The notes under the pieces were generated by a model. The model saw nothing but the letters and a program-made list of their open reading frames with translations. It did not search any database and was not told where the DNA came from. 62,177 nt of DNA from a virus. Within the stretch, counting starts at the first letter, position 1, and each line of letters begins with the position of its first letter. Shown here in pieces: positions 1 to 62,177 of this stretch. A program made the position numbers and the translations under genes. Where the stretch lies: positions 1 through 62,177 of IMG/VR virus record IMGVR_UViG_3300032323_001402. One strand, given 5' to 3'.

Positions 1-627
1 AGATACTATATTAATAACCGCTGGGTTAGTCATAGTCATGCTCTTACTGCTCACCCTCGGGATATCAAGCCTGGTTCTTGGTCAGATGTTGGGAACCGTT
101 TTCTCCCATGTCTTTTTAATGAACTAGTTGACTTTGTTGAAATAGAACAGGCATGGCATCACTGCATGTGGAGTGACGAAGCCAAAACTGAATTTGAAGT
201 GCCTTGGTGGCGCAGTGGTTGGCTACGCTGGCGTACATGGCGCTGTCCAGAAGCTGGTATGGAATATCTCAAGTGGGCAAGCAGTCTTACTAACGTAGAT
301 TTTCTTGATGAAGATAAAAAACACGAAGCTGTTCCTACATACCAGGCTACAAGTGCCAAAGAAATTATTGAGCTCTACACTTGGTGGACCGTTACCTATC
401 GCAATCGCCCAGACGCATACGAAGCAAGTGGGTGGACTGCGGCATGCGAAGCTAGTCGTATTGCTAACGGTGGCAAGTTGAGTTTTAGCAGTGATAAAGA
501 TCCAGTGCTTAAAAAAGCCAGCGACAAAGCTCACAAGCTACTACAAAAGATTGAAGCAGATTACGAAAAAGAGGACGAAGCAATGATGATTCGTCTTATT
601 AAAATTAGACAAAGTCTTTGGACCTAA
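1..627 (+). CDS. Conserved phage protein, 5' end outside window
   Basis: The reading frame is open from base 1 to the TAA at 627. An internal ATG at 166 is not the likely start, because the upstream 55 codons read as normal protein, rich in Trp, His and Asp. The visible part has about 208 residues, a Trp-rich central stretch (residues ~60-85) and a charged, probably helical C-terminus. I recognise no enzymatic motif. The style resembles conserved hypothetical proteins of T4-like phages of marine bacteria. It ends two bases before the next start, so it heads a tightly packed run of small genes on the same strand. Confidence 0.75.
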   Translation, partial: RYYINNRWVSHSHALTAHPRDIKPGSWSDVGNRFLPCLFNELVDFVEIEQAWHHCMWSDEAKTEFEVPWWRSGWLRWRTWRCPEAGMEYLKWASSLTNVDFLDEDKKHEAVPTYQATSAKEIIELYTWWTVTYRNRPDAYEASGWTAACEASRIANGGKLSFSSDKDPVLKKASDKAHKLLQKIEADYEKEDEAMMIRLIKIRQSLWT

Positions 628-628
628 T

Positions 629-784
629 ATGAAACCATTTCGACTTTGGGTACAAGAAATTTGGCGAGAAAACTGCGAAGAGAGATTGACATTTGGTCAA
701 GATCTTAGTACAATGAAACAATACTGGAACAACTATAAATGGTGGTTAAGACGTGAATACAGACATCAACAACGAATCAACTGA
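629..784 (+). CDS. Small conserved phage protein (51 aa)
   Basis: A 51-residue ORF with an ATG one base after the preceding stop codon. It begins MKPFRLWVQE and is rich in Trp, Arg and Glu, as in a short amphipathic helical protein. It overlaps the next gene by 32 bases in another frame. The tight spacing and protein-like composition support it being real; function unknown. A promoter-like TTGACA/TACAAT pair (686-714) lies inside it. Confidence 0.6.
   Translation: MKPFRLWVQEIWRENCEERLTFGQDLSTMKQYWNNYKWWLRREYRHQQRIN
686..714 (+). promoter_or_regulatory. Sigma70-like promoter inside a coding region
   Basis: TTGACA at 686-691 and TACAAT at 709-714, separated by 17 bp. It lies within the 51-aa gene and would transcribe the gene starting at 753. 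One of several near-consensus promoters embedded in coding sequence in this window. Confidence 0.55.
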
Positions 785-1004
785 TCAATTAGAAAATCTT
801 TATCAAGACTATTGGGCATTTCATGCCACGATGATTGGTAAGGATCATAGTCCACTTGCGATTGCAGCCATTCTTATGACACAAGCATTGAGCATTTATA
901 AAACTATCTTAGAAGAAGATGAGTACAATTCTATAGTTGATTCAATTTCCGATAAACGAGACAAAGTAACTAAACTAACACCAGACATGGGAGTGTTACA
1001 TTGA
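753..1004 (+). CDS. Conserved phage protein of unknown function
   Basis: 83 residues from a GTG start; the only in-frame ATG lies about 25 codons in and would remove conserved-looking sequence. The protein is acidic and helical, with a central stretch reading HSPLAIAAILMTQALSIY followed by an EEDEYN segment. I recall similar sequences in T4-like cyanophages as hypothetical proteins. It overlaps the upstream gene by 32 bases and the downstream gene by 4 (TTGA), implying translational coupling. Confidence 0.65.
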   Translation: MNTDINNESTDQLENLYQDYWAFHATMIGKDHSPLAIAAILMTQALSIYKTILEEDEYNSIVDSISDKRDKVTKLTPDMGVLH

Positions 1005-1429
1005 AAGCACAACTACCAGCAGAAGGTATATCGAAAACTCATGATTGGGGATCTAGTAAAATGTACAAGATTGTCTGCGAGTGTGGACAATCAAATCACG
1101 AACATGATGTAGAAATCGAAGCAGACGATACCGGCATTAGTGTAAACGTGTATACCACAGTTAAAACTGACTATTGGTCCGAAAATATAAAACCCCGATA
1201 TGACATTGATAGTATTTGGTTACAGGAATTTGATTGGGCTTGGAAAAGTATTATAAACAGTTTTGTTCGCAAGGTTAAACTAACTTGGGAACTGTGGGCT
1301 ACTGGTGCCGTTATTGCCCAAACTACTATCACACTATCAGAACAACAGGCCCTTAATTATGCAGAAACTTTAAAATCTGCAATCACTGATGTAAAAAAAT
1401 TCAAAAAGGAAAATCATGTCAACAAATAA
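1001..1429 (+). CDS. Conserved hypothetical protein
   Basis: 142 residues from a TTG start overlapping the previous stop (TTGA). It has a Cys-x-Cys near residues 27-29, a Trp-rich middle and a Lys-rich C-terminus. It overlaps the next gene by 14 bases. No recognised domain. An alternative start is the ATG encoding MYKIVCECGQ about 20 codons in. Confidence 0.6.
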   Translation: MKAQLPAEGISKTHDWGSSKMYKIVCECGQSNHEHDVEIEADDTGISVNVYTTVKTDYWSENIKPRYDIDSIWLQEFDWAWKSIINSFVRKVKLTWELWATGAVIAQTTITLSEQQALNYAETLKSAITDVKKFKKENHVNK

Positions 1430-2687
1430 TCCCAAAGCATCGTGGCCGTTTGCACCAGGTGATGCTCCAGAGCCGACTAAAGAGGAATTAGAAGCACAGC
1501 GATTAGTAGAGCAACAAAAACTTATTGAAGTTCTTAAGTTTACGCCACGCACCTATAAGATCAGCATGTGGGGCTATGGTGGTGAAAAGGTTATGGGCAC
1601 CGTAGACAAAGCCGTATGGGACTACTGCATGGAACATCAAGTTGACTTGTCAGAAATCGCTTGGGGCGATGAAGATACTGCTCAAGATGAAATGGGGCTT
1701 GACTTAGACATGTTACCGTTTACTCCTGGTAGCTGGTACGAATGCGATGACATGGGGCATATCAGTGGTGTAAGTCGTGATGCAGGTACTATTCAAATTG
1801 ATGATGAAAACGGTGATACCGTATTAGAACGATCCTTAGATAGTATTGACGGAACAGACATTGGATTATGTTGCAATGACGAAGTGTGGGCAGGTTCAAA
1901 GCCCAAAGGCACAGTGGTGTTTATTGGTGTTTCAAACGAAAAAGGAACTTTCTTTGAAGCCGATCTTGAACTTAGGGCACCGTTCGATATTACTAAGTTA
2001 GAATTGCAATATGATGATTTTGACGGTGAAGATATTGTTACCGGTATAACCTACGACGGTGAAGATATTGACAACTGGGGTGGCAGCACAAGCGGTAAGA
2101 GCAGTGATATGAACATGGTATTACTGTTAGATGATGATGGTAACTTTGAACGTTATGCTCCGGAAGAAAAAGATTGGGGACATCCGCCGTGTGGTACGGG
2201 CCCAAGTGATTGGGAAAAGTCGCCTAAGTTTAAGTTTGCCAAAGTCAAACCCACAGTAGAAGGGTGGTACAGTGCAGTATGGCGTAGTTTTGGCACTACC
2301 TACGGTACACTATATTGGAACGGTACAGAGTTCGGTGAGTGGGAATATGGACAGTTCAAACCACAGTCAGATGTTGATACTTGGCAGGGCTATAATTGGG
2401 ACACAAGTTCTTGGGTCAACCAGCCGCCAGAGCCCGTAGATGTTATTTGTGACAATAACGAATGCGGTTGGGTAGGTAACGGTTCAGATCGAATAACCGA
2501 TGACGACTACAACGACCACTGTCCAGAATGTGAAGGCACAGAGTTTAGTTGGATTGATTATGATCCAGATACCAAAGAAGGTCGTAAGAATCGTGCAAAA
2601 TATTGTAAACCATGGGATCCTGTTGATTCTTTAAATAAAATTATAGAAGGTAGTTGGCCGTTTGCTGAATCAGATAAAGAAGTATGA
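1416..2687 (+). CDS. Large acidic conserved protein with C-terminal zinc ribbon
   Basis: 423 residues, strongly acidic and rich in Asp, Gly and Trp. Near the C-terminus there is a two-knuckle zinc-ribbon-like pattern: CDNNECGW, then CPECEG about 26 residues later. The body has repeated short beta-strand-like segments (for example GTIQIDDENGDTVLE) and no visible catalytic motif. An SD-like AAGGA precedes the ATG. It overlaps the next gene by 4 bases (ATGA). The Asp-rich surface could reflect DNA mimicry or protein binding, but that is a guess. Confidence 0.65.
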   Translation: MSTNNPKASWPFAPGDAPEPTKEELEAQRLVEQQKLIEVLKFTPRTYKISMWGYGGEKVMGTVDKAVWDYCMEHQVDLSEIAWGDEDTAQDEMGLDLDMLPFTPGSWYECDDMGHISGVSRDAGTIQIDDENGDTVLERSLDSIDGTDIGLCCNDEVWAGSKPKGTVVFIGVSNEKGTFFEADLELRAPFDITKLELQYDDFDGEDIVTGITYDGEDIDNWGGSTSGKSSDMNMVLLLDDDGNFERYAPEEKDWGHPPCGTGPSDWEKSPKFKFAKVKPTVEGWYSAVWRSFGTTYGTLYWNGTEFGEWEYGQFKPQSDVDTWQGYNWDTSSWVNQPPEPVDVICDNNECGWVGNGSDRITDDDYNDHCPECEGTEFSWIDYDPDTKEGRKNRAKYCKPWDPVDSLNKIIEGSWPFAESDKEV

Positions 2688-3214
2688 CCGATATCAGTAA
2701 AAGTCCTGATCGTATGACCTTTCAGGCAAAGTCCTACGAAGAAAAACTTATAGAAGATCCTACCAATCGAAATGCTCGGGCCATGATTGAGATGTGGCAA
2801 AAATGGCGAGAGGAAGCAGACGGTAAAGAATTAGATGCCGAATGGCAAAAGAACAATATGGAATATGATCTCCGAACTTGCGATCCTATTCTAAAAAAAG
2901 TTCGTAGCAGTGATAGGTATGCTCAAAACTTATATGCGGCTATGTGTAACATGCAATTTCAAAAATTGGATGTTATTCCGATCTTAAAAGATGAATTGTG
3001 GAGTTGTTCTTGGCGGCATGCCGGCGGCATTGTTGCTAATATGAGAATGCAAGGCGACTATATCGATTGGTACTGTAGCGGTATTGGGGAAGGACTAGGT
3101 AATGGAGACCTGGATGGTACAAAGGGATATATACCTGAAGGAGTTGTAACTGATGAAATTAAGGAGGATCTAAAACAACTGGGGTGGATATCAGTTGAGT
3201 GGGATAAAGACTAA
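2684..3214 (+). CDS. Conserved phage protein of unknown function
   Basis: 176 residues, ATG overlapping the previous stop (ATGA). It has helical, Trp- and Glu-rich N- and C-terminal parts around a Cys/Trp-containing middle (ELWSCSWRHAGGIVANMR). The C-terminus reads GVVTDEIKEDLKQLGW, which I recall from hypothetical proteins of T4-like environmental phages. Immediately followed by another short gene with no gap. Confidence 0.6.
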   Translation: MTDISKSPDRMTFQAKSYEEKLIEDPTNRNARAMIEMWQKWREEADGKELDAEWQKNNMEYDLRTCDPILKKVRSSDRYAQNLYAAMCNMQFQKLDVIPILKDELWSCSWRHAGGIVANMRMQGDYIDWYCSGIGEGLGNGDLDGTKGYIPEGVVTDEIKEDLKQLGWISVEWDKD

Positions 3215-3409
3215 ATGAGCTATTTGTTATTTGAAATTTGGAGCGAAGACGAAATTGGGCACCAGGATCTGGTAGACACCACAGCTAGTAAAACAGAAGC
3301 GTTTGCTATTGCAGAACAGTGTCTAGGTGAGGGATTTTTGGCTGCTATAGTATATCAAGAAGATGAATCGGGCGAACCTAAGTTAATTAAACGTTTTGAA
3401 GGCGGTTGA
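3215..3409 (+). CDS. Small hypothetical protein (64 aa)
   Basis: 64 residues, starting at the base after the preceding TAA. Predicted alpha/beta: a strand (YLLFEIW), a helix with KTEAFAIAEQCL, then a strand (FLAAIVYQE). Acidic. Its stop codon overlaps the TTGACA of the next promoter, marking the end of this transcription unit's coding part. Confidence 0.6.
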   Translation: MSYLLFEIWSEDEIGHQDLVDTTASKTEAFAIAEQCLGEGFLAAIVYQEDESGEPKLIKRFEGG

Positions 3410-3434
3410 CAAGACCCAAGTTTGGTGTTATAAT
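3406..3434 (+). promoter_or_regulatory. Consensus sigma70-type promoter
   Basis: TTGACA at 3406-3411, 17-bp spacer, TATAAT at 3429-3434. Both hexamers match consensus. It drives the gene at 3465, which has an AGGAG ribosome site at 3455-3459. Probably an early phage promoter read by host RNA polymerase. Confidence 0.85.
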
Positions 3435-3464
3435 ATAAGTATTGTTTAATTATTAGGAGCATTC

Positions 3465-4643
3465 ATGATGGTAACAAAGCGTAAATCCAAGGCAGCCCAT
3501 TTAACGGAAGCAAGATCTGCTAAAGGTCGAGATCATTCACCAAAATGGGATAATGTTGATACAATGTCCGAAGACGAATACAGTCGACATTTCCGTATCA
3601 GCATGGATTGGTATCGCTTAGAATCATCCGGCAAAGAGCTAAAGCCCAAAGTTATCACGTGGATGGCTGCGAACGAGTTCACTAAAGAACAGATCGCAAC
3701 GTTCAAAAAAACCAAAGATTGGCGTTGTAATCTTACTACAGGTTCGTTAGTTGCTAACCTACTCAAGGGCATGCCCGATAGTCGTGTAGGATTCAACGAA
3801 GGACGCAGTACATCAAAATGGATTAAAGAATCAATTAACAAGATCCTGGAAGAAGGCAAAAATGACATTGAAGAGGAAGAAGATACCTCCAAGCCTGTTA
3901 TTCCAGTAGCTACAATACAAGATAGATTACGCGAAACTGCTGGTAAAATGGCAGAAGAGATCGATTATGCATTAGATGCATTTACTACGAATCCAGATTC
4001 GTTTGATCCTAAAGCTATCAAAGTACTTAATCTGCTCAAGGCTAAAGAAGCCAAAGCGGCACACGCTAGGATCATCAAGGGATTTTATACTAAATCTTAC
4101 GAAGAACTACAAGAAGCCGCTGAAGGTAACTGTGAACAACTTAAAGAAGCGTATGAGCATCTTTCTAAACCACAGTTAAAAAAGATCATAGCTTTCTATC
4201 ATGAGATCATTTCAGCCTGTGAAATGCTAGGGCAAGAAGCCAAGGTTAATCGTAAGCCACGTGCTAAAAAAGTCGTACCTGCAGATAAGATCGTTGCTAA
4301 ACTTAAATATGCCAAGACTAACGAACAGCTTAAATTAGTGTCGATTAATCCTACAGAGATAATTGGTGCTAAAGAACTTTGGGTCTACAACATCAAGTCA
4401 CGCAAAGTAGGCAAATATGTAGCCAATGAATACCTAGAACTTGGTGTTAAAGGTACATCGATTACTGGTTTTAACAGCAACCTAAGTGTACAAAAGACAC
4501 TGCGTAAGCCAGAAGAACAACTGAAAGAATTCAAAGCCGCAGGTAAAGTTCAACTACGCAAGTTTTTAGATGATATTAAAGCTGTGGATATCAAACTTAA
4601 TGGCCGCATCAACGAAGATATTATCCTACTTAGAATACAATAA
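3465..4643 (+). CDS. Conserved Lys-rich phage protein, function unknown
   Basis: 392 residues, behind its own consensus promoter and a good AGGAG site. It is very rich in Lys, Glu and Ala and mostly helical, with basic stretches (NRKPRAKKVVPADKIVAKLK) and a C-terminal part reading like a beta fold (ELWVYNIKSRKVGKYV). The composition suggests nucleic-acid binding, but no named domain is visible. It is a single-gene unit: promoter upstream and strong terminator downstream. That isolation suggests an early, highly expressed protein. Confidence 0.65.
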   Translation: MMVTKRKSKAAHLTEARSAKGRDHSPKWDNVDTMSEDEYSRHFRISMDWYRLESSGKELKPKVITWMAANEFTKEQIATFKKTKDWRCNLTTGSLVANLLKGMPDSRVGFNEGRSTSKWIKESINKILEEGKNDIEEEEDTSKPVIPVATIQDRLRETAGKMAEEIDYALDAFTTNPDSFDPKAIKVLNLLKAKEAKAAHARIIKGFYTKSYEELQEAAEGNCEQLKEAYEHLSKPQLKKIIAFYHEIISACEMLGQEAKVNRKPRAKKVVPADKIVAKLKYAKTNEQLKLVSINPTEIIGAKELWVYNIKSRKVGKYVANEYLELGVKGTSITGFNSNLSVQKTLRKPEEQLKEFKAAGKVQLRKFLDDIKAVDIKLNGRINEDIILLRIQ

Positions 4644-4660
4644 CAAAGTAGATTCTTAGT

Positions 4661-4686
4661 AAAAGCGGGCCCGGTGCCCGCTTTTT
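4661..4686 (+). terminator. Rho-independent terminator
   Basis: AAAAGCGGGC (4661-4670), 5-base loop, then GCCCGCTTTTT (4676-4686). A GC-rich stem with flanking A and T tracts. It closes the transcription unit of the 3465 gene. Confidence 0.9.
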
Positions 4687-4693
4687 GTTTGTG

Positions 4694-4701
4694 GATAAAT
4701 A
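4694..4701 (+). promoter_or_regulatory. T4-like late promoter box, leaderless type
   Basis: GATAAATA, one mismatch from the T4 late consensus TATAAATA. The start codon at 4709 lies 7 bases after the box, about where a T4 late transcript would begin, and no Shine-Dalgarno sequence precedes it. It sits directly after the terminator and ahead of a structural-type gene. Confidence 0.55.
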
Positions 4702-4708
4702 TGTTACT

Positions 4709-5818
4709 ATGAACAAAAAGAATCTCGAACAAGCTCTAGCAGCATTATCCGATGCATTGACTAGCCAAGAACCCGAATCACTGCTTAACGATCCATTGGT
4801 ATTCGTTAGTCGATTACCTAAAAGATCACTGAGTGGCGATCATATATATCAGGGTAAAATCCTAGGATTTAGCAGTGCCGGAATCACTGACCAAGCATCA
4901 AAAGAACAGATTTTGGTCAAAGATGATTTCGTCAAGATATCATCGTTATCTGTTGACAGTATTGAAGGCGATCTCAAAGTAACTGGTGATGTTACTGCCA
5001 GGACTATAAAAGCAGATATTCTAGAAGTCAAAGAACTTAAAGCTGATATCAAGTTCGAAAAAGATTCTAACATTCCATTCAATGGTGCTAACAAAGGATT
5101 GATTTGGACAGGATTAAAAACCACTAAACAGTTTATATTCGCTGCAGAACCTGATAGATTTTTCAGCTCTGAAACTGTAGACGTTGCCAAGGGCAAGGCT
5201 TTTTCGATCAATGGCATTAAAATTATCGATGATCAAGAACTAGGGTCTACTATTACCAAAAGTAATCTACGTGAAGTAGGTAGATTACGTGGACTAATAG
5301 TTGATGGCTCTATAAGCATCAACAACTATCTATATTACAATGCTTCTTCAGACAGACTAGGACTAGGTACTGAAGAGCCTAATGCTAGTTTTTCTGTAGC
5401 CGAAGATGCCATAGAAGTCATGTTGGGCACTCGAGACAGTGTTCGCGGTATCGCGGGCACCTTTGCTAGCCATGCATTTGATCTAGTCACTGATAACACC
5501 ACAAGAATTGGTATCGCAGCCAACGGCGACATACAGTTAGGAAATACCAAACAGCCACCTATACAGGTTAGCGTTCATGGAAAATTATCTGTGCGAGTAA
5601 ACATGCCTGATCCAGAAGTTGATCTACATGTAAATGGTGCAATTAAATTCAACGGTAAATTACACAAATACGCTGCCACACATCCTGTAGCAGGAGCATA
5701 TAACACAGGTGATATAGTTTGGAACACTGAACCTAAAGTAAATAATTTTGTAGGTTGGGTATGTGTTCAAGCTGGAGATCCTGGTATATGGGCACCGTTT
5801 GGGAAAATCGGAACATAA
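4709..5818 (+). CDS. Tail-fibre-like structural protein, copy 1
   Basis: 369 residues from the ATG at 4709 (MNKKNLEQAL). The N-terminus is helical. The middle has repeated short beta segments (SVDSIEGDLKVTGDVTA) like fibre shafts. The C-terminal half is shared with the next gene, including DRFFSSET, SINGIKIIDD, REVGRLRGLIVDGS, SDRLGLGTEEPN, and a closing GDIVWNTEP...GWVCVQAGDPGIW tip motif common at the C-termini of phage fibre and spike proteins. Expressed from a late-type box. Likely a virion surface protein; the partner protein is not determined. Confidence 0.7.
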   Translation: MNKKNLEQALAALSDALTSQEPESLLNDPLVFVSRLPKRSLSGDHIYQGKILGFSSAGITDQASKEQILVKDDFVKISSLSVDSIEGDLKVTGDVTARTIKADILEVKELKADIKFEKDSNIPFNGANKGLIWTGLKTTKQFIFAAEPDRFFSSETVDVAKGKAFSINGIKIIDDQELGSTITKSNLREVGRLRGLIVDGSISINNYLYYNASSDRLGLGTEEPNASFSVAEDAIEVMLGTRDSVRGIAGTFASHAFDLVTDNTTRIGIAANGDIQLGNTKQPPIQVSVHGKLSVRVNMPDPEVDLHVNGAIKFNGKLHKYAATHPVAGAYNTGDIVWNTEPKVNNFVGWVCVQAGDPGIWAPFGKIGT

Positions 5819-5820
5819 TA

Positions 5821-6669
5821 ATGGCCACACAACAAGAAAAATTAGATAATCTTTCAGCACTGCTTAACGATATCCTTTCTGAAAAAAATCAAGATACTAA
5901 TATCGTCGAGCTGTCCTATCTTAAATTCAATGGTGACATCGAGGGTAAGGGATTAATATGGGCTGGTAGAGGTCATACCAAACAGCTGGTGTATCAACCT
6001 AGCCCTGACAGATTCTTTTCATCAGAGACTATAGATCTAGCCAAAGACCGCGCATTAACGATCAACGGTATTAAAATCATCGATGACAAAGAACTAGGCA
6101 CCTCTATCACTAAAAGTAGTCTACGAGAAGTTGGCAGATTACGTGGACTGATAGTTGATGGATCATTAAGTGTTAATCAATTTTTATACTACAACGCTAC
6201 ATCAGATAGACTAGGCCTAGGCACCGAAGAACCCAATGCTGCTCTCAGCATCTGCGATGAAGGTGTTGAAATAGTTATTGGTGCTCGTGAATATAACAAA
6301 GCAGGCATAGGTGCATATAACAGCAGCGATCTAGAGCTAATCACCGATAATACCACTAGAGTTACTATCAGTGCAGGTGGTAACATTGAATTAGGCAATC
6401 GTAACAACGGTCCTGTACAGGTATTAGTTCACGGTACTATGGGCATTAATGTCGGTACACCAGATCCTAGAGCCAATCTACATATAGGTGGCGCTATCAA
6501 ATTCAACGATACCCTGCATCTCAAAGGCACACGACCACCAGAAGGCGGTAGTTTCAAACAGGGCGATATCGTATGGAACTCAGAACCTCAGCAAAGAAAT
6601 TATGTTGGATGGATCTGCATTCAATCAGGTAATCCGGGTATCTGGGCACAGTTCGGCGAAATTAGATAA
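5821..6669 (+). CDS. Tail-fibre-like structural protein, copy 2
   Basis: 282 residues, ATG two bases after the previous stop. It is a shortened paralogue of the upstream gene: it lacks most of the N-terminal shaft but keeps the shared blocks (DRFFSSET, LTINGIKIIDD, REVGRLRGLIVDGS, DRLGLGTEEPN) and the C-terminal GDIVWNSEP...GWICIQSGNPGIW tip. The pair looks like a tandem duplication followed by divergence, which could give alternative receptor contacts or a heteromeric fibre. Confidence 0.7.
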   Translation: MATQQEKLDNLSALLNDILSEKNQDTNIVELSYLKFNGDIEGKGLIWAGRGHTKQLVYQPSPDRFFSSETIDLAKDRALTINGIKIIDDKELGTSITKSSLREVGRLRGLIVDGSLSVNQFLYYNATSDRLGLGTEEPNAALSICDEGVEIVIGAREYNKAGIGAYNSSDLELITDNTTRVTISAGGNIELGNRNNGPVQVLVHGTMGINVGTPDPRANLHIGGAIKFNDTLHLKGTRPPEGGSFKQGDIVWNSEPQQRNYVGWICIQSGNPGIWAQFGEIR

Positions 6670-6670
6670 A

Positions 6671-7282
6671 GTGTCTCGAGCATTAGTCATAGGCAACGGC
6701 GAAAGTCGACGCAATCTAGATCTAGTCTCTCTTAAAATCGATAATATTCTTATAGGCTGTAATGCCATACATCGTGATATCACAGTGGATCATCTTGTAT
6801 GCTGTGATCGAAGAATGGTGGAAGAGGCTGTAAAGAATCCCAATACTGCCAACACAGAAATATATGTTCGAGAAGATTGGTTCAAATACTACAGAAAGAT
6901 ACAAAAACTAAAAAATATCAAACAGGTTCCTATATTACCATATCAGGGAGAAGCCAAACGTGATCAACCCGATCATTGGGGCAGTGGCGGATACGCTGTA
7001 CTGGTAGCAGCTGACCTAGGTTTCGATGATATTACCTTGGTGGGGTATGACCTCTACTCCAAAAACAACAAAGTCAACAACATCTACAAAGGTACCAATA
7101 ACTATGCTGCGCCCGATTCACACAGTATAGATTATAATTATTGGATCTATCAGGTTTCTAAAATATTCCATTTGTATCCTTCGATAAAATTTACAATACT
7201 AAATCAATCAGATTGGGTATTACCCAGAGAATGGCAACTACCTAACGTTCAATTCAGAAATATTGAGCAATTAGTCTATTGA
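6671..7282 (+). CDS. Conserved phage protein, possibly glycan-related (GNGES motif)
   Basis: 203 residues from a GTG one base after the previous stop; the upstream extension of the frame lies inside the fibre gene and is not used. It begins SRALVIGNGESRRNLDL, a strand-loop-helix like the nucleotide-sugar end of sialyltransferase or DUF115/MAF-type proteins, followed by IGCNAIHRDI and VDHLVCCDRRM. A second Rossmann-like segment reads GGYAVLVAADLGFDDITLVGYDLY. This arrangement fits a glycosyl- or sialyltransferase-like fold, but I cannot name the substrate. Its placement after the fibre genes and before glycan genes is compatible. Confidence 0.55.
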   Translation: MSRALVIGNGESRRNLDLVSLKIDNILIGCNAIHRDITVDHLVCCDRRMVEEAVKNPNTANTEIYVREDWFKYYRKIQKLKNIKQVPILPYQGEAKRDQPDHWGSGGYAVLVAADLGFDDITLVGYDLYSKNNKVNNIYKGTNNYAAPDSHSIDYNYWIYQVSKIFHLYPSIKFTILNQSDWVLPREWQLPNVQFRNIEQLVY

Positions 7283-7306
7283 CATTAAATACTATTGTTG
7301 TATAAT
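7279..7306 (+). promoter_or_regulatory. Consensus sigma70-type promoter (16-bp spacer)
   Basis: TTGACA at 7279-7284 (overlapping the stop of the previous gene) and TATAAT at 7301-7306. Transcription should start near 7313, at an ATG. It feeds queD and the downstream small genes. Confidence 0.8.
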
Positions 7307-7410
7307 AGTACAATGCACACACAGGCACTGAGAGGACTATATGGCATCATCCCTCTATAAAAATTCTGCAGTCATCAAACTTGCTACTTTTCAAACAAAG
7401 GAGACTAGAG
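7307..7410 (+). other. queD leader with two very short ORFs
   Basis: A leader of about 100 bases between the promoter and queD. It contains a 15-codon ORF from the ATG at 7313 (at the predicted transcript start) and a 34-codon ORF from the ATG at 7341 (preceded by AGAGGA) that ends at 7445, inside queD. Neither resembles a known protein. They could be leader peptides or chance. queD itself has its own AAAGGAG site at 7397-7403. Confidence 0.3.
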
Positions 7411-7950
7411 ATGGCAAAATATATTTCAACAAAAACTTACGGTAACGAACAAGGGCTTTCATGCTGTTTTAGACAGTGGAGAAGCACACATTCACATTGC
7501 TCACTACTACACGGATATTCTATCGGTGTTCGTGTTCATTTCGAAAGTGAGACCTTAGACGATCGAAATTGGGTCATGGACTTCGGCGGGCTTAAAGCAT
7601 TTAAGGCATGGTTAGAACACATGTTCGATCATACTTTAGTAATTGCAGAGGACGATCCTTATCTGTCACAATTCAAAGACATGGCAGCATTAGGATTACA
7701 AGATCAAGGTGGGATTTGTGATCTTAGAATTGTTCCAGCAGTCGGCTGCGAAAAATTCTCAGAATTAGCATTTAAAACCCTAGACGAAATTATCAAAACC
7801 TATCAAGCAGGTCAATCGTGGCATCTTAAAAATGATAAAGGCGGTACTTTGAAAACCTTTGAATGTCGATATCCTGTAGGACAAGGTGTTACTCTGCGTT
7901 CAGTAGAAGTGTTTGAACACGGTGCTAACTCCGCGATCTACGAAGGATAA
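7411..7950 (+). CDS. queD: QueD-like 6-carboxy-tetrahydropterin synthase
   Basis: 179 residues; start ATG 7411 chosen because AAAGGAG lies at 7397-7403. QueD/PTPS proteins convert 7,8-dihydroneopterin triphosphate to 6-carboxy-tetrahydropterin on the way to 7-deazaguanines. Visible family signs: an N-terminal THSHCSLLHGY segment with the candidate catalytic Cys and zinc-binding His residues, VMDFGGLKAFKAWLEHMFDHTL in the middle, and a C-terminal VEVFEHGANSAIY. The usual HGH zinc motif reads HGY, as I recall also for other phage homologues. It partners with folE (60279) and dpdA (55148), both far away in this window. Confidence 0.8.
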   Translation: MAKYISTKTYGNEQGLSCCFRQWRSTHSHCSLLHGYSIGVRVHFESETLDDRNWVMDFGGLKAFKAWLEHMFDHTLVIAEDDPYLSQFKDMAALGLQDQGGICDLRIVPAVGCEKFSELAFKTLDEIIKTYQAGQSWHLKNDKGGTLKTFECRYPVGQGVTLRSVEVFEHGANSAIYEG

Positions 7951-7955
7951 CTAAA

Positions 7956-8105
7956 TTGTGGCGCTTATGGGCTAAAGCCCTTGGTGAAAAGGCAGGCAGC
8001 ACGGATCAGGAATCTGATCGTGTTGCTGTTATCCGAACAATTATTGTTTCTGTTTATGTAATCACAAATCTTTTTATCATTGCTGGTGTTATTAGACATT
8101 GGTAA
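7956..8105 (+). CDS. Small membrane protein (49 aa)
   Basis: A 49-residue ORF from a TTG start five bases after the queD stop. It has a charged N-terminal half (WRLWAKALGEKAGSTDQESD) followed by one hydrophobic segment (AVIRTIIVSVYVITNLFIIA) and a short tail. I recall closely similar short membrane proteins in T4-like marine phages. Function unknown. Confidence 0.6.
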   Translation: MWRLWAKALGEKAGSTDQESDRVAVIRTIIVSVYVITNLFIIAGVIRHW

Positions 8106-8108
8106 ATA
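8101..8108 (+). promoter_or_regulatory. Late-promoter-like box, upstream copy in direct repeat
   Basis: GGTAAATA followed after 5 bases by an ATG at 8114. The box-to-ATG spacing is identical to that before kdsA (8803-8810, ATG 8816) and sodB (12344-12351, ATG 12357). The box overlaps the stop codon of the previous gene, so part of the match may be coincidental. Confidence 0.4.
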
Positions 8109-8130
8109 TTCCTATGCATACATTTGATAT
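8103..8130 (+). repeat. Direct repeat, copy 1 (28 bp)
   Basis: 28 bases matching 8805-8832 at 26 of 28 positions, starting at TAAATAT and covering the late box core, the ATG and the first codons (MHTF). Copy 2 forms the start of kdsA. The two copies flank the 2-oxoglutarate oxygenase gene, 702 bp apart. Confidence 0.85.
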
Positions 8131-8209
8131 TAACCAACTTGCAATCGGTAACAAATTAACCAAACACAATGGCGAAAGAATTATATTATCAAGAGATAGA
8201 TTACAATGA
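8114..8209 (+). CDS. 31-aa ORF, probable remnant or decoy of kdsA start
   Basis: A 31-residue ORF beginning MHTFDINQLAIGN and ending in TGA overlapping the oxygenase ATG (ATGA). Its first codons and upstream promoter box are nearly identical to those of kdsA ([10 protein letters not shown]). It could be a leftover of the original kdsA 5' end, separated when the oxygenase gene entered, and now acting as a translationally coupled leader for that gene. Confidence 0.4.
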   Translation: MHTFDINQLAIGNKLTKHNGERIILSRDRLQ

Positions 8210-8829
8210 TTTTAGAAATTGACAATTTATTAGATAGTGCAACTGCTGATAGTATTGAGAATTTTATGTTATCTATAGATTTTAATTGGGTATATATAAA
8301 ATCAATATCAGGACCCTGTGTTAATGATGAGGCAGTGGCTAATGATCCTAAAATTAAAGAATCTGACGGATTTATGCATATATTTGTAGATAATAAACAA
8401 CTAGTATGTCCACATGCTGGAATTATTCGTTCGTTAATAAGTGCAATGGAACAACGTACTGCTAAGACGGTAAAAGAAGTCGAACGTTCAAGGGCTGTAT
8501 TATTGTATAAAAACCCAACCTTTGGAGATTTTTATCAGGGGCCTCATACAGATTATGCTAACCCTCACATGGTCATGATATACTACGTAAGTGATAGCGA
8601 CGGCGATACAATATTTTTTAATGAGAAACATACTGGAACGATCGATAATAGCAAAAAGACTATTAGTCAACGAATAACTCCTAAAAAAAATAAATGTATT
8701 ATTTTTGATGGATTACAATATCATGCTGGAAGTGTTCCCAAAAACTCTCACAGGATGTTTATTAATATTAATTTTTGTTTTGAACAGGATAACAAAGCTG
8801 ATAATAAATATCCCTATGCATACATTTAA
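8206..8829 (+). CDS. 2-oxoglutarate/Fe(II)-dependent oxygenase (prolyl-hydroxylase-like)
   Basis: 207 residues. The double-stranded beta-helix core shows the iron ligands: HTD near residue 114, a distal His in DGLQYHAGS near residue 172, then HRMFININF carrying the Arg that binds 2-oxoglutarate. A strand-rich segment ([17 protein letters not shown]) lies between them. The family hydroxylates proteins, nucleic acids or small molecules; the substrate here is unknown. Translation appears coupled to a 31-aa ORF upstream, and the gene overlaps kdsA by 14 bases. It is bracketed by a direct repeat, suggesting insertion ahead of kdsA. Confidence 0.8.
8803..8810 (+). promoter_or_regulatory. Late-promoter-like box for kdsA, leaderless type
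   Basis: AATAAATA, followed after 5 bases by the kdsA ATG at 8816. No Shine-Dalgarno sequence. It lies inside the end of the oxygenase gene and within direct repeat copy 2. Confidence 0.45.
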
Positions 8830-8832
8830 TAT
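8805..8832 (+). repeat. Direct repeat, copy 2 (28 bp)
   Basis: Matches 8103-8130 at 26 of 28 bases. This copy spans the end of the oxygenase gene, the box core and the first codons of kdsA. Confidence 0.85.
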
Positions 8833-9649
8833 CGGCAGAGTTGTTGCCAACAATAACAATAAAATTTTCCTAATAGCAGGCCCTTGCCAGATTGAAAGTC
8901 AAGATCATGCTGAATTCACTGCTGGCTCTATCAAAGAAATCTGCGATGAGTTAGACATTGATCTAATTTATAAAAGCAGTTTTGATAAGGCCAATAGATC
9001 CAGTATTGGAACACAGCGTGGCATTGGTATTGATGAAGGTCTAAAAATCTTAAATTCTATCAAACACGAATTTGGAATTCCTGTACTCACTGATATACAC
9101 GAATCTTATCAAGCACAGTTATCAGCAGACGCTGGTATTGATATATTACAAATACCAGCATTCTTATGCCGACAAACTGATCTATTATTAGCCGCAGGTG
9201 CCACAGGGTGCGCAGTAAATGTCAAGAAAGGGCAGTTCCTTGCACCCCATGATATGAAAAATGTTGCGGCAAAGATCGCTTCAACCGGTAATACTCGTAT
9301 TATGTTATGTGAAAGAGGTTATACTCACGGATACAATAATCTTGTGGTTGATATGCGCAGTCTACCTATTATGGCAGACACTGGGTATCCCGTGGTATTT
9401 GATTGCACACATTCTGTTCAACAACCTGGTGGATTAGGATCAACGTCAGGCGGGGATCGCAAAATGGTTCCTTACTTGGCTAGAGCGGCTGTGGCCACAG
9501 GATGTCTAGCAGGTGTGTTTATCGAAACCCACGAAGATCCAGATAACGCACCTTCAGACGGTCCGAATATGATACCACTGCACGAACTCAAAGATTTACT
9601 TCAAGACCTAGTAGGCATCGATGGATACGTTAAAAAACCAAGAAACTAA
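8816..9649 (+). CDS. kdsA: 3-deoxy-D-manno-octulosonate 8-phosphate synthase
   Basis: 277 residues, close to the bacterial length. It condenses phosphoenolpyruvate with arabinose-5-phosphate to Kdo-8-phosphate, the committed step to the inner LPS sugar Kdo. Motifs: IAGPCQIES (residues ~19-27), [16 protein letters not shown]-like [46 protein letters not shown] and [16 protein letters not shown]. The Cys in IAGPC is the metal-ligand position of the Aquifex-type, metal-dependent class; the E. coli enzyme has Asn there. Start chosen at MHTF, where the direct repeat and late box lie. An unusual phage gene, implying host LPS synthesis is sustained or altered. Confidence 0.9.
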
Positions 9650-10427
9650 ACAACAAAGGAAACTTCGCAAAGCACTGTTGAAATCGGAAAAAGAAAATCA
9701 ACAGGCTTTAGATAATATTGATCCTAATGTTAAGATTACTGTGCTGTGTGTTCGCTTTGGCAACAAATATGGCAGAGAGTATGTAGAAAGATTACGTAAC
9801 ATGGTCTCGCGACATATGACCATACCCTACGAGTTTGTGTGTCTCACAGATGATCAACACCCAATCACCGGTGTTCGTAGTATCGTACAGCCTAACGCAA
9901 ACTACGCTCGCGGTTGGTGGCACAAGGTTCATATGTTTGATCCTAATATTCCACTGACTGGACGCATCTTATACTTTGATCTAGATGTTGTAATACATGC
10001 TAACATCGATAAACTTGCAGGATATCTCGCCACAGAATTCGTAGGTATACATGATTTCAATAGAAAATTCCATGCCAATTGGAAATATCTCAACAGCAGT
10101 GTGTTAGCATGGAATCACGGAAGCCAAACTGATATTTGGAATCAGTTCAAAACCAACCCCAGAGAAGCACAACGCCTAGCAGGAGATCAAGATTGGATTT
10201 GGAAACTGTGCAGAGATAAAATTAAATTTTGGCCTAGAGAATGGATACAGAGTTATAAATGGGAAATACGCAGTCGAGAAGAATTAACTTTAGTCAATGG
10301 TAGACGACAGTTCACTAATGTGCGTGATGACGTAGTCATTGAGCCCGGATGTTCTGTTGCAGTCTTTCACGGTGATCCAAATCCCTGTGCAGTACGAGAT
10401 AAATTTGTACTTGACAACTGGCGATAA
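9621..10427 (+). CDS. Putative GT-A type glycosyltransferase
   Basis: 268 residues, ATG inside the last codons of kdsA (29-base overlap). After a basic N-terminal helix, a Rossmann-like strand ([11 protein letters not shown]) leads to [16 protein letters not shown] near residue 118, a DxD-type metal and nucleotide-sugar motif. Later [10 protein letters not shown] and [10 protein letters not shown] resemble acceptor regions of phage and LPS glycosyltransferases. Between kdsA and a mannomutase, a role in surface-sugar modification is reasonable. Donor and acceptor unknown. Confidence 0.65.
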
Positions 10428-11127
10428 ATTTATTTTTGACGTAGACGGGACGCTAACTCCTAGTCGTGGTGTAATGGATCCTGATTTCAAAAAGTGGTTC
10501 CTACGTTTTATCAATCAATATTCCGTAATACTAATCTCAGGCAGTGACCGTGATAAAACTATAGAACAGGTTGGGTTGGACATTGTAGAAAATGTTGAGT
10601 ACTGTTTTAACTGTGCAGGTAATGTTGTTTATCATAAAAATCAATTAGTACATCAATCTACGTGGACTCCACCATCAGAATTAATTGACCAGCTTACCTA
10701 CGCATTGGTACGTAGCCCCTGGCCCACCCGCAATGGCAATCACATTGAAATTCGAACCGGACTAGTAAACTTCAGTGTCATCGGACGTAACTGTACTCAT
10801 GAACAGCGTGAAGAATATTATCATTGGGATCAAGAACATCAAGAAAGAGCTGAGATTTGTAAAAGATTAAAAGAGCTATTGCCCGATCTTACATTTGAAA
10901 TTGGTGGACAGATCAGTATTGATATATTCCCCAATGGACATGATAAATCTCAAATATTATCATACATAAAACAACCGGTTATATTCTTCGGGGATCGTAT
11001 GGAACCCGGAGGCAACGATTATGCATTGGCTCAATCTATACTTGACAACGCTCAAGGAAGATGTTATAATGTTATTAACTGGACCGATACACAGAAAGAG
11101 TTATTAAAATTATGCTCAAACGATTAG
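10411..11127 (+). CDS. Eukaryotic-type phosphomannomutase (HAD family)
   Basis: 238 residues if translation starts at TTG 10411 ([15 protein letters not shown]), overlapping the previous gene by 17 bases; there is no ATG at the expected place. It interconverts mannose-6- and mannose-1-phosphate for GDP-mannose. The HAD nucleophile motif is DVDGTLTPS. The diagnostic cap signature of the PMM2 family is present: IGRNCTHEQREEYYHWD and FEIGGQISIDIFPNGHDKSQ, then FFGDRMEPGGNDY. Bacterial phosphomannomutases usually belong to a different fold, so the eukaryote-like type stands out. A consensus promoter for uvdE is embedded near its 3' end. Confidence 0.8.
   Translation: MTTGDKFIFDVDGTLTPSRGVMDPDFKKWFLRFINQYSVILISGSDRDKTIEQVGLDIVENVEYCFNCAGNVVYHKNQLVHQSTWTPPSELIDQLTYALVRSPWPTRNGNHIEIRTGLVNFSVIGRNCTHEQREEYYHWDQEHQERAEICKRLKELLPDLTFEIGGQISIDIFPNGHDKSQILSYIKQPVIFFGDRMEPGGNDYALAQSILDNAQGRCYNVINWTDTQKELLKLCSND
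11042..11070 (+). promoter_or_regulatory. Consensus sigma70-type promoter inside the mannomutase gene
   Basis: TTGACA at 11042-11047 and TATAAT at 11065-11070 with a 17-bp spacer, entirely within coding sequence. It would start transcripts near 11077, ahead of uvdE at 11112. Confidence 0.75.
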
Positions 11128-12134
11128 GCTTTGCCTGCAAATGGATCAATGATCCCTCCGAAGTTTCCGGAATGAAAATTAATGCTGTTGATCGCGACTT
11201 AAATACAGGAGCTACCACAGTTAGGTGGTTGCGTGAACATCCTCAAGAAGCAGAACAGCGGCTTTGGGATTTAATGAAAAGAAACATTGAAGCCTGCTAC
11301 AAGTTGGTAGATAGGGTAGGGACATTAGATGAAAATCTTAGAATGGTACGACTCAGCAGCGATATACTTCCTGTATACACTGAGCCTAGTTGGAAGTGGT
11401 TTTGGCGGCAGTCCGATGTCAGAACCTTTGCAGAAAGAGAGTTTGCCCGAGTCGGTGATTTGGCTAGGAAGAGTGATGTTAGGCTCAGCTTTCATCCTGG
11501 GCAGTTTTGCGTGTTGGCGTCTGATAACCCTGACATTGTAGAACGATCAATAGAAGAATTTGAATATCACGTAGACATGGCTCGATGGATGGGCTATGGC
11601 AAAACATTTCAAGACTACAAGATCAATGTACACATTGCAGGACGCCAAGGTCCACCCGGTGTTCGTGCAGCACTAAATCGCATGACTCCAGAAGCTCGTA
11701 ACTGTCTTACTATAGAAAATGATGAAATGACTTGGGGCATTGACTCCAGTCTTGAATTGGTCAATGACTGTGCCCTAGTGCTTGACATACATCACCATTG
11801 GGTAAAAACTGGAGAATACATTGAAGCCACTGATGACCGTGTTAAAAGGATTGGCGATAGCTGGCGTGGCGTTAGGCCTGTTATACATTACAGTGTGTCA
11901 CGGGAAGACTGTCTTATTGACCATCCCGAACACATCCGCCCCGATCTTCCATCGCTCTTAGAGCAGGGTTACAAAAAAGCCAAACTTCGAGCACACAGTG
12001 GCTTTTATTGGAACACTGCGGTAAATGATTGGGCCTTAACGTTCAGACCATATGCAGATATCATGTGCGAAAGCAAAGCAAAGAATCTTGCTAGCTTTGC
12101 ACTATATCAACAGGCATTACGCCTTGGGCTTTGA
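11112..12134 (+). CDS. uvdE: UV damage endonuclease UvdE
   Basis: 340 residues, within the usual length of bacterial UvsE/UVDE. The enzyme nicks 5' to cyclobutane dimers and 6-4 photoproducts. TIM-barrel metal-site motifs are visible: LSFHPGQFCVLAS, INVHIAG, CLTIENDEMTWG, LVLDIHHHWV and KAKLRAHSGFYW. The ATG overlaps the end of the mannomutase gene by 16 bases, and a consensus promoter lies 42-70 bases upstream. Useful to a phage in sunlit water. Its 3' end overlaps a convergent small gene by 18 bases. Confidence 0.9.
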   Translation: MLKRLGFACKWINDPSEVSGMKINAVDRDLNTGATTVRWLREHPQEAEQRLWDLMKRNIEACYKLVDRVGTLDENLRMVRLSSDILPVYTEPSWKWFWRQSDVRTFAEREFARVGDLARKSDVRLSFHPGQFCVLASDNPDIVERSIEEFEYHVDMARWMGYGKTFQDYKINVHIAGRQGPPGVRAALNRMTPEARNCLTIENDEMTWGIDSSLELVNDCALVLDIHHHWVKTGEYIEATDDRVKRIGDSWRGVRPVIHYSVSREDCLIDHPEHIRPDLPSLLEQGYKKAKLRAHSGFYWNTAVNDWALTFRPYADIMCESKAKNLASFALYQQALRLGL

Positions 12135-12317
12135 TTTGGATTTTGTAGCAGATTTAGCTTTGGACACTACTTTTTTTGCGACAGTTTTAGCTTTTTCAGC
12201 AACCACTTTAACTTCTTCCTTGGCTACTTCAACTACAACTTTGGCATCAGCAGCATCTACTTTACCGTCTTTGTTAACATCTGCACGTCCAAAGAGTTTC
12301 TTGAAAAATTCTAGCAT
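12117..12317 (-). CDS. Small dockerin/EF-hand-like, Lys-Ala-rich protein
   Basis: 66 residues on the minus strand with AGGAG about 8 bases before its ATG. After MLEFFKKLFG it has a single calcium-loop-like sequence DVNKDGKVDAAD (dockerin/EF-hand pattern D-x-N-x-D-G-x-x-x-x-x-D). A long Lys/Ala/Val helix follows, ending in a very basic SKAKSATKSKSKPKA tail. The basic tail could contact nucleic acid or membrane. I recall similar proteins in T4-like cyanophages. One of only three minus-strand genes here. Confidence 0.65.
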   Translation of the reverse strand: MLEFFKKLFGRADVNKDGKVDAADAKVVVEVAKEEVKVVAEKAKTVAKKVVSKAKSATKSKSKPKA

Positions 12318-12343
12318 GATATTTTCTCCTATGCTTTATTTAC

Positions 12344-12351
12344 TATAAATA
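12344..12351 (+). promoter_or_regulatory. Perfect T4-type late promoter box, leaderless
   Basis: TATAAATA, an exact match to the T4 late consensus. In T4 this element spans about -13 to -6, placing the start at 12357, which is the A of the superoxide dismutase ATG. No Shine-Dalgarno sequence is present. Confidence 0.7.
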
Positions 12352-12356
12352 TTATC

Positions 12357-12917
12357 ATGACGCTACATTTTATTAAAAGTTTAACAGAAACTAAAGACAA
12401 TCGAGAAATTCGTCAGGACAAACTGAAGTTCCCTAAAGATGCGTTGGATCCTGTAATGAGTGAAGCTACTATTAAATATCACTTCGATGGCTTAGCCAGC
12501 AAGTATTTTGATCGTTACAATGCAGGCGAAGGCGATGCGGATTTCAACTACGGTGGTGCGATGCTGCACAACATTTGGTTTTCAAACCTCACTCCGCCCA
12601 GAGCTGCTAATAAGCCTCAAGGACTTAGCCTAGATCTCATAGATTCTAAATACACTAGTTTTGATAAATTTAAAGAAGAGTTTGAAAAAACTGCTATGTC
12701 AATTCAGGGCAGCGGTTGGATATATATGGATAAGTCGGGTGAAATCCGAACTATTCGCAATCACGAATACAAAAAGAACATGAAGATTGCACTGTTGATC
12801 GATTGGTGGGAGCATGCATGGGCCCTTGATTATCAACAGGACAAAGCCAAATATCTACAAAACATTTGGCGAATCGTTGATTGGGAAACCGTCAACATTA
12901 GACTACAAGGAGAATGA
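12357..12917 (+). CDS. sodB: Fe/Mn superoxide dismutase
   Basis: 186 residues, usual for the family. It dismutates superoxide, probably in the host cytoplasm or virion (no signal peptide). Metal ligands: His in TIKYHFDGLASKYFD, His in GGAMLHNIWF, and Asp and His in DWWEHAWALDYQ. The GSGWIYM segment and C-terminal WRIVDW also fit. Fe versus Mn preference cannot be settled by eye. Behind a perfect late box with a leaderless start. The next gene overlaps it by 4 bases (ATGA), so a run of microproteins and iscU follow from it. Confidence 0.85.
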   Translation: MTLHFIKSLTETKDNREIRQDKLKFPKDALDPVMSEATIKYHFDGLASKYFDRYNAGEGDADFNYGGAMLHNIWFSNLTPPRAANKPQGLSLDLIDSKYTSFDKFKEEFEKTAMSIQGSGWIYMDKSGEIRTIRNHEYKKNMKIALLIDWWEHAWALDYQQDKAKYLQNIWRIVDWETVNIRLQGE

Positions 12918-13036
12918 CTATGTTAGAAACATTATTTTGGTTAGCACTTGGTGCATTTATTGGTTGGAATTTTCCGCAACCAGACTTCGCTAAAGGAATT
13001 CAAGCAAAAGTATTAGGATTTTTTAAGAAAGGATAA
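12914..13036 (+). CDS. Small single-pass membrane protein (40 aa)
   Basis: A 40-residue ORF coupled to the SOD stop (ATGA). It has one hydrophobic segment (LETLFWLALGAFIGW), then NFPQPDFAKGIQAK and a basic FFKKG end. I recall near-identical small proteins in T4-like marine phages. Probably inner-membrane; function unknown. Confidence 0.6.
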   Translation: MTMLETLFWLALGAFIGWNFPQPDFAKGIQAKVLGFFKKG

Positions 13037-13042
13037 TCCATT

Positions 13043-13108
13043 ATGGCTTACAGAGCAAAAACAAAAACACAAGCAGCAGTTCGTAGACAACTACGTAAAA
13101 GGAAATAA
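13043..13108 (+). CDS. Very basic microprotein (21 aa)
   Basis: 21 codons, beginning MAYRAKTKTQAAV and ending RRQLRKRK, six bases after the previous stop with AAGGAT upstream. About 40% Lys plus Arg. It sits in line with other translated small genes and is followed by a second basic microprotein. The size makes it uncertain; a nucleic-acid-binding peptide is the obvious possibility. Confidence 0.4.
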   Translation: MAYRAKTKTQAAVRRQLRKRK

Positions 13109-13110
13109 TC

Positions 13111-13185
13111 GTGGCTAAATTTAGAGCACACCATCCAAGATCTATCAAAGCCACTGCTAGACGTGTAATTAGGAAGAAAAAGTAA
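13111..13185 (+). CDS. Very basic microprotein (24 aa)
   Basis: 24 codons from a GTG start two bases after the preceding stop, ending in RRVIRKKK. It contains HHPRSIKATAR and is highly basic. It carries AGGAAG close to its end, which serves as ribosome site for iscU. Like its neighbour it could bind RNA or DNA; it could also be translated only to carry ribosomes into iscU. Confidence 0.4.
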   Translation: MAKFRAHHPRSIKATARRVIRKKK

Positions 13186-13186
13186 A

Positions 13187-13576
13187 ATGGCATATTCAGA
13201 CAAAGTGATCGATCATTACGAGAATCCCCGTAACGTAGGTAGCTTTGACAAGAATGATTCAGATATCGGCACAGGGATGGTGGGAGCACCTGCCTGTGGT
13301 GATGTTATGAAGCTACAAATTAAAGTTGATGACAACGGAGTTATTACTGATGCGAAGTTTAAGACTTATGGTTGTGGTTCTGCTATTGCCAGTTCTAGTC
13401 TTGTCACTGAGTGGCTCAAGGGCAAGAACTTGGACGAGGCCCAATCCATTAAAAATAGCGACATCGCTACTGAACTTGCGTTGCCGCCCGTTAAAATCCA
13501 CTGCTCAGTATTGGCAGAAGATGCTATTAAAGCTGCGGTAGCCGATTATAAAACTAAACATGATCACGCTATCTGA
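13187..13576 (+). CDS. iscU: IscU-type Fe-S cluster scaffold
   Basis: 129 residues, the normal length for IscU. It assembles [2Fe-2S]/[4Fe-4S] clusters with sulfur from IscS and hands them on with HscA/HscB help. The three ligand cysteines are at 37 (PACGD), 63 ([10 protein letters not shown]) and 106 (IHCS), as in E. coli IscU. The LPPVK motif recognised by HscA is intact at 99-103. Also present are [10 protein letters not shown] at the N-terminus and Asp39. It overlaps iscA by 17 bases. The phage encodes no IscS, HscA or HscB in this window, so it would rely on host partners. Confidence 0.92.
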
Positions 13577-13880
13577 ACTAGCAGCATCTAAAGTTAAAAC
13601 CCAGCTAGAGCGTAGGGGAAAAGGACTAGGCATCCGGATAGCCGTTAAAACTACTGGGTGCTCAGGGCTTTCTTACGTTATGGAATATGTAGATGTACCC
13701 CTGCCGGAAGATATGAGTTTTGTCAGCCGCAACGTACATGTATTTGTAGATCCTAAGAGTCTGGTTTATGTTGATGGAGTTGAAATGGATTGGGTTCGCA
13801 ATGGACTCAATGAGGGATTTGATTTTAAAAATCCTAATGAAAAAGCTCGCTGTGGCTGCGGCGAGAGTTTTACAGTTTAA
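13560..13880 (+). CDS. iscA: IscA-type A-type Fe-S carrier
   Basis: 106 residues. An A-type carrier that binds iron or Fe-S clusters and delivers them to apo-proteins. The three conserved cysteines are Cys34 (TTGCSGLSY) and Cys98/Cys100 (RCGCGESF). The rest of the fold also matches, including [18 protein letters not shown]. The start codon lies inside iscU (17-base overlap), so the two are translated together. A second A-type carrier of different sequence is at 48396. Confidence 0.9.
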
Positions 13881-14164
13881 TATTTTCCCACAGGTAATGT
13901 AGTACTGGCAGGCAAATCCCAGATTTTTTTCTGCTCTACTCCTTTTCGTTGAGCAAATCTCTTAGCATCACATTTAGAACACACATGAAAGAAGTTATTG
14001 TTTAATCTTCTGCGGTCTATCTTTCGCAAATCACGTTCAAATTCTGAGTCACAGTTGTCACAACGAAACTCAGCTATAGTTTTTATACGTTCATACTTGT
14101 GCGTTAAACCTAGTTTGCTGGTTCTAGAATAGGTGGTACGCTGTCTTTTAGTCTTTAGAAACAT
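13877..14164 (-). CDS. Basic zinc-ribbon protein
   Basis: 95 residues on the minus strand, start at ATG 14164. Two Cys-x-x-Cys knuckles (FRCDNCDSE and HVCSKCDAK) about 30 residues apart form a zinc ribbon, flanked by a very basic N-terminus ([14 protein letters not shown]) and a basic link ([11 protein letters not shown]). Likely nucleic-acid binding. It converges on iscA with a 4-base tail overlap. I recall similar proteins in T4-like marine phages. Confidence 0.65.
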
Positions 14165-14196
14165 CAAGTATTTACATTAGGCTTTTAAAAAATCAG

Positions 14197-14204
14197 GCTA
14201 AATA
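14197..14204 (+). promoter_or_regulatory. Late-promoter-like box before the giant fibre gene
   Basis: GCTAAATA with the giant fibre ATG at 14235 and an AGGAT ribosome site at about 14226. Here the transcript would have a normal leader of about 25 bases, unlike the leaderless cases. Confidence 0.4.
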
Positions 14205-14234
14205 TTAGAGAAAGTTTTATTCTTAGGATCAGCC

Positions 14235-17200
14235 ATGGCGAGAAAAGTAATTGATGTAGGTGTAGTCGGTAATGACGGCACCGGTGATAGTATACGTGAT
14301 TCGTTCCGAAAGGTCAACGACAACTTCAGAGAACTCTACAGTTCCTTAGGACTTGGTGAAAAATTAACTTTCATCAATCTAGACGACACTCCTAGTTCAT
14401 ATGTTGGTTTAAATGACTCAACTGGTAACACCCCATTATTAACAATCAACAATACAGAATCCGGAATCGCATTTAAACGCCTAGTATCTGGTACTGGTAT
14501 TGCTCTAGACTTTACCTCTAACAATTCAGAAATAAGAATCATTTCTGAATTTGCAGAAATTTCTGCAGACCCTAGCCCGCAATTAGGTGGAGATCTCAGT
14601 GCGCAAAGCGGAAGCAATCAGTATAGAATCAAAGATCTTACAATACCAGTTACTGCTAACGAAGCTGTAAACAAAGCCTATGCTGATACTAAAATATCCA
14701 AGGCCGGTGTTAATGCTATAGATCCAGCTAGTGGACTAGCCACTACTAATTTTGGTACTATGACCGGTCCGCTAGTATTATCAAGATCGCCAGAGCCGGA
14801 TGATGATATTTTATACAATGGATTGATAGCTGCTACGAAATCATATGTTGATAATGCAGCATTCGGCAGTGTGTCTAATTTGTTTGTGGCTCTCAGTGGT
14901 CAAGATGAAAGACCTGGATTAGCCAGAGAGTTTCAAGGCCGTGCATTGGCCTATGCTTACAGAACCATCGAAGCAGCATGTCGACGAGCAGAAGAATTAG
15001 TACTAGAAGCACGTCAAGAGATCGGCCCTTATAAAAAGGTATTAACCTTCAACGGTCGTGCTGGTGAATGTACACTAACTAGTGTCGCTACATCACCTTC
15101 ATCGGGTGTGGGATTTAGCGGCGCAGTAAAAATGAGTATAGACACTGCGACCCTTCAAAGTGTTGGCACCAATTATTTTCCTGGAGACATATTAGCAGTC
15201 AGCGGCGGAACTATCGCACCGGGCGGCGGAGCCGCAACAATCGAAGTATTGACTACCCTTACCACTCCTGGGGCGATTGCTACCTATAGAATTGTTTCTA
15301 CAGGTGCATACAGTGTGTTACCGGGATCCGTTGGAGTAGCTACAACTATATTAACATCAGCTGCTCCTGTAAGCATAGGAGCCATCGGTACTGGTGCGCA
15401 ATTTAACTTGACCTATAAAGTAAACTCTGTTTCAATTACCAGCGGTGGTACCGGTTACAGTTTAGTATCAGTGAGAATCGCTGGAGGTGGCGGGTCTGGT
15501 GCGTTTGGAACAGCATTTGTTAGTGGTGGTATTGTAACTGGGATCACTATCACAGACCAAGGCAGTGGGTTTATAACTATCCCAACACTGACCGTTGATC
15601 TTCCAAGATTCGCTCTTAGAACAGATGGATTCAGAACTGATTTTACTGGGGATGTACTATCTAGCACTCCAGAAGCTATTCGTGGTCGAGATATCAGAGA
15701 AGGACTATTTTTATACGGAGAAACTTCCGGTGCGTTAGCTCAAATACTAGGCCATAATGGAGAGCTTGACAGCGGAGGCAATGAGTTATTTGATGTTGAC
15801 ATCAAATATGGTGCCTTCCAAGTCGGAGAAGTTATATCTTATGGTGATGTTACTAAAAACATACACATCACTATCAACGTTGAAAGTGGCATCTATGAAG
15901 AAAATTATCCCCTCAAGGTTCCACAAAATTGTTCTATAGTTGGTGATGAATTTAGGCGTTGTATTGTAAGACCTAGAAGCGGTACTAGTTCAAGCCCTTG
16001 GGCTTTTAACAAATTCCGCAGAGATTTAACCATCGACGGATTAACCACCGCAACTAGACTTTATGGTTATCATTATCTGCAGGACAGTTCTCAACCGGTA
16101 TATCCCAAAGTTGATAACAAAGGTGCGTACACATCTGCAGCAGTGCTGATTGATCTAAATAGAGGGTTTTTACAGAATGAAGTTATAGCATGGATTAATT
16201 ATCAGATCGCTAACAACATTGCACCATTCACTCCTGCATTTTCTTATGATAGTGCCGTATGTAAACGAGATGTTGGATTAATACTTGATTCGTTGGTATT
16301 CGACTTAAAATATGGTGAATACAACAGAACTATTTCAGCTGGTTTAAAATATTATCAAAATGCCAGCGGATTACTTGCCATTGGGGCACAACTATCCCAG
16401 ACACTTGCTGCTATCACTAGATTAAACACTTTGATAACTTCTGTGATAGCTAACAGTGTGATCACTGTTAATCAAACGATTATTTCTCAAATTATTGATC
16501 TTGCCTACACCGCAGAAGCAGGTTCTGGTACTGTGATCAATGCATTGATCGCTGCACTCAAAGATGTAATGGATGGCAGCGGCAGCGTAAATTATCCTAA
16601 GGACAATGATCAATTAGATGTATTCTTGTCCAATGACGCTGTACGTTGGCAGGCTATCACAGCGCAGGGTCACGGTGGTTTCATGTTAACTCTTGATCCT
16701 ACAGGACAAATCCTAGCAAAATCTCCATATGCTCAAGAATGCGCATCGTTCTCTAAGAGTATTGACGCTCAGACATTTGCCGGAGGTATGTTTGTTGATG
16801 GGTTCGTAGGTAACCTACAATGGAAACATACTAGTACAATAACTGGCGCAGGTATTATCACAGGTACTAGAATATCTGTTAGTGGATTAGATCGATTCCC
16901 ACAACTGCCAGCCAGCTTCTTGGTAGATGACACAGTTTACAGAGTAAACTACGTTCGAGACTACGTGTATTCAACCACAGGCAGCACAGCTACATTTGTG
17001 CTAGATGAAACTAATGCATTCTTAAGAACTGCTGGCGCTCAGACCTGTACTATCAGTACAGCGACTCCCGCTGTAATCACAAGGGTCGATCATAGACTAC
17101 AGGCTGGTGCTATTGTAACATTCTCCAGCACAGGTACTTTACCCACAGGAATTATAGCTGATACTGAATACTATGTGTTGGCTGATGGATTAACCAATAA

Positions 17201-20200
17201 CACATTTAAGATCACAGCAACGTTTGGTTCCACTACTGCTGTAAACACAACTGCAGGTGGTAGTGGCACAATCAGCTTTCAAAGAACCTACGAATTATTA
17301 ATGCCTGGTAATAGATCAATGCTAGGTAATGACTACACACAGATCAACGACATGGGCTATGGTATTTTAGCTACCAATGGCGGATTAGTTGAAGCTGTGT
17401 CAGTATTCACTTACTATTGCTATATTTCATATTATTCATTGAACGGCGCCCAGATACGATCAATCGCGGGATCTAGTGCGCATGGAGTCTATGCTTTAGT
17501 AGCAGAAGGAGCAGATCCTTTAGAAATTCCAACTCCTACAGATATATTTGAAGACTTTTCACAAAAAATAAAATGTTATTTCCCAAGTGGTTCATTTGCA
17601 AATACCTCAGGCGGATTAGTTATCTTTGTTAATGGGTATGATTATATTCCGCTAGGAAACAGTGAATTAGAAATTGAACATACAATCTTAGGTGCGCCGG
17701 TATTATATCGATATCCTGTTACTGGGGTAACTCAGTCGGACACATATCCCGCTGGAGTAGTCCGACTTAACCTTACTGCAGGTGTCGGAGCAACCAGTGC
17801 TGGGTTAGCTGCTGTAGTTGCTAACGGCACCGTTATGACAATACGTAATAACGGAATAGTAATTCTAACTAACGATCTTGTGGAAGTTGCTGTAAGACCA
17901 TCGACTGGTTTAAAATTACGTGAAACTGCAAACACTGTTTATCGTGTGTTACAATTCAGTTCATATGAAGATGCAAATGGCCCATATGAAGTTAGTATAA
18001 CTAATGCTAGCCCTGCAGTACTAAAAGTACTAGCAACGGTTACAACTATTGCTACAAACGTCTGCACTACATCTCAGAATCATAAACTAAGAATCGGTGA
18101 TCAATTTATACCAACTTCTACAGCTAATAATTTTGTCAGCGGTACTCCTTACTATGTGATCAGTGTTCCCGAATATAATCAGTTCACTGTTTCAACCTCT
18201 CCAGGAGGTTCGACTTTTGCACTAGTTAATGGTACTGGATTGACTATTAAAGGTGCTAAGACGCATAAACTATTAGAGAACTATACTCTAGAATTTACTA
18301 CAACAGGTACATTACCAACAGGTATTGCAACTGCTACCACATACTATGTAATCAGCAGTGGTCTTACTAACACTGAATTTCAGCTGTCACTAACTAAAAA
18401 TGGTGCTGCTATTAATACCAGCACTGCCGGATCCGGAGTTCATAGCTATGCGATGAGAGGGTTAACTAAAACCAACCTCAGAGAAAACTATGATTATATC
18501 GATCTAACACTATGGCAACCTGGCGAATTTATCAGTTCGGCACCTACAGGCACTGAGGTCAGTGGTATAACTGTAGCATCACCTGCAGTGATCAGCACAA
18601 CATCAGCACACGGATTTAGTGCAGGTGATGTGGTCAAATTCACTACATCGACAGAAGGTGTGTTGTTGCCAACTGGATTAAGTAAGAGTCTCCATTATCA
18701 TGTGTTGGCTGCAGGATTAGGTGCAAACGATTTCCGAGTTAGTCTTGTTCCGGGTGGTACAGCAGTTGATACCACTGGTGGTTCATTTACAAATGCTAGA
18801 GTAGGTAAAGTTACCGGACGAGCAGGCGATCTATCATTCGCTGTGGTACCAGTTGGCGGCTCATCAATTTCAAGAGTAAACACTAGTAAATTCGTGTTCA
18901 AAGGTGAAGAGTATATTATCTCCTTGTATGAACCAACCAGTGTAACTTTAGCGAATTATGCCAGAGTAACATTGAGTCGTCCTTTGGTTGACAGCCTTAT
19001 AAGCTATGAGGCTGTGACCACTGTTAAATCTGCGGTTCCGCCGAGATCCAACGGGGCTTTAGGTACATTAACTATTCGTATTGCACTGACTCGTGTCACA
19101 GGACACGACTTATTGGAAATTGGTACTGGGTCTTATGCTGATACTAATTATCCTAGTGAAATTTTTGGAGCTTCGGTAAATCCTCTAGATGAGGATTCAG
19201 AAACACAAGAACGAGATGTAGGTCGTGTATTCTATGTAACCACTGACCAATATGGTAATTTTAAAGTAGGTCCTTATTTTAAAGTGGACCAAGGTACTGG
19301 TACAGTAACATTCTCATCCAGCATTGCCCTAAGTAATCTAGACGGTATTGGATTTAAACGAGGGGTGACTGTTTCAGAGTTTTCAGTTGAATCTTCAATG
19401 TCTGAACAAAGAACCGACACTGTACCAACTGAAAATGCAGTTGCTATTCATGTTCAACGCAGATTAGGTACTCTTGCAGACGGTAGTGCAGTTGACGCCA
19501 CAAATTTAATTCCTCAGATTAGTGGTGGATTCATGGCACTCAGCGGCTTGTTAGGCATGAAGGGTTCTATGAACCTTAATTTTAATAAAATAGTAAATCT
19601 TGCTAATCCTACTAGCGCACAGGATGCAGTAAATCTTCGTAGTCTAACATTTGCTAACTTCCAGAATACCACCATTACTGCACCGCAATCTGCAGACATA
19701 TTGACATTCACTGGTGCGGGTAATTTTGCTCAGAACTCCACTGTAATAGGGGATATCAGTCTAAGCATAGATAGTACTGCTAATACCGTGGATGCACAGA
19801 TTAATCCTAATGTTATCATCGATGCTGATGTTAATGCAAATGCAGCCATTGATCATGCAAAATTAAATCTTGACAATGCTTACCTTACATCGGCATCCAG
19901 CATCACTGGAGTCACTGCCTCAGGTAGCGGATCAGTGGCTACATTAACATTCGCTGGTACAATTTCTCCTGCTCCGTTCTCAGCAGGTCAGAGAGTTGTA
20001 GTTACAGGAATGAGTGTGATCGGATACAACGGCACATACACTGTTGTGTCTTGTAACACTACCACACTAACTTATAATTCAACAACAACCGGTTCTGCCA
20101 CAGGTGGTATTATAAGACCACTCAAAGGTATCGCAAGTTTTAACAGCAGCGAATTTAATGCAGACAATGGATGGATTAGTTTAAAAACCAACGGTGCTGC

Positions 20201-21194
20201 AATCACTTCTCTACAACAGATCGGATCGTTAACTGTGTTAGGTAATAGTACATTAGGTACTGCAAACGTTACACAGGTACCTTTCAGTACAGTGGTAGAC
20301 AGTGGTGCTGGTATTAAAAAATCTCAATATTCATCTACAGGATTCCTACGTAGAACCAGCGGTATAAGTTTGACATCAGATGCCGACTATGCCGTGGTAG
20401 AAGCTGCTGCAGGATCTGCAGCTAGTCCAGAGGCCAGCAAACTAGTTATTAGAGATAGCAATGGTGACTTTGGTGCTAGAAACGTCGATATCAGCCAATT
20501 GAAACTTGACAACCAAGTAGGCATTGACACAGCTACTACTGGTACTGGTGGATATATCCGTTACTACGGTTATAACACCAACGGCGGTATATTAATATCG
20601 AATGGGTCATTAGCAGCAGACAAATCTACTGGCTACTGGAATGACGTACACAATTTTAAAACACAGAATGGTGCAGCTGATGCTCCAATCACTGCTTCTA
20701 GTATACAGGTACAGCTTCTCACTACAGGTGGAAATGGAGTATCAGGACAAATCACTGGACGTTGGGAATTAACTAGTGCAGCAGGTGTTGACTCGAGATT
20801 ACAAGCAACTTACTCAGCCGACTTAGCGGAAAACTACGAAGGCGACAAGGATTATGAAGTAGGTACAGTGTTAGTATTTGGTGGCGACAAAGAAGTCACA
20901 ACTACCAACATGAAAAATGATACAAGAGTAGCTGGAGTCGTATCTAATACTGCTGCTTTTGCTATGTATGAAGCATGTCCAGGATTAAAGAATCTAGTTG
21001 CACTACAAGGTCGTGTACCATGTAAGGTAGTAGGTAAAATTAAAAAAGGAGACATCTTGGTAACATCAGGAATTCCAGGAGTGGCCATGGCTGCAGTAGG
21101 CGATGTTAAAGTCGGTACTGTGGTAGGTAAAGCTCTAAAAGATTATGACAGTGACCATATTGGTACACTTGAAATTGCAGTGGGGAGAACATAA
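14235..21194 (+). CDS. Giant tail fibre / adhesin (2319 aa)
   Basis: The largest protein here. It starts with the short module shared by neighbouring fibre genes (VGNDGTGDSIRDSFRKVNDNFRELY). A Gly/Ser/Thr-rich beta region follows, then a pectin-lyase-like stretch (INVESGIYEENYPLKVPQN, ~residues 545-560). At least three copies of a ~70-residue module reading LPTGI...YYV...GLTNN.F appear at roughly 937-1015, 1343-1405 and 1447-1521. The C-terminus (ADLAENYEGDKDYEVGTVLV...GRVPCKVVGKIKKGDILVTS) is a common phage-fibre end domain. A virion surface receptor-binding protein by architecture; receptor unknown. The next gene overlaps its stop by one base. Confidence 0.85.
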   Translation: MARKVIDVGVVGNDGTGDSIRDSFRKVNDNFRELYSSLGLGEKLTFINLDDTPSSYVGLNDSTGNTPLLTINNTESGIAFKRLVSGTGIALDFTSNNSEIRIISEFAEISADPSPQLGGDLSAQSGSNQYRIKDLTIPVTANEAVNKAYADTKISKAGVNAIDPASGLATTNFGTMTGPLVLSRSPEPDDDILYNGLIAATKSYVDNAAFGSVSNLFVALSGQDERPGLAREFQGRALAYAYRTIEAACRRAEELVLEARQEIGPYKKVLTFNGRAGECTLTSVATSPSSGVGFSGAVKMSIDTATLQSVGTNYFPGDILAVSGGTIAPGGGAATIEVLTTLTTPGAIATYRIVSTGAYSVLPGSVGVATTILTSAAPVSIGAIGTGAQFNLTYKVNSVSITSGGTGYSLVSVRIAGGGGSGAFGTAFVSGGIVTGITITDQGSGFITIPTLTVDLPRFALRTDGFRTDFTGDVLSSTPEAIRGRDIREGLFLYGETSGALAQILGHNGELDSGGNELFDVDIKYGAFQVGEVISYGDVTKNIHITINVESGIYEENYPLKVPQNCSIVGDEFRRCIVRPRSGTSSSPWAFNKFRRDLTIDGLTTATRLYGYHYLQDSSQPVYPKVDNKGAYTSAAVLIDLNRGFLQNEVIAWINYQIANNIAPFTPAFSYDSAVCKRDVGLILDSLVFDLKYGEYNRTISAGLKYYQNASGLLAIGAQLSQTLAAITRLNTLITSVIANSVITVNQTIISQIIDLAYTAEAGSGTVINALIAALKDVMDGSGSVNYPKDNDQLDVFLSNDAVRWQAITAQGHGGFMLTLDPTGQILAKSPYAQECASFSKSIDAQTFAGGMFVDGFVGNLQWKHTSTITGAGIITGTRISVSGLDRFPQLPASFLVDDTVYRVNYVRDYVYSTTGSTATFVLDETNAFLRTAGAQTCTISTATPAVITRVDHRLQAGAIVTFSSTGTLPTGIIADTEYYVLADGLTNNTFKITATFGSTTAVNTTAGGSGTISFQRTYELLMPGNRSMLGNDYTQINDMGYGILATNGGLVEAVSVFTYYCYISYYSLNGAQIRSIAGSSAHGVYALVAEGADPLEIPTPTDIFEDFSQKIKCYFPSGSFANTSGGLVIFVNGYDYIPLGNSELEIEHTILGAPVLYRYPVTGVTQSDTYPAGVVRLNLTAGVGATSAGLAAVVANGTVMTIRNNGIVILTNDLVEVAVRPSTGLKLRETANTVYRVLQFSSYEDANGPYEVSITNASPAVLKVLATVTTIATNVCTTSQNHKLRIGDQFIPTSTANNFVSGTPYYVISVPEYNQFTVSTSPGGSTFALVNGTGLTIKGAKTHKLLENYTLEFTTTGTLPTGIATATTYYVISSGLTNTEFQLSLTKNGAAINTSTAGSGVHSYAMRGLTKTNLRENYDYIDLTLWQPGEFISSAPTGTEVSGITVASPAVISTTSAHGFSAGDVVKFTTSTEGVLLPTGLSKSLHYHVLAAGLGANDFRVSLVPGGTAVDTTGGSFTNARVGKVTGRAGDLSFAVVPVGGSSISRVNTSKFVFKGEEYIISLYEPTSVTLANYARVTLSRPLVDSLISYEAVTTVKSAVPPRSNGALGTLTIRIALTRVTGHDLLEIGTGSYADTNYPSEIFGASVNPLDEDSETQERDVGRVFYVTTDQYGNFKVGPYFKVDQGTGTVTFSSSIALSNLDGIGFKRGVTVSEFSVESSMSEQRTDTVPTENAVAIHVQRRLGTLADGSAVDATNLIPQISGGFMALSGLLGMKGSMNLNFNKIVNLANPTSAQDAVNLRSLTFANFQNTTITAPQSADILTFTGAGNFAQNSTVIGDISLSIDSTANTVDAQINPNVIIDADVNANAAIDHAKLNLDNAYLTSASSITGVTASGSGSVATLTFAGTISPAPFSAGQRVVVTGMSVIGYNGTYTVVSCNTTTLTYNSTTTGSATGGIIRPLKGIASFNSSEFNADNGWISLKTNGAAITSLQQIGSLTVLGNSTLGTANVTQVPFSTVVDSGAGIKKSQYSSTGFLRRTSGISLTSDADYAVVEAAAGSAASPEASKLVIRDSNGDFGARNVDISQLKLDNQVGIDTATTGTGGYIRYYGYNTNGGILISNGSLAADKSTGYWNDVHNFKTQNGAADAPITASSIQVQLLTTGGNGVSGQITGRWELTSAAGVDSRLQATYSADLAENYEGDKDYEVGTVLVFGGDKEVTTTNMKNDTRVAGVVSNTAAFAMYEACPGLKNLVALQGRVPCKVVGKIKKGDILVTSGIPGVAMAAVGDVKVGTVVGKALKDYDSDHIGTLEIAVGRT

Positions 21195-23236
21195 TGCCAT
21201 TTAATAATAATATAACTCCAGGTGCTCCACCGCTAAGATGGGATCGAGTACTAGAAGCATTCACCAAAGTCAATGAAAATTTTGACAGTCTCGTAGCAAC
21301 GGTTGGTGATGGATCAGGACTGACTCCAATAGACTTTGGCACATTAGATACCAATGTGTCACCGGCAACAGACAACACATACAGTCTTGGTACACTCGGA
21401 ACCAATAGATGGAAATCAGTGTTCCTAGCAGAGTATCAAGATAATCCAGGGGATCAAGCAAATGGTGTGTATATTGGATCAGCTCAGATCAGAGGTCGTG
21501 CTTCAACTATCGAACTACCGTTAAATTCAACTGTGGTCGGAGTACCGATCAAGGAACCATTCTTTAATAGTATCCAAGTCGACAACGATCTTAGAATTGA
21601 AGCGAATACTGCGGCGGCACCGTGGGGAGAAACTGTTAATTTAAATTCAGGCACTGCTATGCAATTAGTGGTAAGCTCGGGTGCAGATTCAATTACTTTC
21701 AATAATACTGGTGTTACTAGCCTTGCAGGTACTGCAGGTCAGATCGCCGTTAGCACAGCTACAGGAAATATCACCTTAACTAACTTAGGTGTACTATCAT
21801 TAACCAGCACAACTGCACTGCCTAGTGGTAGAACTGAAGGTGCTGGTATTAGCATCAATGCATCAACAGGCAGTGGAATCAAAGTCACTAACACTGGAGT
21901 GTTAAGTATTGTTGCAGGTTCTGCAGCATTAACTGTGAGTACTGACGCAGCCACAGGTATTGTTACTGTGACCAATGCTGCTCCAGCTGGTAATACATTT
22001 GGTTCTATTATTGTAGCTGGTGATACATCATTTCCTATTGTGGCTAACAGTCCAGGTGCTAACTTTAAAGTTAACGGCGGTGAAGGCATTGCCCTAACCA
22101 AAGACACTACCACAGACACATTAACTATCGCAGTTAATCCAGTATTCGATCTTAGAGGATCAGTGTTTGGAGATGACAGCACTGTTATGGTTAATGCCAT
22201 CGATCGAGTGATAACAGCGGCTGGTGGCTTTATTGGTGACCTCAAAGGTTCAGTGTTTGGTGACGATTCAACTAAAATTATTGACGCTGTAGAAAACAAA
22301 GTCTATGGCGGAATATTTGCAACAACATTAAGAACAGAAGAATCTAAAATTGCATTAGGTCAAGGTGCAGGAAGCGACGGACTGCAAGGTTTAGAATCTG
22401 TTGCCATTGGCTTTACAGCAGGTGGATTTACTCAAGGAGACTACGCTGTTGCTATTGGTTCTGGTGCAGGTAATATCGGACAAGGGAATCGTGCTGTTGC
22501 TATCGGAGCCACCGCAGGTGTAGATCAAGGAGATTACGCTATTTCTATAGGCAATGGAGCAGGGTATCCGTCAGCTGTTTCGGGATCCATTGCAATTAAC
22601 GCATCTGGATTTACACTAGATGCACCGGCGGCTGGTTTTTATGTAAATCCGATACGTTCAACTGCCAACGGTAGACCATTGATGTATGATACATCAACTA
22701 AGGAATTGTTTTCTAGCAACGTACTAGAATTTTTTGGTAGTAGGATTTCAACCAGCGATTCGTCTGGTATAACCATAGATGTACAAACAACATTCAACAC
22801 TGATGTTAGAATAGAAAACGATATTCAACTTTCAAACGTTGACGCTAGCATCAGAGGAACAAACAAAATTAAATTTGTTCCTAGTAATGCAGACGAATTA
22901 TCATATAATGTTAGACTAGATGTTTATAGCGAAAGCACCATTGATCCAAGATTAGCCTTAGATACTCCAGACGGAGTTGATCTAACGCTATCATCGGGAC
23001 TAGCAGGAATTTTAATATCTAAAATTTATGGCCGTGTGAATTTAGCAGCTGGTAATAATGCGTTTATTGTTAAAGAAAATGGATCTTGGTCAATGACGCC
23101 CTTATCAGCAGCACCGGGATCTCCTACAGTTGGACTTTACATTGCAGACTGTACTAACTGGGATCCTGCATCAAAAGCCAATGGCAGACCATACCCTGTG
23201 TGGTATGATGGTACAAGTTTTAATGCGTTATACTAA
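21194..23236 (+). CDS. Tail fibre with YadA-like head repeats
   Basis: 680 residues. The N-terminus carries a weak version of the shared module (WDRVLEAFTKVNENFDSL). The middle has fibre-like repeats including GSVFGDDSTVMVNAID and GSVFGDDSTKIIDAVE. Residues ~395-465 contain repeated AVAIGxxAG units (for example QGNRAVAIGATAG), the beta-roll repeat of YadA/Hep-Hag trimeric adhesins. The C-terminus is a short beta domain ending near VWYDGTSF. Expected to be trimeric and on the virion surface. Start ATG at 21194 overlaps the previous stop (TAATG). Confidence 0.82.
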   Translation: MPFNNNITPGAPPLRWDRVLEAFTKVNENFDSLVATVGDGSGLTPIDFGTLDTNVSPATDNTYSLGTLGTNRWKSVFLAEYQDNPGDQANGVYIGSAQIRGRASTIELPLNSTVVGVPIKEPFFNSIQVDNDLRIEANTAAAPWGETVNLNSGTAMQLVVSSGADSITFNNTGVTSLAGTAGQIAVSTATGNITLTNLGVLSLTSTTALPSGRTEGAGISINASTGSGIKVTNTGVLSIVAGSAALTVSTDAATGIVTVTNAAPAGNTFGSIIVAGDTSFPIVANSPGANFKVNGGEGIALTKDTTTDTLTIAVNPVFDLRGSVFGDDSTVMVNAIDRVITAAGGFIGDLKGSVFGDDSTKIIDAVENKVYGGIFATTLRTEESKIALGQGAGSDGLQGLESVAIGFTAGGFTQGDYAVAIGSGAGNIGQGNRAVAIGATAGVDQGDYAISIGNGAGYPSAVSGSIAINASGFTLDAPAAGFYVNPIRSTANGRPLMYDTSTKELFSSNVLEFFGSRISTSDSSGITIDVQTTFNTDVRIENDIQLSNVDASIRGTNKIKFVPSNADELSYNVRLDVYSESTIDPRLALDTPDGVDLTLSSGLAGILISKIYGRVNLAAGNNAFIVKENGSWSMTPLSAAPGSPTVGLYIADCTNWDPASKANGRPYPVWYDGTSFNALY

Positions 23237-23249
23237 TTGGAGCGAATAA

Positions 23250-26200
23250 ATGGCAAAACAAAATATTAACGTAGGTACCACAGCTAACGATAAGAAAGGT
23301 GATAGCCTACGTGCTGCGTTCCAAAAAGTAAATGCTAACTTCACTGAATTATATACAGCATTAGGTTTAACTGATGTCACGTTAAACTTAGGTGCGTTTA
23401 CATTTACCGGTAGTACAATGAGTACTGATGACAGTACTGCTATTGTTATCGATAAACCAATTACAGTAAACGGTGAGATTACAGTAGACGGGGATATTAC
23501 TCCTAAAACCAATCTAGGTGCAAGTCTCGGTACTCCAACTAAACAATTCAAAAGTTTATATGTAAGTACCAACACTGTGTTCTTAGGTGGCGTTCCTTTA
23601 AGTTTAGAAGCTGGAACCAACGAACTCACGATTAATAATGTTCCTATTAGCCAAACCATAAACTATACAGACATCCCTAATGCTCCAAAAGATCTTTCAG
23701 ACTTAACTGACAATGATGGATCGCTAGGTGGTGGGGTTACCAGTTACAACGATCTAACTAACAAGCCAACTCTATTCAGTGGCAGCTATAATGATCTAAC
23801 CGATAAACCTAATCTTGCAGGCACATATCAGTTTAGTGTGGCCGCAGATGATTCCACACAGAGATTAGTATCCACTGACGAAGTTATTAAATTCATAGGT
23901 GCAGGTGGTATTACTACTGCCAGTGATGCAGAAGGCAATATTACTATTACTGGATCAGCTGGCAGTGTATCCAGTTTGGTCAACGGTGCCTACACAGCAA
24001 GCCTTGGTAATACTGGTGCATTGACATTACCAGCAGGCGGAATTATTTCAGAAGGCGGTGGACTCACTGGTGCTATCAAACTCAGACCCGCAGGTGGTGC
24101 CAACGCTAACCAAGCATTGTTGATTTATCCCACAGCCGGTGGAGACGGTGATCATATACACTTGACCGCAGGTGGCGGATCTACTGAACTATATCTAGGC
24201 AATGACAGCCGCTATGTCAAGTTGGTCAATGACGGCGACATAGCAGTACTGGCCAATAATGGTGCTGCAAACAGAGTGTACAATTGGGTTGGTCAAGGTG
24301 GATGGAATCAAGGCTCCTACACTGCCGTGGCCACAACTGGTGGCACAGGTACAGGCTTGACAGTGAATGTTGCCGCAGGTGGTGCTGGATACATCAATAT
24401 TACAGCCATTACTATAAACAATCCTGGTACAGGATACACAGCTGGCGATGTTATAACTATCAACAATGAGAACAATCTTCCTGGCACATTCCAGATAGGA
24501 ATTGCCGCAAACAATTGGACCTTTGGTACAGATGGCACTTTGGCCAGCAACGAATTCAAAATAAAAACTCTAAACGGTATACCAAACAGTATTAATACCC
24601 CCTCGATTACTGATACCCAATTCTGGGACCTCAATTACGGTACCGGTCTAGCCACAACAGGTGGCTCAGGCACTGGACTGACTGTGAATGTCAGTGATGG
24701 TGGAAGTGGATATGCCAGTATAACTATAAACACATCTGGCACAGGATACTCACCGGGTGATGTTATAACTGTGACAAATGGTCCATTTAATGGAGCCCCA
24801 ATTGCATCAAGTGCGACATTCACCATTGGCATCTCAGGAACTCACAATTGGACTTTTAACAAGGATGGCAATATAGCACCACCAGTCGGAAGTGGCTTTC
24901 GATTAGTTAATGGAACTAATCAATCAAGAGCAATACTGACTGAGGACCAAATTCTTTCACAGGTATCGGATCGCCTAACTCGTAATTTTTCAGATGCAAG
25001 CAACAACGAAGATTTTATTTCAGCAACCAGTAACGGAAGCAATCAAATTACTTTTGTTGGACTTGATACGCCTACGAAAAAGTTTCTTCAATCAACATTG
25101 AACAATTACGGTGTCAGCACCATCACCGTGAGATTAAACGGTGCCGGGCCAGAATACGGATACAGCAGTTTCAACGGCACTGATCAGATCGGCCTAGCTG
25201 GGGCAGGGGGAGATCCAATTGCTCCGGCAGGTGCAGTGACTTCCATACGATTCAGTTACACGCAGGCTAGTAAAATAGACATAGATCCAGATACTGGCTT
25301 ACTAGAAATTCGAAGTGCTCCTGGCATAGATATAAACATAATGGCCGGCGATGACATTCGAATGCAGGCCACTGAAGCATTACGATTGAGATCAGAATAT
25401 GATAATGTGACCATTACTACCAACTATCAAGTTGTCGGTGCTACTGAATACACTTGGACCTTTGGCACAGGTGGTGAGTTGAACTTGCCTAACGGTGCGG
25501 TATTGAGAAACACTCTCGGTAATGCTATAGCATTTGGACAAGGTGCTGGACTAAATTCACAAGGTGCTGAAGCAGTAGCCATTGGTATAAATGCTGGTTA
25601 TGACTTCCAAGGTGCTAACGCAGTGGCCATTGGCGTCTTTGCTGGCGAGACATCTCAAGGTGCCAACGCCATAGCAATTGGTAATCGAGCCGGCTTCGTT
25701 AATCAAGCCGCCAACTCAATCATTATAAATGCAACTGGTGCAACATTAGATCAAACCACTGCCAACACATTCACAGTGGCACCAATTAGAAATATCAGTG
25801 CTACTAGTGGAGTATTACAATACAACGCCAGTACCAAAGAAGTTTCATACAGCAATAGTGTCACTGCCGAAACTTTCAACACTGATCAGATCACTGTGGT
25901 GGGCAATAGAATCAGCACAACGGTCACAAACGCCAACCTTGAACTAGAATGCAATGGTACTGGTAGTGTTGTAGTTAACGGCGGCAAATTAATTCTAAAC
26001 ACTGGTGGTAATGCTTATGTTGAGTCAGTTGATTACGGACTCAATAGTGCCAACAGTGCAGTAAATATCTTTGGCGGTCCTTACCAGAAAATTAACCTAC
26101 GAGCTGGTTTTGGTACTGAGGCAACTTGGACATTAGCTACAGATGGTAGAACAACATTCCCTAACGGAACTGTGCCGGCTCGCAGTTATGGTGCTGCCGG

Positions 26201-26318
26201 GGACAAGGAAGGAATGGTGGTATTTTCTGACCCGTACATTTACTACTGTAAACAAGACTATGTTAATAACTCAACTGACATTTGGGTCCGTGTAGCGTGG
26301 ACTGGAACTAGCTGGTAA
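23250..26318 (+). CDS. Long tail fibre with YadA-like repeats and duplicated beta modules
   Basis: 1022 residues, with GGAG eight bases before the ATG. The N-terminal module is a clear form of the shared one (TANDKKGDSLRAAFQKVNANFTELY). Two related segments, TTGGTGTGLTVNVAAGGAGY and TTGGSGTGLTVNVSDGGSGY, about 115 residues apart, mark an internal duplication, each followed by a GTGY...GDVITI unit and ending in NWTF. Residues ~765-840 hold AVAIGxxAG YadA-like repeats matching the previous gene. A structural adhesin in a tandem fibre array; chaperone or partner unknown. Confidence 0.83.
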   Translation: MAKQNINVGTTANDKKGDSLRAAFQKVNANFTELYTALGLTDVTLNLGAFTFTGSTMSTDDSTAIVIDKPITVNGEITVDGDITPKTNLGASLGTPTKQFKSLYVSTNTVFLGGVPLSLEAGTNELTINNVPISQTINYTDIPNAPKDLSDLTDNDGSLGGGVTSYNDLTNKPTLFSGSYNDLTDKPNLAGTYQFSVAADDSTQRLVSTDEVIKFIGAGGITTASDAEGNITITGSAGSVSSLVNGAYTASLGNTGALTLPAGGIISEGGGLTGAIKLRPAGGANANQALLIYPTAGGDGDHIHLTAGGGSTELYLGNDSRYVKLVNDGDIAVLANNGAANRVYNWVGQGGWNQGSYTAVATTGGTGTGLTVNVAAGGAGYINITAITINNPGTGYTAGDVITINNENNLPGTFQIGIAANNWTFGTDGTLASNEFKIKTLNGIPNSINTPSITDTQFWDLNYGTGLATTGGSGTGLTVNVSDGGSGYASITINTSGTGYSPGDVITVTNGPFNGAPIASSATFTIGISGTHNWTFNKDGNIAPPVGSGFRLVNGTNQSRAILTEDQILSQVSDRLTRNFSDASNNEDFISATSNGSNQITFVGLDTPTKKFLQSTLNNYGVSTITVRLNGAGPEYGYSSFNGTDQIGLAGAGGDPIAPAGAVTSIRFSYTQASKIDIDPDTGLLEIRSAPGIDINIMAGDDIRMQATEALRLRSEYDNVTITTNYQVVGATEYTWTFGTGGELNLPNGAVLRNTLGNAIAFGQGAGLNSQGAEAVAIGINAGYDFQGANAVAIGVFAGETSQGANAIAIGNRAGFVNQAANSIIINATGATLDQTTANTFTVAPIRNISATSGVLQYNASTKEVSYSNSVTAETFNTDQITVVGNRISTTVTNANLELECNGTGSVVVNGGKLILNTGGNAYVESVDYGLNSANSAVNIFGGPYQKINLRAGFGTEATWTLATDGRTTFPNGTVPARSYGAAGDKEGMVVFSDPYIYYCKQDYVNNSTDIWVRVAWTGTSW

Positions 26319-26329
26319 GAGGAAATATT

Positions 26330-26515
26330 GTGACTGTTAAGAAATTAGAACTCTACGATCTACATCCTGCTAATCCGTTAGTTGAAGTTATTAATACGGT
26401 CAATGAAAACTTTGAGAATCCTATGACATTTAAGAAATTAGAACTAAAAGATTTACATCCTGCTAATCCCTTAGTAGAAGTTATTAATACTGTGAATGAA
26501 AACTTTGATACTCTA
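26330..26515 (+). repeat. Tandem in-frame duplication, 93-bp period
   Basis: Two consecutive 93-bp (31-codon) units at 26330-26422 and 26423-26515. They encode near-identical peptides sharing KKLEL, HPANPLVEVINTVNENF. Several synonymous differences show it is not a very recent event. Confidence 0.85.
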
Positions 26516-27421
26516 CACGACTCGTTGCAAAATGCAGATAACACTGGCAATACTGACGCAGTTGTAAACAACGAAACTGTGTTGGACTATTACGAAACTC
26601 TAGAACCCAATGATAGAAAAACATTAATTGACGAATTAAGAGCAGAAGAAATCTCTGTGCTAGCACGTGAACGAGCAGAACGCAAAGCCCGTAGCATAGC
26701 ACTAGGTGTACATACCGGTAAGACTATAGATGAATACAGCACCAGTGCTTGGCAAATCAAACAAGACTATCCAGACAGCGAAGATGGTGTATACTGGATT
26801 CAGAATGATGATATCAACAATGGCGATCCATTCCAAGTCTACTGTGATATGACTACACTTGGTGGCGGTTGGACATTGATTGTGCAAAATTCTATTAGTA
26901 ACTGGACAGAAGAACAAGTGTTTAGTCGCAACGCTACTATTTGCCCTACTCAACTGGCCGCATACAACAATCGTTCAGTCGAACAAAACTACAGCATTTT
27001 AAGTTGGGCTAATAAGATTAAACGAGCAGAGACAGGATTTGATTTTATGATCACTGCTCGTGAACACGGATCACTGGGCGGTGCTTGGACTGCTAACGAA
27101 GCATACTCATTTACTCAAACTCTTGTTGATGGTGCTGACATGGGTGATGAACAGTTGGGCACACCAGGCTGGCGTAAGAACATTACAGAACTAGCACGTT
27201 GGGGCTACAATGGAAACACGTGGGATTACAATTATGACGCTATGGAAGCACGTATGCCCTGGGTGGGTATTGGCATTAATCATGGTTGGTTGACCACAGA
27301 TGGATTCCGTGGCGGTTGGTGGGGAACATTGATAGCATGTAGTGGATGGGAACCAGCACCGTGGTTGGCCACAATCCAAGATGGTGGTAGCCCAGGTGTT
27401 ATTTGGTATTGGGTAAGATAA
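26330..27421 (+). CDS. Fibre protein with fibrinogen-like C-terminal domain
   Basis: 363 residues from a GTG start after AGAGGAA. The first 62 residues are two tandem copies of a 31-residue unit (HPANPLVEVINTVNENF in each), a version of the shared fibre N-terminal module. A coiled-coil stretch follows (~70-120). The rest is a fibrinogen-related domain: DGVYWIQ, PFQVYCDMTTLGGGWTLIVQ, and a Trp/Gly-rich end (GGWWGTLIACSGW, GVIWYWVR). In animals this fold (ficolins, intelectins) binds sugars and acetyl groups, so a host-glycan-binding tip is likely. An alternative start is ATG 26423, which would remove the first repeat. Confidence 0.8.
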   Translation: MTVKKLELYDLHPANPLVEVINTVNENFENPMTFKKLELKDLHPANPLVEVINTVNENFDTLHDSLQNADNTGNTDAVVNNETVLDYYETLEPNDRKTLIDELRAEEISVLARERAERKARSIALGVHTGKTIDEYSTSAWQIKQDYPDSEDGVYWIQNDDINNGDPFQVYCDMTTLGGGWTLIVQNSISNWTEEQVFSRNATICPTQLAAYNNRSVEQNYSILSWANKIKRAETGFDFMITAREHGSLGGAWTANEAYSFTQTLVDGADMGDEQLGTPGWRKNITELARWGYNGNTWDYNYDAMEARMPWVGIGINHGWLTTDGFRGGWWGTLIACSGWEPAPWLATIQDGGSPGVIWYWVR

Positions 27422-27426
27422 TTAAC

Positions 27427-27434
27427 GGTAAATA
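27427..27434 (+). promoter_or_regulatory. Late-promoter-like box
   Basis: GGTAAATA between the fibrinogen-domain fibre gene and the ATG at 27453, with AAAGAGAG in between as a possible ribosome site. Two mismatches from TATAAATA, so moderate at best. Confidence 0.35.
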
Positions 27435-27452
27435 TACTAAAGAGAGCGTATT

Positions 27453-28001
27453 ATGACAGTACAGACAATTAATATCGGCAATGTGGTAAATGATGGCCTA
27501 GGCGATGATCTACGCACGGCGTTTCAAAAGGTTAATGCTAACTTCACCGACTTAGGTACACAGTTAACTATTACTGGTGCTAACATGGGCGGTGTTGGTG
27601 TTGGAGTATTCAAACAAAGAACTGGCGCTACTTTAGAATTTAAAAGTTTAATTTCTGGTTCTAAAATCGCTCTTGACGAGTTTGCAGATACTATTAGAAT
27701 ACGATCAACTGCGCCCGATGCATTTACTCAAATCGGCACTGATTCCGGATTAGTACTGGCCAGTACATTTCCTGCTCTTACTTTACAAGGCGGAGATGAT
27801 ATTGACATCACAGCCTTTGGATCATCAATTACTGTCAGCAATATTATTCCTGTTACAAAAATTTTAACTACGTTTGATTTTGGTTATATCACTGGCGAGT
27901 TGGACTACACCACACAACTAGCACTATCAGCTGCTAACATAGATTTCGGTACTATTACACTAGAAGGTGAATTAAATTTAGACTGTGGTAGTATTGTTTA
28001 A
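27453..28001 (+). CDS. Short fibre-associated protein with shared N-terminal module
   Basis: 182 residues. It begins with the shared module (NVVNDGLGDDLRTAFQKVNANFTDL), continues with a beta-rich stretch (GATLEFKSLISGSKIALDE) resembling the region just after the module in the giant fibre, and ends with short strands. It looks like a minimal member of the fibre family: an anchor with a small head domain. Could cap or link the fibre assembly. Confidence 0.7.
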   Translation: MTVQTINIGNVVNDGLGDDLRTAFQKVNANFTDLGTQLTITGANMGGVGVGVFKQRTGATLEFKSLISGSKIALDEFADTIRIRSTAPDAFTQIGTDSGLVLASTFPALTLQGGDDIDITAFGSSITVSNIIPVTKILTTFDFGYITGELDYTTQLALSAANIDFGTITLEGELNLDCGSIV

Positions 28002-28010
28002 GGAAGTTCG

Positions 28011-30518
28011 ATGATAACTTGGCAAACACCCGCAGGCAGTTTAGGGATACTCACAGAACGTGAACTCCAGGCTATCGAAATACAGGCCACATCTGATGTT
28101 GGCACAATCACCTATACTCTAATCGCTGGATCATTGCCTAGAGGGCTTAGACTTACCAGCGAATACACCTATGACAGCACACAGACCAACGGATATATTA
28201 AAGGCTCTGCTGTGGAAGTTAAACGCTGGACTGAAAGTCGTTTTGTGATCAGAGCCGACGACGGCGAGGATCTTGAAGACAGAACCTTTACACTAGCGGT
28301 AGACGGTTCAGACATTCCTGCTTGGATCACTCGTGAGGGATTTTTAAATGTAGGTGAAGAAGCTGCTTATTTTGTGCTAGACAATGCTGGTGTTAATTTT
28401 CAACTAGAAGCTTCTGACACAGATTTTACAGCAGGCGACACCCTGGAATATTATCTCATGCCTATGGGAGGGCAATTGCCTCCAGGCTTGTCCTTGAGTC
28501 GATCTGGGGTGATATCAGGATACACTGATCCTATCTTTGCATTAGAATACAACGGATTCCCCAACGGTGGTTACGACACAGCACCATTAGATGTTACTCC
28601 TCTAGATTTTGTAGAATTAAGATCTAATGGTTTTGACAGTTATTTCTTTGATAATGTAACCTATGACTATTCAGAAGCCAGCCGTGTACCAAGACGTCTA
28701 AGCCGTATCTACACATTTGCTGTAGCGGTTACTGATGGCGTGAATGCAGTATCCCGAGTGTTTAAAATATATGTAGTCACTGAAGAATTTCTACAAGCAG
28801 ACAACAGCATAGTACCGGTTGACACTAACTTATTCCAAGCCAGTTCGTCCAGTGCTAGAAAACCTCTGTGGATCACAAATTCTTATCTAGGTAGATTTCG
28901 AGCCAATAATTACGTTACTATCTTTTTAGATGTCTACGATCCACCTACACTCAGCGGAACTATCACTTATTTTCTATTGCCTACTAATCCGGACAACACT
29001 GCAAGTACATTACCTCCAGGCATGGCTTTGGATTCGATCACTGGTGAGATCGCAGGACGTGTACCATATCAAGCAGCAGTAACCAAACAGTATAAATTTA
29101 CCATGATGGCTGTGAACTTCCCAGCTACATTGGCCACTACTACCTATACTCTTAAAGGCAATTGGAATGCTGGTGTTACGTATCAGATCAACGAGGCTGT
29201 GAGATATCTCGGCTTCATCTATACTGCCACTGCTGTTAACAGAGCTAAACTTCCTAGCGATGACAGTGATTTTTGGTTTAAAGGTGTTTCTACCGCAGAC
29301 AAAACATTTACAGTAGACATTATCGGTGAGATCGAAAGCGCAGTTGAGTGGATCACCGACAGCGATCGTGGCTCTATTAAACCTAATCAACCTAGCCAAA
29401 TATTTGTACAGGCTCGAAGTTTATTATATGGCGGACGAATTGCCTATGATCTAGTGAGCGGTAGATTGCCGCCAGGATTAAATTTTTTAGCCACTGGTGA
29501 TATCGAAGGCAAGGTTAGACAGATCGCCGATGACAACGGCCCGGGCCTGACTAGATTCTTCGAAAGAACAGATAGTCTAGCACCTGTAGAAGACAGCTCT
29601 ACACTATCAAGAGATTACACAGGGGTGTTTGATGGTGGTGTCACAACCTTTGATAAAAAATATGTATTCACTATACGAGCTCGAGATGCAGCAAACTTTG
29701 CAGAAAGCCTAAGAACTTTTAACATCACAGTAGTCTCTGACAATACCAAGATATTTGCTAATCTATATCTGCAGGCGTTTCAAAGCAAGAGCAAGAGATT
29801 GGCATGGTATGATTTCATCACAGATGCCAACACATTTAAACCTGCAGATATCTATAGATACGGTGATCCGAATTTTGGCATACAGACTGATCTTAAAATG
29901 TTAGTCTATGCAGGTATCGAAAGTGTAGAAGCAGTAAAGTATGTTCAGGCCATGAGTCGTAATCATTATCGTAAAAGACTGCTGTTTGGAGATATACGAG
30001 TTTCTGAAGGCAAAGATCCTGTGACACAAGAAACTTTATATGAAGCTATCTATGTAACTGTCTTAGACGAATACGAAAAAAATGGTAAAAGTATCAGGCA
30101 AACTGTGGAATTAAATGACAGTATCAAAAGCAAAGTATTGATCAGTTATGATGCTATCAAAGTAGACAGCGATATTCCTTTTGTCAGCGATTCAGATCAT
30201 CAACGTATATTTCCTAACAGTATCAAAAACATGCGAGCAAGAATTGACGACCTAGGTGACCGTGATCGTGAATTTTTACCGTTATGGATGCGCAGTATAC
30301 AGGATCAAACCACTTATGAACCGGGATACAGCAAAGCTCTTATATTGTGTTTTGTGAAACCTGGAAAATCTACAGAGATGATAGCCAGAATCAAAGCTGC
30401 GAATTTTGATTTCAAAACCATTGATTTCGTAGCAGATCGCTATCTGATTGACATTATTGATGGTCAGATAGAAGATAAATACCTTGCATTTCCGCAACGT
30501 GGAGAAAAATTACCGTGA
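28011..30518 (+). CDS. Structural protein with four putative Ig (He_PIG-like) repeats
   Basis: 835 residues, GGAAG site upstream. At least four units show the pattern ITY.L..G.LPPGL.L...G.I.G of putative Ig/cadherin-like domains (for example GSLPRGLRLTSE, GQLPPGLSLSRSGVISG, LPPGMALDSITGEIAG, GRLPPGLNFLATGDIEG). The C-terminal third is more polar and helical (EKNGKSIRQTVELND). Such repeats are common in phage tail and baseplate decorations and bind carbohydrates weakly. Likely a long tail-associated protein. It overlaps the next gene by 4 bases (GTGA). Confidence 0.75.
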   Translation: MITWQTPAGSLGILTERELQAIEIQATSDVGTITYTLIAGSLPRGLRLTSEYTYDSTQTNGYIKGSAVEVKRWTESRFVIRADDGEDLEDRTFTLAVDGSDIPAWITREGFLNVGEEAAYFVLDNAGVNFQLEASDTDFTAGDTLEYYLMPMGGQLPPGLSLSRSGVISGYTDPIFALEYNGFPNGGYDTAPLDVTPLDFVELRSNGFDSYFFDNVTYDYSEASRVPRRLSRIYTFAVAVTDGVNAVSRVFKIYVVTEEFLQADNSIVPVDTNLFQASSSSARKPLWITNSYLGRFRANNYVTIFLDVYDPPTLSGTITYFLLPTNPDNTASTLPPGMALDSITGEIAGRVPYQAAVTKQYKFTMMAVNFPATLATTTYTLKGNWNAGVTYQINEAVRYLGFIYTATAVNRAKLPSDDSDFWFKGVSTADKTFTVDIIGEIESAVEWITDSDRGSIKPNQPSQIFVQARSLLYGGRIAYDLVSGRLPPGLNFLATGDIEGKVRQIADDNGPGLTRFFERTDSLAPVEDSSTLSRDYTGVFDGGVTTFDKKYVFTIRARDAANFAESLRTFNITVVSDNTKIFANLYLQAFQSKSKRLAWYDFITDANTFKPADIYRYGDPNFGIQTDLKMLVYAGIESVEAVKYVQAMSRNHYRKRLLFGDIRVSEGKDPVTQETLYEAIYVTVLDEYEKNGKSIRQTVELNDSIKSKVLISYDAIKVDSDIPFVSDSDHQRIFPNSIKNMRARIDDLGDRDREFLPLWMRSIQDQTTYEPGYSKALILCFVKPGKSTEMIARIKAANFDFKTIDFVADRYLIDIIDGQIEDKYLAFPQRGEKLP

Positions 30519-31108
30519 CGATAACAACAAGCAGTTCAATTAATTCGAATATAAATGACAACTTCCCTGTAGCAGGGCAAGACAATGACACACAGGTATT
30601 CCGTGATAACTTCAATACCATTAAAACCAGTCTAGCTTCTGCCAAAACAGAAATCAATGAGGTGCTTGGTGCTGCCGCTAGATTAGACAACGACAACGAT
30701 TTTGGATTAAATGTTATTCAAAATGCTGTATTACAGTACAATAGAGAACAAAAATGGAACGGCGGCGCTCCAGCAGTGAGCCCAATTTCCATTGATTTTG
30801 AAAACGGCTCTTATCAAATCTACATTATTAATCACACAGCTACTATGCAGTTTACCCAATTTCCTGGGGATCCGGCATACACTGCCGAAACTGTTCCGAT
30901 TGGTGTTGGTAAAGTTACACTAGAATTGTACAGTGACGGAACCCCGAGAGTGTTAAGTTTTTCAACATCAGCAGGTACAGTTATCAAAAAAGATCCTAGT
31001 TTCCCCCCAGTGTTGACATTAACATCATCATCAAACCCAGTGTTTATTGAAGTTTGGAGACACAGTCTCGGCACTATCTATATGCGGTATCTAGGCCAAT
31101 TCGCATAA
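30515..31108 (+). CDS. Small tail-associated structural protein
   Basis: 197 residues from a GTG overlapping the previous stop. The N-terminus (QDNDTQVFRDNFNTIKTSLASA) is a distant version of the shared module in the fibre genes. A beta-rich C-terminal part follows (VGKVTLELYSDGTPRVLSF). It is the last gene in the fibre block and overlaps the next start by one base. Role inferred only from context. Confidence 0.65.
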   Translation: MTITTSSSINSNINDNFPVAGQDNDTQVFRDNFNTIKTSLASAKTEINEVLGAAARLDNDNDFGLNVIQNAVLQYNREQKWNGGAPAVSPISIDFENGSYQIYIINHTATMQFTQFPGDPAYTAETVPIGVGKVTLELYSDGTPRVLSFSTSAGTVIKKDPSFPPVLTLTSSSNPVFIEVWRHSLGTIYMRYLGQFA

Positions 31109-31341
31109 TGTTCCATCCATTTGAAGGAGATATTGCTCAACTCAAAGATTCCGAAGTAGAGGAAAAGCTGTTTGAATTGAACAAAAAATACTTCGCTGCC
31201 TACCGTTTAGGTAAACCTGAACTCTTGACACAACTCGCAACTTTTGTTACAATATATAAAGACGAAATGACTCGCAGGAATCATCTTCGTATGAAAGGAC
31301 AATTAGATGGCGACTTGGATCAACTGATTAATGTGGACTGA
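31108..31341 (+). CDS. Small conserved helical protein
   Basis: 77 residues from ATG 31108, which overlaps the previous stop (TAATG); the open frame upstream belongs to the other gene. Helical and charged, with KYFAAYRLGKPELLTQLATF in the middle. It carries a TTGACA/TACAAT promoter inside (31225-31253). It overlaps the next gene by 11 bases. Function unknown. Confidence 0.65.
   Translation: MFHPFEGDIAQLKDSEVEEKLFELNKKYFAAYRLGKPELLTQLATFVTIYKDEMTRRNHLRMKGQLDGDLDQLINVD
31225..31253 (+). promoter_or_regulatory. Sigma70-like promoter inside a coding region
   Basis: TTGACA at 31225-31230 and TACAAT at 31248-31253, 17-bp spacer. It would drive the DnaE-like fragment gene, the following small gene and groES, separating them from late fibre transcription. 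Confidence 0.65.
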
Positions 31342-31810
31342 AACAAATACTCAACAACAACTGATAGAGGGTGTGCTTAAACATGGTCCAGATATTTTGG
31401 AACACTGTTTAACTTCTGATGACATAGATCAATATCTAGATCGTATAGCATCAGAACATCTACATTATCCAACTCCCAAACAACAGATCAACACCTCACA
31501 TTGGTTTATTCCAGAAGAATATAAAACCATGGACATTTTAGATTGGTTGTATCAGCGATGCCCTACTCCAGAAATACGAGAGCGGGTAGTTGAAGAACTA
31601 AGGCTATTTGCTAAACACGACATGATTCCTGTGCTGAAAACTATGAAATATATCGTAGATACACTACGAGCTAATAACATAGTTTGGGGAGTAGGCCGTG
31701 GATCTAGCGTGGCCAGTTATGTACTTCACGTTATAGGGGTACACAAGATCGACAGTATTAAATACAATATACCAATAGAAGAATTCTTCAAAGGAGAAAC
31801 AAATGGGTAA
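31331..31810 (+). CDS. DNA polymerase III alpha (DnaE)-like fragment
   Basis: 159 residues. The C-terminal 60 residues match the palm entry of C-family polymerases: an IVDTLRANNI helix, then WGVGRGSSVASYVLHVIGVHKIDSIKYNIPIEEFF, compared with bacterial GPGRGSGAGSLVAYALGIT-type sequences. In DnaE the catalytic Asp-x-Asp comes directly after this point; here the protein stops. It therefore cannot be a polymerase by itself. Similar standalone proteins occur, as I recall, in T4-like marine phages. It may bind DNA, or dNTP-like or phosphate ligands, through the GRGSS loop. Confidence 0.7.
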   Translation: MWTETNTQQQLIEGVLKHGPDILEHCLTSDDIDQYLDRIASEHLHYPTPKQQINTSHWFIPEEYKTMDILDWLYQRCPTPEIRERVVEELRLFAKHDMIPVLKTMKYIVDTLRANNIVWGVGRGSSVASYVLHVIGVHKIDSIKYNIPIEEFFKGETNG

Positions 31811-32033
31811 AGTATACACAAGTGTAAGAGGTAAAGAGATCGACATGGAAAGATTGAGTCTCAAGCACGAAACAGAACCAGCTGTAGGAAATGCAAGAAT
31901 GAATGCTCGCGGTGACGAATTAGGTGCGGGTGGCAAAATCGTAAAGACTCGTGAACAGATTCTACAAGATTATTATAATAATAATCCACGAGCAATCAAA
32001 GACGAAATCATCGATCGTAAAAAAGCCAAATAA
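31803..32033 (+). CDS. Small conserved phage protein
   Basis: 76 residues, overlapping the previous gene by 8 bases. Hydrophilic, with VGNARMNARGDELGAGGKIV in the middle and a basic C-terminus (DRKKAK). I recall proteins of this type near co-chaperonin genes in T4-like cyanophages. No known function. Confidence 0.65.
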   Translation: MGKVYTSVRGKEIDMERLSLKHETEPAVGNARMNARGDELGAGGKIVKTREQILQDYYNNNPRAIKDEIIDRKKAK

Positions 32034-32041
32034 GGAAAGAC

Positions 32042-32464
32042 ATGAGTTTTGCATTCTCAGCTAAAAAAGTAAAAGGCATTAAAGCTCTCAGCAAAGATGT
32101 TCTAGTTATTGACATGGATATGGGAGAGCAGAAAACCGCAGGCGGACTCATTATCCAAAGTGATGATGGCAAAGCACATGGTGTAAAACCACGCTGGGCC
32201 AAAGTCTACAAGGTCGGGTCTGAAGTTGATTCTATCAAAGAAGGACAATGGATTTTAATCGAACACGGACGTTGGACACGTAAGATTAAAATTGACGACG
32301 GCGAAGGCGAAAAAGAATTCCAAAAAGTAGAAACCAAATCCATTATCGCTGTGGCTAATGAAAAACCTAATGACTTCTATATCGGACAGGAATTTTCAAA
32401 TGGTTCTAGCCTTACTGTGAATCCAGAAGATTTTATGCCAGGTAATTTAAGCAAAATAAATTAG
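32042..32464 (+). CDS. 31: GroES-like co-chaperonin (gp31-type)
   Basis: 140 residues, longer than GroES (about 97) as in phage co-chaperonins. It caps host GroEL during folding, and in T4 is needed for capsid protein gp23. GroES-type strands are recognisable: LSKDVLVIDMDMGEQKTAGGLI (strand, mobile loop region, then Gly-Gly-Leu-Ile), RWAKVYKVGSEV, KEGQWILIEHGRW, ETKSIIAVAN. The mobile loop around EQKTAGG is where GroEL contact is expected. AAGGAAAG precedes the ATG. Confidence 0.8.
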   Translation: MSFAFSAKKVKGIKALSKDVLVIDMDMGEQKTAGGLIIQSDDGKAHGVKPRWAKVYKVGSEVDSIKEGQWILIEHGRWTRKIKIDDGEGEKEFQKVETKSIIAVANEKPNDFYIGQEFSNGSSLTVNPEDFMPGNLSKIN

Positions 32465-32470
32465 ATAGTA

Positions 32471-32713
32471 ATGTATCTTAAGAAAAAAGACTGGGACATT
32501 AGTGACATAGCAAACCAAATACGTTCACTATCTAGACAATGTTCCAGTCCTCATAACGATGGATTTACATCCTTCGAACTCAAAAAAGATCTATACCTAC
32601 TTCAAACTCTAATCAACGAAGCTGTCAGCGATGCTCCAGATTTTGGCATATTGGAACAGGATTGGTTGACAGAACAAGAAAAGAAGCGTATAATAAACAT
32701 ACTAAAGTCGTAA
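32471..32713 (+). CDS. Small hypothetical protein
   Basis: 80 residues with an ATG shortly after groES. Helical, containing DISDIANQIRSLSRQC and a C-terminal LTEQEKKRIINILKS. A consensus promoter for the next gene is embedded in its last 16 codons. Function unknown. Confidence 0.6.
   Translation: MYLKKKDWDISDIANQIRSLSRQCSSPHNDGFTSFELKKDLYLLQTLINEAVSDAPDFGILEQDWLTEQEKKRIINILKS
32666..32694 (+). promoter_or_regulatory. Consensus sigma70-type promoter inside a coding region
   Basis: TTGACA at 32666-32671 and TATAAT at 32689-32694, 17-bp spacer, fully within the 3' end of the preceding gene. It starts the UDP-sugar dehydrogenase unit (TTG at 32729). Confidence 0.75.
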
Positions 32714-32728
32714 TCAGAAAGGTTTATT

Positions 32729-33526
32729 TTGCGTATAGGGATTGTTGGACATGGGTATGTAGGATCGGCTATTTCATGGGCACATCGCTCAGATGAATTA
32801 GTTATCCGCGATCCAAAAATGAAAGATAGTGCAAGTCTTGATCAATTCAAAGGATGTGACGCTATCTTTATCTGCGTGCCGAGCCCGTGTATTGATCCTA
32901 CACTTGAAGACGGTCGATGCGATACGTCTATTTTAGAGCAAGCATTAAAAGAATTATTGTTTGTGTTAATCAACGAGCAAATTCCAATCATATGTAAAAC
33001 AACTGCACCACCTAGCGTGTACGAACGTTTACAAAAAGAGTATCCAAATATTGTTCACGTTCCTGAATTTCTTACGGCGGCTAATGCTACTATAGATTAT
33101 ACCGATGCTGATTATTGTGTTATCGGTGGCGAATACGATTGGGCAGTTAAAGCACGTGAAGTTATCCGACACGGTCGTCCGATGGTGCAGGATAAATTTA
33201 CTATCGTGCCAATTAAGGTTGCGGCATTATTCAAATATATGATGAATAGTTATCTTGCTACTAGGGTAACGTTCATGAATGATTTTAAACTTCTAGCAGA
33301 TGCAGAAGGTGTTGAATGGAATGATTTAACATACCTAGCCAAGCACGATGGTAGAATTGGATACAGCCATATGGATGTGCCAGGCCCCGATGGACACTAT
33401 GGATGGAGTGGCGCTTGTTTTCCAAAGGACGTTGCTGCTATAATAACAGAAGCATTGGATTTAGGTACAGAATTAGAATTATTAGGTCGAGTAGAAGATA
33501 TAAACAAACAACATAGGAAAATGTAA
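32729..33526 (+). CDS. Short UDP-glucose/GDP-mannose dehydrogenase-like protein
   Basis: 265 residues from a TTG start, preceded by AGAAAGG. An N-terminal NAD-binding Rossmann motif (GIVGHGYVGSA, residues 4-14) is followed by IFICVPSPC and VHVPEFLTAANA. The catalytic-cysteine motif GACFPKDVAAI is near residue 230. Normal dehydrogenases run to over 400 residues; this one stops after the central dimer helix and lacks the UDP-binding C-terminal domain. As I recall, short versions are known in marine phages. The activity may need another subunit or a different substrate. One base overlap with the next gene. Confidence 0.75.
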   Translation: MRIGIVGHGYVGSAISWAHRSDELVIRDPKMKDSASLDQFKGCDAIFICVPSPCIDPTLEDGRCDTSILEQALKELLFVLINEQIPIICKTTAPPSVYERLQKEYPNIVHVPEFLTAANATIDYTDADYCVIGGEYDWAVKAREVIRHGRPMVQDKFTIVPIKVAALFKYMMNSYLATRVTFMNDFKLLADAEGVEWNDLTYLAKHDGRIGYSHMDVPGPDGHYGWSGACFPKDVAAIITEALDLGTELELLGRVEDINKQHRKM

Positions 33527-33894
33527 TGACTAATCCATTTCGTGATCAAGAAAAATTTATGCGGGCCTGCGAGCAAGCAGTAGACAATGCTAACACCGAT
33601 CAGTTTAATATGTATTTAGGATTGATTGAAGAAGAAGCTGAAGAATTAAATCAAGCTATTCTCAATAAAGATCGTGTTGAAATATTAGATGCGTTAGTCG
33701 ATATGTTAGTTGTAACCATAGGTGCTATACATAGCGCAGGGTTCGATGCCGAAGGTGCATGGAAGGAAGTCATGCGTAGCAACTTTGCCAAAGTTGATAA
33801 AGAAACTGGTAAGGTCGTTAAGCGTGAAGATGGCAAGGTTCTAAAACCTGATGGTTGGACTCCTCCAGATTTAAAGCCATTTCTAAAGAAATGA
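33526..33894 (+). CDS. MazG-like nucleotide pyrophosphohydrolase
   Basis: 122 residues. All-alpha NTP-pyrophosphatase features: LIEEEAEELNQAI carries the E-E-x-x-E metal site, and RVEILDALVDMLVVTIGA carries the downstream E-x-x-D. The C-terminal KVVKREDGKVLKPDGWTPPDL is typical of the phage and HisE-like branch. It probably hydrolyses nucleoside triphosphates, altering nucleotide pools or alarmone-like signals; substrate unknown. It overlaps the next gene by 4 bases (ATGA). Confidence 0.75.
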   Translation: MTNPFRDQEKFMRACEQAVDNANTDQFNMYLGLIEEEAEELNQAILNKDRVEILDALVDMLVVTIGAIHSAGFDAEGAWKEVMRSNFAKVDKETGKVVKREDGKVLKPDGWTPPDLKPFLKK

Positions 33895-34688
33895 TTAGAA
33901 AATCACTGGCGGTACTTGTATTTTTTAGCTCATCAGCGATTGCTCAAAGCTCTTCTTACTATGTGTTTGATCAAACTGACAACAACATTATCGTAGGTGA
34001 ATTTGTCGCAGAAAAAAGACCTGTGGCTTCTTTGACTAAGTTGATGACTGCGTTGTTGATCGTAGAGTCTAGCATTAGCCTAGAAGAAAAAGTCAAATAC
34101 CACGGTGGCATATTTCAAACCAAAATGGTTAGACGTGGTGAACTTTTAGAATCGCTGTTGATACGCAGCGACAATGCAGCCGCAGAAGCCTTGGCTGCGA
34201 GTTGGTATAGTGGCAGGGCTGGGTTCGTCAAAGACATGAATGTTCGGGCGAAACAACTAGGCATGATCAATACTGGGTATGCCGATCCATCTGGATTGGA
34301 TCGACACAATGTCAGCACAGCCATAGACCAATCTATTCTTATCAGTACCGCGGCACAGTATCCTATTATATCTGCAACCTCAAGTTCTAAATACATCACT
34401 ATCGAACGCAAGACTAAAAAGAAAATCAATTACGTGTCAATTGGTAATACCAACAAAAATCTATTATTTGAATTTGATAATATTATTTTGAGCAAAACAG
34501 GATTTACTAATCCCGCAGGCAGATGCTTGGCATTAATGGTAGAGAAAGATCAACATAAATTTGTGATAGTTATATTGGGCGAAAAAACTACCACAGATCG
34601 TGAAAATAGAGCTAGACAACTCATAAACAATTATGTTACAATAAAAGAAAGAAATCTAGATGACCGTGTTCATCTGTTTAATTTTTAA
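33891..34688 (+). CDS. Secreted D-alanyl-D-alanine carboxypeptidase (PBP-like)
   Basis: 265 residues from ATG 33891, coupled to the previous stop (ATGA). An N-terminal signal peptide (MIRKSLAVLVFFSSSAIAQ) directs it to the periplasm. The three penicillin-binding motifs are in order: SLTK (47-50), SDN (~93-95) and KTG (~201-203, in LSKTGFTNPAG). The length fits the PBP7/DacC-like S11 peptidases without the extra C-terminal domain. It would trim or open peptidoglycan stem peptides. Being outside the lysis cassette and behind an early-type promoter suggests wall remodelling during infection rather than lysis. Confidence 0.85.
   Translation: MIRKSLAVLVFFSSSAIAQSSSYYVFDQTDNNIIVGEFVAEKRPVASLTKLMTALLIVESSISLEEKVKYHGGIFQTKMVRRGELLESLLIRSDNAAAEALAASWYSGRAGFVKDMNVRAKQLGMINTGYADPSGLDRHNVSTAIDQSILISTAAQYPIISATSSSKYITIERKTKKKINYVSIGNTNKNLLFEFDNIILSKTGFTNPAGRCLALMVEKDQHKFVIVILGEKTTTDRENRARQLINNYVTIKERNLDDRVHLFNF
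34613..34642 (+). promoter_or_regulatory. Possible sigma70-like promoter (18-bp spacer)
   Basis: TAGACA at 34613-34618 and TACAAT at 34637-34642, 18-bp spacer, inside the end of the carboxypeptidase gene. It would serve the small membrane protein and clamp loader genes. Weaker than the others. Confidence 0.4.
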
Positions 34689-34706
34689 TAATCTAGGAAA
34701 AATAAA

Positions 34707-34937
34707 ATGAGTAATCATACAGAAGCAGTAGATGACATTAAGAAAGCCAAAGCAGCATTAGATAACATTTCAACAGTTGCCAAGCATCCAGATGCTAAAA
34801 AGCACAAATATGTTAGTTTCATTAAAAGTGGATTAAGGATCATTGCTTGTGGATTCTTGGCCTACTACGAAATCCAAACAGCCGCAGTGTTGTTTGCATT
34901 TGCAGAAGTATTAGGTGTTGCAGAGGAACTAGTATAA
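34707..34937 (+). CDS. Small membrane-associated protein
   Basis: 76 residues, AGGAAA site upstream. A charged helical first half (DDIKKAKAALDNISTVAKH) is followed by a hydrophobic stretch (LRIIACGFLAYYEIQTAAVLFAFAEVLG) long enough for one or two short membrane passes. It stops directly before the clamp loader ATG, so they are co-translated. Function unknown. Confidence 0.6.
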   Translation: MSNHTEAVDDIKKAKAALDNISTVAKHPDAKKHKYVSFIKSGLRIIACGFLAYYEIQTAAVLFAFAEVLGVAEELV

Positions 34938-35852
34938 ATGAAAGAACTATGGGTAGAAAAATACCGTCCTAAAGACCTAAGTGGTTATGTTTTTAGAGAT
35001 GATCACCAACGCAAACAAATTGAAACGTGGATTAAAGATCAATCTATTCCTCATTTGATTTTTAGTGGAAGTGCAGGTATTGGCAAAACTACTCTTGCAA
35101 AAATTCTTGTTCATCAATTAGGCATTGAGGATTATGATGTATTAGAGATTAATGCAAGTCGTACAAACTCAGTAGATGATGTTCGAGATAAAATTACTAA
35201 CTTTGTACAGATGATTCCATTTGGGCCATTTAAAGTTGTGTTACTTGACGAGGCTGATTATTTGTCACCTAACGCACAGGCAGCACTTCGTGGTGTTATG
35301 GAAGAGTATCATGCAACAAGTCGATTCATTCTAACTTGTAACTATCCTAATCGTATTATTCCTGCTATACATAGTCGCTGTCAAGGTTTTCACGTCGAAC
35401 GAACAGATCAAACGGAATTCACTGCTCGTGTTGCTACAATTCTTGTAGAAGAAAATGTAGAATTTGATCTCGAAACACTAGACTCATATGTTAAAGTAAC
35501 GTATCCAGATTTACGTAAATGTATCAATATGGTACAACAAAATGTCAACGAAGACAAATTAAATGCTCCTAACAAAGGTGACGCTGGCGAAGCCGACTGG
35601 AAGTTTGATATGGTTAGTTTGTTTCAAGCTGGCAAAATTAACGAAGCTCGTAAAATGCTATGTGGTAAACTTCGTGCAGAGGAAATGGAAGAAGTATATC
35701 GTTGGCTTTATGACAACCTTTCAATCTTCGGTGAAGAACAGAAACAAGATTCTGCGATATTAATTATCAAACAAGGACTAGTAGATCATACTATTTGCGT
35801 AGATTCAGAAGTTAATCTAGCAGCCACATTGGTAAAACTAGCACGTCTATGA
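34938..35852 (+). CDS. 44: Clamp loader ATPase subunit (gp44-like)
   Basis: 304 residues. An AAA+ ATPase that, with gp62, loads the sliding clamp at primer-template junctions. Motifs: [12 protein letters not shown] at the N-terminus (typical RFC/gp44 start), Walker [10 protein letters not shown] (residues 44-52), Walker [12 protein letters not shown] (~96-106), sensor 1 [10 protein letters not shown], and the SRC arginine finger in IHSRCQGF. In T4 it lies beside genes 45, 62 and 43; here it is 17 kb from 43 and 45. No gp62 was recognised nearby. It overlaps the ferredoxin gene by 4 bases. Confidence 0.9.
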
Positions 35853-36172
35853 CATTCCTAGTAACAGAAAATTGCATTAAATGCAAGCACACTGACTGTG
35901 TGGAAGTATGTCCTGTTGATTGTTTTTATGAAGGTCCTAATTTCTTGGCTATCAATCCCGACGAATGCATTGACTGTGGAGTGTGTGTTCCTGAATGTCC
36001 TATAAATGCTATTGTCGAAGATACTAATCTAGATCACGATATTCCTTTCTGGGTGGATCTTAACAAACGCCTTAGTGATAAATGGCCTAACATCACCAAG
36101 AAAAAATCTGCACTCCCAGATGCCGAGGAATGGAATAGTAAGCCTAATAAAATAGATCTACTAGAAGAATAA
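35849..36172 (+). CDS. fdxA: FdxA-type 7Fe/8Fe ferredoxin
   Basis: 107 residues. A bacterial-type electron carrier with two Fe-S sites. The first cluster region is [19 protein letters not shown] (cysteines 9, 12, 17, 21, 25); the second is [13 protein letters not shown] (40, 43, 46, 50). [15 protein letters not shown] and the acidic C-terminal extension match the proteobacterial FdxA family closely. Could feed electrons to phage oxygenases or a radical-SAM enzyme, or be a client of the phage IscU/IscA. Directly overlaps gp44 (ATGA), an unexpected pairing. Confidence 0.88.
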
Positions 36173-36669
36173 TGGCAGATGATAAAAAGAGATCCAACAG
36201 AACTGATGGCCGCAGCAGTTACGATTCTGAATCTACCGGGTCGCTGATTGAATTCTTTAACAAGAATGTAACACCCTATCCTACAGATGTTGGCGGGCCT
36301 GCTTTTGATCTCATACCTGTCGAAAAACAAAAAGACATCATGGTCAATGTGGCAAGACTTCATGCCCAACAAGAATACGATCGTATCATGGAATTAGTCG
36401 CAGTATTACAGAAACAAGCAATCAGCATCAAACGCAGATTAGAAGTTACTGATTGGGTACATGCAGCCAAATACGAGTTTCAAATAGCACATGGGCAAAC
36501 ATACTGGTTAGCACATAATGTTCGACTTCAGCATACCCTATTAACGCATCAAGGTCCTGATGATTGGACCACTGGTGCTCCTACTGATTATGATTATATC
36601 TGTAAAGTAAAGTGGTTAGGTGATTATAGTTGGATAGAAGTTAACGAAGAAGGAAATCCTGTAGAATGA
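36172..36669 (+). CDS. Conserved phage protein (DUF2452-like)
   Basis: 165 residues with the start overlapping the previous stop (TAATG). It shows TGSLIEFFNKNVTPYPTDVGGPAF, KDIMVNVARLHAQQEYDRI and IAHGQTYWLAHN, segments I associate with the DUF2452 family of environmental phages and bacteria. Function unknown; no catalytic motif visible. It overlaps the next gene by 4 bases. Confidence 0.6.
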   Translation: MADDKKRSNRTDGRSSYDSESTGSLIEFFNKNVTPYPTDVGGPAFDLIPVEKQKDIMVNVARLHAQQEYDRIMELVAVLQKQAISIKRRLEVTDWVHAAKYEFQIAHGQTYWLAHNVRLQHTLLTHQGPDDWTTGAPTDYDYICKVKWLGDYSWIEVNEEGNPVE

Positions 36670-36914
36670 ATGAAAGATATATGATTGTCAGCTACTACTT
36701 GAAACCCAACGGTAAGTGGGACGAAATTACTGACTTTAAGAAGAATTTAAGACCAAAACATATTACTACCGCTAAAGTTATATTAGACCTTAGAGATAAG
36801 AAAGTTGTCAAAAATGGCCTCAACCCTGAGGCCACCTTTGATGATATGCTAGAGTTTTACAAAAGGTTACTAGGGGATCAACTTACCCCTTACTTGCCTC
36901 AAGAATCTCCGTAG
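36666..36914 (+). CDS. Small conserved phage protein
   Basis: 82 residues, ATG inside the previous stop (ATGA). An alpha/beta pattern (MIVSYYLKPNGKWDEI, HITTAKVILDLRDKKVV, FDDMLEFYKRLLG). Its 3' end overlaps convergent phoH by 16 bases, and a terminator for phoH lies inside its coding sequence on the other strand. Function unknown. Confidence 0.6.
   Translation: MNERYMIVSYYLKPNGKWDEITDFKKNLRPKHITTAKVILDLRDKKVVKNGLNPEATFDDMLEFYKRLLGDQLTPYLPQESP
36810..36834 (-). terminator. phoH: Minus-strand terminator for phoH, inside a plus-strand gene
   Basis: On the minus strand an 8-bp perfect stem (TGGCCTCA / TGAGGCCA, 36815-36834) with a 4-base loop is followed by TTTTT. It starts 65 bases beyond the phoH stop and lies within the coding sequence of the convergent 82-aa gene. 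Confidence 0.75.
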
Positions 36915-37618
36915 ATTGCTAGTATCTCCTTAACAGCTTCATGGCGTTCAACGTCACCTATAGTGAAGTGACAAATGTCTACATATCGATGATTCTCGAA
37001 GTTATTATATAACCCAAGGAATTCTAAAAGTCCATTGTTACTTGGACGGTCGGCCTGCTGTAGATCCCCAGTCACAACCATATTAGATCCTTGTCCTAAT
37101 CTCGTTAAAAGCATCTTCATTTGACTCGGCGTTGCATTTTGCATCTCATCTGCGATAATTACTGCATTTTTAAAAGTTCGTCCTCGCATATATGCTAGCG
37201 GACTGGTTTCAATCACCCCCTCTCTTATCATAGTTTCGATTTCTTTGGCAGAATAATTTTCTGCAAACACGTCCATTATGGGCTTGGTCCAAGGTTCCAT
37301 TTTTTGCTGGAGATCCCCAGGTAGGAAACCGTGTTGCTCATCAACTGACACAGCAGGTCTAGTAATAACTATCTTATCGGATTCTCCGTATTTGAGTTGA
37401 TCTATCGCCCACTGAACCGCTAACATAGTTTTACCCGTACCCGCTGGTCCGATAGCAAAAATAATCATTTTTGACGGATCATTAAGTTTGAGTAGGTATG
37501 TTTCCTGATTAAGATTTTTGGGATAAATTTGAACTCGCTTGCGTTTCTCTTGGAGTCGTTGATCTATATTTATTACATTTGTTTGAAGATATGCTGTTGC
37601 CGCTCTTTTTCGCTTCAT
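36899..37618 (-). CDS. phoH: PhoH-like P-loop ATPase
   Basis: 239 residues on the minus strand, with AAGGAGGG about 8 bases before its ATG. Walker A GPAGTGKT (residues 57-64), Walker B VIIADEMQN, and the PhoH signatures IVITRPAVSVDEQHGFLPGD, SPLAYMRGRTF and MVVTGDLQQ. PhoH proteins are very common in marine phages; proposed roles are RNA or phosphate-stress related and unproven. It is the only large minus-strand gene, with its own leader hairpin and terminator, so it is regulated separately from its surroundings. Confidence 0.9.
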   Translation of the reverse strand: MKRKRAATAYLQTNVINIDQRLQEKRKRVQIYPKNLNQETYLLKLNDPSKMIIFAIGPAGTGKTMLAVQWAIDQLKYGESDKIVITRPAVSVDEQHGFLPGDLQQKMEPWTKPIMDVFAENYSAKEIETMIREGVIETSPLAYMRGRTFKNAVIIADEMQNATPSQMKMLLTRLGQGSNMVVTGDLQQADRPSNNGLLEFLGLYNNFENHRYVDICHFTIGDVERHEAVKEILAIYGDS

Positions 37619-37642
37619 ATTAAGGTTAGCCCTCCTTGTTAA

Positions 37643-37684
37643 GTGTTAGGCACGGACCTAGACCGTAGTGCCCGTACCGGACAC
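37643..37684 (-). promoter_or_regulatory. phoH: Structured phoH leader (GC-rich hairpin)
   Basis: GTGTTAGGCACGG (37643-37655) pairs with CCGTACCGGACAC (37672-37684) over 11 of 13 positions (one G-U), with a 16-base loop. It lies in the phoH 5' leader just upstream of its ribosome site (37625-37633) and is GC-rich compared with its surroundings. It could act as a regulatory RNA element. The region is also the divergent intergenic gap, so a role on the plus strand is possible. Confidence 0.45.
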
Positions 37685-37740
37685 AAACTTATTTAACGAT
37701 CTAAGACAAATATAATAAGTTATGTTAAAGTTTTAGCTGG

Positions 37741-37748
37741 AATAAATA
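37741..37748 (+). promoter_or_regulatory. Late-promoter-like box
   Basis: AATAAATA, one mismatch from TATAAATA, with the predicted start near 37754 and GGGAGAG directly after, before the ATG at 37763. It heads the unit leading into the lysis genes, consistent with late expression. Confidence 0.5.
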
Positions 37749-37762
37749 CATTGGGAGAGAAT

Positions 37763-38293
37763 ATGGCAGACATTAAAGACATTATCAGCAACATAGAACA
37801 AATTTACGGTTCTAATAATAGCCTTAATTTACTCAAGGATTTTGAGCGAGTTTTAGACGAGCTAGACACCTACGTCTATGATAACTGGATTGACGGTGAA
37901 TTAGTTGCAGGGCCTAAAGAATCACGATACTTTGTAGAGTGTACTTTTATGTGGCCTATGGATAAAATGCCTGAACCCAAAGGCGGACTAAGATTAATAG
38001 ATTATGGCTGCAAAGTAAAAATCGGCGAATCTATGATTTCCAAAGTACGCAAGATTAAAACACCAGACGATATTCGTCCTGGTACTAGAAAAGGCAAAAT
38101 TGATCATGAACCTATTTGGATGATCAAGATCACTATGCCTAAAAAATTAATGCACGACATTACTCGCGGTTACACAGAATTAGATCGTAACAAAGTAGAA
38201 GACATCGTTACAATGAACGGCGGTGTGAACGCACACATCGATCCAGCAGAACAACAAGCACAGGAAATGGCTAATGAACAACCAACAGCTTAA
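37763..38293 (+). CDS. Conserved phage protein, late unit
   Basis: 176 residues, ATG 37763 chosen because GGGAGAG lies just upstream. Contains YDNWIDGELVAGPKESRYFV and MWPMDKMPEPKGGLRL, then a basic PGTRKGKIDHEPIWMIKITM. I recall homologues in T4-like marine phages annotated as hypothetical. Its end overlaps the next gene by 20 bases. Probably a virion or assembly protein given its place with the next gene ahead of lysis. Confidence 0.6.
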   Translation: MADIKDIISNIEQIYGSNNSLNLLKDFERVLDELDTYVYDNWIDGELVAGPKESRYFVECTFMWPMDKMPEPKGGLRLIDYGCKVKIGESMISKVRKIKTPDDIRPGTRKGKIDHEPIWMIKITMPKKLMHDITRGYTELDRNKVEDIVTMNGGVNAHIDPAEQQAQEMANEQPTA

Positions 38294-39017
38294 CGAAGGG
38301 CTACGTCCTTTAGATCTTAAAGAAATGGTGTACCCGCACTTTGAAGTTGACACGTATCGTTCAAAAATGGGCGAGGATCGTGATGTGTGTGTTATTAGCT
38401 TTCAAGTTAAAGATCGTGCACCAGCTAAGGACCTAATGGAATTTATTGAAAAAGGTTATCACTTCGTGCTAGACAGCGATGTTAGCTCAGGCGAAAATGA
38501 AAAAGGTGAGTATTCGGTATTCGTAGAATTATCACGCAGTCCAAGATTAGCAGATCATATTAAAGAAATTACTTACGGTGTTCGTAAATTAACAGGCATC
38601 GATGATTTTAAATTTTCATATCATAAAGAACAGGCAGTACACGAAGCAACTGAAGAAAATCTAAAAGCGCACATTCCGCCAACAGCAGGTGCGTATGATG
38701 GTATGATGACTAGAATTAAAGTTGAAGGAATCAAACGGTTCTTTGGCAAAACGCTAATGGACGACTTGACATTAGATGGTGACGTTATTACTATCCACAA
38801 GCCATTTGATAAAAAAGTTCAACTACGAATGATCAAAGAAGCCAACACAGACACTATATTAGAAGGTTCTACTGATACGATATCAATGGACGAAGAGTCT
38901 ATGAGTGAAATTTTCTGGCTTACTAAAGTACTAGGCAACTATAATATCAATAAAGTAGGCGAGAACTTTATGTTTGATAATAAAGGTCAAGCAATGTTAT
39001 TACAAAGGATACAATAA
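38274..39017 (+). CDS. Conserved phage protein, late unit
   Basis: 247 residues. It begins MNNQQLNEGLRPLDLKEMVYPHFEVD, with LNE near the N-terminus similar to head-protease sites in T4-type proteins. The rest is alpha/beta, with EYSVFVELSRSPRLADHIKEI. Known to me only as a hypothetical of T4-like environmental phages. It overlaps the endolysin start by one base. Confidence 0.6.
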   Translation: MNNQQLNEGLRPLDLKEMVYPHFEVDTYRSKMGEDRDVCVISFQVKDRAPAKDLMEFIEKGYHFVLDSDVSSGENEKGEYSVFVELSRSPRLADHIKEITYGVRKLTGIDDFKFSYHKEQAVHEATEENLKAHIPPTAGAYDGMMTRIKVEGIKRFFGKTLMDDLTLDGDVITIHKPFDKKVQLRMIKEANTDTILEGSTDTISMDEESMSEIFWLTKVLGNYNINKVGENFMFDNKGQAMLLQRIQ

Positions 39018-39640
39018 TGAGTTTCACATTTACTAAAGAACAGTTAGCAGAAATTATTCCGGGCAATCAATATATCGATCATTGGTATAGTGCCTGTTCA
39101 GAAATCCTTCCAGAATATGAAATCAATACTCCACAACGTGTTGCAGCCTTTTTAGCACAGTGCGCACACGAATCAGGAGGATTTAAAGCTCTAAAAGAAA
39201 ATTTAAATTACAAGGCAGAAAGTCTAACAAAAGTATTTCCGAAATACTTTCCTACATTAGATCTAGCAAAACAATATGCGCACAATCAAGAAAAAATCGC
39301 GAACAGAGTCTATGGTAATAGAATGGGCAATGGCCCTGAAGAATCCGGAGATGGATTCCGCTATTGCGGTAGAGGTCTTATCCAACTTACAGGAAAGAAC
39401 AACTACACATTATTTGCCGGAAGTCTTGAGATGCCAGTCGAAGACGTTCCAGAATATCTAGCAACATTTGAAGGCGCTGTACAATCAGCCTGCTGGTTTT
39501 GGGAAAGCAATAACTTAAACCAATGGGCCGACAAAGGCGACATCCTAACGATGACCAAACGAATCAATGGTGGTACTATCGGTTTAGAAGATCGTAAGAA
39601 ACACTACGAACACGCTCTACACGTATTTGGAGCACATTAA
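39017..39640 (+). CDS. GH19-type endolysin (chitinase/lysozyme fold)
   Basis: 207 residues, no signal peptide, so it needs the holin. GH19 features: FLAQCAHESGGFKALKENLNY carries the general-acid Glu, the second acidic site is in GNGPEESGDGFRYCGRGLIQLTG, and the family's NNYTLFA and ACWFWESNNLNQWAD follow. These enzymes cut the glycan strands of peptidoglycan in Gram-negative phages. It heads the lysis cassette; the i-spanin begins two bases after its stop. Confidence 0.88.
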   Translation: MSFTFTKEQLAEIIPGNQYIDHWYSACSEILPEYEINTPQRVAAFLAQCAHESGGFKALKENLNYKAESLTKVFPKYFPTLDLAKQYAHNQEKIANRVYGNRMGNGPEESGDGFRYCGRGLIQLTGKNNYTLFAGSLEMPVEDVPEYLATFEGAVQSACWFWESNNLNQWADKGDILTMTKRINGGTIGLEDRKKHYEHALHVFGAH

Positions 39641-39642
39641 TC

Positions 39643-40125
39643 ATGTGGCAGTTTCAATGGATGATAGGTCTACTTCCAGACAGTTGGTTGTTTTGGATTT
39701 ATCTAACGATCCTGACAGCAGGGGTGATTTTATATCTTGCCAGCAAATTATTAAAGTGGCCTCCATTCCGTTGGATTCCAATGGTTGGTCAATATCCTCT
39801 AGTTGCTGAAATATTAGGTGTTGCGTTATTAGCAGGTGGTATATTCTTATTTGGCGGATTGGCCATTGATATGGCTTGGCGAGATCGCGTTCATCAATTA
39901 GAAGCGAAGATTGCAGTTGCCGAACAAAAATCCAAAGATGCTAATGTAAAACTAGACTCGGAAATTAAAAAGAAAAATAAAGTAATTGTAGAAAATCGTG
40001 TAGTCTACAAAGATCGTATCAAACAAGTTGAAAAAATCATTGACGCAGAGTGTAAAGTTGCTCCAGAAGCAATTGATATTCATAACGCTGCCGCAAAAAA
40101 TGTGAAGTTGGAGCCACTTAAATGA
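39643..40125 (+). CDS. Rz-like inner-membrane spanin
   Basis: 160 residues. Hydrophobic segments at ~17-35 (WLFWIYLTILTAGVILYLA) and ~53-77 (AEILGVALLAGGIFLFGGLAI) anchor it in the inner membrane. A long periplasmic coiled coil follows (VHQLEAKIAVAEQKSKDANV to KQVEKII). Together with the lipoprotein downstream it would fuse inner and outer membranes at lysis. Two N-terminal membrane segments are one more than classical Rz. It overlaps the o-spanin by 4 bases (ATGA). Confidence 0.75.
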   Translation: MWQFQWMIGLLPDSWLFWIYLTILTAGVILYLASKLLKWPPFRWIPMVGQYPLVAEILGVALLAGGIFLFGGLAIDMAWRDRVHQLEAKIAVAEQKSKDANVKLDSEIKKKNKVIVENRVVYKDRIKQVEKIIDAECKVAPEAIDIHNAAAKNVKLEPLK

Positions 40126-40391
40126 AACATTTACTTTTATTGATTCCAGCATTACTGTTAACAGGTTGTTTAGAAACTGTACCTGTAAAACGTAATTTTC
40201 CAGAAATACCTGTAGAATTACAAAAAGCCTGCCCAGAATTACAAGAAGCAACAAAAGATACAAAAGAATTTAGTAAACTGTTAGATGTAGTAGTTGTAAA
40301 CTATACAACCTACTACGAATGTAGAATTAAAATCGATGCTTGGTTACAATGGCATCAAGAACAGAAAAAGATTTTTGATGAAGTAAAGTAA
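40122..40391 (+). CDS. Rz1-like outer-membrane spanin lipoprotein
   Basis: 89 residues, with a lipoprotein signal MKHLLLLIPALLLTGC: the Cys at 16 is the lipidation site. The mature part is short and contains QKACPELQEATKDTKEF and helical C-terminal segments. Placement directly after the i-spanin with a 4-base overlap supports a separated spanin pair (not nested). Longer than lambda Rz1 and without its Pro-richness. Confidence 0.75.
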   Translation: MKHLLLLIPALLLTGCLETVPVKRNFPEIPVELQKACPELQEATKDTKEFSKLLDVVVVNYTTYYECRIKIDAWLQWHQEQKKIFDEVK

Positions 40392-40411
40392 ATACCTTAT
40401 AGGAGCGAGTA

Positions 40412-40900
40412 ATGACCGAACAAGTTAAAGAATTAAGTGCAAGCGAACAAAAGAAAGAAGATTGGATGAACAGCAAATGGCGACCGGCAATGGGCTGGTT
40501 GTACATGAGTGTTTGTGCTTTTGACTTTGTTTTATTTCCAATTTTATGGAGTTTAGTACAGGCACTACACGGCGGCCAGGTTACTAATCAATGGCAGCCA
40601 TTAACATTACAAGGTGCTGGACTATTCCACGTTGCAATGGGTGCAGTTTTAGGATTAGCTGCCTATGGTCGCACACAAGAAAAAGTAGCAGGTGCTAACA
40701 ATGGTGGACTACAAATGCCTAGTGGGCCTGTAGGCACAACATACACGCCTCCGGCGCCAGTAGCAAGTGCACCAGCTGCGACTCCATCATACAGTGCTAG
40801 ACCTGCATATACTCCAAGTTATTCTGCACCTAACACCTCAGTTGGAATGTCGTCTTCTGGCAAACCAATGCCTGCTCCACAAATTGATGAACCATTATAA
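40412..40900 (+). CDS. Holin-like membrane protein
   Basis: 162 residues, AGGAG before the ATG. N-terminal MNSKWRPAMGWLYMSVCAFDFVLFPILWSL and the later AGLFHVAMGAVLGLAAYG match the layout of the 3-TM holin family (GTA-type holin). A Pro/Ala/Ser-rich, low-complexity cytoplasmic or periplasmic tail follows (~105-150). It would form membrane lesions that release the GH19 endolysin. The last of four lysis genes in the order endolysin, i-spanin, o-spanin, holin. Confidence 0.78.
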   Translation: MTEQVKELSASEQKKEDWMNSKWRPAMGWLYMSVCAFDFVLFPILWSLVQALHGGQVTNQWQPLTLQGAGLFHVAMGAVLGLAAYGRTQEKVAGANNGGLQMPSGPVGTTYTPPAPVASAPAATPSYSARPAYTPSYSAPNTSVGMSSSGKPMPAPQIDEPL

Positions 40901-40910
40901 GGAAAAGATT

Positions 40911-41150
40911 ATGACTAAGTTATTAGCATTATTATTTGCAGCAACGTTTACTTCCAGTATTGCAGCAACAACACCAACAGTGGAAGTAAAAGCAGAAGCA
41001 CCAAAGACCAAACAAGTATGTCTCGATGTTCAAGGTAAAGATGGCAAGCCTGTTATCGATCCTAAAACCAAAAAACCAAAACAAGATTGCAAAACAGTCA
41101 AAGTACATAAAAAACACGAAGGCACAGCAGTTCCCGAAAAGAAAAAATAA
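40911..41150 (+). CDS. Small secreted basic protein
   Basis: 79 residues from ATG 40911 (AAGGAAAAG upstream). Signal peptide MTKLLALLFAATFTSSIAA, then a mature chain very rich in Lys and Pro with two cysteines (VCLDVQGKDGKPV and KQDCKTVKVHKK) that could form one disulfide. Exported to the periplasm. Its place right after the holin suggests a lysis or envelope role; no family recognised. The following terminator ends the lysis unit. Confidence 0.65.
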   Translation: MTKLLALLFAATFTSSIAATTPTVEVKAEAPKTKQVCLDVQGKDGKPVIDPKTKKPKQDCKTVKVHKKHEGTAVPEKKK

Positions 41151-41174
41151 AGCTCAGTAAATTTCTAATTAAAT

Positions 41175-41205
41175 AAAAGGACTGCTTGACACAGTCCTTT
41201 TTTTA
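41175..41205 (+). terminator. Terminator whose loop holds the next promoter's -35
   Basis: AAAAGGACTG (41175-41184) and CAGTCCTTTT (41192-41201) form a 10-bp stem followed by T's. The 7-base loop CTTGACA contains the TTGACA of the dnaJ promoter. Confidence 0.85.
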
Positions 41206-41214
41206 TCATATAAT
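41186..41214 (+). promoter_or_regulatory. Consensus promoter overlapping a terminator; leaderless dnaJ
   Basis: TTGACA at 41186-41191, TATAAT at 41209-41214, 17-bp spacer. The predicted start, about 7 bases after the -10, is 41221, the A of the dnaJ ATG. No Shine-Dalgarno sequence precedes dnaJ. Confidence 0.85.
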
Positions 41215-41220
41215 AATACT

Positions 41221-42051
41221 ATGGACTATTACTCTACACTAGGATTAAAACGAGGCGCATCGGACGAGGAAATTAAAAAAGCCTATCGTTCCATGGCCAT
41301 GAAACATCACCCCGATCGCGGCGGTGACGAAAGAAAATTTAAAGAAATTTCACAGGCCTACGAATTTTTAAGCGATCCGCAGAAAAAACAAATAATAGAC
41401 TTAGGTGGGGATCCGGGACAACAGCAGGGATTTAGAAATCAAGGAAGTCCATTTGAATTCCATTTTGGTGCTGGAGATCTTAATGATCTGTTTGGAAACT
41501 TTGGGTTTGGCGGAAGGGGTGCACCTCGAAGAAATAAAACTCTGAGCATCAATGTTGAAATAGGTCTAGAAGAGGTACTCACCGGCAAAACCATAAATGC
41601 CGAAGTTGGGGTCCCTGGGGGTCGTAAAAAAATAATTAATATAGAAATCCCAAGTGGCATAGAACATGGGCAACAGATTAGATATGGTGGCATGGGCGAT
41701 AATTCAATTCCTGATGTCCGTCCGGGGGATCTTATCGTTAATGTTTTAATTTCTCCACATCCATCATTTAGAAGAGAAGGTGATTCGTTAATTTTTGAAA
41801 AATCAATATCAGCATGGGACGCTATACTAGGAACCAGCATTGACATCATTACATTGGATAGAAAAAATCTAAGCATCACTATACCTCCAGGAACACAACC
41901 AGAAACTGTGTTAAGCTGCCGTGGTGAGGGATTACCAAATGTGCGATCTCGACAACGAGGAAATCTATTAGTGAAAGTTAAAGTTAGCATTCCAAAAAAT
42001 CTTTCAATCGAACAGATGCAAAAAATTAAAGTGCTAAAAGATGGAATTTAA
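41221..42051 (+). CDS. dnaJ: DnaJ/CbpA-type co-chaperone without zinc domain
   Basis: 276 residues. J domain at 1-65 with the HPD motif (residues 30-32) that triggers DnaK ATPase, a Gly/Phe-rich linker (GFGGRG), then two C-terminal beta domains (LTGKTINAEVGVPGGRKKI, GDLIVNVLISPHPSFRREGD). The CxxCxGxG zinc fingers of DnaJ proper are absent, as in CbpA. It would recruit host DnaK. It sits at the head of a unit with deformylase and ClpA, driven by a consensus promoter with no leader. It overlaps the deformylase gene by 11 bases. Confidence 0.88.
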   Translation: MDYYSTLGLKRGASDEEIKKAYRSMAMKHHPDRGGDERKFKEISQAYEFLSDPQKKQIIDLGGDPGQQQGFRNQGSPFEFHFGAGDLNDLFGNFGFGGRGAPRRNKTLSINVEIGLEEVLTGKTINAEVGVPGGRKKIINIEIPSGIEHGQQIRYGGMGDNSIPDVRPGDLIVNVLISPHPSFRREGDSLIFEKSISAWDAILGTSIDIITLDRKNLSITIPPGTQPETVLSCRGEGLPNVRSRQRGNLLVKVKVSIPKNLSIEQMQKIKVLKDGI

Positions 42052-42535
42052 ACTAGGACCACATGACAGCCTTATACAGCCCAGCACCAATTGGGAATTT
42101 GGTGTCGATGGCGATGCTGAACAGTTAGAAAAAGACATGGTTGAATTCATGTTGGCTAATAAAGGTATCGGACTTGCTGCGAATCAAATAGGGCTTACCA
42201 AGCGTGTGTTTGTAATGGGCAGCAATACTATTCCTGATTTTCCTGCACCGTTCGCTGTGTTTAATCCAGTGATCAAAGAGGCTAGTACAGAACTAGTATT
42301 AGATCAAGAAGGGTGTTTGAGTTATCCGGACCTGTTTTTGAAAGTCAAGCGTCCTAGCTGGGTCGTTGCTGAATATCAAGACAGCAAAGGCACAGTTAAA
42401 GAAATACGTGTAGATGGTTATCTAAGTAAATGTTTTCAACATGAATTTGATCATCTAAATGGTGTATGTTTTGTTGACAGAGTATCACAAATGAAGTTAA
42501 ACTTAGCTATGAAAAGAATAAGGAAAAACAAATAA
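42041..42535 (+). CDS. def: Peptide deformylase
   Basis: 164 residues, the usual length. It removes the formyl group from nascent proteins. All three family motifs are intact: GIGLAANQ (42-49), EGCLSYP (~88-94) and QHEFDHLNG (~130-138), giving the Cys and two His metal ligands and the catalytic Glu. Marine phages often carry this gene. The start lies inside the dnaJ end, and clpA begins one base after its stop, so the three are co-translated. Confidence 0.92.
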   Translation: MEFKLGPHDSLIQPSTNWEFGVDGDAEQLEKDMVEFMLANKGIGLAANQIGLTKRVFVMGSNTIPDFPAPFAVFNPVIKEASTELVLDQEGCLSYPDLFLKVKRPSWVVAEYQDSKGTVKEIRVDGYLSKCFQHEFDHLNGVCFVDRVSQMKLNLAMKRIRKNK

Positions 42536-42536
42536 T

Positions 42537-44891
42537 ATGATTGAGCCAAGTCAAAGTCTACAGGCTATTTTTGAAAATTGTATCAAAGTAGCTAAAGAAC
42601 ACGAACACGAATATATTACCATAGAACACATTGCCTACGGTATTATGTGTGATAGTGATGCTTACGCATTGATTGAAAGTTTTGGAGCAGATGCTAATTT
42701 TATCAAAACCAATCTTGAACATTATATCAAAAATAATCTCAATGACATTAAAACCTCAGATCCCAAATCTAAACCCAAGAAAACCAACAGCGTAGAGCGT
42801 GTGTTGAATCGTTGTTTCACACAGGTGCTGTTCAGTGGCAGGCAACGTATGGAAGTTGCTGATGTTGTTGTTGCTATGCTATCAGAAAAGAACTCATTTG
42901 CATTTTACTTTTTAAGTAAAGGCGGAATCACTAAAGAAAAATTTGTTAAATTCTTCCAAGATAATGTTGTAATAGAAGAAGAAGAAATATCAGAAGATAC
43001 AGAAAGACGTGTGGTTAACACCGGCAGTGCTGATAGAATTCTAAATCAATATTGTACTAATCTTTCATTAAAAGCAAAACAACGTTTATTAGATCCTGTT
43101 ATTGGTAGAGATGAAGAAATTGAGAAGATTCAATTAGTATTGGCACGTAGAAATAAAGCAAACGTGTTAATGGTCGGCGAGCCGGGTGTAGGTAAAACTG
43201 CTATTGCAGAAGGCATTGCTCGTAAAATCTTTGAAAAGAAGGTACCTAAATTTATACAGGATCACACAGTATACACTTTAGATATTTCTGCACTGCTAGC
43301 AGGCTCAAAATATCGCGGGGACTTTGAAGAACGTATCAAGGCTGTATTGCAGGCTTTAGAACGCAAGGGCAAGATTATCCTATTCATCGACGAAGCACAT
43401 ATGATGAGTGGTGCAGGTTCTGCCAGCCAAGGCGCTAATGATCTAGCAAATATTCTCAAACCTGTGTTAACTAAAGGTGTGATTAAATTGATCGCATCGA
43501 CTACCTGGGAAGAATATCGCAAGCACTTTGAAAAGGATCGTGCGTTGATGCGCAGATTCCAACGTGTTACTATCGACGAACCAAGTGCTGAAATGGCAGT
43601 TAAGATTCTTAAAGGACTTAAAAAGTATTACGAAAAACATCATAATGTTAAAATTAGTGATGCCGCGATCGAACAGGCAGTTAAGTTATCTATGAAATAT
43701 ATGAGTGACAAAAAGTTACCAGATAAGGCTATTGATATTATTGATTGTGCCAGTGCTCGTTACAAGCTCAAAGACGATCCAGCAATGGAAGGTGTAGAAC
43801 AGATCGTAGACGTCGAACAGGTTACTTATGAATTAAGCAAAATGATCAATATGCCATTAGAAACAGTAGCTCAAAAAGAATCTAAGAATCTTGCTGATTT
43901 AGATTCAGGAATGAAAGCTGCGGTATATGGTCAGGACAGTGCTGTAGATACATTGTTAGATAAGATCTTTGTGGCACAGGCTGGCATGAAGTCACCTAAT
44001 AAACCTATCGGTTCATTCCTTTTCCTCGGGCCAACTGGTTGTGGTAAGACTGAAACTGCTAAACAACTATCAGAAAAAATGGGCATGCCATTGGTAAGAT
44101 TTGACATGGGTGAATATCAAGAGAAGCACAGTGTGGCTCGTTTGATCGGTGCTCCTCCGGGGTATGTCGGCTATGAAGATAATGCTGGTCAACTAATTAC
44201 AAAGCTTCAAGAAACTCCTAACAGTATTTTACTGTTGGATGAAATTGAAAAAGCACATCCAGACGTTACAAATATCTTATTGGCATTCATGGACAATGGA
44301 TTTGTCACAGGATCAAACGGCAAACAAGCAGACGGACGTAACTGTATTTTAATTATGACTTCTAACCTAGGTGCACGAGATAGCGAAAACAACACTATCG
44401 GATTCGGCGATCTTGATAAAGAAGGAGAGGACGATAAAGCAGTTAAGAAATTCTTTGCTCCAGAGTTCCGCAATCGTTTAGATGCTGTAATTAAGTTTGG
44501 CAAACTATCTCCTGAGATCGTTATACAAATTGTTAAGAAATTCATCGAAGAACTTAACAGTCAACTCAAAGACAAAGGCATCGAAATCGTTGCAGGTGCT
44601 AATGCTGTTAAATGGTTAGCAGAAAAGGGATACGATAAGAAGATGGGCGCAAGGCCGTTAGCGAGATTGATTGACAATAAAATAAAATCACCGTTAAGTC
44701 GTAGAGTGTTATTTGGTGATTTAGTCGATGGTGGTAGAGTTACTGTAACTATAGACAACGACGACCTATCATTTGCGGTCACTGAAATACCAAAGCCGTT
44801 GACGAAAGCTGAAAGGAAAGCTATTAAGACTGCGAAAGCAGCCGAGTTAGCACAAGTTACTGAGACTTCAGATGAAAACACTGAAAACTAA
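42537..44891 (+). CDS. clpA: ClpA-like Hsp100 unfoldase with ClpP-docking loop
   Basis: 784 residues, slightly longer than bacterial ClpA (about 758). N-terminal Clp repeat domain (1-145), AAA-1 with Walker A GEPGVGKT (~214) and IILFIDEAH, AAA-2 with GPTGCGKT (~498) and SILLLDEIEKAH, then PEFRNRLDAVIKF and KKMGARPLARLID as in ClpA. The IGF tripeptide used to dock on ClpP is at ~620 (NTIGFGD). No long coiled-coil middle domain, so ClpA rather than ClpB. It could direct host ClpP at chosen proteins. A Lys/Ala/Thr-rich tail is extra. It overlaps the next gene by 20 bases. Confidence 0.9.
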   Translation: MIEPSQSLQAIFENCIKVAKEHEHEYITIEHIAYGIMCDSDAYALIESFGADANFIKTNLEHYIKNNLNDIKTSDPKSKPKKTNSVERVLNRCFTQVLFSGRQRMEVADVVVAMLSEKNSFAFYFLSKGGITKEKFVKFFQDNVVIEEEEISEDTERRVVNTGSADRILNQYCTNLSLKAKQRLLDPVIGRDEEIEKIQLVLARRNKANVLMVGEPGVGKTAIAEGIARKIFEKKVPKFIQDHTVYTLDISALLAGSKYRGDFEERIKAVLQALERKGKIILFIDEAHMMSGAGSASQGANDLANILKPVLTKGVIKLIASTTWEEYRKHFEKDRALMRRFQRVTIDEPSAEMAVKILKGLKKYYEKHHNVKISDAAIEQAVKLSMKYMSDKKLPDKAIDIIDCASARYKLKDDPAMEGVEQIVDVEQVTYELSKMINMPLETVAQKESKNLADLDSGMKAAVYGQDSAVDTLLDKIFVAQAGMKSPNKPIGSFLFLGPTGCGKTETAKQLSEKMGMPLVRFDMGEYQEKHSVARLIGAPPGYVGYEDNAGQLITKLQETPNSILLLDEIEKAHPDVTNILLAFMDNGFVTGSNGKQADGRNCILIMTSNLGARDSENNTIGFGDLDKEGEDDKAVKKFFAPEFRNRLDAVIKFGKLSPEIVIQIVKKFIEELNSQLKDKGIEIVAGANAVKWLAEKGYDKKMGARPLARLIDNKIKSPLSRRVLFGDLVDGGRVTVTIDNDDLSFAVTEIPKPLTKAERKAIKTAKAAELAQVTETSDENTEN

Positions 44892-45540
44892 TAGAAAGTT
44901 TTACAACAAATGGATCTATAAAGTCTCCCTGAATGTTAAAGGTTCTAGTATTTTTAGAACCCATTCTCTTGATGATATTAAAGAGTTTTGCAGCGGAGAA
45001 ACTACTGATCAAGCACCATACTCTCTACATACTAGAGCATGGAACAATCGTGAACAAATTTTAGAGTTGACTAATTTTTTAATCGAGCAGCACGATGCTG
45101 TTTGGGCTAAACGGATAGAAAACACTCTTATAGATTTTTACACCAACGATCATTCTTTTTATCAAGCACTTTCTGAAAATTTTGAATCTGTGATGACTCA
45201 TAGATTTGAACCATCGGAAGCATCTGCCGAATTATTAGAGAAGCCGCAGACGATTGTAGCAGCAAAGCTACCTCATAACAAATACCATTACAGAGTGTAT
45301 CTGTTACCACATAAGCTAGCAGGGGATAAAGAGTCTAAGAAAAAATATGTAGATTGGTTAAAGAGCCAGACTCCGAGAATTACCTGCACTCCTGCTGTAG
45401 AGAAGTGGTTCATCAAAACTGACTGGAATTGGGATCGTAGATATGTGTTAGTAGAGGACGAACACACGCTATTGATGCTTAAACTGCGTAATTCAGAAGT
45501 AGTGGGTCGTGTTTATAATTACGTTATTAGCGATAAATAA
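44872..45540 (+). CDS. Conserved phage protein of unknown function
   Basis: 222 residues with an ATG inside the end of clpA. Basic and Trp/Tyr-rich, with two alpha/beta segments (NKWIYKVSLNVKGSSIFRTH and HNKYHYRVYLLPHKLAGDKE) that look like repeated folds. I recall similar hypothetical proteins in T4-like marine phages. Adjacent to the proteostasis genes, but no direct link seen. Confidence 0.6.
   Translation: MKTLKTNRKFYNKWIYKVSLNVKGSSIFRTHSLDDIKEFCSGETTDQAPYSLHTRAWNNREQILELTNFLIEQHDAVWAKRIENTLIDFYTNDHSFYQALSENFESVMTHRFEPSEASAELLEKPQTIVAAKLPHNKYHYRVYLLPHKLAGDKESKKKYVDWLKSQTPRITCTPAVEKWFIKTDWNWDRRYVLVEDEHTLLMLKLRNSEVVGRVYNYVISDK
45532..45539 (+). promoter_or_regulatory. Late-promoter-like box, leaderless type
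   Basis: GATAAATA, with the next ATG (45544) 4 bases after it and no ribosome site. It overlaps the previous gene's stop codon. Confidence 0.45.
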
Positions 45541-45543
45541 GAG

Positions 45544-45903
45544 ATGTCCACTGAAAGCATAACTCTATTATCCAACGTTTCCCAAGAAGCTGCCCCTGGG
45601 GATTCCAGCTTCGTATATTCCGGCAAACAAAAAGGTGCAGGCTATCACAAATACAATGATGGCGTACATACTGTTGTCTATGATTTTAATCAATTTGTCG
45701 GAACAGTAAAAATACAAGCTACATTAGAACTGTATCCCGGTGACAGCGACTGGTTTGACGTTGCTGGAACAGAAGTTGGTGGCGACAGCACTGTTATTAA
45801 CAGTTCAGCAACTTCATATACGTTCACTGGTAAATTTGTGTGGATCCGTGCTGCTTACAACCTACAAAACGGCACAATTACCGAAATCCGATATAATCAC
45901 TAA
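45544..45903 (+). CDS. Small beta-rich structural protein
   Basis: 119 residues, almost entirely beta strand: HTVVYDFNQFVGTVKIQATLEL, then SYTFTGKFVWIRAAYNLQNGTI. Gly, Ser and Thr are frequent. The pattern resembles jelly-roll virion decoration proteins. Behind a late-type box, so expressed with structural genes. No specific family assigned. Confidence 0.6.
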   Translation: MSTESITLLSNVSQEAAPGDSSFVYSGKQKGAGYHKYNDGVHTVVYDFNQFVGTVKIQATLELYPGDSDWFDVAGTEVGGDSTVINSSATSYTFTGKFVWIRAAYNLQNGTITEIRYNH

Positions 45904-45915
45904 GTTTTGAAAAGC

Positions 45916-45923
45916 GATAAATA
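45916..45923 (+). promoter_or_regulatory. Late-promoter-like box, leaderless type
   Basis: GATAAATA with an ATG at 45928, 4 bases downstream, and no ribosome site. Confidence 0.5.
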
Positions 45924-45927
45924 TAGT

Positions 45928-46920
45928 ATGACCTTACGGAACCATACTATGAGAGACATTATATCAAAATTAGACGCTATTGTAAGCGAAACAGCACTTA
46001 ATCCTAAAGATCCCCAGGGCGACTACGATGCCAAATCCAAGGCACTGCAGGATCTACAACTTGACCCGAACGTTGCAGATGATCCACAATTATCCAACGC
46101 AGTCATACAACGTAAAGCAGATTTAGAAAAAGAAGCTGCAAGAATGGGAATTAAAGAAGACCTATTTCAAATCGGTGATGCTTTCGGTATTAGTTTTTCT
46201 GAAGATCACGAAATCGCTACAGAAATTGTAGATATTCTAGAAGATGGTATTGTAATTGAATTAGACGAAACTGCGTTAGATATGCTGACCAATGAAGGTT
46301 TAGTATTTCTAGAAGGTGAAGTAGTCAACGAAGAAAAACAAAAAGGTGTCGATGGCAAAGCCTGCTGGAAAGGCTACAAACGCATGGGCACTAAACAGAA
46401 AGGCGGCAAGACTGTAGATAACTGCGTTAAGATGGAGGATCACGGTCCAGAAAATCCAGATGCTGCTGTAAACTATGGCGAGTATGATCGTGAAGGCGAC
46501 ATGGCCAAAGACGATTTAAGAACTATCAATAGTGCTGCTAAAGAATTATATGCTATCCTCGATGCAGATGAGAACCTACCAGAATGGGTCCAAGCTAAGA
46601 TTACCAAAGCTGTAGATTACATTGATACTGTTAGAGATTACATGAAAGCTAACAAGTATGAAGAAGATGTTCAGACAGACGAAGCCAAATACCAAGGACG
46701 TGAAGTACCACTAGGTAAGAAAATGGCAGGCGATGTAAAGAAATCAAAAGTATATGTGCGCAAACCAAATGGCAATATTGTCAAAGTAAACTTTGGCGAT
46801 AAGAAAATGCGTATTAAAAAATCAAACCCGGCACGTAGAAAATCATTCCGTGCTCGACATAATTGCAAAAATCCAGGACCGCGTTGGAAAGCACGTTACT
46901 GGTCATGTAGGAGCTGGTAA
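45928..46920 (+). CDS. Probable head-associated protein with basic Cys/Trp C-terminus
   Basis: 330 residues from ATG 45928, just after a late box. Acidic middle (FSEDHEIATEIVDILEDGIVI) and a GKACWKGYKRMGTKQKGGK segment near 150. The very basic C-terminus contains RRKSFRARHNC and PGPRWKARYWSC, motifs I have seen in virion-associated proteins of marine phages. The basic end could bind packaged DNA. The C-terminus overlaps the next ATG by one base. Confidence 0.6.
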   Translation: MTLRNHTMRDIISKLDAIVSETALNPKDPQGDYDAKSKALQDLQLDPNVADDPQLSNAVIQRKADLEKEAARMGIKEDLFQIGDAFGISFSEDHEIATEIVDILEDGIVIELDETALDMLTNEGLVFLEGEVVNEEKQKGVDGKACWKGYKRMGTKQKGGKTVDNCVKMEDHGPENPDAAVNYGEYDREGDMAKDDLRTINSAAKELYAILDADENLPEWVQAKITKAVDYIDTVRDYMKANKYEEDVQTDEAKYQGREVPLGKKMAGDVKKSKVYVRKPNGNIVKVNFGDKKMRIKKSNPARRKSFRARHNCKNPGPRWKARYWSCRSW

Positions 46921-47258
46921 TGCTATTAAAAGAAATGTTCTCGCCTATAGGCGCACCTAAGCAGGATCAGCAAGACATCGATTGGTTAGGCGATTTAAAA
47001 TTTTTTATCGACAACGATGATGCCATGTTGAACAATTATTTTTTTCCAGCAGTGAAACGCCATAAAGAACATAAAGGAAATCCAAACGCCTATAAAATTT
47101 ACATAAGACCTATTGAAAAATGTCTAGGTCACTATTGTGAAAAATTTGAAGTAGAGGCTCCAGAAGAAAAATTCCCCAAAGAAAAACTCATCGAGCTGGC
47201 TAAACGCTGTGCCGAAGAGCAAGAAAAGTATATCGACAAGGGCGATTATGAAACTTAG
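46920..47258 (+). CDS. Conserved phage protein of unknown function
   Basis: 112 residues, ATG overlapping the previous stop (TAATG). It begins MLLKEMFSPIGAPKQDQQD and contains IYIRPIEKCLGHYCEKFEV followed by a helical Glu/Lys-rich end. No motif recognised. It overlaps the next gene by 11 bases. Confidence 0.6.
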   Translation: MLLKEMFSPIGAPKQDQQDIDWLGDLKFFIDNDDAMLNNYFFPAVKRHKEHKGNPNAYKIYIRPIEKCLGHYCEKFEVEAPEEKFPKEKLIELAKRCAEEQEKYIDKGDYET

Positions 47259-47841
47259 ACAGCTATTTGAAGCAGAGGTCGGTGGAAAACATCTTGCATT
47301 CTGTTTCGGTAGAATGAATCCTCCTACGATTGGACACAAACAGTTATTGGACACTGTGGCCAGTGTAGGTGGAGATTACAAAATATTTGTTAGTCAAACA
47401 CAAGATAAAAAGAAAAATCCTTTAGATTATCAAACCAAAATTAAATTTATGAAGATGATGTTTTCAGAATATGCTAAAAATATTGTCGACGATTCGAGTT
47501 TGAACACCATAGGAAAAGTTGCTAGTCATGTGTATAATTTAGGTTATAGAGATGTTACATTTGTAGCTGGCAGCGATAGATTGGAAGATATGAAAAACTT
47601 ACTTCAAACCTATAATGGTGTTGAAGGCAAAGCACACGGTTTTTATAAATTTGAAACATTAGATTTTAAGTCAAGTGGCGACAGAGAAGATGGTGCTGAA
47701 GGAGTTGCAGGAGTATCTGCTTCTAATGCTAGGACGGCAGCGGCTAACGACGATCTAACTGCTTTTGAAGAATCTACAGGTGCTGGACAATATGCAGAAG
47801 CATTATTCAAAGCTGTTAAAGCAGGAATGGGAATCCAATGA
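47248..47841 (+). CDS. Nucleotidyltransferase-like protein (NMNAT/cytidylyltransferase fold)
   Basis: 197 residues from ATG 47248, inside the end of the previous gene. After an N-terminal MKLRQLFEAE tag-like segment comes FCFGRMNPPTIGHKQLL (residues 18-34), the H-x-G-H-type nucleotide motif of the NMNAT/CoaD superfamily. VTFVAGSDRLEDM and GVSASNARTAA follow, the latter matching the ISxTxxR phosphate-binding site. Probably transfers a nucleotide to NMN or a phosphorylated alcohol. The N-terminus has an LFE site like T4 head-protease targets, raising the possibility that it is packaged. Confidence 0.7.
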   Translation: MKLRQLFEAEVGGKHLAFCFGRMNPPTIGHKQLLDTVASVGGDYKIFVSQTQDKKKNPLDYQTKIKFMKMMFSEYAKNIVDDSSLNTIGKVASHVYNLGYRDVTFVAGSDRLEDMKNLLQTYNGVEGKAHGFYKFETLDFKSSGDREDGAEGVAGVSASNARTAAANDDLTAFEESTGAGQYAEALFKAVKAGMGIQ

Positions 47842-48179
47842 GAGCAACTGAATTTATAAATCAGATAGAAGAAGCCTACGGTCGGCCAGATTTCAAAGTT
47901 GACGGGTGGACATACATATCCGATGTAGAGGAAGAGGAAGACAATCGTAAAATTTTTCATACCGCTATTAGCCCAGAAGGCAAACGTGTAGTCATGGATT
48001 TTAGTCCGTACGATAGAATGGATCCTACAACTTTTAAGTTATGGCTTAAATTAGATAGACCCGGACGTCAACATTCTGGTTCACTAGATAAAGAACAGAT
48101 TGAAAAGATGGCACAGATTAAAGGTATCGCTATGTTAGATCCTGAGCTAGCTAATGCCGGAAAAAACACGTCTGCATAA
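47838..48179 (+). CDS. Small protein with possible capsid-targeting N-terminus
   Basis: 113 residues, overlapping the previous stop (ATGA). It starts MRATEFINQIEEAYGR, which resembles the T4 internal-protein targeting peptide (MKTYQEFIAEA) and includes an I-x-E site. The rest is alpha/beta and charged (GKRVVMDFSPYDRMDPTTF). Function unknown. Confidence 0.6.
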   Translation: MRATEFINQIEEAYGRPDFKVDGWTYISDVEEEEDNRKIFHTAISPEGKRVVMDFSPYDRMDPTTFKLWLKLDRPGRQHSGSLDKEQIEKMAQIKGIAMLDPELANAGKNTSA

Positions 48180-48187
48180 CGAATATA

Positions 48188-48403
48188 ATGGACGAATTAG
48201 ATCAAATAAAACGCCTTGCAGGAATTAATGAGTTCAAAGGATATCATACCTATGATGGCAGCAATATTAGTATTACCGGCAATGAAAAACAACAATTAGA
48301 AAAAAAACATAATATTAAACCCGGAACACCGGAATGGTTTCAATTGTGGTTCTCTAAACCGTACCTAACTGGCGAACCACCAATCGGAGATAAGAATGAT
48401 TAA
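48188..48403 (+). CDS. Small protein with [10 protein letters not shown]-terminus
   Basis: 71 residues starting [20 protein letters not shown], an opening I recall in many proteins of T4-like marine phages; INE is a candidate head-protease site. The remainder includes [19 protein letters not shown]. It overlaps the next gene by 8 bases. Function unknown. Confidence 0.55.
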
Positions 48404-48719
48404 TATTTCAGAAGCAGCTAAAACAAAAATATTAGATCTTCTAGCAGAAGAAAATAATCCTGAGCTAAAGTTACGCACCTTTGTGCAAGGTGGCGGATGT
48501 TCGGGGTTTCAATACGGGTTTACATTTGACGAACAACAAAACGAAGACGACTTTGAAGTACCGCTGGGCGATTACAAAGTTTTAGTTGACGCTATGAGCA
48601 TGGGCTATTTACAAGGTGCAGAAATTGATTATACAGAAAGTATTAATGGTAGTCAATTTAGTATAAAGAATCCTAATGCAACTACTACCTGCGGTTGTGG
48701 GAGCTCGTTTTCAGCATGA
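48396..48719 (+). CDS. erpA: Second A-type Fe-S carrier (ErpA/IscA-like)
   Basis: 107 residues. The three cysteines are Cys35 (GGGCSGFQY) and Cys99/Cys101 (TTCGCGSSF), with [18 protein letters not shown] between them. Closer to ErpA/HesB-type carriers than the one at 13560 (for example [15 protein letters not shown]). Having two divergent carriers suggests different client proteins or delivery times. It lies among probable virion genes, far from iscU. Confidence 0.88.
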
Positions 48720-48898
48720 TGACCAAACAATATTATTACTCTGAAGCAGAATGGGATCGATTAGGTTGCGGTCCATTGCCTGAGGAGCGAGATATTTCTA
48801 AGATTAATCCTCAAGATATTAATTGGGGTACGTATCTTGTATTCCCGGAAAGACAAGGTGAGGAGGATAGCCCTAACAATCCTTATAGTCAGGCATGA
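48716..48898 (+). CDS. Small hypothetical protein
   Basis: 60 residues from ATG 48716, coupled to the previous stop (ATGA). Acidic, Tyr- and Pro-rich ([22 protein letters not shown]). No motif. It overlaps the next gene by 4 bases (ATGA). Confidence 0.55.
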
Positions 48899-49545
48899 GA
48901 GCTAGTGATTTAAATCTACCAGAAGGCATGGAAGTCTATTTAGATATGGACGGAGTCCTTGCAGACTTCTTTCATGAATATGCTAAACTAGCTGGAGTTC
49001 CGGCTAACGAGTATGGTAAACACGATTATCGTTCAATTCCCCCTGCCAAAGCAGATCCTACATTAGATAAGATGGTTGGCACAGATTTCTTTGCTAGATT
49101 GCCTAAATTTCCCAGCACGGACAAGTTAGTTGATATAGTTGTAGATGCAGCAGGCAGTTATAATATCTGTTCTAGCCCACTACGCGGCGATCACGAAGGA
49201 TCGGCAAAATACAAAGGCGTATGGATCAAAAAACATCTCAATCCCCAACCGCAGCATATCTACATCACGCCTAACAAAGCCAAATATGCTAAAAATACCA
49301 ACGGCATGCCTAATGTATTGATTGATGATCGTGGTAGTAATATCTCAGCATGGGAAGCAGCAGGCGGAATTGGTATCAAATATCAAGCAGACGAGAACAG
49401 CCTTAAAGTGGTATTAGACGGACTAAAACGTGCCCGTCGAGTGGCCAAAGGTGAAGAGAAACATGAACCGCAGCAATTAGTCAGTAAAGATAGAGGCGGT
49501 AGCAGTGCTATTGCTGCACCTGGGGATAAAAATGAGAGCGTTTGA
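48895..49545 (+). CDS. HAD-family 5'(3')-deoxyribonucleotidase-like phosphatase
   Basis: 216 residues. HAD motif 1 is YLDMDGVLADF (residues 15-25), motif 2 is NICSSPLRGD, and motif 4 is VLIDDRGSNISAWEAAGG. This pattern matches the NT5C-type nucleotidases common in marine phages, which dephosphorylate nucleoside monophosphates. The Ser/Gly/Lys-rich C-terminal 40 residues are an addition. It overlaps the next gene by 14 bases. Confidence 0.75.
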   Translation: MRASDLNLPEGMEVYLDMDGVLADFFHEYAKLAGVPANEYGKHDYRSIPPAKADPTLDKMVGTDFFARLPKFPSTDKLVDIVVDAAGSYNICSSPLRGDHEGSAKYKGVWIKKHLNPQPQHIYITPNKAKYAKNTNGMPNVLIDDRGSNISAWEAAGGIGIKYQADENSLKVVLDGLKRARRVAKGEEKHEPQQLVSKDRGGSSAIAAPGDKNESV

Positions 49546-49855
49546 GTTTATTACAGAAGCCAAGCGTAAAAAACGTAGACCTCGTTGGGCTGCTTATGGT
49601 CCGGGCCCATATGGTGGGTATGGATACTATGCTGGCTACAGTGGCGATGGTGGATCCAGCGGTGGCGATGGTGGAGGAGTAGGTGAAAACTTTGCAGACG
49701 GCAAAAAACCAGGTCGTAAGGGTCTAGCAAAGCGTAGTGGAGTAAACTGCAAGGCCAGCGTTACAAGTCTACGCAAAACTGCTAAGAATTCGTCAGGCGA
49801 AAAAGCACGTATGGCACATTGGTGCGCTAACATGAAGAGCGGTAAAAAGAAATAA
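49532..49855 (+). CDS. Candidate head-packaged basic protein
   Basis: 107 residues from ATG 49532. It begins MRAFEFITEAKRKKRRPRW, very close to the T4 internal protein leader MKTYQEFIAEA, with FITE/A as a candidate protease cleavage. A Gly/Tyr-rich low-complexity region follows (GPYGGYGYYAGYSGDGG), and a basic C-terminus (RSGVNCKASVTSLRKTAK, ARMAHWCANMKSGKKK). The basic charge and leader suit an internal DNA-bound virion protein. Confidence 0.6.
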   Translation: MRAFEFITEAKRKKRRPRWAAYGPGPYGGYGYYAGYSGDGGSSGGDGGGVGENFADGKKPGRKGLAKRSGVNCKASVTSLRKTAKNSSGEKARMAHWCANMKSGKKK

Positions 49856-49858
49856 ATA
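49851..49858 (+). promoter_or_regulatory. Late-promoter-like box, leaderless type
   Basis: AATAAATA with the next ATG (49866) 7 bases after it and no ribosome site. It overlaps the previous stop codon. Confidence 0.4.
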
Positions 49859-49865
49859 CAATACT

Positions 49866-50114
49866 ATGAAAATACGTGAAATATTTGAAACAGCAACAGC
49901 AGGTGCAACTAGTGCAGGAAATATTGCCACAGTTGATGCTCCACATCTTAGTCCCGGAAAAGCTCGTGGCAAAAAGAGCTATATAGGAGAACCCGGAGGC
50001 CCCGGCGGTACTAAAGCACCACCGCAACCTAAACCTAAAAAAATTAAGCCCACTGATAATGCACTAGATATGAAAACTAGTTTATTTGGTGAAGGCAACG
50101 CAATTAAAAGATAA
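49866..50114 (+). CDS. Small Gly/Pro/Lys-rich protein with targeting-like N-terminus
   Basis: 82 residues. It begins MKIREIFETATAGATSAGNI, with IFE as a candidate cleavage site, then a low-complexity stretch (GEPGGPGGTKAPPQPKPKKI). Probably unstructured and basic. A possible internal head protein or assembly peptide by analogy with T4; not proven. Confidence 0.55.
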   Translation: MKIREIFETATAGATSAGNIATVDAPHLSPGKARGKKSYIGEPGGPGGTKAPPQPKPKKIKPTDNALDMKTSLFGEGNAIKR

Positions 50115-50117
50115 ATA
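50110..50117 (+). promoter_or_regulatory. Late-promoter-like box
   Basis: GATAAATA overlapping the previous stop, 26 bases before the ATG at 50144; CAAGGA lies between as a weak ribosome site. Confidence 0.4.
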
Positions 50118-50143
50118 AAAATACGAACCCCAAGGACTCGAAC

Positions 50144-50983
50144 ATGGACTTTAAATCAATAATTAGCAAGATCAGCAGTTTAAACGATGAAGTTAAAACT
50201 ATTGCTGCCCCAGAATTACCACAAAGTGTACAACTTAATGAAGATGCACAACTTCGTGTTCTAAGCGGCCGTACTACTTACGTTGCTGAAGCTAAAAAAC
50301 AAGCTGAAGAAAAGAAAGACGAAGCAGTTAAAGAAGAAATGAAAGTCGGTGATAGTAAAAAAACTGCTAAAGGCGGCACAGTTACTAAAACTAAAACAGG
50401 TATCGTTCATAAAGCTGCTCCAGGCAACTACGGCGGATCCGACGATAAAGATACAGATCCTGATGCAGATGACGAGCCAAAAGCTAAAAAAGCTAAAAAA
50501 GAATCTATTGATACAGAAGCTTTCAAAGGCAAGTTTGCTAAAATGGTAGAAGCCAAGAAAGACGAAAAGAAAGATACTAAAAAGAAACCAATGAAAGAAG
50601 CTGCTAAACCAGATTTTTTGGACATTGACAAAGACGGCGACAAGAAAGAACCAATGAAGAAAGCTGCTAAAGAAAAAGGTGGCGACAAGCCAGCTGGTAA
50701 GAAAGGCATGAGTGCTAAACAAGAAAAATTCTTTGGTAAAAAGAAAACCGTTAAAGAATCAGTGGAACAAAAATTAACTTTCAAAGACATGGTTCAACTA
50801 GTTCAAGAAAGTGGTGGTCAACAACAAATTGATGCAGTGGATCAGGAATTGTTTGCTTGGGCACAACGTGTTGCTAAATCTAAATTCCAAGAAAGCACCA
50901 AAGCTGATTTATATGCTGGTCTAGTATACGAGCGTATGGGCGGTGTATTTGAAATGTATGACGTGCTAGCAGAAACAAAATAA
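50144..50983 (+). CDS. Highly charged Lys/Glu/Ala-rich virion-type protein
   Basis: 279 residues. The N-terminus is MDFKSIISKISSLNDEVKT, with VQLNEDAQLRVLSG after it. A very long Lys/Glu/Ala/Asp-rich low-complexity region follows (~55-215), with a DIDKDGDKKE calcium-loop-like stretch and several KKPMKEAAK-type repeats. The C-terminal domain is helical (TFKDMVQLVQESGGQQQIDA). Similar proteins occur, as I recall, in T4-like marine phages. Probably a prohead core or internal protein; LNE is a candidate protease site. It ends before a terminator. Confidence 0.6.
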   Translation: MDFKSIISKISSLNDEVKTIAAPELPQSVQLNEDAQLRVLSGRTTYVAEAKKQAEEKKDEAVKEEMKVGDSKKTAKGGTVTKTKTGIVHKAAPGNYGGSDDKDTDPDADDEPKAKKAKKESIDTEAFKGKFAKMVEAKKDEKKDTKKKPMKEAAKPDFLDIDKDGDKKEPMKKAAKEKGGDKPAGKKGMSAKQEKFFGKKKTVKESVEQKLTFKDMVQLVQESGGQQQIDAVDQELFAWAQRVAKSKFQESTKADLYAGLVYERMGGVFEMYDVLAETK

Positions 50984-51000
50984 TTTAACCAAATTAACAT

Positions 51001-51033
51001 AAAGCCAGCAACTTAGGTTGACTGGCTTTTTTG
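51001..51033 (+). terminator. Terminator overlapping the dsbA promoter
   Basis: AAGCCAG (51002-51008) pairs with CTGGCTT (51022-51028), followed by TTTT. The TTGACT -35 of the next promoter (51018-51023) spans the loop and the first bases of the downstream stem arm. Confidence 0.8.
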
Positions 51034-51046
51034 TTGACTGTATAAT
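51018..51046 (+). promoter_or_regulatory. Sigma70-type promoter embedded in a terminator
   Basis: TTGACT at 51018-51023, TATAAT at 51041-51046, 17-bp spacer. AAGGAG follows at 51055-51060 ahead of the dsbA ATG. It would carry transcription through dsbA and into gp43. Confidence 0.8.
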
Positions 51047-51069
51047 AGTCGTATAAGGAGATTTATCAT

Positions 51070-51327
51070 ATGACTAAAATGTACGGTCCGGAAGAAAAAG
51101 CAAAGCTCGAAAGATTAATCAACGAAGGATCAAACGTACTTCGTGAAGTAGAAGATCTCAACGAAGGTCTAAAAGAAACTGTAAAAGCTGTTGCCGAAGA
51201 ACTTCAAATCAAACCAAGCATTATTACCCGTGCAATTAAAATTGCTCATAAAGGTGATTTCAAAGCACACGATGAAGATTGGCAAGAGATCGAAGCTATC
51301 CTTGACATCACCAAGCGACTTGATTAA
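51070..51327 (+). CDS. dsbA: DsbA-like double-stranded DNA-binding protein
   Basis: 85 residues. In T4, DsbA binds near late promoters and influences late transcription. Matches: LERLINEGSNVLREVEDLNEGLKETVKAVAEEL, then a helix-turn-helix-like IKPSIITRAIKIAHKG and a C-terminal EIEAILDITKRL. Good AAGGAG ribosome site and its own promoter. It is followed directly by a membrane protein and the DNA polymerase. Given the many T4-like late boxes, a late-transcription role fits. Confidence 0.8.
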   Translation: MTKMYGPEEKAKLERLINEGSNVLREVEDLNEGLKETVKAVAEELQIKPSIITRAIKIAHKGDFKAHDEDWQEIEAILDITKRLD

Positions 51328-51611
51328 TGTTTAATTCAACTGTTGATTGGATTAAGGAAGACTACGCTACACATCCTGTACGTTTTGTATTAGAACTGTT
51401 AGCATGGTTTATGAGTATTGGCTGTACGATTTGGATGGGGTATACACTACCTAATCCTCCCTTCATATATCTATACCCTTTGTTTGTTATACAGTGTACA
51501 ATATTTGGGTGGGCAGCTTGGACCCGGGGATCAACTGGGATGATCGCTAACTATCTATTGATCGCCACTATCGATGTCATTGCCTACACAAGGATGATAA
51601 GTAATCTATAA
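51327..51611 (+). CDS. Conserved phage membrane protein
   Basis: 94 residues, ATG overlapping the dsbA stop (TAATG). Three hydrophobic segments (FVLELLAWFMSIGCTIW, FIYLYPLFVIQCTIFGW, MIANYLLIATIDVIAYT) suggest three membrane passes. I recall homologues in T4-like marine phages, often near gp43. Function unknown. Confidence 0.65.
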   Translation: MFNSTVDWIKEDYATHPVRFVLELLAWFMSIGCTIWMGYTLPNPPFIYLYPLFVIQCTIFGWAAWTRGSTGMIANYLLIATIDVIAYTRMISNL

Positions 51612-51620
51612 GCAAGGTCG

Positions 51621-51665
51621 GCGGGCCATAAACCGCATATTGGTATTTGCAAGCCGTAAGTTGCA
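51621..51665 (+). promoter_or_regulatory. 43: Tandem 8-base-loop hairpins before gp43 (candidate operator)
   Basis: Two small hairpins in the 66-base gap before gp43. The first has stem GCGG/CCGC (51621-51636) with loop GCCATAAA. The second has stem TGCAA/TTGCA (51648-51665) with loop GCCGTAAG. The loops share GCC-x-TAA. The second ends directly before the ribosome site TAAGGAG (51666-51672). In T4, gp43 represses its own translation by binding an RNA hairpin with an 8-base loop at this position. Confidence 0.5.
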
Positions 51666-51677
51666 TAAGGAGAATAA

Positions 51678-54347
51678 ATGAGTTACGTAGACGCTTTCTA
51701 TGATAGAGAGCAGGACGTTATCAATGTCGTTGAACGTGACGACAAAGGTAACAGACATTTCAAAGAATATCCCGCACGGCATATTTTCTATTATCCTGAT
51801 CCAAAGGGCAAATATCTTTCAATTAAAGGTGAACCGTTAAGCCGTGTTACCAGCAAGAATGTTAAAGAACATCGTAAAGAACTTGCGATTCACAGTAACA
51901 AACGATTATTCGAAAGTGACATCAATCCAATTTATCGTTGTCTAGAAGACAACTACCTGAATGCCGATGCCCCAAAACTAAATGTAGCTTGGTTCGACAT
52001 TGAGGTGGACTTTGATCCAGAACGTGGTTACGCATCGCCAGAAGATGCATTCATGCCAATTACTGCGATTGCCGTTCAATTACAATGGATGGACACTATG
52101 GTGTGTTTGGCATTGCCCCCTAAGACGCTGTCAATGGAAGAAGCAACTAAGCAGGTTGCAGAATTTCCTAACACTATGTTGTTCGAGACAGAAGGCGAGA
52201 TGCTAGACACGTTTCTTAACTTAATTGAAGATGCAGATGTATTAAGTGGCTGGAACAGTGAAGGCTTTGATATTCCTTACACCGTTAATCGTGTCACTAA
52301 GGTATTGAGCAAAGAAGACACTCGACGTTTTTGTTTATGGAATCAGTATCCTAAGAAACGTGAATATGAAAAATATGGTAAGAGTGCAGTTACATATGAT
52401 TTAATTGGTCGTGTACACTTAGACTCGTTGGAACTATATAGAAAATACACATATGAAGAACGCCATACATATCGATTAGATGCTATCGGTGAGATGGAGA
52501 TTGGTGAAAACAAAACAGTCTACGAAGGCACACTTGATCAATTATACAACAATGACTTCCGTAAGTTTATTGAGTACAACAGACAAGACTGTGCGTTGCT
52601 TGATAAACTAGACAAAAAACTCAAGTTCTTAGCTCTTGCTAACACCCTGGCGCATGAATGTACTGTGTTGTTGCAGACTACTATGGGAGCAGTGGCAGTT
52701 ACTGAACAAGCAATTATTAATGAATCACACCGCCGCGGACTTATTGTTCCTAATCGTATACAGCGTGATCCTAATGACAGTAATCAAGCAGCAGGTGCGT
52801 ATGTTGCGTATCCGAAAAAAGGCATTCACGAATGGATCGGCTCACTAGATATTAACTCACTATATCCATCTGCGATTCGTGCATTAAACATGGGTCCAGA
52901 AACTATTGTTGGACAGTTACGTCAAGACGGTACCAAAGACTTTATTGCGGCAGAGATAGGCAAAGGAAAATCTTTTGCCAGTGCTTGGGAAGGTGTGTTT
53001 GGTAGTCTAGAATATACTGCTGTAATGAATCGTGAAGTAGGCCGAGAAATCACTATCGATTGGGAAGACGGTGGTAATGACACATTAAGTGCTGCTCAAG
53101 CCTACGACTTAATTTTTGAAAGTAATCAACCTTGGATGCTCAGTGCTAACGGCACAATCTTTACTTACGAAAAAGAAGGTATCATTCCCGGACTGTTAAA
53201 GCGTTGGTATGCAGAGCGTAAAGACATGCAGACTAAATTAAAAGAATGTATTCAAGCAGGAAATAAAATTGAAGAAGAATATTGGGACAAACGTCAACTG
53301 GTTAAAAAGATTAACCTCAATAGCTTATACGGTGCTATTCTTAACCCTGGTTGCAGGTTCTTTGATAATCGTATTGGCCAATCCACAACTCTTACCGGCA
53401 GAGCCGTTGCTCGTCATATGGCTGGGAAAGTAAATGAAATTATTACCGGAGAGAACGATCACATTGGTAAAGCAATTATCTATGGTGATACAGACTCTTG
53501 TTATTTTTCTGCATACAGTACGCTGAAGAAAGATATTGAAAAAGGATTAATTCCTTGGAGCCGTGAAAATATTATTGATCTTTATGATAGCATAGGAGAA
53601 GAAGTAAATGGCACATTTCCAAAGTTTATGCAAGACGCATTCCACTGTCCAAAAGTCAGAGGTGAAGTCATCAAAGCAGGTCGCGAGATTGTTGCTTCCA
53701 AAGGACTATTCATTACTAAAAAACGATATGCAGTCCTCTACTACGACAAAGAAGGCAAACGAACAGACACAGACGGCAGCCCTGGTAAGATTAAAGCCAT
53801 GGGGCTTGACCTAAAGAGATCGGATACTCCTGTAGTCATCCAAGACTTTTTAAGTGAAGTACTTACTAAGGTTCTTAACGGTGCTGCTAAAGAAGAAGTT
53901 CTCGAATATATTACCGACTTCCGTACTGAATTTAAAACCCGTCCAGGTTGGGAGAAAGGTAGTCCTAAACGTGCCAATAATATTTCCGAATATGCTGCTA
54001 AGGAAAAGAAAGCAGGTAAGACCAACATGCCCGGACACGTTCGTGCTAGTTTGAATTGGAATACCCTAAAGCGTATGATGGATGACAAGTATTCTGTGAC
54101 TATTACTGACGGTGCTAAAGTCATTGTATGTCGTCTTAAAAACAATCCTATGGGGCATACTTCAGTGGCATATCCTGTAGACGAATTGCGTTTACCACAG
54201 TGGTTTAAAGATCTACCGTTCGACGATGCAGAAATGGAAACCACAGTCATCGATGAAAAATTAGAAAACCTAATTGGTGTTTTGGAATGGGACATCAGTT
54301 CAACTCGCAGTGATAATACATTCAGCAAATTATTTGATTTTGATTAA
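51678..54347 (+). CDS. 43: Family B DNA polymerase (gp43)
   Basis: 889 residues, about the T4 length. The replicative polymerase with 3'-5' proofreading. Exo I FDIEVDF (~106), Exo II SGWNSEGFDIPY, Exo III YNRQDCALL. Polymerase motif A SLDINSLYPSAIR (~390), motif B KKINLNSLYGAILN (~545) and motif C IYGDTDSCYF (~600). All catalytic acids are present. The C-terminal end LFDFD probably binds the clamp (a similar LFDFD occurs near the end of DpdA). A strong TAAGGAG site lies after the hairpin leader. Confidence 0.97.
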   Translation: MSYVDAFYDREQDVINVVERDDKGNRHFKEYPARHIFYYPDPKGKYLSIKGEPLSRVTSKNVKEHRKELAIHSNKRLFESDINPIYRCLEDNYLNADAPKLNVAWFDIEVDFDPERGYASPEDAFMPITAIAVQLQWMDTMVCLALPPKTLSMEEATKQVAEFPNTMLFETEGEMLDTFLNLIEDADVLSGWNSEGFDIPYTVNRVTKVLSKEDTRRFCLWNQYPKKREYEKYGKSAVTYDLIGRVHLDSLELYRKYTYEERHTYRLDAIGEMEIGENKTVYEGTLDQLYNNDFRKFIEYNRQDCALLDKLDKKLKFLALANTLAHECTVLLQTTMGAVAVTEQAIINESHRRGLIVPNRIQRDPNDSNQAAGAYVAYPKKGIHEWIGSLDINSLYPSAIRALNMGPETIVGQLRQDGTKDFIAAEIGKGKSFASAWEGVFGSLEYTAVMNREVGREITIDWEDGGNDTLSAAQAYDLIFESNQPWMLSANGTIFTYEKEGIIPGLLKRWYAERKDMQTKLKECIQAGNKIEEEYWDKRQLVKKINLNSLYGAILNPGCRFFDNRIGQSTTLTGRAVARHMAGKVNEIITGENDHIGKAIIYGDTDSCYFSAYSTLKKDIEKGLIPWSRENIIDLYDSIGEEVNGTFPKFMQDAFHCPKVRGEVIKAGREIVASKGLFITKKRYAVLYYDKEGKRTDTDGSPGKIKAMGLDLKRSDTPVVIQDFLSEVLTKVLNGAAKEEVLEYITDFRTEFKTRPGWEKGSPKRANNISEYAAKEKKAGKTNMPGHVRASLNWNTLKRMMDDKYSVTITDGAKVIVCRLKNNPMGHTSVAYPVDELRLPQWFKDLPFDDAEMETTVIDEKLENLIGVLEWDISSTRSDNTFSKLFDFD

Positions 54348-54355
54348 AATATTGT

Positions 54356-54384
54356 TGACTTTTGCTCACGATCTAAATATAATA
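54356..54384 (+). promoter_or_regulatory. 45: Sigma70-type promoter for the sliding clamp
   Basis: TTGACT at 54356-54361, TATAAT at 54379-54384, 17-bp spacer. A GGAG ribosome site follows before the ATG at 54408. Confidence 0.8.
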
Positions 54385-54407
54385 TTAATATAACCGGAGA
54401 AACCCAA

Positions 54408-55145
54408 ATGAAAGACATTTTACAAGACATCGTAAGTCATACACAAAACCTTGGCTTCCTAACAACTGTTAAAGTTTCAGGAACTGAACAAGGTACAACT
54501 ATTAACTCAATGGCTGATGACCGTTCAGTTATTATGGAGGCTGAGACTGCTAATCCATATCCAGACATGTTAGGTGTGTTTGGTATGCCACAACTACAAA
54601 AACTCAAATATCTATTAGATGGTGCTGAGTACAAAGACGATGCTAAAATTAGTATCACGACAGCAGAACGCAACGGAGAAACTATTCCAGTTGGCATTCA
54701 CTTTGAAAACAAAGACAGTGACTTTAAAAACGACTATCGTTTTATGTCTACTGAAGTTATTAACGAAAAGATGAAAACTGTTAAGTTTCGTGGAGTTAAA
54801 TGGGACGTTGAAGTTGATCCTAGTGTTAGTGCTGTGCAACGTTTCAACTTCCAGGCAGGCGCAAATTCAGAGCATCCAACATTTCTTGCTAAAACAGATG
54901 GTGGCAATTTGAAATTTATCTTTGGCGATGCAAGCACACACGGTGGTGAGTTTATTTTTGCACAAAATGTTGAAGGTAAATTAGATCGTGGCTGGACATG
55001 GCCAGTGTTACCAATCTTGAGCATTCTTAAGATTGCAGATGTTAACAACACTAAGATGTCATTATCAAATGAAGGTGCTATTCAAATCACTTTAGATAGC
55101 GGACTTGCTACTTACAAATACATTATTCCAGCTCAGGCAGCCTAA
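54408..55145 (+). CDS. 45: Sliding clamp (gp45-like)
   Basis: 245 residues, near the T4 length (228). A trimeric ring that tethers gp43 to DNA and, in T4, activates late transcription. Clamp-like features: NLGFLTTVKVSGTEQGTTINSM, PYPDMLGVFGMPQLQKLKYLL and the C-terminal GAIQITLDSGLATYKYIIPA. Own consensus promoter and GGAG site; dpdA begins three bases after its stop, linking clamp and DNA-modification expression. Confidence 0.85.
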   Translation: MKDILQDIVSHTQNLGFLTTVKVSGTEQGTTINSMADDRSVIMEAETANPYPDMLGVFGMPQLQKLKYLLDGAEYKDDAKISITTAERNGETIPVGIHFENKDSDFKNDYRFMSTEVINEKMKTVKFRGVKWDVEVDPSVSAVQRFNFQAGANSEHPTFLAKTDGGNLKFIFGDASTHGGEFIFAQNVEGKLDRGWTWPVLPILSILKIADVNNTKMSLSNEGAIQITLDSGLATYKYIIPAQAA

Positions 55146-55147
55146 AT

Positions 55148-56755
55148 ATGAAACAACCAGTTGATCTAACACCGTTGCAGAAAGATTATGCAGTATACTT
55201 ACCAGCTATCAGTGCTTTTTATAGCACGTATGTTGCCAAGCAACGTTTAGAAAAGTTTATTTCAGACGATCGTATTCCTGCGGGATTTGATCGTGGTGTT
55301 GAAGGTATGAACTTCCTAAATCCCGAACAAGGCTATTTCTTTTACAAATACGGTTTGTATTCGGCAGGTCATGCACAACTTGATTTGCAAAAGAGTCTTG
55401 TACAAGAATCAATGATTCAAGATCGAGATCGTTCAAAGACAATGATCTTAGGTGACTCCGGCGGGTATCAGATTGGTAAAGGTGTTCTTAAGTTTGACTG
55501 GTTAAACTTTGAAGGTGCAGAAGCTACTAAGACTCGTCAGAAAATTCTTGAATGGTTAGAACTTACTGCTGATTGGTCAATGATGCTAGACGTTCCGACA
55601 TGGGCTTGTGATCATATTCACAGTCCAAAAACTGGATTAAAGACATTTGAAGATTGTTTAGAAAAGACTCGGTATAATAACGATTATTTCTTAATGAATC
55701 GGTTAGGAGCCACTAAATGGCTTAATGTACTACAAGGTTCAGATTGGGATACTGCTGAGAAATGGTATAACGGTGTTAAAGAGTTTAGCGATCCAAATGG
55801 CAAGTATGCTGGACGTGAAGCAGAAGGGTGGGCCATGGGTGGTGCTAATATGTGCAAAATGGACATTACTCTCAAACGACTGATGACTATGCGTGAAGAT
55901 GGCTTGTTAAAAGGCAAGAACTGGATGCACTTCTTGGGTACAGCTCAGTTAGATTGGTCATGTTACTTAACTCTTATCCAACGTCAGATCAGAAAGCATA
56001 TCAATCCAGAGATTACAATCAGTTTCGACTGTGCATCACCGTTCATTGCTACTGCACACGGACTTGTTTATACTAATGCTGTTCACACTAACAAGCGTTG
56101 GTCGGTGATTATGGACAAGGCTCCAGATAATAAAGCACTTGCTAACTCAGATATTCCGTTTCCGTTTGAAAGTGAGTTTGCTTCTAGACTTGTTATGGGC
56201 GATATTGCATATTACGACTACGGTGTTCGTAAGACTGATGAAGAACTAGGTGACGTTAAATTTAATCACTTAGATCCATCACATTATAATGTTGTGCCTA
56301 AACTTAATAAACTAGGTAAGATTCCAAACAAAACATCGTGGGATAGTTTTGCTTACGCACTAATGATGGGTCATAATGTTGAATGTCATATTGTTGCGGT
56401 ACAACGTGCTCAACAGTTGATGGACATTGAATGTGCGAGATTTAAACCAGATTGGCGTATGAAGAGCATTGAAGGCAAGAAAGAAATTGAATTCAGCGAT
56501 TGGGTTCCTAATAGAATTCTATATTTTGCGGCCTTTGTTGAAGAACTATTTAATACTAAAACTAAAGCAGAAGCATTCCAATTAATTTCGGATGCTGCTG
56601 GATTCCTAAAGAGCTTAGAAGGTTCACGCTTACAGGGCGGTCCTGCTGCAAACACTTTTGGCAGTTTGTTTGATTTTGATGATGGCAAAAAGTCTGCAGA
56701 AATTGACTTTTCAAATCCCGATGATGACGATCTAAATAGCTTAGTCGTTGAATAA
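55148..56755 (+). CDS. dpdA: DpdA-like DNA 7-deazaguanine transglycosylase
   Basis: 535 residues. A paralogue of tRNA-guanine transglycosylase that exchanges guanine in DNA for a 7-deazaguanine such as preQ0. Active-site motifs: MILGDSGGYQIGKG (residues ~99-112; TGT has TDSGGFQ) and SFDCASPFIATAHGLVYT (~291-308; TGT has FDCVLPTRNARNG), giving the two Asp residues. The middle (HFLGTAQLDWSCYLTL) matches the TGT barrel. It lacks a plain CxCxxC zinc motif. The NTFGSLFDFDDG segment near the end resembles the LFDFD tail of gp43 and may be a clamp-binding peptide, which would place DpdA at the replication fork. Co-transcribed with gp45. Confidence 0.85.
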   Translation: MKQPVDLTPLQKDYAVYLPAISAFYSTYVAKQRLEKFISDDRIPAGFDRGVEGMNFLNPEQGYFFYKYGLYSAGHAQLDLQKSLVQESMIQDRDRSKTMILGDSGGYQIGKGVLKFDWLNFEGAEATKTRQKILEWLELTADWSMMLDVPTWACDHIHSPKTGLKTFEDCLEKTRYNNDYFLMNRLGATKWLNVLQGSDWDTAEKWYNGVKEFSDPNGKYAGREAEGWAMGGANMCKMDITLKRLMTMREDGLLKGKNWMHFLGTAQLDWSCYLTLIQRQIRKHINPEITISFDCASPFIATAHGLVYTNAVHTNKRWSVIMDKAPDNKALANSDIPFPFESEFASRLVMGDIAYYDYGVRKTDEELGDVKFNHLDPSHYNVVPKLNKLGKIPNKTSWDSFAYALMMGHNVECHIVAVQRAQQLMDIECARFKPDWRMKSIEGKKEIEFSDWVPNRILYFAAFVEELFNTKTKAEAFQLISDAAGFLKSLEGSRLQGGPAANTFGSLFDFDDGKKSAEIDFSNPDDDDLNSLVVE

Positions 56756-56759
56756 ACTA

Positions 56760-56788
56760 TTGACAGTTCACATAAAAGATAGTATAAT
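56760..56788 (+). promoter_or_regulatory. Consensus sigma70 promoter, leaderless downstream gene
   Basis: TTGACA at 56760-56765, TATAAT at 56783-56788, 17-bp spacer. The next ATG (56794) is 6 bases from the -10, about at the transcript start. No ribosome site. It separates the dpdA unit from the following genes. Confidence 0.8.
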
Positions 56789-56793
56789 TAACT

Positions 56794-56949
56794 ATGAAAC
56801 AAAAATGTTCTACCTGCTACGAAACAATTAGACCTGATTGCGATTGGCGACAAGGTAGATGCCCACATCGTCCTGCTATGATTATTATCAACAATTCCTA
56901 TAAAGCAAGATTCCTTAACTTACTTAAATTCTTAAAGATTATCAAATGA
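56794..56949 (+). CDS. Small zinc-ribbon protein (51 aa)
   Basis: A 51-residue ORF immediately after a consensus promoter. The N-terminal half holds four cysteines, CSTCYETIRPDC and GRCPHRP, a compact zinc-binding pattern. The C-terminal half is a hydrophobic/basic helix (YKARFLNLLKFLKIIK). It ends in an ATGA overlap with the next gene, which supports real translation. Possible regulator or subunit of the following protein. Function unknown. Confidence 0.6.
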   Translation: MKQKCSTCYETIRPDCDWRQGRCPHRPAMIIINNSYKARFLNLLKFLKIIK

Positions 56950-57473
56950 AAAGAGATTATGATACCGGTGTTGCCGAAGAAGTAATATTGTTTACTGGTA
57001 TTGAGATTGAAAAGACTCCTGCATACGGAATGAAAACTCTGTTTGTGGTTGGCGTTCAGAACGAACAGACAATTATAAATCTTGCTAAGGATCACAACTG
57101 CACTCATATCTATTTTGGTGCTAATCAAAGTTTTCCTAAACTCGATACCGACGACGGCAAAGGATGGCAGCCTTGGGAATTTATGATTCAAGAATGTCTT
57201 GATGCTGGCTTTTGGTGTACCCTAGACTTTGATGTAGGTGTAGTAGAAGGTGTACTCGAAAGCTGCCTAGTTGAACATCGTCAGTTTATTCCGCAGATTT
57301 CAGTTAAACTTCCCTATTTACAACAGTTGGGATACAATGCTACAATTAAAATCGACGACAAAGATTTTGCAGCAACTAATCATGGGGTATGGTGCCATAA
57401 CCTACATGACTTACTTGGTAGAGATAAATTTACCAGTTGGGACCAATATGGCAAGGACGAGATTATTAAATGA
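56946..57473 (+). CDS. Conserved phage protein near dpdA, function unknown
   Basis: 175 residues, coupled to the small zinc-ribbon gene. Distinct segments: TPAYGMKTLFVVGVQ, HIYFGANQSF, FWCTLDFDVGVVEG, IPQISVKLPYLQQLGYNATIKIDD. Alternating strands and helices suggest a TIM-barrel-like fold. The neighbourhood recalls 7-deazaguanine genes, and I considered QueE, but the CxxxCxxC radical-SAM motif is absent. I recall homologues in T4-like marine phages, annotated hypothetical. Confidence 0.6.
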   Translation: MKRDYDTGVAEEVILFTGIEIEKTPAYGMKTLFVVGVQNEQTIINLAKDHNCTHIYFGANQSFPKLDTDDGKGWQPWEFMIQECLDAGFWCTLDFDVGVVEGVLESCLVEHRQFIPQISVKLPYLQQLGYNATIKIDDKDFAATNHGVWCHNLHDLLGRDKFTSWDQYGKDEIIK

Positions 57474-57823
57474 GTGGTGGATACGCAGTTGCATCAGTGC
57501 CAAGAATTCGTGGTGCAACACAAATTAAATCTAGAACAAAGGTAAGACCAATGAAGTTAACTTTTAAACAAAAATTACGTAACTGGTTAATGAATGAGGA
57601 AGGCGACTACGGCGCAACTATCACAATTGACGAGTGCAGTCCAAATCTATCTTCACAAGGCTTTCGCCTAAATATATATGGTGCCAGTGGAGGTACTATT
57701 GTGGAAACTACCAAGTACGATCGTAAACATGATGAGAATCGTAATAGTCTGCATATAATTACTGATGACAAAGATCTAGGTGAAGAACTTGGAAAAATTA
57801 TTACTATGGAACAATTACGATGA
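57470..57823 (+). CDS. Conserved phage protein
   Basis: 117 residues from an ATG overlapping the previous stop (ATGA). The conserved core begins later at MKLTFKQKLRNWL (ATG 57551), so an alternative start removes 27 residues. The core reads SQGFRLNIYGASGGTIVETTKYD and ITDDKDLGEELGKIITME. The beta-hairpin and acidic helix are well conserved, as I recall, in marine phages; function unknown. It overlaps the next gene by 4 bases. Confidence 0.6.
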   Translation: MSGGYAVASVPRIRGATQIKSRTKVRPMKLTFKQKLRNWLMNEEGDYGATITIDECSPNLSSQGFRLNIYGASGGTIVETTKYDRKHDENRNSLHIITDDKDLGEELGKIITMEQLR

Positions 57824-58236
57824 TGATTAGACAAGATCAACGACCTAACAAAATGATTTGGGTTACTTTCCAGAAAGAAGGCATACATAAATATCCTGCA
57901 GCATTAACAGATCCAAATCTAGCTACAGGAGATGAATATGATGTATCGTTTTTGGGTTATCCTCATCGCCACATCTTTCATTTCAGGGTGTGGATCAGTG
58001 TGTCCCACAACGACAGGGACATCGAGTTCATCCAATTTAAACGTTGGCTCTGTTCGTTGTATCAATCAAATTCCAGTAGTAACAATAGTCAAGGTGCCGT
58101 TCTAGACCTTGATTTCAAAAGTTGTGAAATGATGTCAGACGATCTGTATGATATCATTAACAAGAAGTATCCAGACCGTGAGGTTTGGATTGAGGTCTCC
58201 GAAGATGGAGAAAATGGTTCATTTATCAAATATTAA
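57820..58236 (+). CDS. Conserved phage protein
   Basis: 138 residues with an ATGATG start overlapping the previous stop. Segments: IWVTFQKEGIHKYPAAL, DVSFLGYPHRHIFHFRVWISV and DREVWIEVSEDGENGSF. A His-rich FLGYPHRHIFHFRV stretch could bind metal. Seen in my memory as hypothetical in T4-like phages. No function assigned. Confidence 0.6.
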   Translation: MMIRQDQRPNKMIWVTFQKEGIHKYPAALTDPNLATGDEYDVSFLGYPHRHIFHFRVWISVSHNDRDIEFIQFKRWLCSLYQSNSSSNNSQGAVLDLDFKSCEMMSDDLYDIINKKYPDREVWIEVSEDGENGSFIKY

Positions 58237-58248
58237 TAAGAGGCTGCA

Positions 58249-58506
58249 ATGGCTAAGAATTATACTGATTACAAGTATTTTGAAAACCGTCCTGACGTCG
58301 TTAGGATCTTCAACGATCTTGAGGCGTACTTGGATTACTGTAGGATTACCCTACAACCCTTTAACCCAGCAGAATTATACAAAAAAGATTCTGCAACCTA
58401 TCAGGCTTACCTTAACAGTAAGCGACCACGCAGACCGTGGGTAGATAGAAATAACGGAGATCGCGGTCACAGCCGCAAACCATATGGCCAGAATTTTTCT
58501 CGTTGA
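58249..58506 (+). CDS. Conserved small basic protein
   Basis: 85 residues, GAGG ribosome site. N-terminal YTDYKYFENRPDVVRIFNDLEAYLDYCRI is helical; the C-terminal NSKRPRRPWVDRNNGDRGHSRK is very basic and probably disordered, suitable for RNA or DNA contact. It overlaps the glycosyltransferase start by 23 bases. Function unknown. Confidence 0.6.
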   Translation: MAKNYTDYKYFENRPDVVRIFNDLEAYLDYCRITLQPFNPAELYKKDSATYQAYLNSKRPRRPWVDRNNGDRGHSRKPYGQNFSR

Positions 58507-59560
58507 TCTTGAAGCTGTAGAAACAAGGTACACAGGTGAGTGGAAATCCCACTTGCCTGCATTACTACGAAAGGAAGGACACAATGTTCAAATTATCTCT
58601 GGGCCTGAGGATATTCCTAAAGCCACTACTCCTGGTGCTTTTCTTAATTTTGGTGGCACCAATATATATAAGTCTAGTCAAGTTGAACAGATGGGGAGGT
58701 TGTTTTGTAACGGATCCGTTCATGCTGGCGACCACTTTATTTTTACTGATGCTTGGCATCCGGGCATTATAAACTTAAAGTATATGAGTGAACTGTTACA
58801 GATTCCTATAACTATTCACGCACTGTGGCATGCAGGTAGTTATGATCCACAGGACTTCTTAGGTCGTCTTATTGGTGATGCTAAGTGGGTGCGGCACAGC
58901 GAACTGGCATTCTTTGAGGCTATTGATTATAACTACTTTGCTACAGACTTTCATGTTAACATGTTTATTGAAAACTTGTTAAACGAAGAAAAGAGAACTG
59001 GTCGCATTCGTTACATGCCAAATGGAAAAATTACACGCAGTGGATGGCCAATGGAATATATGTCTGATACATTGTTGATGTATAAGAATATGCCAAAACG
59101 TGATCTTATTTTATTTCCGCATCGCATTGCACCAGAGAAACAAGTTGAGATTTTTAGAGATCTTAAAGAACACTTGCCACAATATGAATTTGTTATTTGC
59201 CAGGAACAACAATTATCAAAGAACGAATATCATAATTTATTAGGTGAAGCCAAGCTAGTGTTCAGTGCTAATCTACAAGAAACACTAGGTATTAGTTGGT
59301 ACGAAGGTGCAGTAGTAGATGCTATCCCGATGGTTCCAGATCGATTAAGCTACAGTGAAATGGCAATTGACCCATTTAAATATCCTAGCGAATGGACAGA
59401 ATCGTTTGCTGCATATACTGTACACAAACAAAAAGTAATCGATGCGATCGTTGATCATATGGAAAATTATAAAAACCGATTACCAGGCCTAAATAAACAG
59501 GTCGATTTATTAAAAGAAAACTTTTTTAGTTGCAACGAACTATTAAAGATATTAAAATAA
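58484..59560 (+). CDS. GT-B fold glycosyltransferase
   Basis: 358 residues. The C-terminal half reads as a GT4-like donor domain: LILFPHRIAPEKQVEIFRDL, YEFVICQE, ANLQETLGISWYEGAVVDAIPMVPDRLSY (the E-x(7)-E-type donor site). The N-terminal half has the acceptor Rossmann fold (ALLRKEGHNVQIISG, FIFTDAWHPGIIN). It could glycosylate a surface glycan or, given neighbours dpdA and folE, modified DNA. The acceptor cannot be read from the sequence. Confidence 0.7.
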   Translation: MARIFLVDLEAVETRYTGEWKSHLPALLRKEGHNVQIISGPEDIPKATTPGAFLNFGGTNIYKSSQVEQMGRLFCNGSVHAGDHFIFTDAWHPGIINLKYMSELLQIPITIHALWHAGSYDPQDFLGRLIGDAKWVRHSELAFFEAIDYNYFATDFHVNMFIENLLNEEKRTGRIRYMPNGKITRSGWPMEYMSDTLLMYKNMPKRDLILFPHRIAPEKQVEIFRDLKEHLPQYEFVICQEQQLSKNEYHNLLGEAKLVFSANLQETLGISWYEGAVVDAIPMVPDRLSYSEMAIDPFKYPSEWTESFAAYTVHKQKVIDAIVDHMENYKNRLPGLNKQVDLLKENFFSCNELLKILK

Positions 59561-59576
59561 CTATAGAGGACAATCT

Positions 59577-60191
59577 ATGCCAGCAGCAGCTTCTTTATTT
59601 GGTGTTCCTATTTACTCATCTGAGGTAGATCCGATCTCTTCTAAAAGTATTGACTACATTGTAAATTTACCGTTTGAAAGGATGGAAAACGGGTTTATTA
59701 CTAATGATGTTACATTATTAGATAATCCCAACTGTTTAGAAATTAGAAATAAAGTTCTCAACGCATTTGATGATTATGTTTATAATCTTTTAAAAATTAA
59801 ACCCGAGACAGAATTTTATATGACCACTTCATGGGCTGTTAAATTTTTGCCGGGTGGTTCTGCACATGAACATAGTCATGTCAATTCGTTATTTTCGGGA
59901 GTGTTATATCTAAAGGCAGCAGAAGAGACAGGACAGATTACATTTCACAAACACCAAAAATATTTAAATTTTTCTTCTCCCACAATTAGTTTAGAATTTT
60001 CAGAACAAAATACTTTTAATAGTAGTACATGGTCTATCACTCCAATTGAAAATCAGATAATTATTTTTCCTTCAAATGTAATGCATTCAGTAGAAATAAA
60101 CAATTCTAAGGATGATAGAATTTCCGTTGCATTTAACATGTTTGTTAGAGGAAATTTTGGAGGTAGAGAAGCAGCATTGTCAATAAAATGA
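59577..60191 (+). CDS. 2-oxoglutarate/Fe(II) oxygenase (TIGR02466-like)
   Basis: 204 residues. The family signature is AVKFLPGGSAHEHSHVNSLFSGVLYL: iron-binding His residues near 94-98. GQITFHKH follows, then the distal IIFPSNVMHSVEIN His and DDRISVAFNMFV with the 2-oxoglutarate Arg. A different subfamily from the oxygenase at 8206. Substrate unknown; the family is common in marine phages and often near glycan or base-modification genes. AGAGGA precedes the ATG. Confidence 0.78.
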   Translation: MPAAASLFGVPIYSSEVDPISSKSIDYIVNLPFERMENGFITNDVTLLDNPNCLEIRNKVLNAFDDYVYNLLKIKPETEFYMTTSWAVKFLPGGSAHEHSHVNSLFSGVLYLKAAEETGQITFHKHQKYLNFSSPTISLEFSEQNTFNSSTWSITPIENQIIIFPSNVMHSVEINNSKDDRISVAFNMFVRGNFGGREAALSIK

Positions 60192-60209
60192 AATATGTTC
60201 TTAAACTAC

Positions 60210-60238
60210 TTGCAAAAACCTAAATAAACCTATATACT
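60210..60238 (+). promoter_or_regulatory. folE: Sigma70-like promoter for folE
   Basis: TTGCAA at 60210-60215, TATACT at 60233-60238, 17-bp spacer. It starts the folE unit; GGAGAA lies about 10 bases before its TTG start. Confidence 0.65.
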
Positions 60239-60278
60239 AGTACAAAGACATCCACGTCATTAACTCGGAGAATATTAA

Positions 60279-61043
60279 TTGACAACATTTACATCAGAAG
60301 ATTTACAAAGCGCACTTAAAGGTGCAGACGACATGAGCGACAAAGGCTATGAAGAAGGATATCTAGGCGATGCTATTCGCTTTAAGATGAAACGTGATAA
60401 GAAAAGGTTTTGGGCAGGTGACAACGTTAGTGATTACATTACTGATAGCGACAAAGAAAAACTAATAGACGAAGCAACAGAAGCATTTGAAACGGTGCTT
60501 GATCGTTTGCTAATTGATCGTGAGAATGATCCTAACAGCCAAGGTACAGCCCGTCGTCTTGCTAAAATGTATTTTAACGAAATTATGGGCGGTCGATATG
60601 ATCCAGCACCAGATGCAACAGCTTTTCCAAATGATTCGTCTGATAGATATGAAGGCATGCTTGTTGTTCGTAGCGAACTGCGGTCTATGTGCAGTCATCA
60701 TCATCAACCTGTGTCTGGTGTTGCTTACATCGGAATCATCGCCGCTAATAAACTTATTGGCCTGTCTAAATATACTAGGATCGCTCAGTGGTGTGCTCGT
60801 CGTGGCACACTTCAAGAAGAACTATGTAACGACATAGCCCGTGAGATCATGAAGGCCACTGAGTCTGAAAACGTAGCAGTCTACATTCAAGCAATTCATG
60901 GATGCTGTGAGAATCGTGGCATTATGGCACATTCATCGTTAACTCAAACTACAGTATTGAAAGGTGCTTTCCAGACAGACCCAGGAACTAAAAAAGAGTT
61001 CATGGACAATGTTAAACTACAACAAGAGTTTGCGCCACGATAA
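60279..61043 (+). CDS. folE: GTP cyclohydrolase I
   Basis: 254 residues from a TTG start with GGAGAA upstream; an in-frame ATG further in would still keep the catalytic core. It converts GTP to dihydroneopterin triphosphate, the first step to pterins and, through QueD, to 7-deazaguanines. Zinc ligands: MCSHHHQP (~137-142) and CCENRGI (~208). Also KLIGLSKYTRIAQWCARR and TQTTVLKGAF. With queD and dpdA it supports a DNA 7-deazaguanine pathway. The N-terminal 60 residues are longer than in E. coli. It overlaps the next gene by one base. Confidence 0.9.
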   Translation: MTTFTSEDLQSALKGADDMSDKGYEEGYLGDAIRFKMKRDKKRFWAGDNVSDYITDSDKEKLIDEATEAFETVLDRLLIDRENDPNSQGTARRLAKMYFNEIMGGRYDPAPDATAFPNDSSDRYEGMLVVRSELRSMCSHHHQPVSGVAYIGIIAANKLIGLSKYTRIAQWCARRGTLQEELCNDIAREIMKATESENVAVYIQAIHGCCENRGIMAHSSLTQTTVLKGAFQTDPGTKKEFMDNVKLQQEFAPR

Positions 61044-61453
61044 TGTTTAATCCTCTTCGAGACGATCTAATGGTACAACAACAGATCACTAATAGTTGGG
61101 AACACATGGTAGGAGTTATCATGTTAAATCAAACCGGAAGAAAGGCAGTAAAAACTACACTGCCTGAATTCCTATATTGGTTTCCTACAGCGTTATCATT
61201 ATTACACGCAGACGAAGAATTTGTTAAAAGCATAATCCAACCGTTGGGCATGGCAAATGTTCGTTACACTCGTTTGATTAAAATGAGTCAAGACTATTTA
61301 ACTTGGGACGGAAATGATGCCAACAAATTGTTTGGCATTGGCAAGTATGGCAGCGACAGCTATGAAATCTTTTTTAAAAAGAACTATGCTGTTCAACCTA
61401 CAGATAAAGAATTAAAAAGGTACCTAGAGGAAGAGGTTTGCAATGTTTCTTAA
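61043..61453 (+). CDS. MBD4-like HhH DNA glycosylase
   Basis: 136 residues. It resembles the catalytic domain of eukaryotic MBD4 rather than typical bacterial MutY or Nth: HMVGVIMLNQTGRKAV (MBD4 has IATIFLNRTSGKMA), FLYWFPTALSLLHADEE, IIQPLGMANVRYTRLIKMSQDYL, then GIGKYGSDSYEIF (hairpin-helix-hairpin; MBD4 has GIGKYGNDSYRIF). The catalytic Asp is kept in QPTDKELKRYL near residue 120. There is no Fe-S cluster loop. MBD4 removes thymine or uracil opposite guanine. Coupled to folE by a one-base overlap; overlaps the next gene by 11 bases. Confidence 0.75.
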   Translation: MFNPLRDDLMVQQQITNSWEHMVGVIMLNQTGRKAVKTTLPEFLYWFPTALSLLHADEEFVKSIIQPLGMANVRYTRLIKMSQDYLTWDGNDANKLFGIGKYGSDSYEIFFKKNYAVQPTDKELKRYLEEEVCNVS

Positions 61454-61916
61454 ACTGTTAGAAAAACTTGGTCGTAAGCGTATCATTTATGATCGTATCT
61501 GCAACGAACCTTATCTAGAAAGGTATTATCTTTTCTTGAAAGATAGAAATCTATTTCCTTTTAATATATTTTTACACAAGTTTTTAAAAGGTGATCCAGA
61601 CGATGTGCATGATCATCCATGGCCATATGCTACCCTAATTCTTAAAGGTGGCTACTATGAATGGATTCCTCAGTTTAACGCAGACGGAACAAAAAGTTGC
61701 GAAGTGCGCAAGTGGCGTGGTCCAGGGCATTTTCGAGTATGTAAATCACATTCATATCATCGCATTGAATTGAAACATGGTGTAACTGCATGGACATTGT
61801 TCATGCCAGGTCCTCATAAACGTGAATGGGGATTTTTAGTTAATAACAAATGGATACAACACGAACAGTATCTAAAAGGTCGTAAGGAGAATCATGTCAA
61901 AAAAACGACAGGTTAG
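61443..61916 (+). CDS. Cupin-like conserved phage protein
   Basis: 157 residues. PDDVHDHPWPYATLILKGGYYEW and SHSYHRIELKHGVTAWTLFMPG give the His-rich strand pairs of a cupin metal-binding barrel. The last residues, from KENHVKKTTG, overlap the start of the next gene. Cupins include dioxygenases, epimerases and ligand-binding proteins, so the role cannot be given. As I recall, present in other marine T4-like phages. Confidence 0.6.
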   Translation: MFLKLLEKLGRKRIIYDRICNEPYLERYYLFLKDRNLFPFNIFLHKFLKGDPDDVHDHPWPYATLILKGGYYEWIPQFNADGTKSCEVRKWRGPGHFRVCKSHSYHRIELKHGVTAWTLFMPGPHKREWGFLVNNKWIQHEQYLKGRKENHVKKTTG

Positions 61917-62177
61917 TTGGGAAGAATATCAAGGATTAGTTGCAAAAATCTGCAGAGACATTACTATCAGCGGGTGGAAGCCAGACTACATTGTTGGCAT
62001 TACTAGAGGCGGACTGCTGCCTGCTAAAATGATTAGTTATTATTTCGATGTTCCTTGTGAAACACTAAAAGTAAGTTTGCGTGATCACGAACAAACAGAA
62101 TCAAATACCTGGATGGCAGAAGATGCTTACGGACATCCTAGATCGGAAAGATATATAGAAGATTCTAATGACATAGG
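61894..62177 (+). CDS. Phosphoribosyltransferase, truncated by window end
   Basis: At least 94 residues with an AAGGAG site before the ATG, running past the right edge. The N-terminal half of a type-I phosphoribosyltransferase: YIVGITRGGLLPAKMISYYFDV, then LKVSLRDHE. The PRPP-binding loop (usually VDDxxDTGxT) would lie beyond base 62177. Closest in style to xanthine/hypoxanthine/guanine salvage enzymes. It would make nucleotides from free bases, perhaps the guanine released by DpdA, but that is conjecture. Confidence 0.7.
   Translation, partial: MSKKRQVSWEEYQGLVAKICRDITISGWKPDYIVGITRGGLLPAKMISYYFDVPCETLKVSLRDHEQTESNTWMAEDAYGHPRSERYIEDSNDI

Follow-up and report, generated by a model that had tools for sequence, protein, structure and literature searches.

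Two tandem pseudoknots ahead of a phage DNA polymerase gene: a putative translational operator in uncultured T4-like phages

We describe here an element found in the leader of the DNA polymerase gene, gp43, both in a stretch of viral DNA of 62,177 nucleotides (hereafter called the window) and in uncultured relatives. Comparison of these leaders strongly supports the view that two covarying hairpins located before gp43 are real and form a structure. Judging from the sequences, the leader seems to fold further into two tandem H-type pseudoknots, and covariation supports the additional pairing in the first of them. On balance, we favour the reading that this leader is a cis-acting translational operator built of two tandem pseudoknots, which would be bound by gp43 and would probably be autogenous.

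The gp43 leader and its two hairpins

The leader is 66 nt long and corresponds exactly to the gap between the stop of an ORF of 94 aa located directly upstream (51327-51611) and the gp43 start. The gp43 gene itself (51678-54347, + strand, with its ATG at 51678) encodes a family B DNA polymerase of 889 aa, matching Pfam PF00136 and PF03104 as well as PHROG 262, and an exonuclease domain is also present. Its product is about 50% identical to that of Phosso, the closest isolated phage, and identity to T-even phages, cyanophages and similar relatives among the matches listed is mostly 24-31%. As to the neighbourhood, an 85-aa ORF two genes 5' of gp43 (51070-51327) matches PHROG 639 (transcriptional regulator) and PHROG 12534, and the ORF next after gp43 (54408-55145) matches PHROG 12062 (unknown). 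Phosso has a similarly sized gene shortly 3' of gp43, annotated as a sliding clamp. A 535-aa ORF (55148-56755) has neither a Pfam nor a PHROG match.

The hairpin of unit 1 (51621-51636, + strand) has a 4-bp stem, composed of GCGG (51621-51624) and CCGC (51633-51636), which encloses the loop GCCATAAA (51625-51632). In unit 2 (51648-51665, + strand) a 5-bp stem, TGCAA (51648-51652) and TTGCA (51661-51665), encloses the loop GCCGTAAG (51653-51660). Both loops are 8 nt long and share 6 of their 8 bases, and both hairpins are backed by compensatory changes in relatives. A Shine-Dalgarno (SD) sequence, AGGAG (51668-51672, + strand), starts 3 nt past unit 2, the spacing in relatives being discussed below. 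The first-pass annotation, made from the letters alone, had pointed to this pair of 8-nt-loop hairpins, to the 6/8 match of their loops and to the 5-bp stem of the second hairpin next to the ribosome site, and it was correct on each of these, the coordinates included. In random 66-nt leaders of the same dinucleotide make-up as the window, pairs of hairpins of this kind whose loops agree in 6 or more of the 8 bases arise with a probability of about 0.00025 (0.025%). The whole window contains 5 hairpins with a GCCNNAAN loop and a stem of at least 4 bp (1.7 expected), and the two leader hairpins are the only ones there with GGT 5' of such a hairpin (0.0 expected). A covariance model of the two-unit element, R1, matches the window at 51609-51666 (+ strand) with 73.6 bits, and this is its sole significant match there.

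Thermodynamics alone would not have brought out the two-hairpin structure. The minimum free energy (MFE) of the single leader sequence, -17.2 kcal/mol (z -0.41), belongs to another fold, and the two-hairpin fold reaches -11.9. Relatives (e.g. L001) do not conserve the pairs of the MFE fold, and on this comparative evidence we rejected it.

A promoter-like element, TAAGTA (consensus TAARTA), is located about 17 nt 5' of unit 1 (51598-51603, + strand), a distance also seen in most relatives. Its putative role is suggested by position-specific enrichment: TAARTA occurs within 35 nt of unit 1 in 158 of 191 distinct leaders. Within the window both TAARTA (65 occurrences vs 123 expected) and TATAAATA (1 vs 5.9 expected) are scarcer than chance predicts, as if they were avoided outside functional sites. 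Were TAARTA a promoter, the mRNA would start at unit 1.

Conservation, covariation and the pseudoknot pairing

Relatives were collected by five IMG/VR scans based on polymerase homology, which gave about 365 loci, all uncultured, with polymerases ranging from 99% down to roughly 70% identity to the window gp43. The element is present in nearly all of their gp43 leaders, and several clades are without it. According to a simple parser, 201 of 247 distinct leaders contain at least two units, 32 contain a single one and 14 lack any, and these figures are an undercount, as many of the leaders scored as having one unit possess two, the bulged stem of unit 1 having been missed, and in several of those scored as having none (L310, L348, L387, L402, L243) the element lies farther upstream, before an inserted ORF. 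In some clades (L248-L267, L371-L377) a single unit adjoins the SD and another hairpin lies upstream; there, unit 1 is replaced by an unlike hairpin, e.g. GTTGC-CTTAA-GCAAC.

The initial description had named a lack of stem or loop conservation in relatives as the outcome that would speak against it. What we found is conservation of the stem and the loop in each of the two units, accompanied by extensive covariation. In an alignment of 45 sequences made with MAFFT, in which structure was not used, 97.4% of cells are paired, compared to 86.2% after shuffling and 44.4% in the best slid control, and the covariation score is 0.333 vs 0.109 when shuffled. The respective values for 99 sequences are 95.7%, 80.7% and 44.5%, with covariation of 0.416 vs 0.151; this second alignment was fitted to the hairpins of the model, and its hairpin counts are therefore biased towards them, the pseudoknot being absent from the model. 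G-U pairs are present in the stems of the 99 sequences. Stems of unit 1 include GCGG/CCGC, GATCA/TGATC, ACTCA/TGAGT, AACCA/TGGTT, GTCG/CGAC and others, frequently with a single bulged base, and those of unit 2 begin with TGCAA, TGTCT, TGTGA, TGAGA, TGTCA, TGCGA, TGCCA and others, each of them complemented on the other side. The loops are held while the stems are rewritten, with a consensus close to GCCNYAAN, and the loop of the last unit measures 8 nt in 212 of 233 cases. The distance from the 3' end of unit 2 to the SD is 0-4 nt in nearly all leaders. Conservation and covariation thus lend good support to the proposal that gp43 has a regulatory element in two copies.

The pairing of a GGY triplet with the loop goes beyond the two hairpins of that description. 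GGY is located 2-3 nt 5' of both stems and can pair with the GCC which opens each loop. Such pairing gives an H-type geometry, with a 3-bp stem, a loop of 2-3 nt crossing the stem of 4-5 bp, stems that adjoin each other without a loop, and a third loop, NYAAN, that is rich in A. In the window, GGU of unit 1 (51616-51618, + strand) would pair with 51625-51627, and GGU of unit 2 (51642-51644, + strand) with 51653-51655. RNAalifold, unprompted, predicts the pairing in unit 1.

In unit 1 the triplet covaries with the loop GCC. Among 272 distinct matches there are 215 with GGU/GCC, 34 with GGC/GCC, 9 with AGU/GCU (10 if L209, lying one column off register, is included), 4 with GGU/ACC and 1 with GGC/GTT (L366), rows outside these states being off register or spurious. 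Neither AGU/GCC nor GGU/GCU occurs among them, and the GGC/GCC and GGU/ACC variants, like AGU/GCU, preserve the pairing. One pseudoknot pair is broken in L381, whose loop opens with TCC. In L366 (778-838) unit 1 has GGC with the loop AGTTATAAT, which starts with none of GCC, GCU and ACC, and a GGCU/AGUU pairing is still possible there. On the gp43 tree the A/G state of unit 1 changed about 8 times, and in 7 of 7 independent pairs the base in the loop changed along with it (sign test p 0.016). Four of the AGU/GCU leaders (L114, L450, L466, L477) have an identical unit 1 sequence from AGT on, and the transfer of a single leader may account for some of these seemingly independent events; the joint change is found with stems of at least two different kinds (GATCA/AATCA and GTCG). 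When pseudoknot 1 is considered alone, the covariation score is higher at a -1 slide (0.187) than in the true register (0.165), whereas 98.7% of cells are paired in the true register vs 63.0% at the -1 slide, and both the percentage paired and the number of two-sided changes are above all shuffles.

In unit 2 the GGU is near-invariant, and its variants, GGU/ACC (L465, L473) and GGC/GCC (L476), are one-sided changes that keep the pairing, with no two-sided change. The pseudoknot stem has just 3 bp, with G-C almost always in the middle and U-G as the usual third pair. We also considered pairing of the unit 1 GGY with the unit 2 loop and rejected it: leaders with AGU/GCU in unit 1 retain GGU/GCC in unit 2, which places the pairing within a unit.

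Placement of the element in phage genomes

We searched 20 whole contigs of 95-372 kb with R1, and the same contigs together with the window with R2, a model of one unit. In the 20 contigs, all R1 matches at E <0.02 and all R2 matches at E <0.1 are gp43 leaders; one contig (G014) gave no match to either model at those cut-offs. Lone weak units elsewhere are conceivable because R2 scores even unit 1 of the window only at E 0.17. A search of IMG/VR for the unit 2 pattern, in which gene context was ignored, returned loci located nearly all at gp43; in the few located elsewhere the stems were mostly broken and gp43 was absent. Weak R1 matches about 640 nt past gp43 (L478, L456, L460) turned out to be the coding sequence of the next gene and not the motif, and inspection of weak second matches in four long contigs (G005-G008) showed no element. 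No significant match was found in the leaders of the isolates Phosso, Atu_ph07, Vibrio 2.275.O, 121Q, T4, JS10, S-H38, S-ShM2, Slickus01, CBB and MED4-213. A scan of bacterial genomes matched just two MAG fragments and gave no firm host.

The element stands either before gp43 or before a gene cluster that ends in gp43. An ORF lies between them in L096, L104, L105, L125, L243 and L387, its end overlapping the gp43 start as ATGA, which fits translational coupling. In L096, L104, L105, L125 and L387 the inserted ORF with this stop/start ATGA is short (about 57-63 aa) and rich in Cys. Inserted ORFs of about 204 aa in L183 (- strand, after 3448) and L243 (393-1004) resemble 2-oxoglutarate/Fe oxygenases by eye, and L183 has a separate SD after its insert. 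In L310 and L348, which carry near-identical inserts, the element lies about 800 nt from gp43 (about 200-990), and in L310 a 247-aa, Cys-rich antisense ORF, a candidate endonuclease, is located in between. The apparent gp43 start in many relatives (the L005-L050 leaders and others) is TTG, not ATG, in the context GGAGAAAAATTTGAGTTA.

A proposed operator, its rivals and its kin

According to the reading that we favour, each unit would follow one plan, namely GGY, 2-3 nt, a stem of 4-5 bp, the loop GCC-NYAAN and the closing strand, with GGY pairing with the loop GCC. Unit 2 adjoins the ribosome site. Free gp43, when in excess of its DNA substrate, would bind the units, ribosome loading would then be blocked and gp43 synthesis would halt, and the presence of two units could allow double or cooperative occupancy. 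We infer action at the RNA level, translational repression and gp43 as the ligand. The last of these seems the most likely choice because the element marks one gene and because the gp43 proteins of T4, RB69 and RB49 repress their own translation and bind hairpins of their leaders, the loops of which have UAAC/UAAA (PMC3014915). Several points speak against the reading: such autoregulation is not universal among T4-type gp43 proteins (PMC3014915), the element is missing from several clades, an antisense ORF separates it from gp43 in L310 and L348, MFE folding favours another structure, and the pseudoknot stem is short and without two-sided changes in unit 2. The more far-reaching proposal, that this is a new RNA family, a tandem-pseudoknot autogenous polymerase operator with two gp43 molecules on two knots, which replaced or reinvented the T4 hairpin in a large uncultured T4-like clade, appears to us evenly balanced between true and false.

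The data reveal an RNA and not its ligand, and the same operator might be bound in trans by an SSB/gp32 homologue, a RegA homologue or another phage RNA-binding protein; in T4, a pseudoknot of a leader is bound by gp32, and many replication mRNAs are repressed by RegA (PMC3014915). However, a regulator of several genes should leave units before other genes, and none was found in the 20 long contigs; RegA sites, moreover, have been described as unstructured (PMC3014915). We consider a trans-acting protein unlikely. It is quite improbable that the leader is a small-molecule riboswitch, for example a nucleotide-sensing one, in which two tandem aptamers would control polymerase synthesis. The high conservation of the loops is what such a switch would predict, and tandem small aptamers adjoining the SD are known among riboswitches; on the other hand, the element is placed before one gene only, the units, at about 25 nt and with a loop of 8 nt, would make small aptamers, and the leader matches no riboswitch of Rfam.

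We give similarly little credence to a constitutive mRNA element, in which the pseudoknots would shield the gp43 mRNA at its 5' end or determine how fast it is translated, with no regulator involved. A message beginning at unit 1, as TAARTA would imply, and the position of unit 2 next to the SD both suit this idea, but it leaves unexplained why near-invariant loops are kept in two copies while the stems are free to vary, and why the element occurs only at gp43. Finally, as gp43 is a replication gene and single-stranded DNA is able to fold, one might think of a structure or site in DNA (an origin, a primase site or a protein site). This seems hardly credible given the fixed orientation and spacing with respect to the SD; also, the G-U pairs of the stems and the usual U-G third pair of the pseudoknot favour RNA over DNA.

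The autogenous RNA-hairpin control of T4 DNA polymerase was the system of the first use of SELEX, no gp43-RNA structure was available at the time of review, and among viral pseudoknots that of the T4-type gene 32 was considered perhaps unique in serving translational autoregulation (PMC3014915). The element described here, a compact and repeated RNA of a polymerase leader, comes in hundreds of natural variants and constitutes a covarying RNA family absent from Rfam release 15. If gp43 binds it, the evolution of RNA specificity in a DNA polymerase, cooperative repression by two units and a possible convergence of distant T4-like phages on one mode of control would become direct questions.

Comparison with the window leader at E up to 10 matched no family of Rfam 15, STAXI and guanidine-II included, and a search of eight related loci gave nothing at gathering scores; a search of whole records with RF01728 (STAXI) had no match in any control genome, and is uninformative alone. 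We found no description of the element in the literature, where our coverage of subscription journals was thin. The guanidine-II (mini-ykkC) riboswitch has two tandem hairpins with matching ACGR tetraloops near the SD, and shares with our element two tandem hairpins of matching loops by the SD, but the loops here are 8-nt GCCNYAAN and not ACGR.

The first-pass annotation had ascribed to the leader the architecture of the T4 gp43 operator, and this holds in part. Like the operators of T4, RB69 and RB49, the element lies near the ribosome site in the gp43 leader, with a stem of about 5 bp and an 8-nt loop. The T4 leader, however, has one simple hairpin, AGCCU-AAUAACUC-GGGCU, with a 5-bp stem and an 8-nt loop and with 'no evidence' of a pseudoknot (PMC3014915), whereas here there are two units, each with a GGY-GCC pseudoknot. 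A UAA triplet is found in the loops of both (UAAA in RB49, PMC3014915), at loop positions 5-7 here and 3-5 in T4; our loops often end with YAAA or YAAG, in a register differing from the T4 UAAC/UAAA, and they have a near-invariant GCC. The element itself is absent from T4, and no sequence homology is detectable (both R1 and R2 miss T4). The T4/T2 gene 32 leader pseudoknot is likewise H-type and precedes a replication gene, whose translational autoregulation it serves; in contrast to it, the element precedes a family B polymerase gene, is smaller, occurs in two copies and has unit 2 directly at the SD, without a long A+U-rich tract over the ribosome site. STAXI motifs (RF01728) are tandem repeats of small pseudoknots near genes for DNA-handling proteins (PMC2864571), and two tandem pseudoknots near a DNA-handling gene are seen here too, but the UUCG tetraloops frequent in STAXI are not. 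Lacking defining features of each of the three, the element is not a member of any of them; by function and position it comes closest to the T4 gp43 operator and by fold to the gene 32 pseudoknot, and it resembles STAXI as a tandem pseudoknot near DNA genes.

Follow-up and report, generated by a model that had tools for sequence, protein, structure and literature searches.

The analyzed window is an entire virus record (IMG/VR IMGVR_UViG_3300032323_001402) of 62,177 bases. A family B DNA polymerase gene is found at 51678-54347 (phrog_262, E 8e-199; PF00136), followed by the gene of a 245-aa sliding clamp with PCNA fold at 54408-55145 and by dpdA at 55148-56755, a 535-aa ORF with ATG start for a predicted DNA guanine transglycosylase with the fold of tRNA-guanine transglycosylases (TGTs). 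A gene for a GT-B (GT4-like) glycosyltransferase at 58484-59560 and folE for GTP cyclohydrolase I at 60279-61043 lie further downstream. The queD gene, encoding an HGY variant of 6-carboxytetrahydropterin synthase, is located at 7411-7950, read from its ATG, and a clamp-loader-like AAA ATPase gene at 34938-35852 (PF00004, E 2.4e-15; PF13177, E 1.1e-13; weak Gp44_lid match). All of these genes are encoded on the plus strand. A 2OG-Fe(II) oxygenase gene (59577-60191, PF13759) and a cysteine-dioxygenase-like ORF (61443-61916, phrog_4786) are near folE, which is adjoined by an HhH-GPD DNA-glycosylase-like ORF (61043-61453, PF00730). A gene for a UvdE-type UV endonuclease (11112-12134, PF03851, E 3e-38) is found close to a phosphomannomutase-like gene (10339-11127) and an Fe/Mn superoxide dismutase gene (12357-12917).

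Relatives of the 535-aa ORF are encoded in 552 IMG/VR stretches, a conservation beyond chance, and the best 80 of the 552 were retained. An alignment of 231 rows was composed of the window and 230 IMG/VR loci among the matches listed, some of them near-identical or taken twice from the same contig. Thirteen phage records possess a dpdA homolog, annotated as hypothetical protein in every case, and 11 of the 13 are PA5oct/Paride-type Pseudomonas phages. Many loci were found with alignment queries and two with the Phosso protein as single query, among the matches listed, and single-protein viral scans with the PA5oct or Vibrio dpdA product as query returned no matches.

Folds of the predicted transglycosylase and the adjacent clamp

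No match to the 535-aa product was obtained in Pfam, PHROGs, NCBIfam or PDB sequences (phmmer, and its profile against PDB sequences), and the TGT model PF01702 run on the record gave nothing relevant. Its identity was therefore resolved solely via the predicted structure. The AlphaFold2 model, built from an alignment of 71 diverse sequences, has a pLDDT of 89 and a pTM of 0.88. In a Foldseek search of the PDB, 50 of 50 among the matches listed are tRNA-guanine transglycosylases, with a best E of 1.9e-6, and the model aligns to the Thermotoga TGT over 305 residues with Z 20.0 and rmsd 4.6 (VIA-align). Its BFVD matches include the nt-1 protein R9TGF0 (464 aa) and a Motura protein named 'tRNA guanine transglycosylase'.

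The sequence contains the motifs GDSGGYQ (D103), LDVP (D148), LQG, GWAMGG, HFLG and ISFD (D294). Residues D103, S104, G106, Q108, D148, G197, H261, L263, G264 and D294 are invariant in all 231 aligned rows, and by the motif order we take them to be the catalytic and base-binding residues of TGTs. Both TGT-type catalytic aspartates, D103 and D294, are present in TGT motif order in 231 of 231 rows; position 196, the Gln of LQG, is Ser in 77 of them. Profile alignment to E. coli TGT by hhalign is marginal (E 0.00095, probability 22%) and pairs LQGS with IQGS, GWAMGG with GYAVGG, and SFDCASP with MFDCVMP. The preliminary description had recognized DpdA at 55148 by active-site motifs, which is borne out by the TGT fold (Z 20) and by the invariance of these motifs. 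The CxCxxC zinc motif, which in its complete form had been named there as the mark of a tRNA enzyme, occurs in 0 of the 231 rows. On the evidence of the model, 55148-56755 encodes a divergent DpdA with TGT fold, ordinary in kind, with DNA as its presumed substrate.

The dpdA gene starts 2 nt after the end of the clamp ORF (55145), which in turn follows the polymerase gene. The clamp product matches phrog_12062, a family of unknown function, and its profile found nothing relevant among PDB sequences, the best hit being a ribosomal protein at E 0.053, so its identity was settled by the fold search. The AlphaFold2 monomer model reaches pLDDT 94.2, and its best Foldseek matches are PCNA (E 5e-11, TM 0.6-0.7, about 0.65). 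The earlier placement of dpdA directly behind a clamp gene is thus confirmed, by the 2-nt gap and by the PCNA fold of the neighbor. Among the matches listed, 186 IMG/VR loci are distinct in dpdA DNA and extend at least 1.5 kb upstream; 184 of them have a clamp homolog no more than 2.5 kb before dpdA, and it is missing in L107 and L152. In 91 of the 184 loci with a clamp, no more than 100 nt separate it from dpdA. In many others (e.g. L003 and L006) the two genes stand about 350 nt apart, a spacer missing from the window. An initial tally, with a clamp in 238 of 240 loci, was dropped, as L093, L107 and L108 matched only the Phosso query, which has no similarity to the clamp.

Synthesis genes for 7-deazaguanine and a glycosyltransferase

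A pathway of DpdA with FolE and QueD had been proposed for this DNA, and both synthesis genes proved real in the window: FolE matches PF01227 at E 3.3e-39, and QueD matches PF01242 at E 1e-14 and phrog_2389 at E 3.9e-35. Both are supported by Pfam and PHROGs, and their NCBIfam matches are under curated cut-offs. The folE ORF starts from TTG, and an ATG in the same frame follows at 60333. The zinc motif of QueD in the window is CSLLHGY, not CxxxHGH. This C-x3-H-G-Y subtype is common to the window and several DpdA1 operons (HD01, RHEph04, BcepGomr; L275, L279, L282), and HGH is retained in QueD of PA5oct and two relatives.

QueE and QueC had not been found in the preliminary description and were suspected elsewhere or replaced by host enzymes. 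Searches of the whole record for radical SAM (PF04055) and QueC (PF06508) domains gave no match at E of 0.1 or below, so that neither gene is in the window. For QueE the expectation of a location elsewhere held: of 12 regions fetched from long relatives, 11 have a QueE-like gene at a distance of 5.6-9.4 kb past dpdA, and the window stops 5.4 kb after dpdA. As the window is the whole record, genes past 62,177 are deduced via the relatives. The recurrent order in the 12 regions is clamp, dpdA, small genes, glycosyltransferase, FolE and QueE, with the glycosyltransferase in 12 of 12 (cut off in L106), FolE in 10 and the QueE-like gene in 11. FolE is absent in L102, and the region of L106 ends before FolE and QueE. 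Homologs of the HhH-GPD-like and cysteine-dioxygenase-like ORFs are also present in several of these regions. In the five cases checked, QueE ranks first among the NCBIfam matches, but under curated cut-offs. Radical SAM genes are clustered in some related records, with 19 (G001), 15 (G002) and 13 (G008) PF04055 matches per record (loci L030, L054 and L074), which seems unusual for phages.

FolE is found in 9 of 10 long related records and QueD in 7 of 10 and 6 of 9 related records; QueD was not found in 3 of 10 and in 3 of 9, and the latter misses include the 256-311 kb contigs G022, G023 and G025. PA5oct possesses FolE, QueD and a 'QueE-like radical SAM' gene, and its complete genome gave no QueC match. 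Full-length QueC (PF06508) is present in one of 33 distinct related records, Vibrio phage 2.275.O (E 1.7e-51); six others have partial weak matches and 26 have none, many of the records being fragments. A hidden divergent copy of QueC in the relatives was considered and rejected, the matches in the six records being partial. Two matches to QueF (PF14489), both under the curated cut-off, occur in 2 of 12 records. In Vibrio 2.275.O the dpdA homolog lies one gene upstream of a group annotated as 7-cyano-7-deazaguanine reductase, vitamin uptake transporter, queuosine biosynthesis protein and GTP cyclohydrolase, and a QueE-like gene is also near it.

With QueC lacking from almost every record, the pathway encoded by the phages themselves would stop at 7-carboxy-7-deazaguanine, short of preQ0. 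Such a possibility was raised for mycobacteriophage Bipper by Hutinet et al., according to the available text (PMC6884629). Some known DpdA phages are described in the same text as lacking 7-deazaguanine synthesis genes, so these genes are supportive but not required for the assignment of DpdA. A real 7-deazaguanine pathway accompanies dpdA, and the base to be inserted is predicted from its genes.

Two observations go beyond the preliminary description, the glycosyltransferase and a similar clamp arrangement in unrelated DpdAs. The glycosyltransferase in the window displays the EX7E motif (ETLGISWYE at 266) and HR....K. Glycos_transf_1 (PF00534) matches 18 of 29 family members at E of 0.05 or below, with a best E of 3.8e-6 and the window member unmatched, and the family profile gives weak matches to the PDB, the best being WlaC at E 0.03. 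Its ortholog in PA5oct, gp167 (41.7% identical), overlaps dpdA by one base. Of 98 distinct loci among the matches listed whose sequence extends 5.5 kb or more past dpdA, 77 have the glycosyltransferase downstream of this gene; in L152 it is found upstream. It is possible that the enzyme puts a sugar on the inserted base or acts on an unrelated target. To our knowledge, a glycosylated deazaguanine is not known from any DNA.

Tail motifs of DpdA and the DNA polymerase

Residues 495-524 of DpdA (56630-56719) are predicted to be disordered (pLDDT below 50) and contain LFDFD at residues 507-511 (56666-56680) in the context NTFGSLFDFD. The polymerase carries the same LFDFD at its C-terminus, FSKLFDFD (motif at 54330-54344). 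In PA5oct (L092, 5605-10831) a homing endonuclease gene divides the polymerase annotation into two parts. Tails of DpdA drift among relatives with the core hydrophobic-x-x-[LF]-F-[acidic or small] retained, and they often echo the polymerase encoded by their own phage, as in the pairs LNEFFEF/MQQFFEF and NDLFGW/TDLFDW. The motif is present in 28 of 39 representatives below 75% identity (mean 3.1 and maximum 10 in 2000 shuffles), in 94 of 131 below 95% identity (shuffle mean 9.4, maximum 20) and in 9 of 11 below 60% identity (shuffle mean 0.9, maximum 5), counts that are generous since the regular expression was written after the tails had been seen. The resemblance of the DpdA tail to the polymerase end, remarked upon in the preliminary description, therefore lies far beyond chance (28 of 39 against a shuffle mean of 3.1). 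In the 39 loci, 335 other plus-strand ORFs reach 120 aa or more; 55 of them also contain the motif in their last 50 residues, and these carriers are 33 of the 39 polymerase ORFs and 22 of the 296 remaining ORFs.

The strict motif is missing in 11 of the 39 representatives, some of which have the variants KDIFD, DMWG or HFD. By eye, nothing recognizable as the motif was seen in the DpdA tails of L218, L236, L238 and L239, all with an adjacent clamp. In L152, where dpdA adjoins the glycosyltransferase, both the upstream clamp and the tail motif are absent; this is perhaps a natural uncoupled case, and the joint absence also fits a link between clamp and tail. The consensus of the PIP box is given as Qxxhxxaa (PMC3012046) and that of the beta-clamp motif as Q-phi-x-[LM]-[FL] (PMC11139829) in the available texts. 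The leading glutamine of the PIP box is missing from both the DpdA tail and the polymerase tail of the window; a PIP-like hydrophobic-aromatic core in a disordered tail is present in DpdA of the window as LFDFD.

Polymerase and DpdA tails were also classified as FF or LF over 240 loci among the matches listed, including duplicates (195 with distinct dpdA DNA). FF-FF pairs were counted 30 times, LF-LF pairs 163 times and mismatches seven times, with a DpdA tail of neither class in 17, by a crude classifier, which assigned at least L236 to LF because of residues lying outside its tail. Placed on a tree, the pattern comes down to 3-4 independent changes; about 2.4 of 3 are in agreement and none in opposition, which is not significant. 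The covariation of the two tails is thus suggestive, with a small number of independent changes, and given that number the proposed clamp tether is not rested on it.

The same arrangement was found in DpdA1 proteins. In phage 9g, dpdA is beside a gene annotated as replicative clamp, followed by the polymerase gene. We sampled 15 DpdA1 loci, 9g and 14 others hand-picked to be diverse from 60 rows spread over 226 records. An annotated clamp, beta subunit or processivity factor is present in the fetched stretch of ten of them (9g, SLUR25, HD01, ply2008005c, Me-ZS1, RHEph04, VpKK5, K4PH164, ZHS and Dp-1); in the last two, at least two genes stand between dpdA and the clamp. ALK, BcepGomr and 2.117.O have an unannotated ORF of about 320 aa in the place of the clamp, and no clamp was found in the fetched stretches of Bipper and Hedgerow, which are short. 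LF is found in the last four residues of 12 of the 15 sampled DpdA1 proteins; that of ZHS ends with QSLW, and those of Bipper and Hedgerow end without similarity. When the first nine were aligned irrespective of their tails, LF was kept in 9 of 9 with varying preceding residues. In a later alignment of 12 rows (26-71% pairwise identity), LF makes up the sole invariant columns in the last 29 residues, partly by selection, because the three DpdA1 proteins without LF were excluded. QxxLF, near the beta-clamp motif, is present in 6 of the 12 LF-ending tails (e.g. QMELF and QPELF). As a control, an LF-type end was found in 0 of 35 other minus-strand coding sequences checked in 9g. The strongest argument for tethering comes from this comparison, in that the same arrangement is displayed by two DpdA families whose sequences show no detectable similarity and whose clamps are of two kinds.

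Proposed clamp tethering and comparison with known systems

We put at roughly 70% the probability that a clamp-tethered DpdA exchanges guanine for 7-deazaguanine behind the replication fork, with both the binding and the base as predictions. FolE and QueD from the window, together with QueE, seen beyond its end in relatives, would make 7-carboxy-7-deazaguanine, which may be used directly or converted first to preQ0 by host QueC. The motif in the flexible tail of DpdA, of the same kind as the polymerase end, would hold the enzyme on the PCNA-like clamp, where it would remove guanine from the phage's own DNA and insert the 7-deazaguanine. If held on the clamp, DpdA would work on freshly copied duplex DNA. 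As the best explanation, this mechanism is supported by the TGT fold, the catalytic motifs, the clamp fold, the co-occurrence of the pathway, the gene order and the tail motif. DNA as the substrate, the clamp binding, the exact base and a protection from restriction are inferred. Points that count against it are the absent PIP-box glutamine, the 11 of 39 representatives lacking the strict motif, the records in which QueD was not found, the tail of nt-1 DpdA2, and profiles that connect the family with neither DpdA1 nor DpdA2, besides the limited role ascribed to the gp45 contact in T4.

A true DpdA might also act untethered, its acidic disordered tail being kept for another reason and its adjacency to the clamp reflecting a shared replication operon. 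The lack of the strict motif in 11 of 39 representatives, the non-significant covariation and the ease with which short motifs are found post hoc would all fit, as would DpdA2 of phage nt-1, which has no such tail, yet the DNA of this phage is reported as modified at low levels (available text of PMC6884629). We consider this fairly unlikely, for the motif is found about nine times as often as in shuffles (28 of 39), resides outside DpdA mainly on the polymerase (33 of 39, against 22 of 296 for the remaining ORFs), and is repeated with the clamp in the unrelated DpdA1 proteins.

Very improbable to us is a phage TGT with tRNA as its substrate, for which FolE, QueD and QueE would contribute to the queuosine of host tRNA, even though the closest solved folds are tRNA TGTs and pathway phages without DpdA could boost host tRNA Q according to the available text of PMC6884629; the absence of CxCxxC from 231 rows, the lack of a Pfam TGT match and the fixed place beside clamp and polymerase argue against it. 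Lower still we rate a DNA enzyme of TGT fold that exchanges a base other than 7-deazaguanine. The absence of QueC from nearly all records, by which the phage genes alone would not end at preQ0, and Ser at position 196 in 77 of 231 rows point in that direction, but FolE, QueD and QueE are repeatedly found together in these genomes, with FolE and QueE even sharing a gene neighborhood, and the homolog in Vibrio 2.275.O is near QueC, QueF-like, FolE and QueE-like genes.

Should the clamp-tethered exchange be true, the phage genome would be disguised during copying by a base-swapper riding the replication clamp, little unmodified DNA would be left for restriction enzymes, and the tether could explain how DpdA finds phage DNA. 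The assignment also names a gene annotated 'hypothetical protein' in 13 of 13 phage records, including the PA5oct/Paride group of Pseudomonas phages. A wider proposal is more doubtful: clamp tethering might be general and repeatedly evolved in phage DNA transglycosylases (two DpdA families, two clamp kinds), making guanine exchange part of the replisome instead of a free post-replicative reaction, and the PA5oct-type GT-B enzyme might add a sugar to the inserted 7-carboxy-7-deazaguanine.

Profile comparison by hhalign of the DpdA family of the window gives E 0.27 to DpdA1 and E 0.18 to DpdA2 of nt-1, neither of them significant. Since the profiles tie it to neither, the family would be a subfamily of its own or belong to DpdA3 or DpdA4, which were reportedly treated together with dCDG by Cui et al. 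in 2023. DpdA1 (9g, CAjan and relatives) and DpdA of the window share membership in the TGT superfamily, folE/queD/queE in the genome, a dpdA beside clamp and polymerase genes (for DpdA1 in most sampled loci) and a C-terminal LF motif. They differ in length (317 aa in 9g, 535 aa in the window) with no significant profile similarity, in the clamp, annotated as beta-subunit/processivity-factor type in DpdA1 loci unlike the PCNA-fold clamp of the window, in phage QueC, present in most sampled DpdA1 clusters and mostly absent from relatives of the window type, and in the motif, which is at or near the extreme C-terminus in DpdA1 and internal to the tail in the window. Genetics of dpdA and mass spectrometry exist for coliphages 9g and CAjan, according to the available text (PMC6884629). 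The nt-1 protein, taken as DpdA2 by its length and phage, is a BFVD structural match at E 3.3e-9 with co-linear DSGG, D, HG, GG, H.LG and S[FY]D stretches. Unlike the window, it has no clamp annotated within the surrounding 23.5 kb and no LF tail. Low levels of dPreQ0, dADG and dG+ are reported from nt-1 DNA in the available text of PMC6884629.

A deazaguanine synthesis and incorporation system of PA5oct was already stated in 2021 (PMC7824862); its available text names the system of these same phages with no mention of the clamp, the tail motif, the glycosyltransferase or the lack of QueC. No mention of this pathway was found in the available text of the MIJ3 and PA5oct papers (PMC6892783, PMC6950013), and a 2026 review refers, in its available part, to predicted deazaguanine incorporation in jumbo phages (PMC13282480). 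No paper linking DpdA to a clamp was found among the matches listed, in a search that covered papers outside subscription. The proposed clamp link of DpdA, the wide conservation of its tail and the recurrence in unrelated DpdAs look new.

Parallels are also found in phages T4 and RB69. The T4 alpha-glucosyltransferase, which binds gp45 (PMC13216743), resembles the proposed DpdA as a DNA-modifying phage enzyme on the sliding clamp, and differs from it in glucosylating hmC with no base exchange. The available text of that 2026 paper does not regard the enzyme's contact with gp45 as chiefly responsible for the share of alpha-glucosylation (PMC13216743). The gp43 polymerase of RB69 docks its C-terminal PIP box in a pocket of the gp45 clamp, as described in the available text of PMC3012046. 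There the PIP box tethers the polymerase, and in the window a similar motif is carried by both the polymerase and DpdA.
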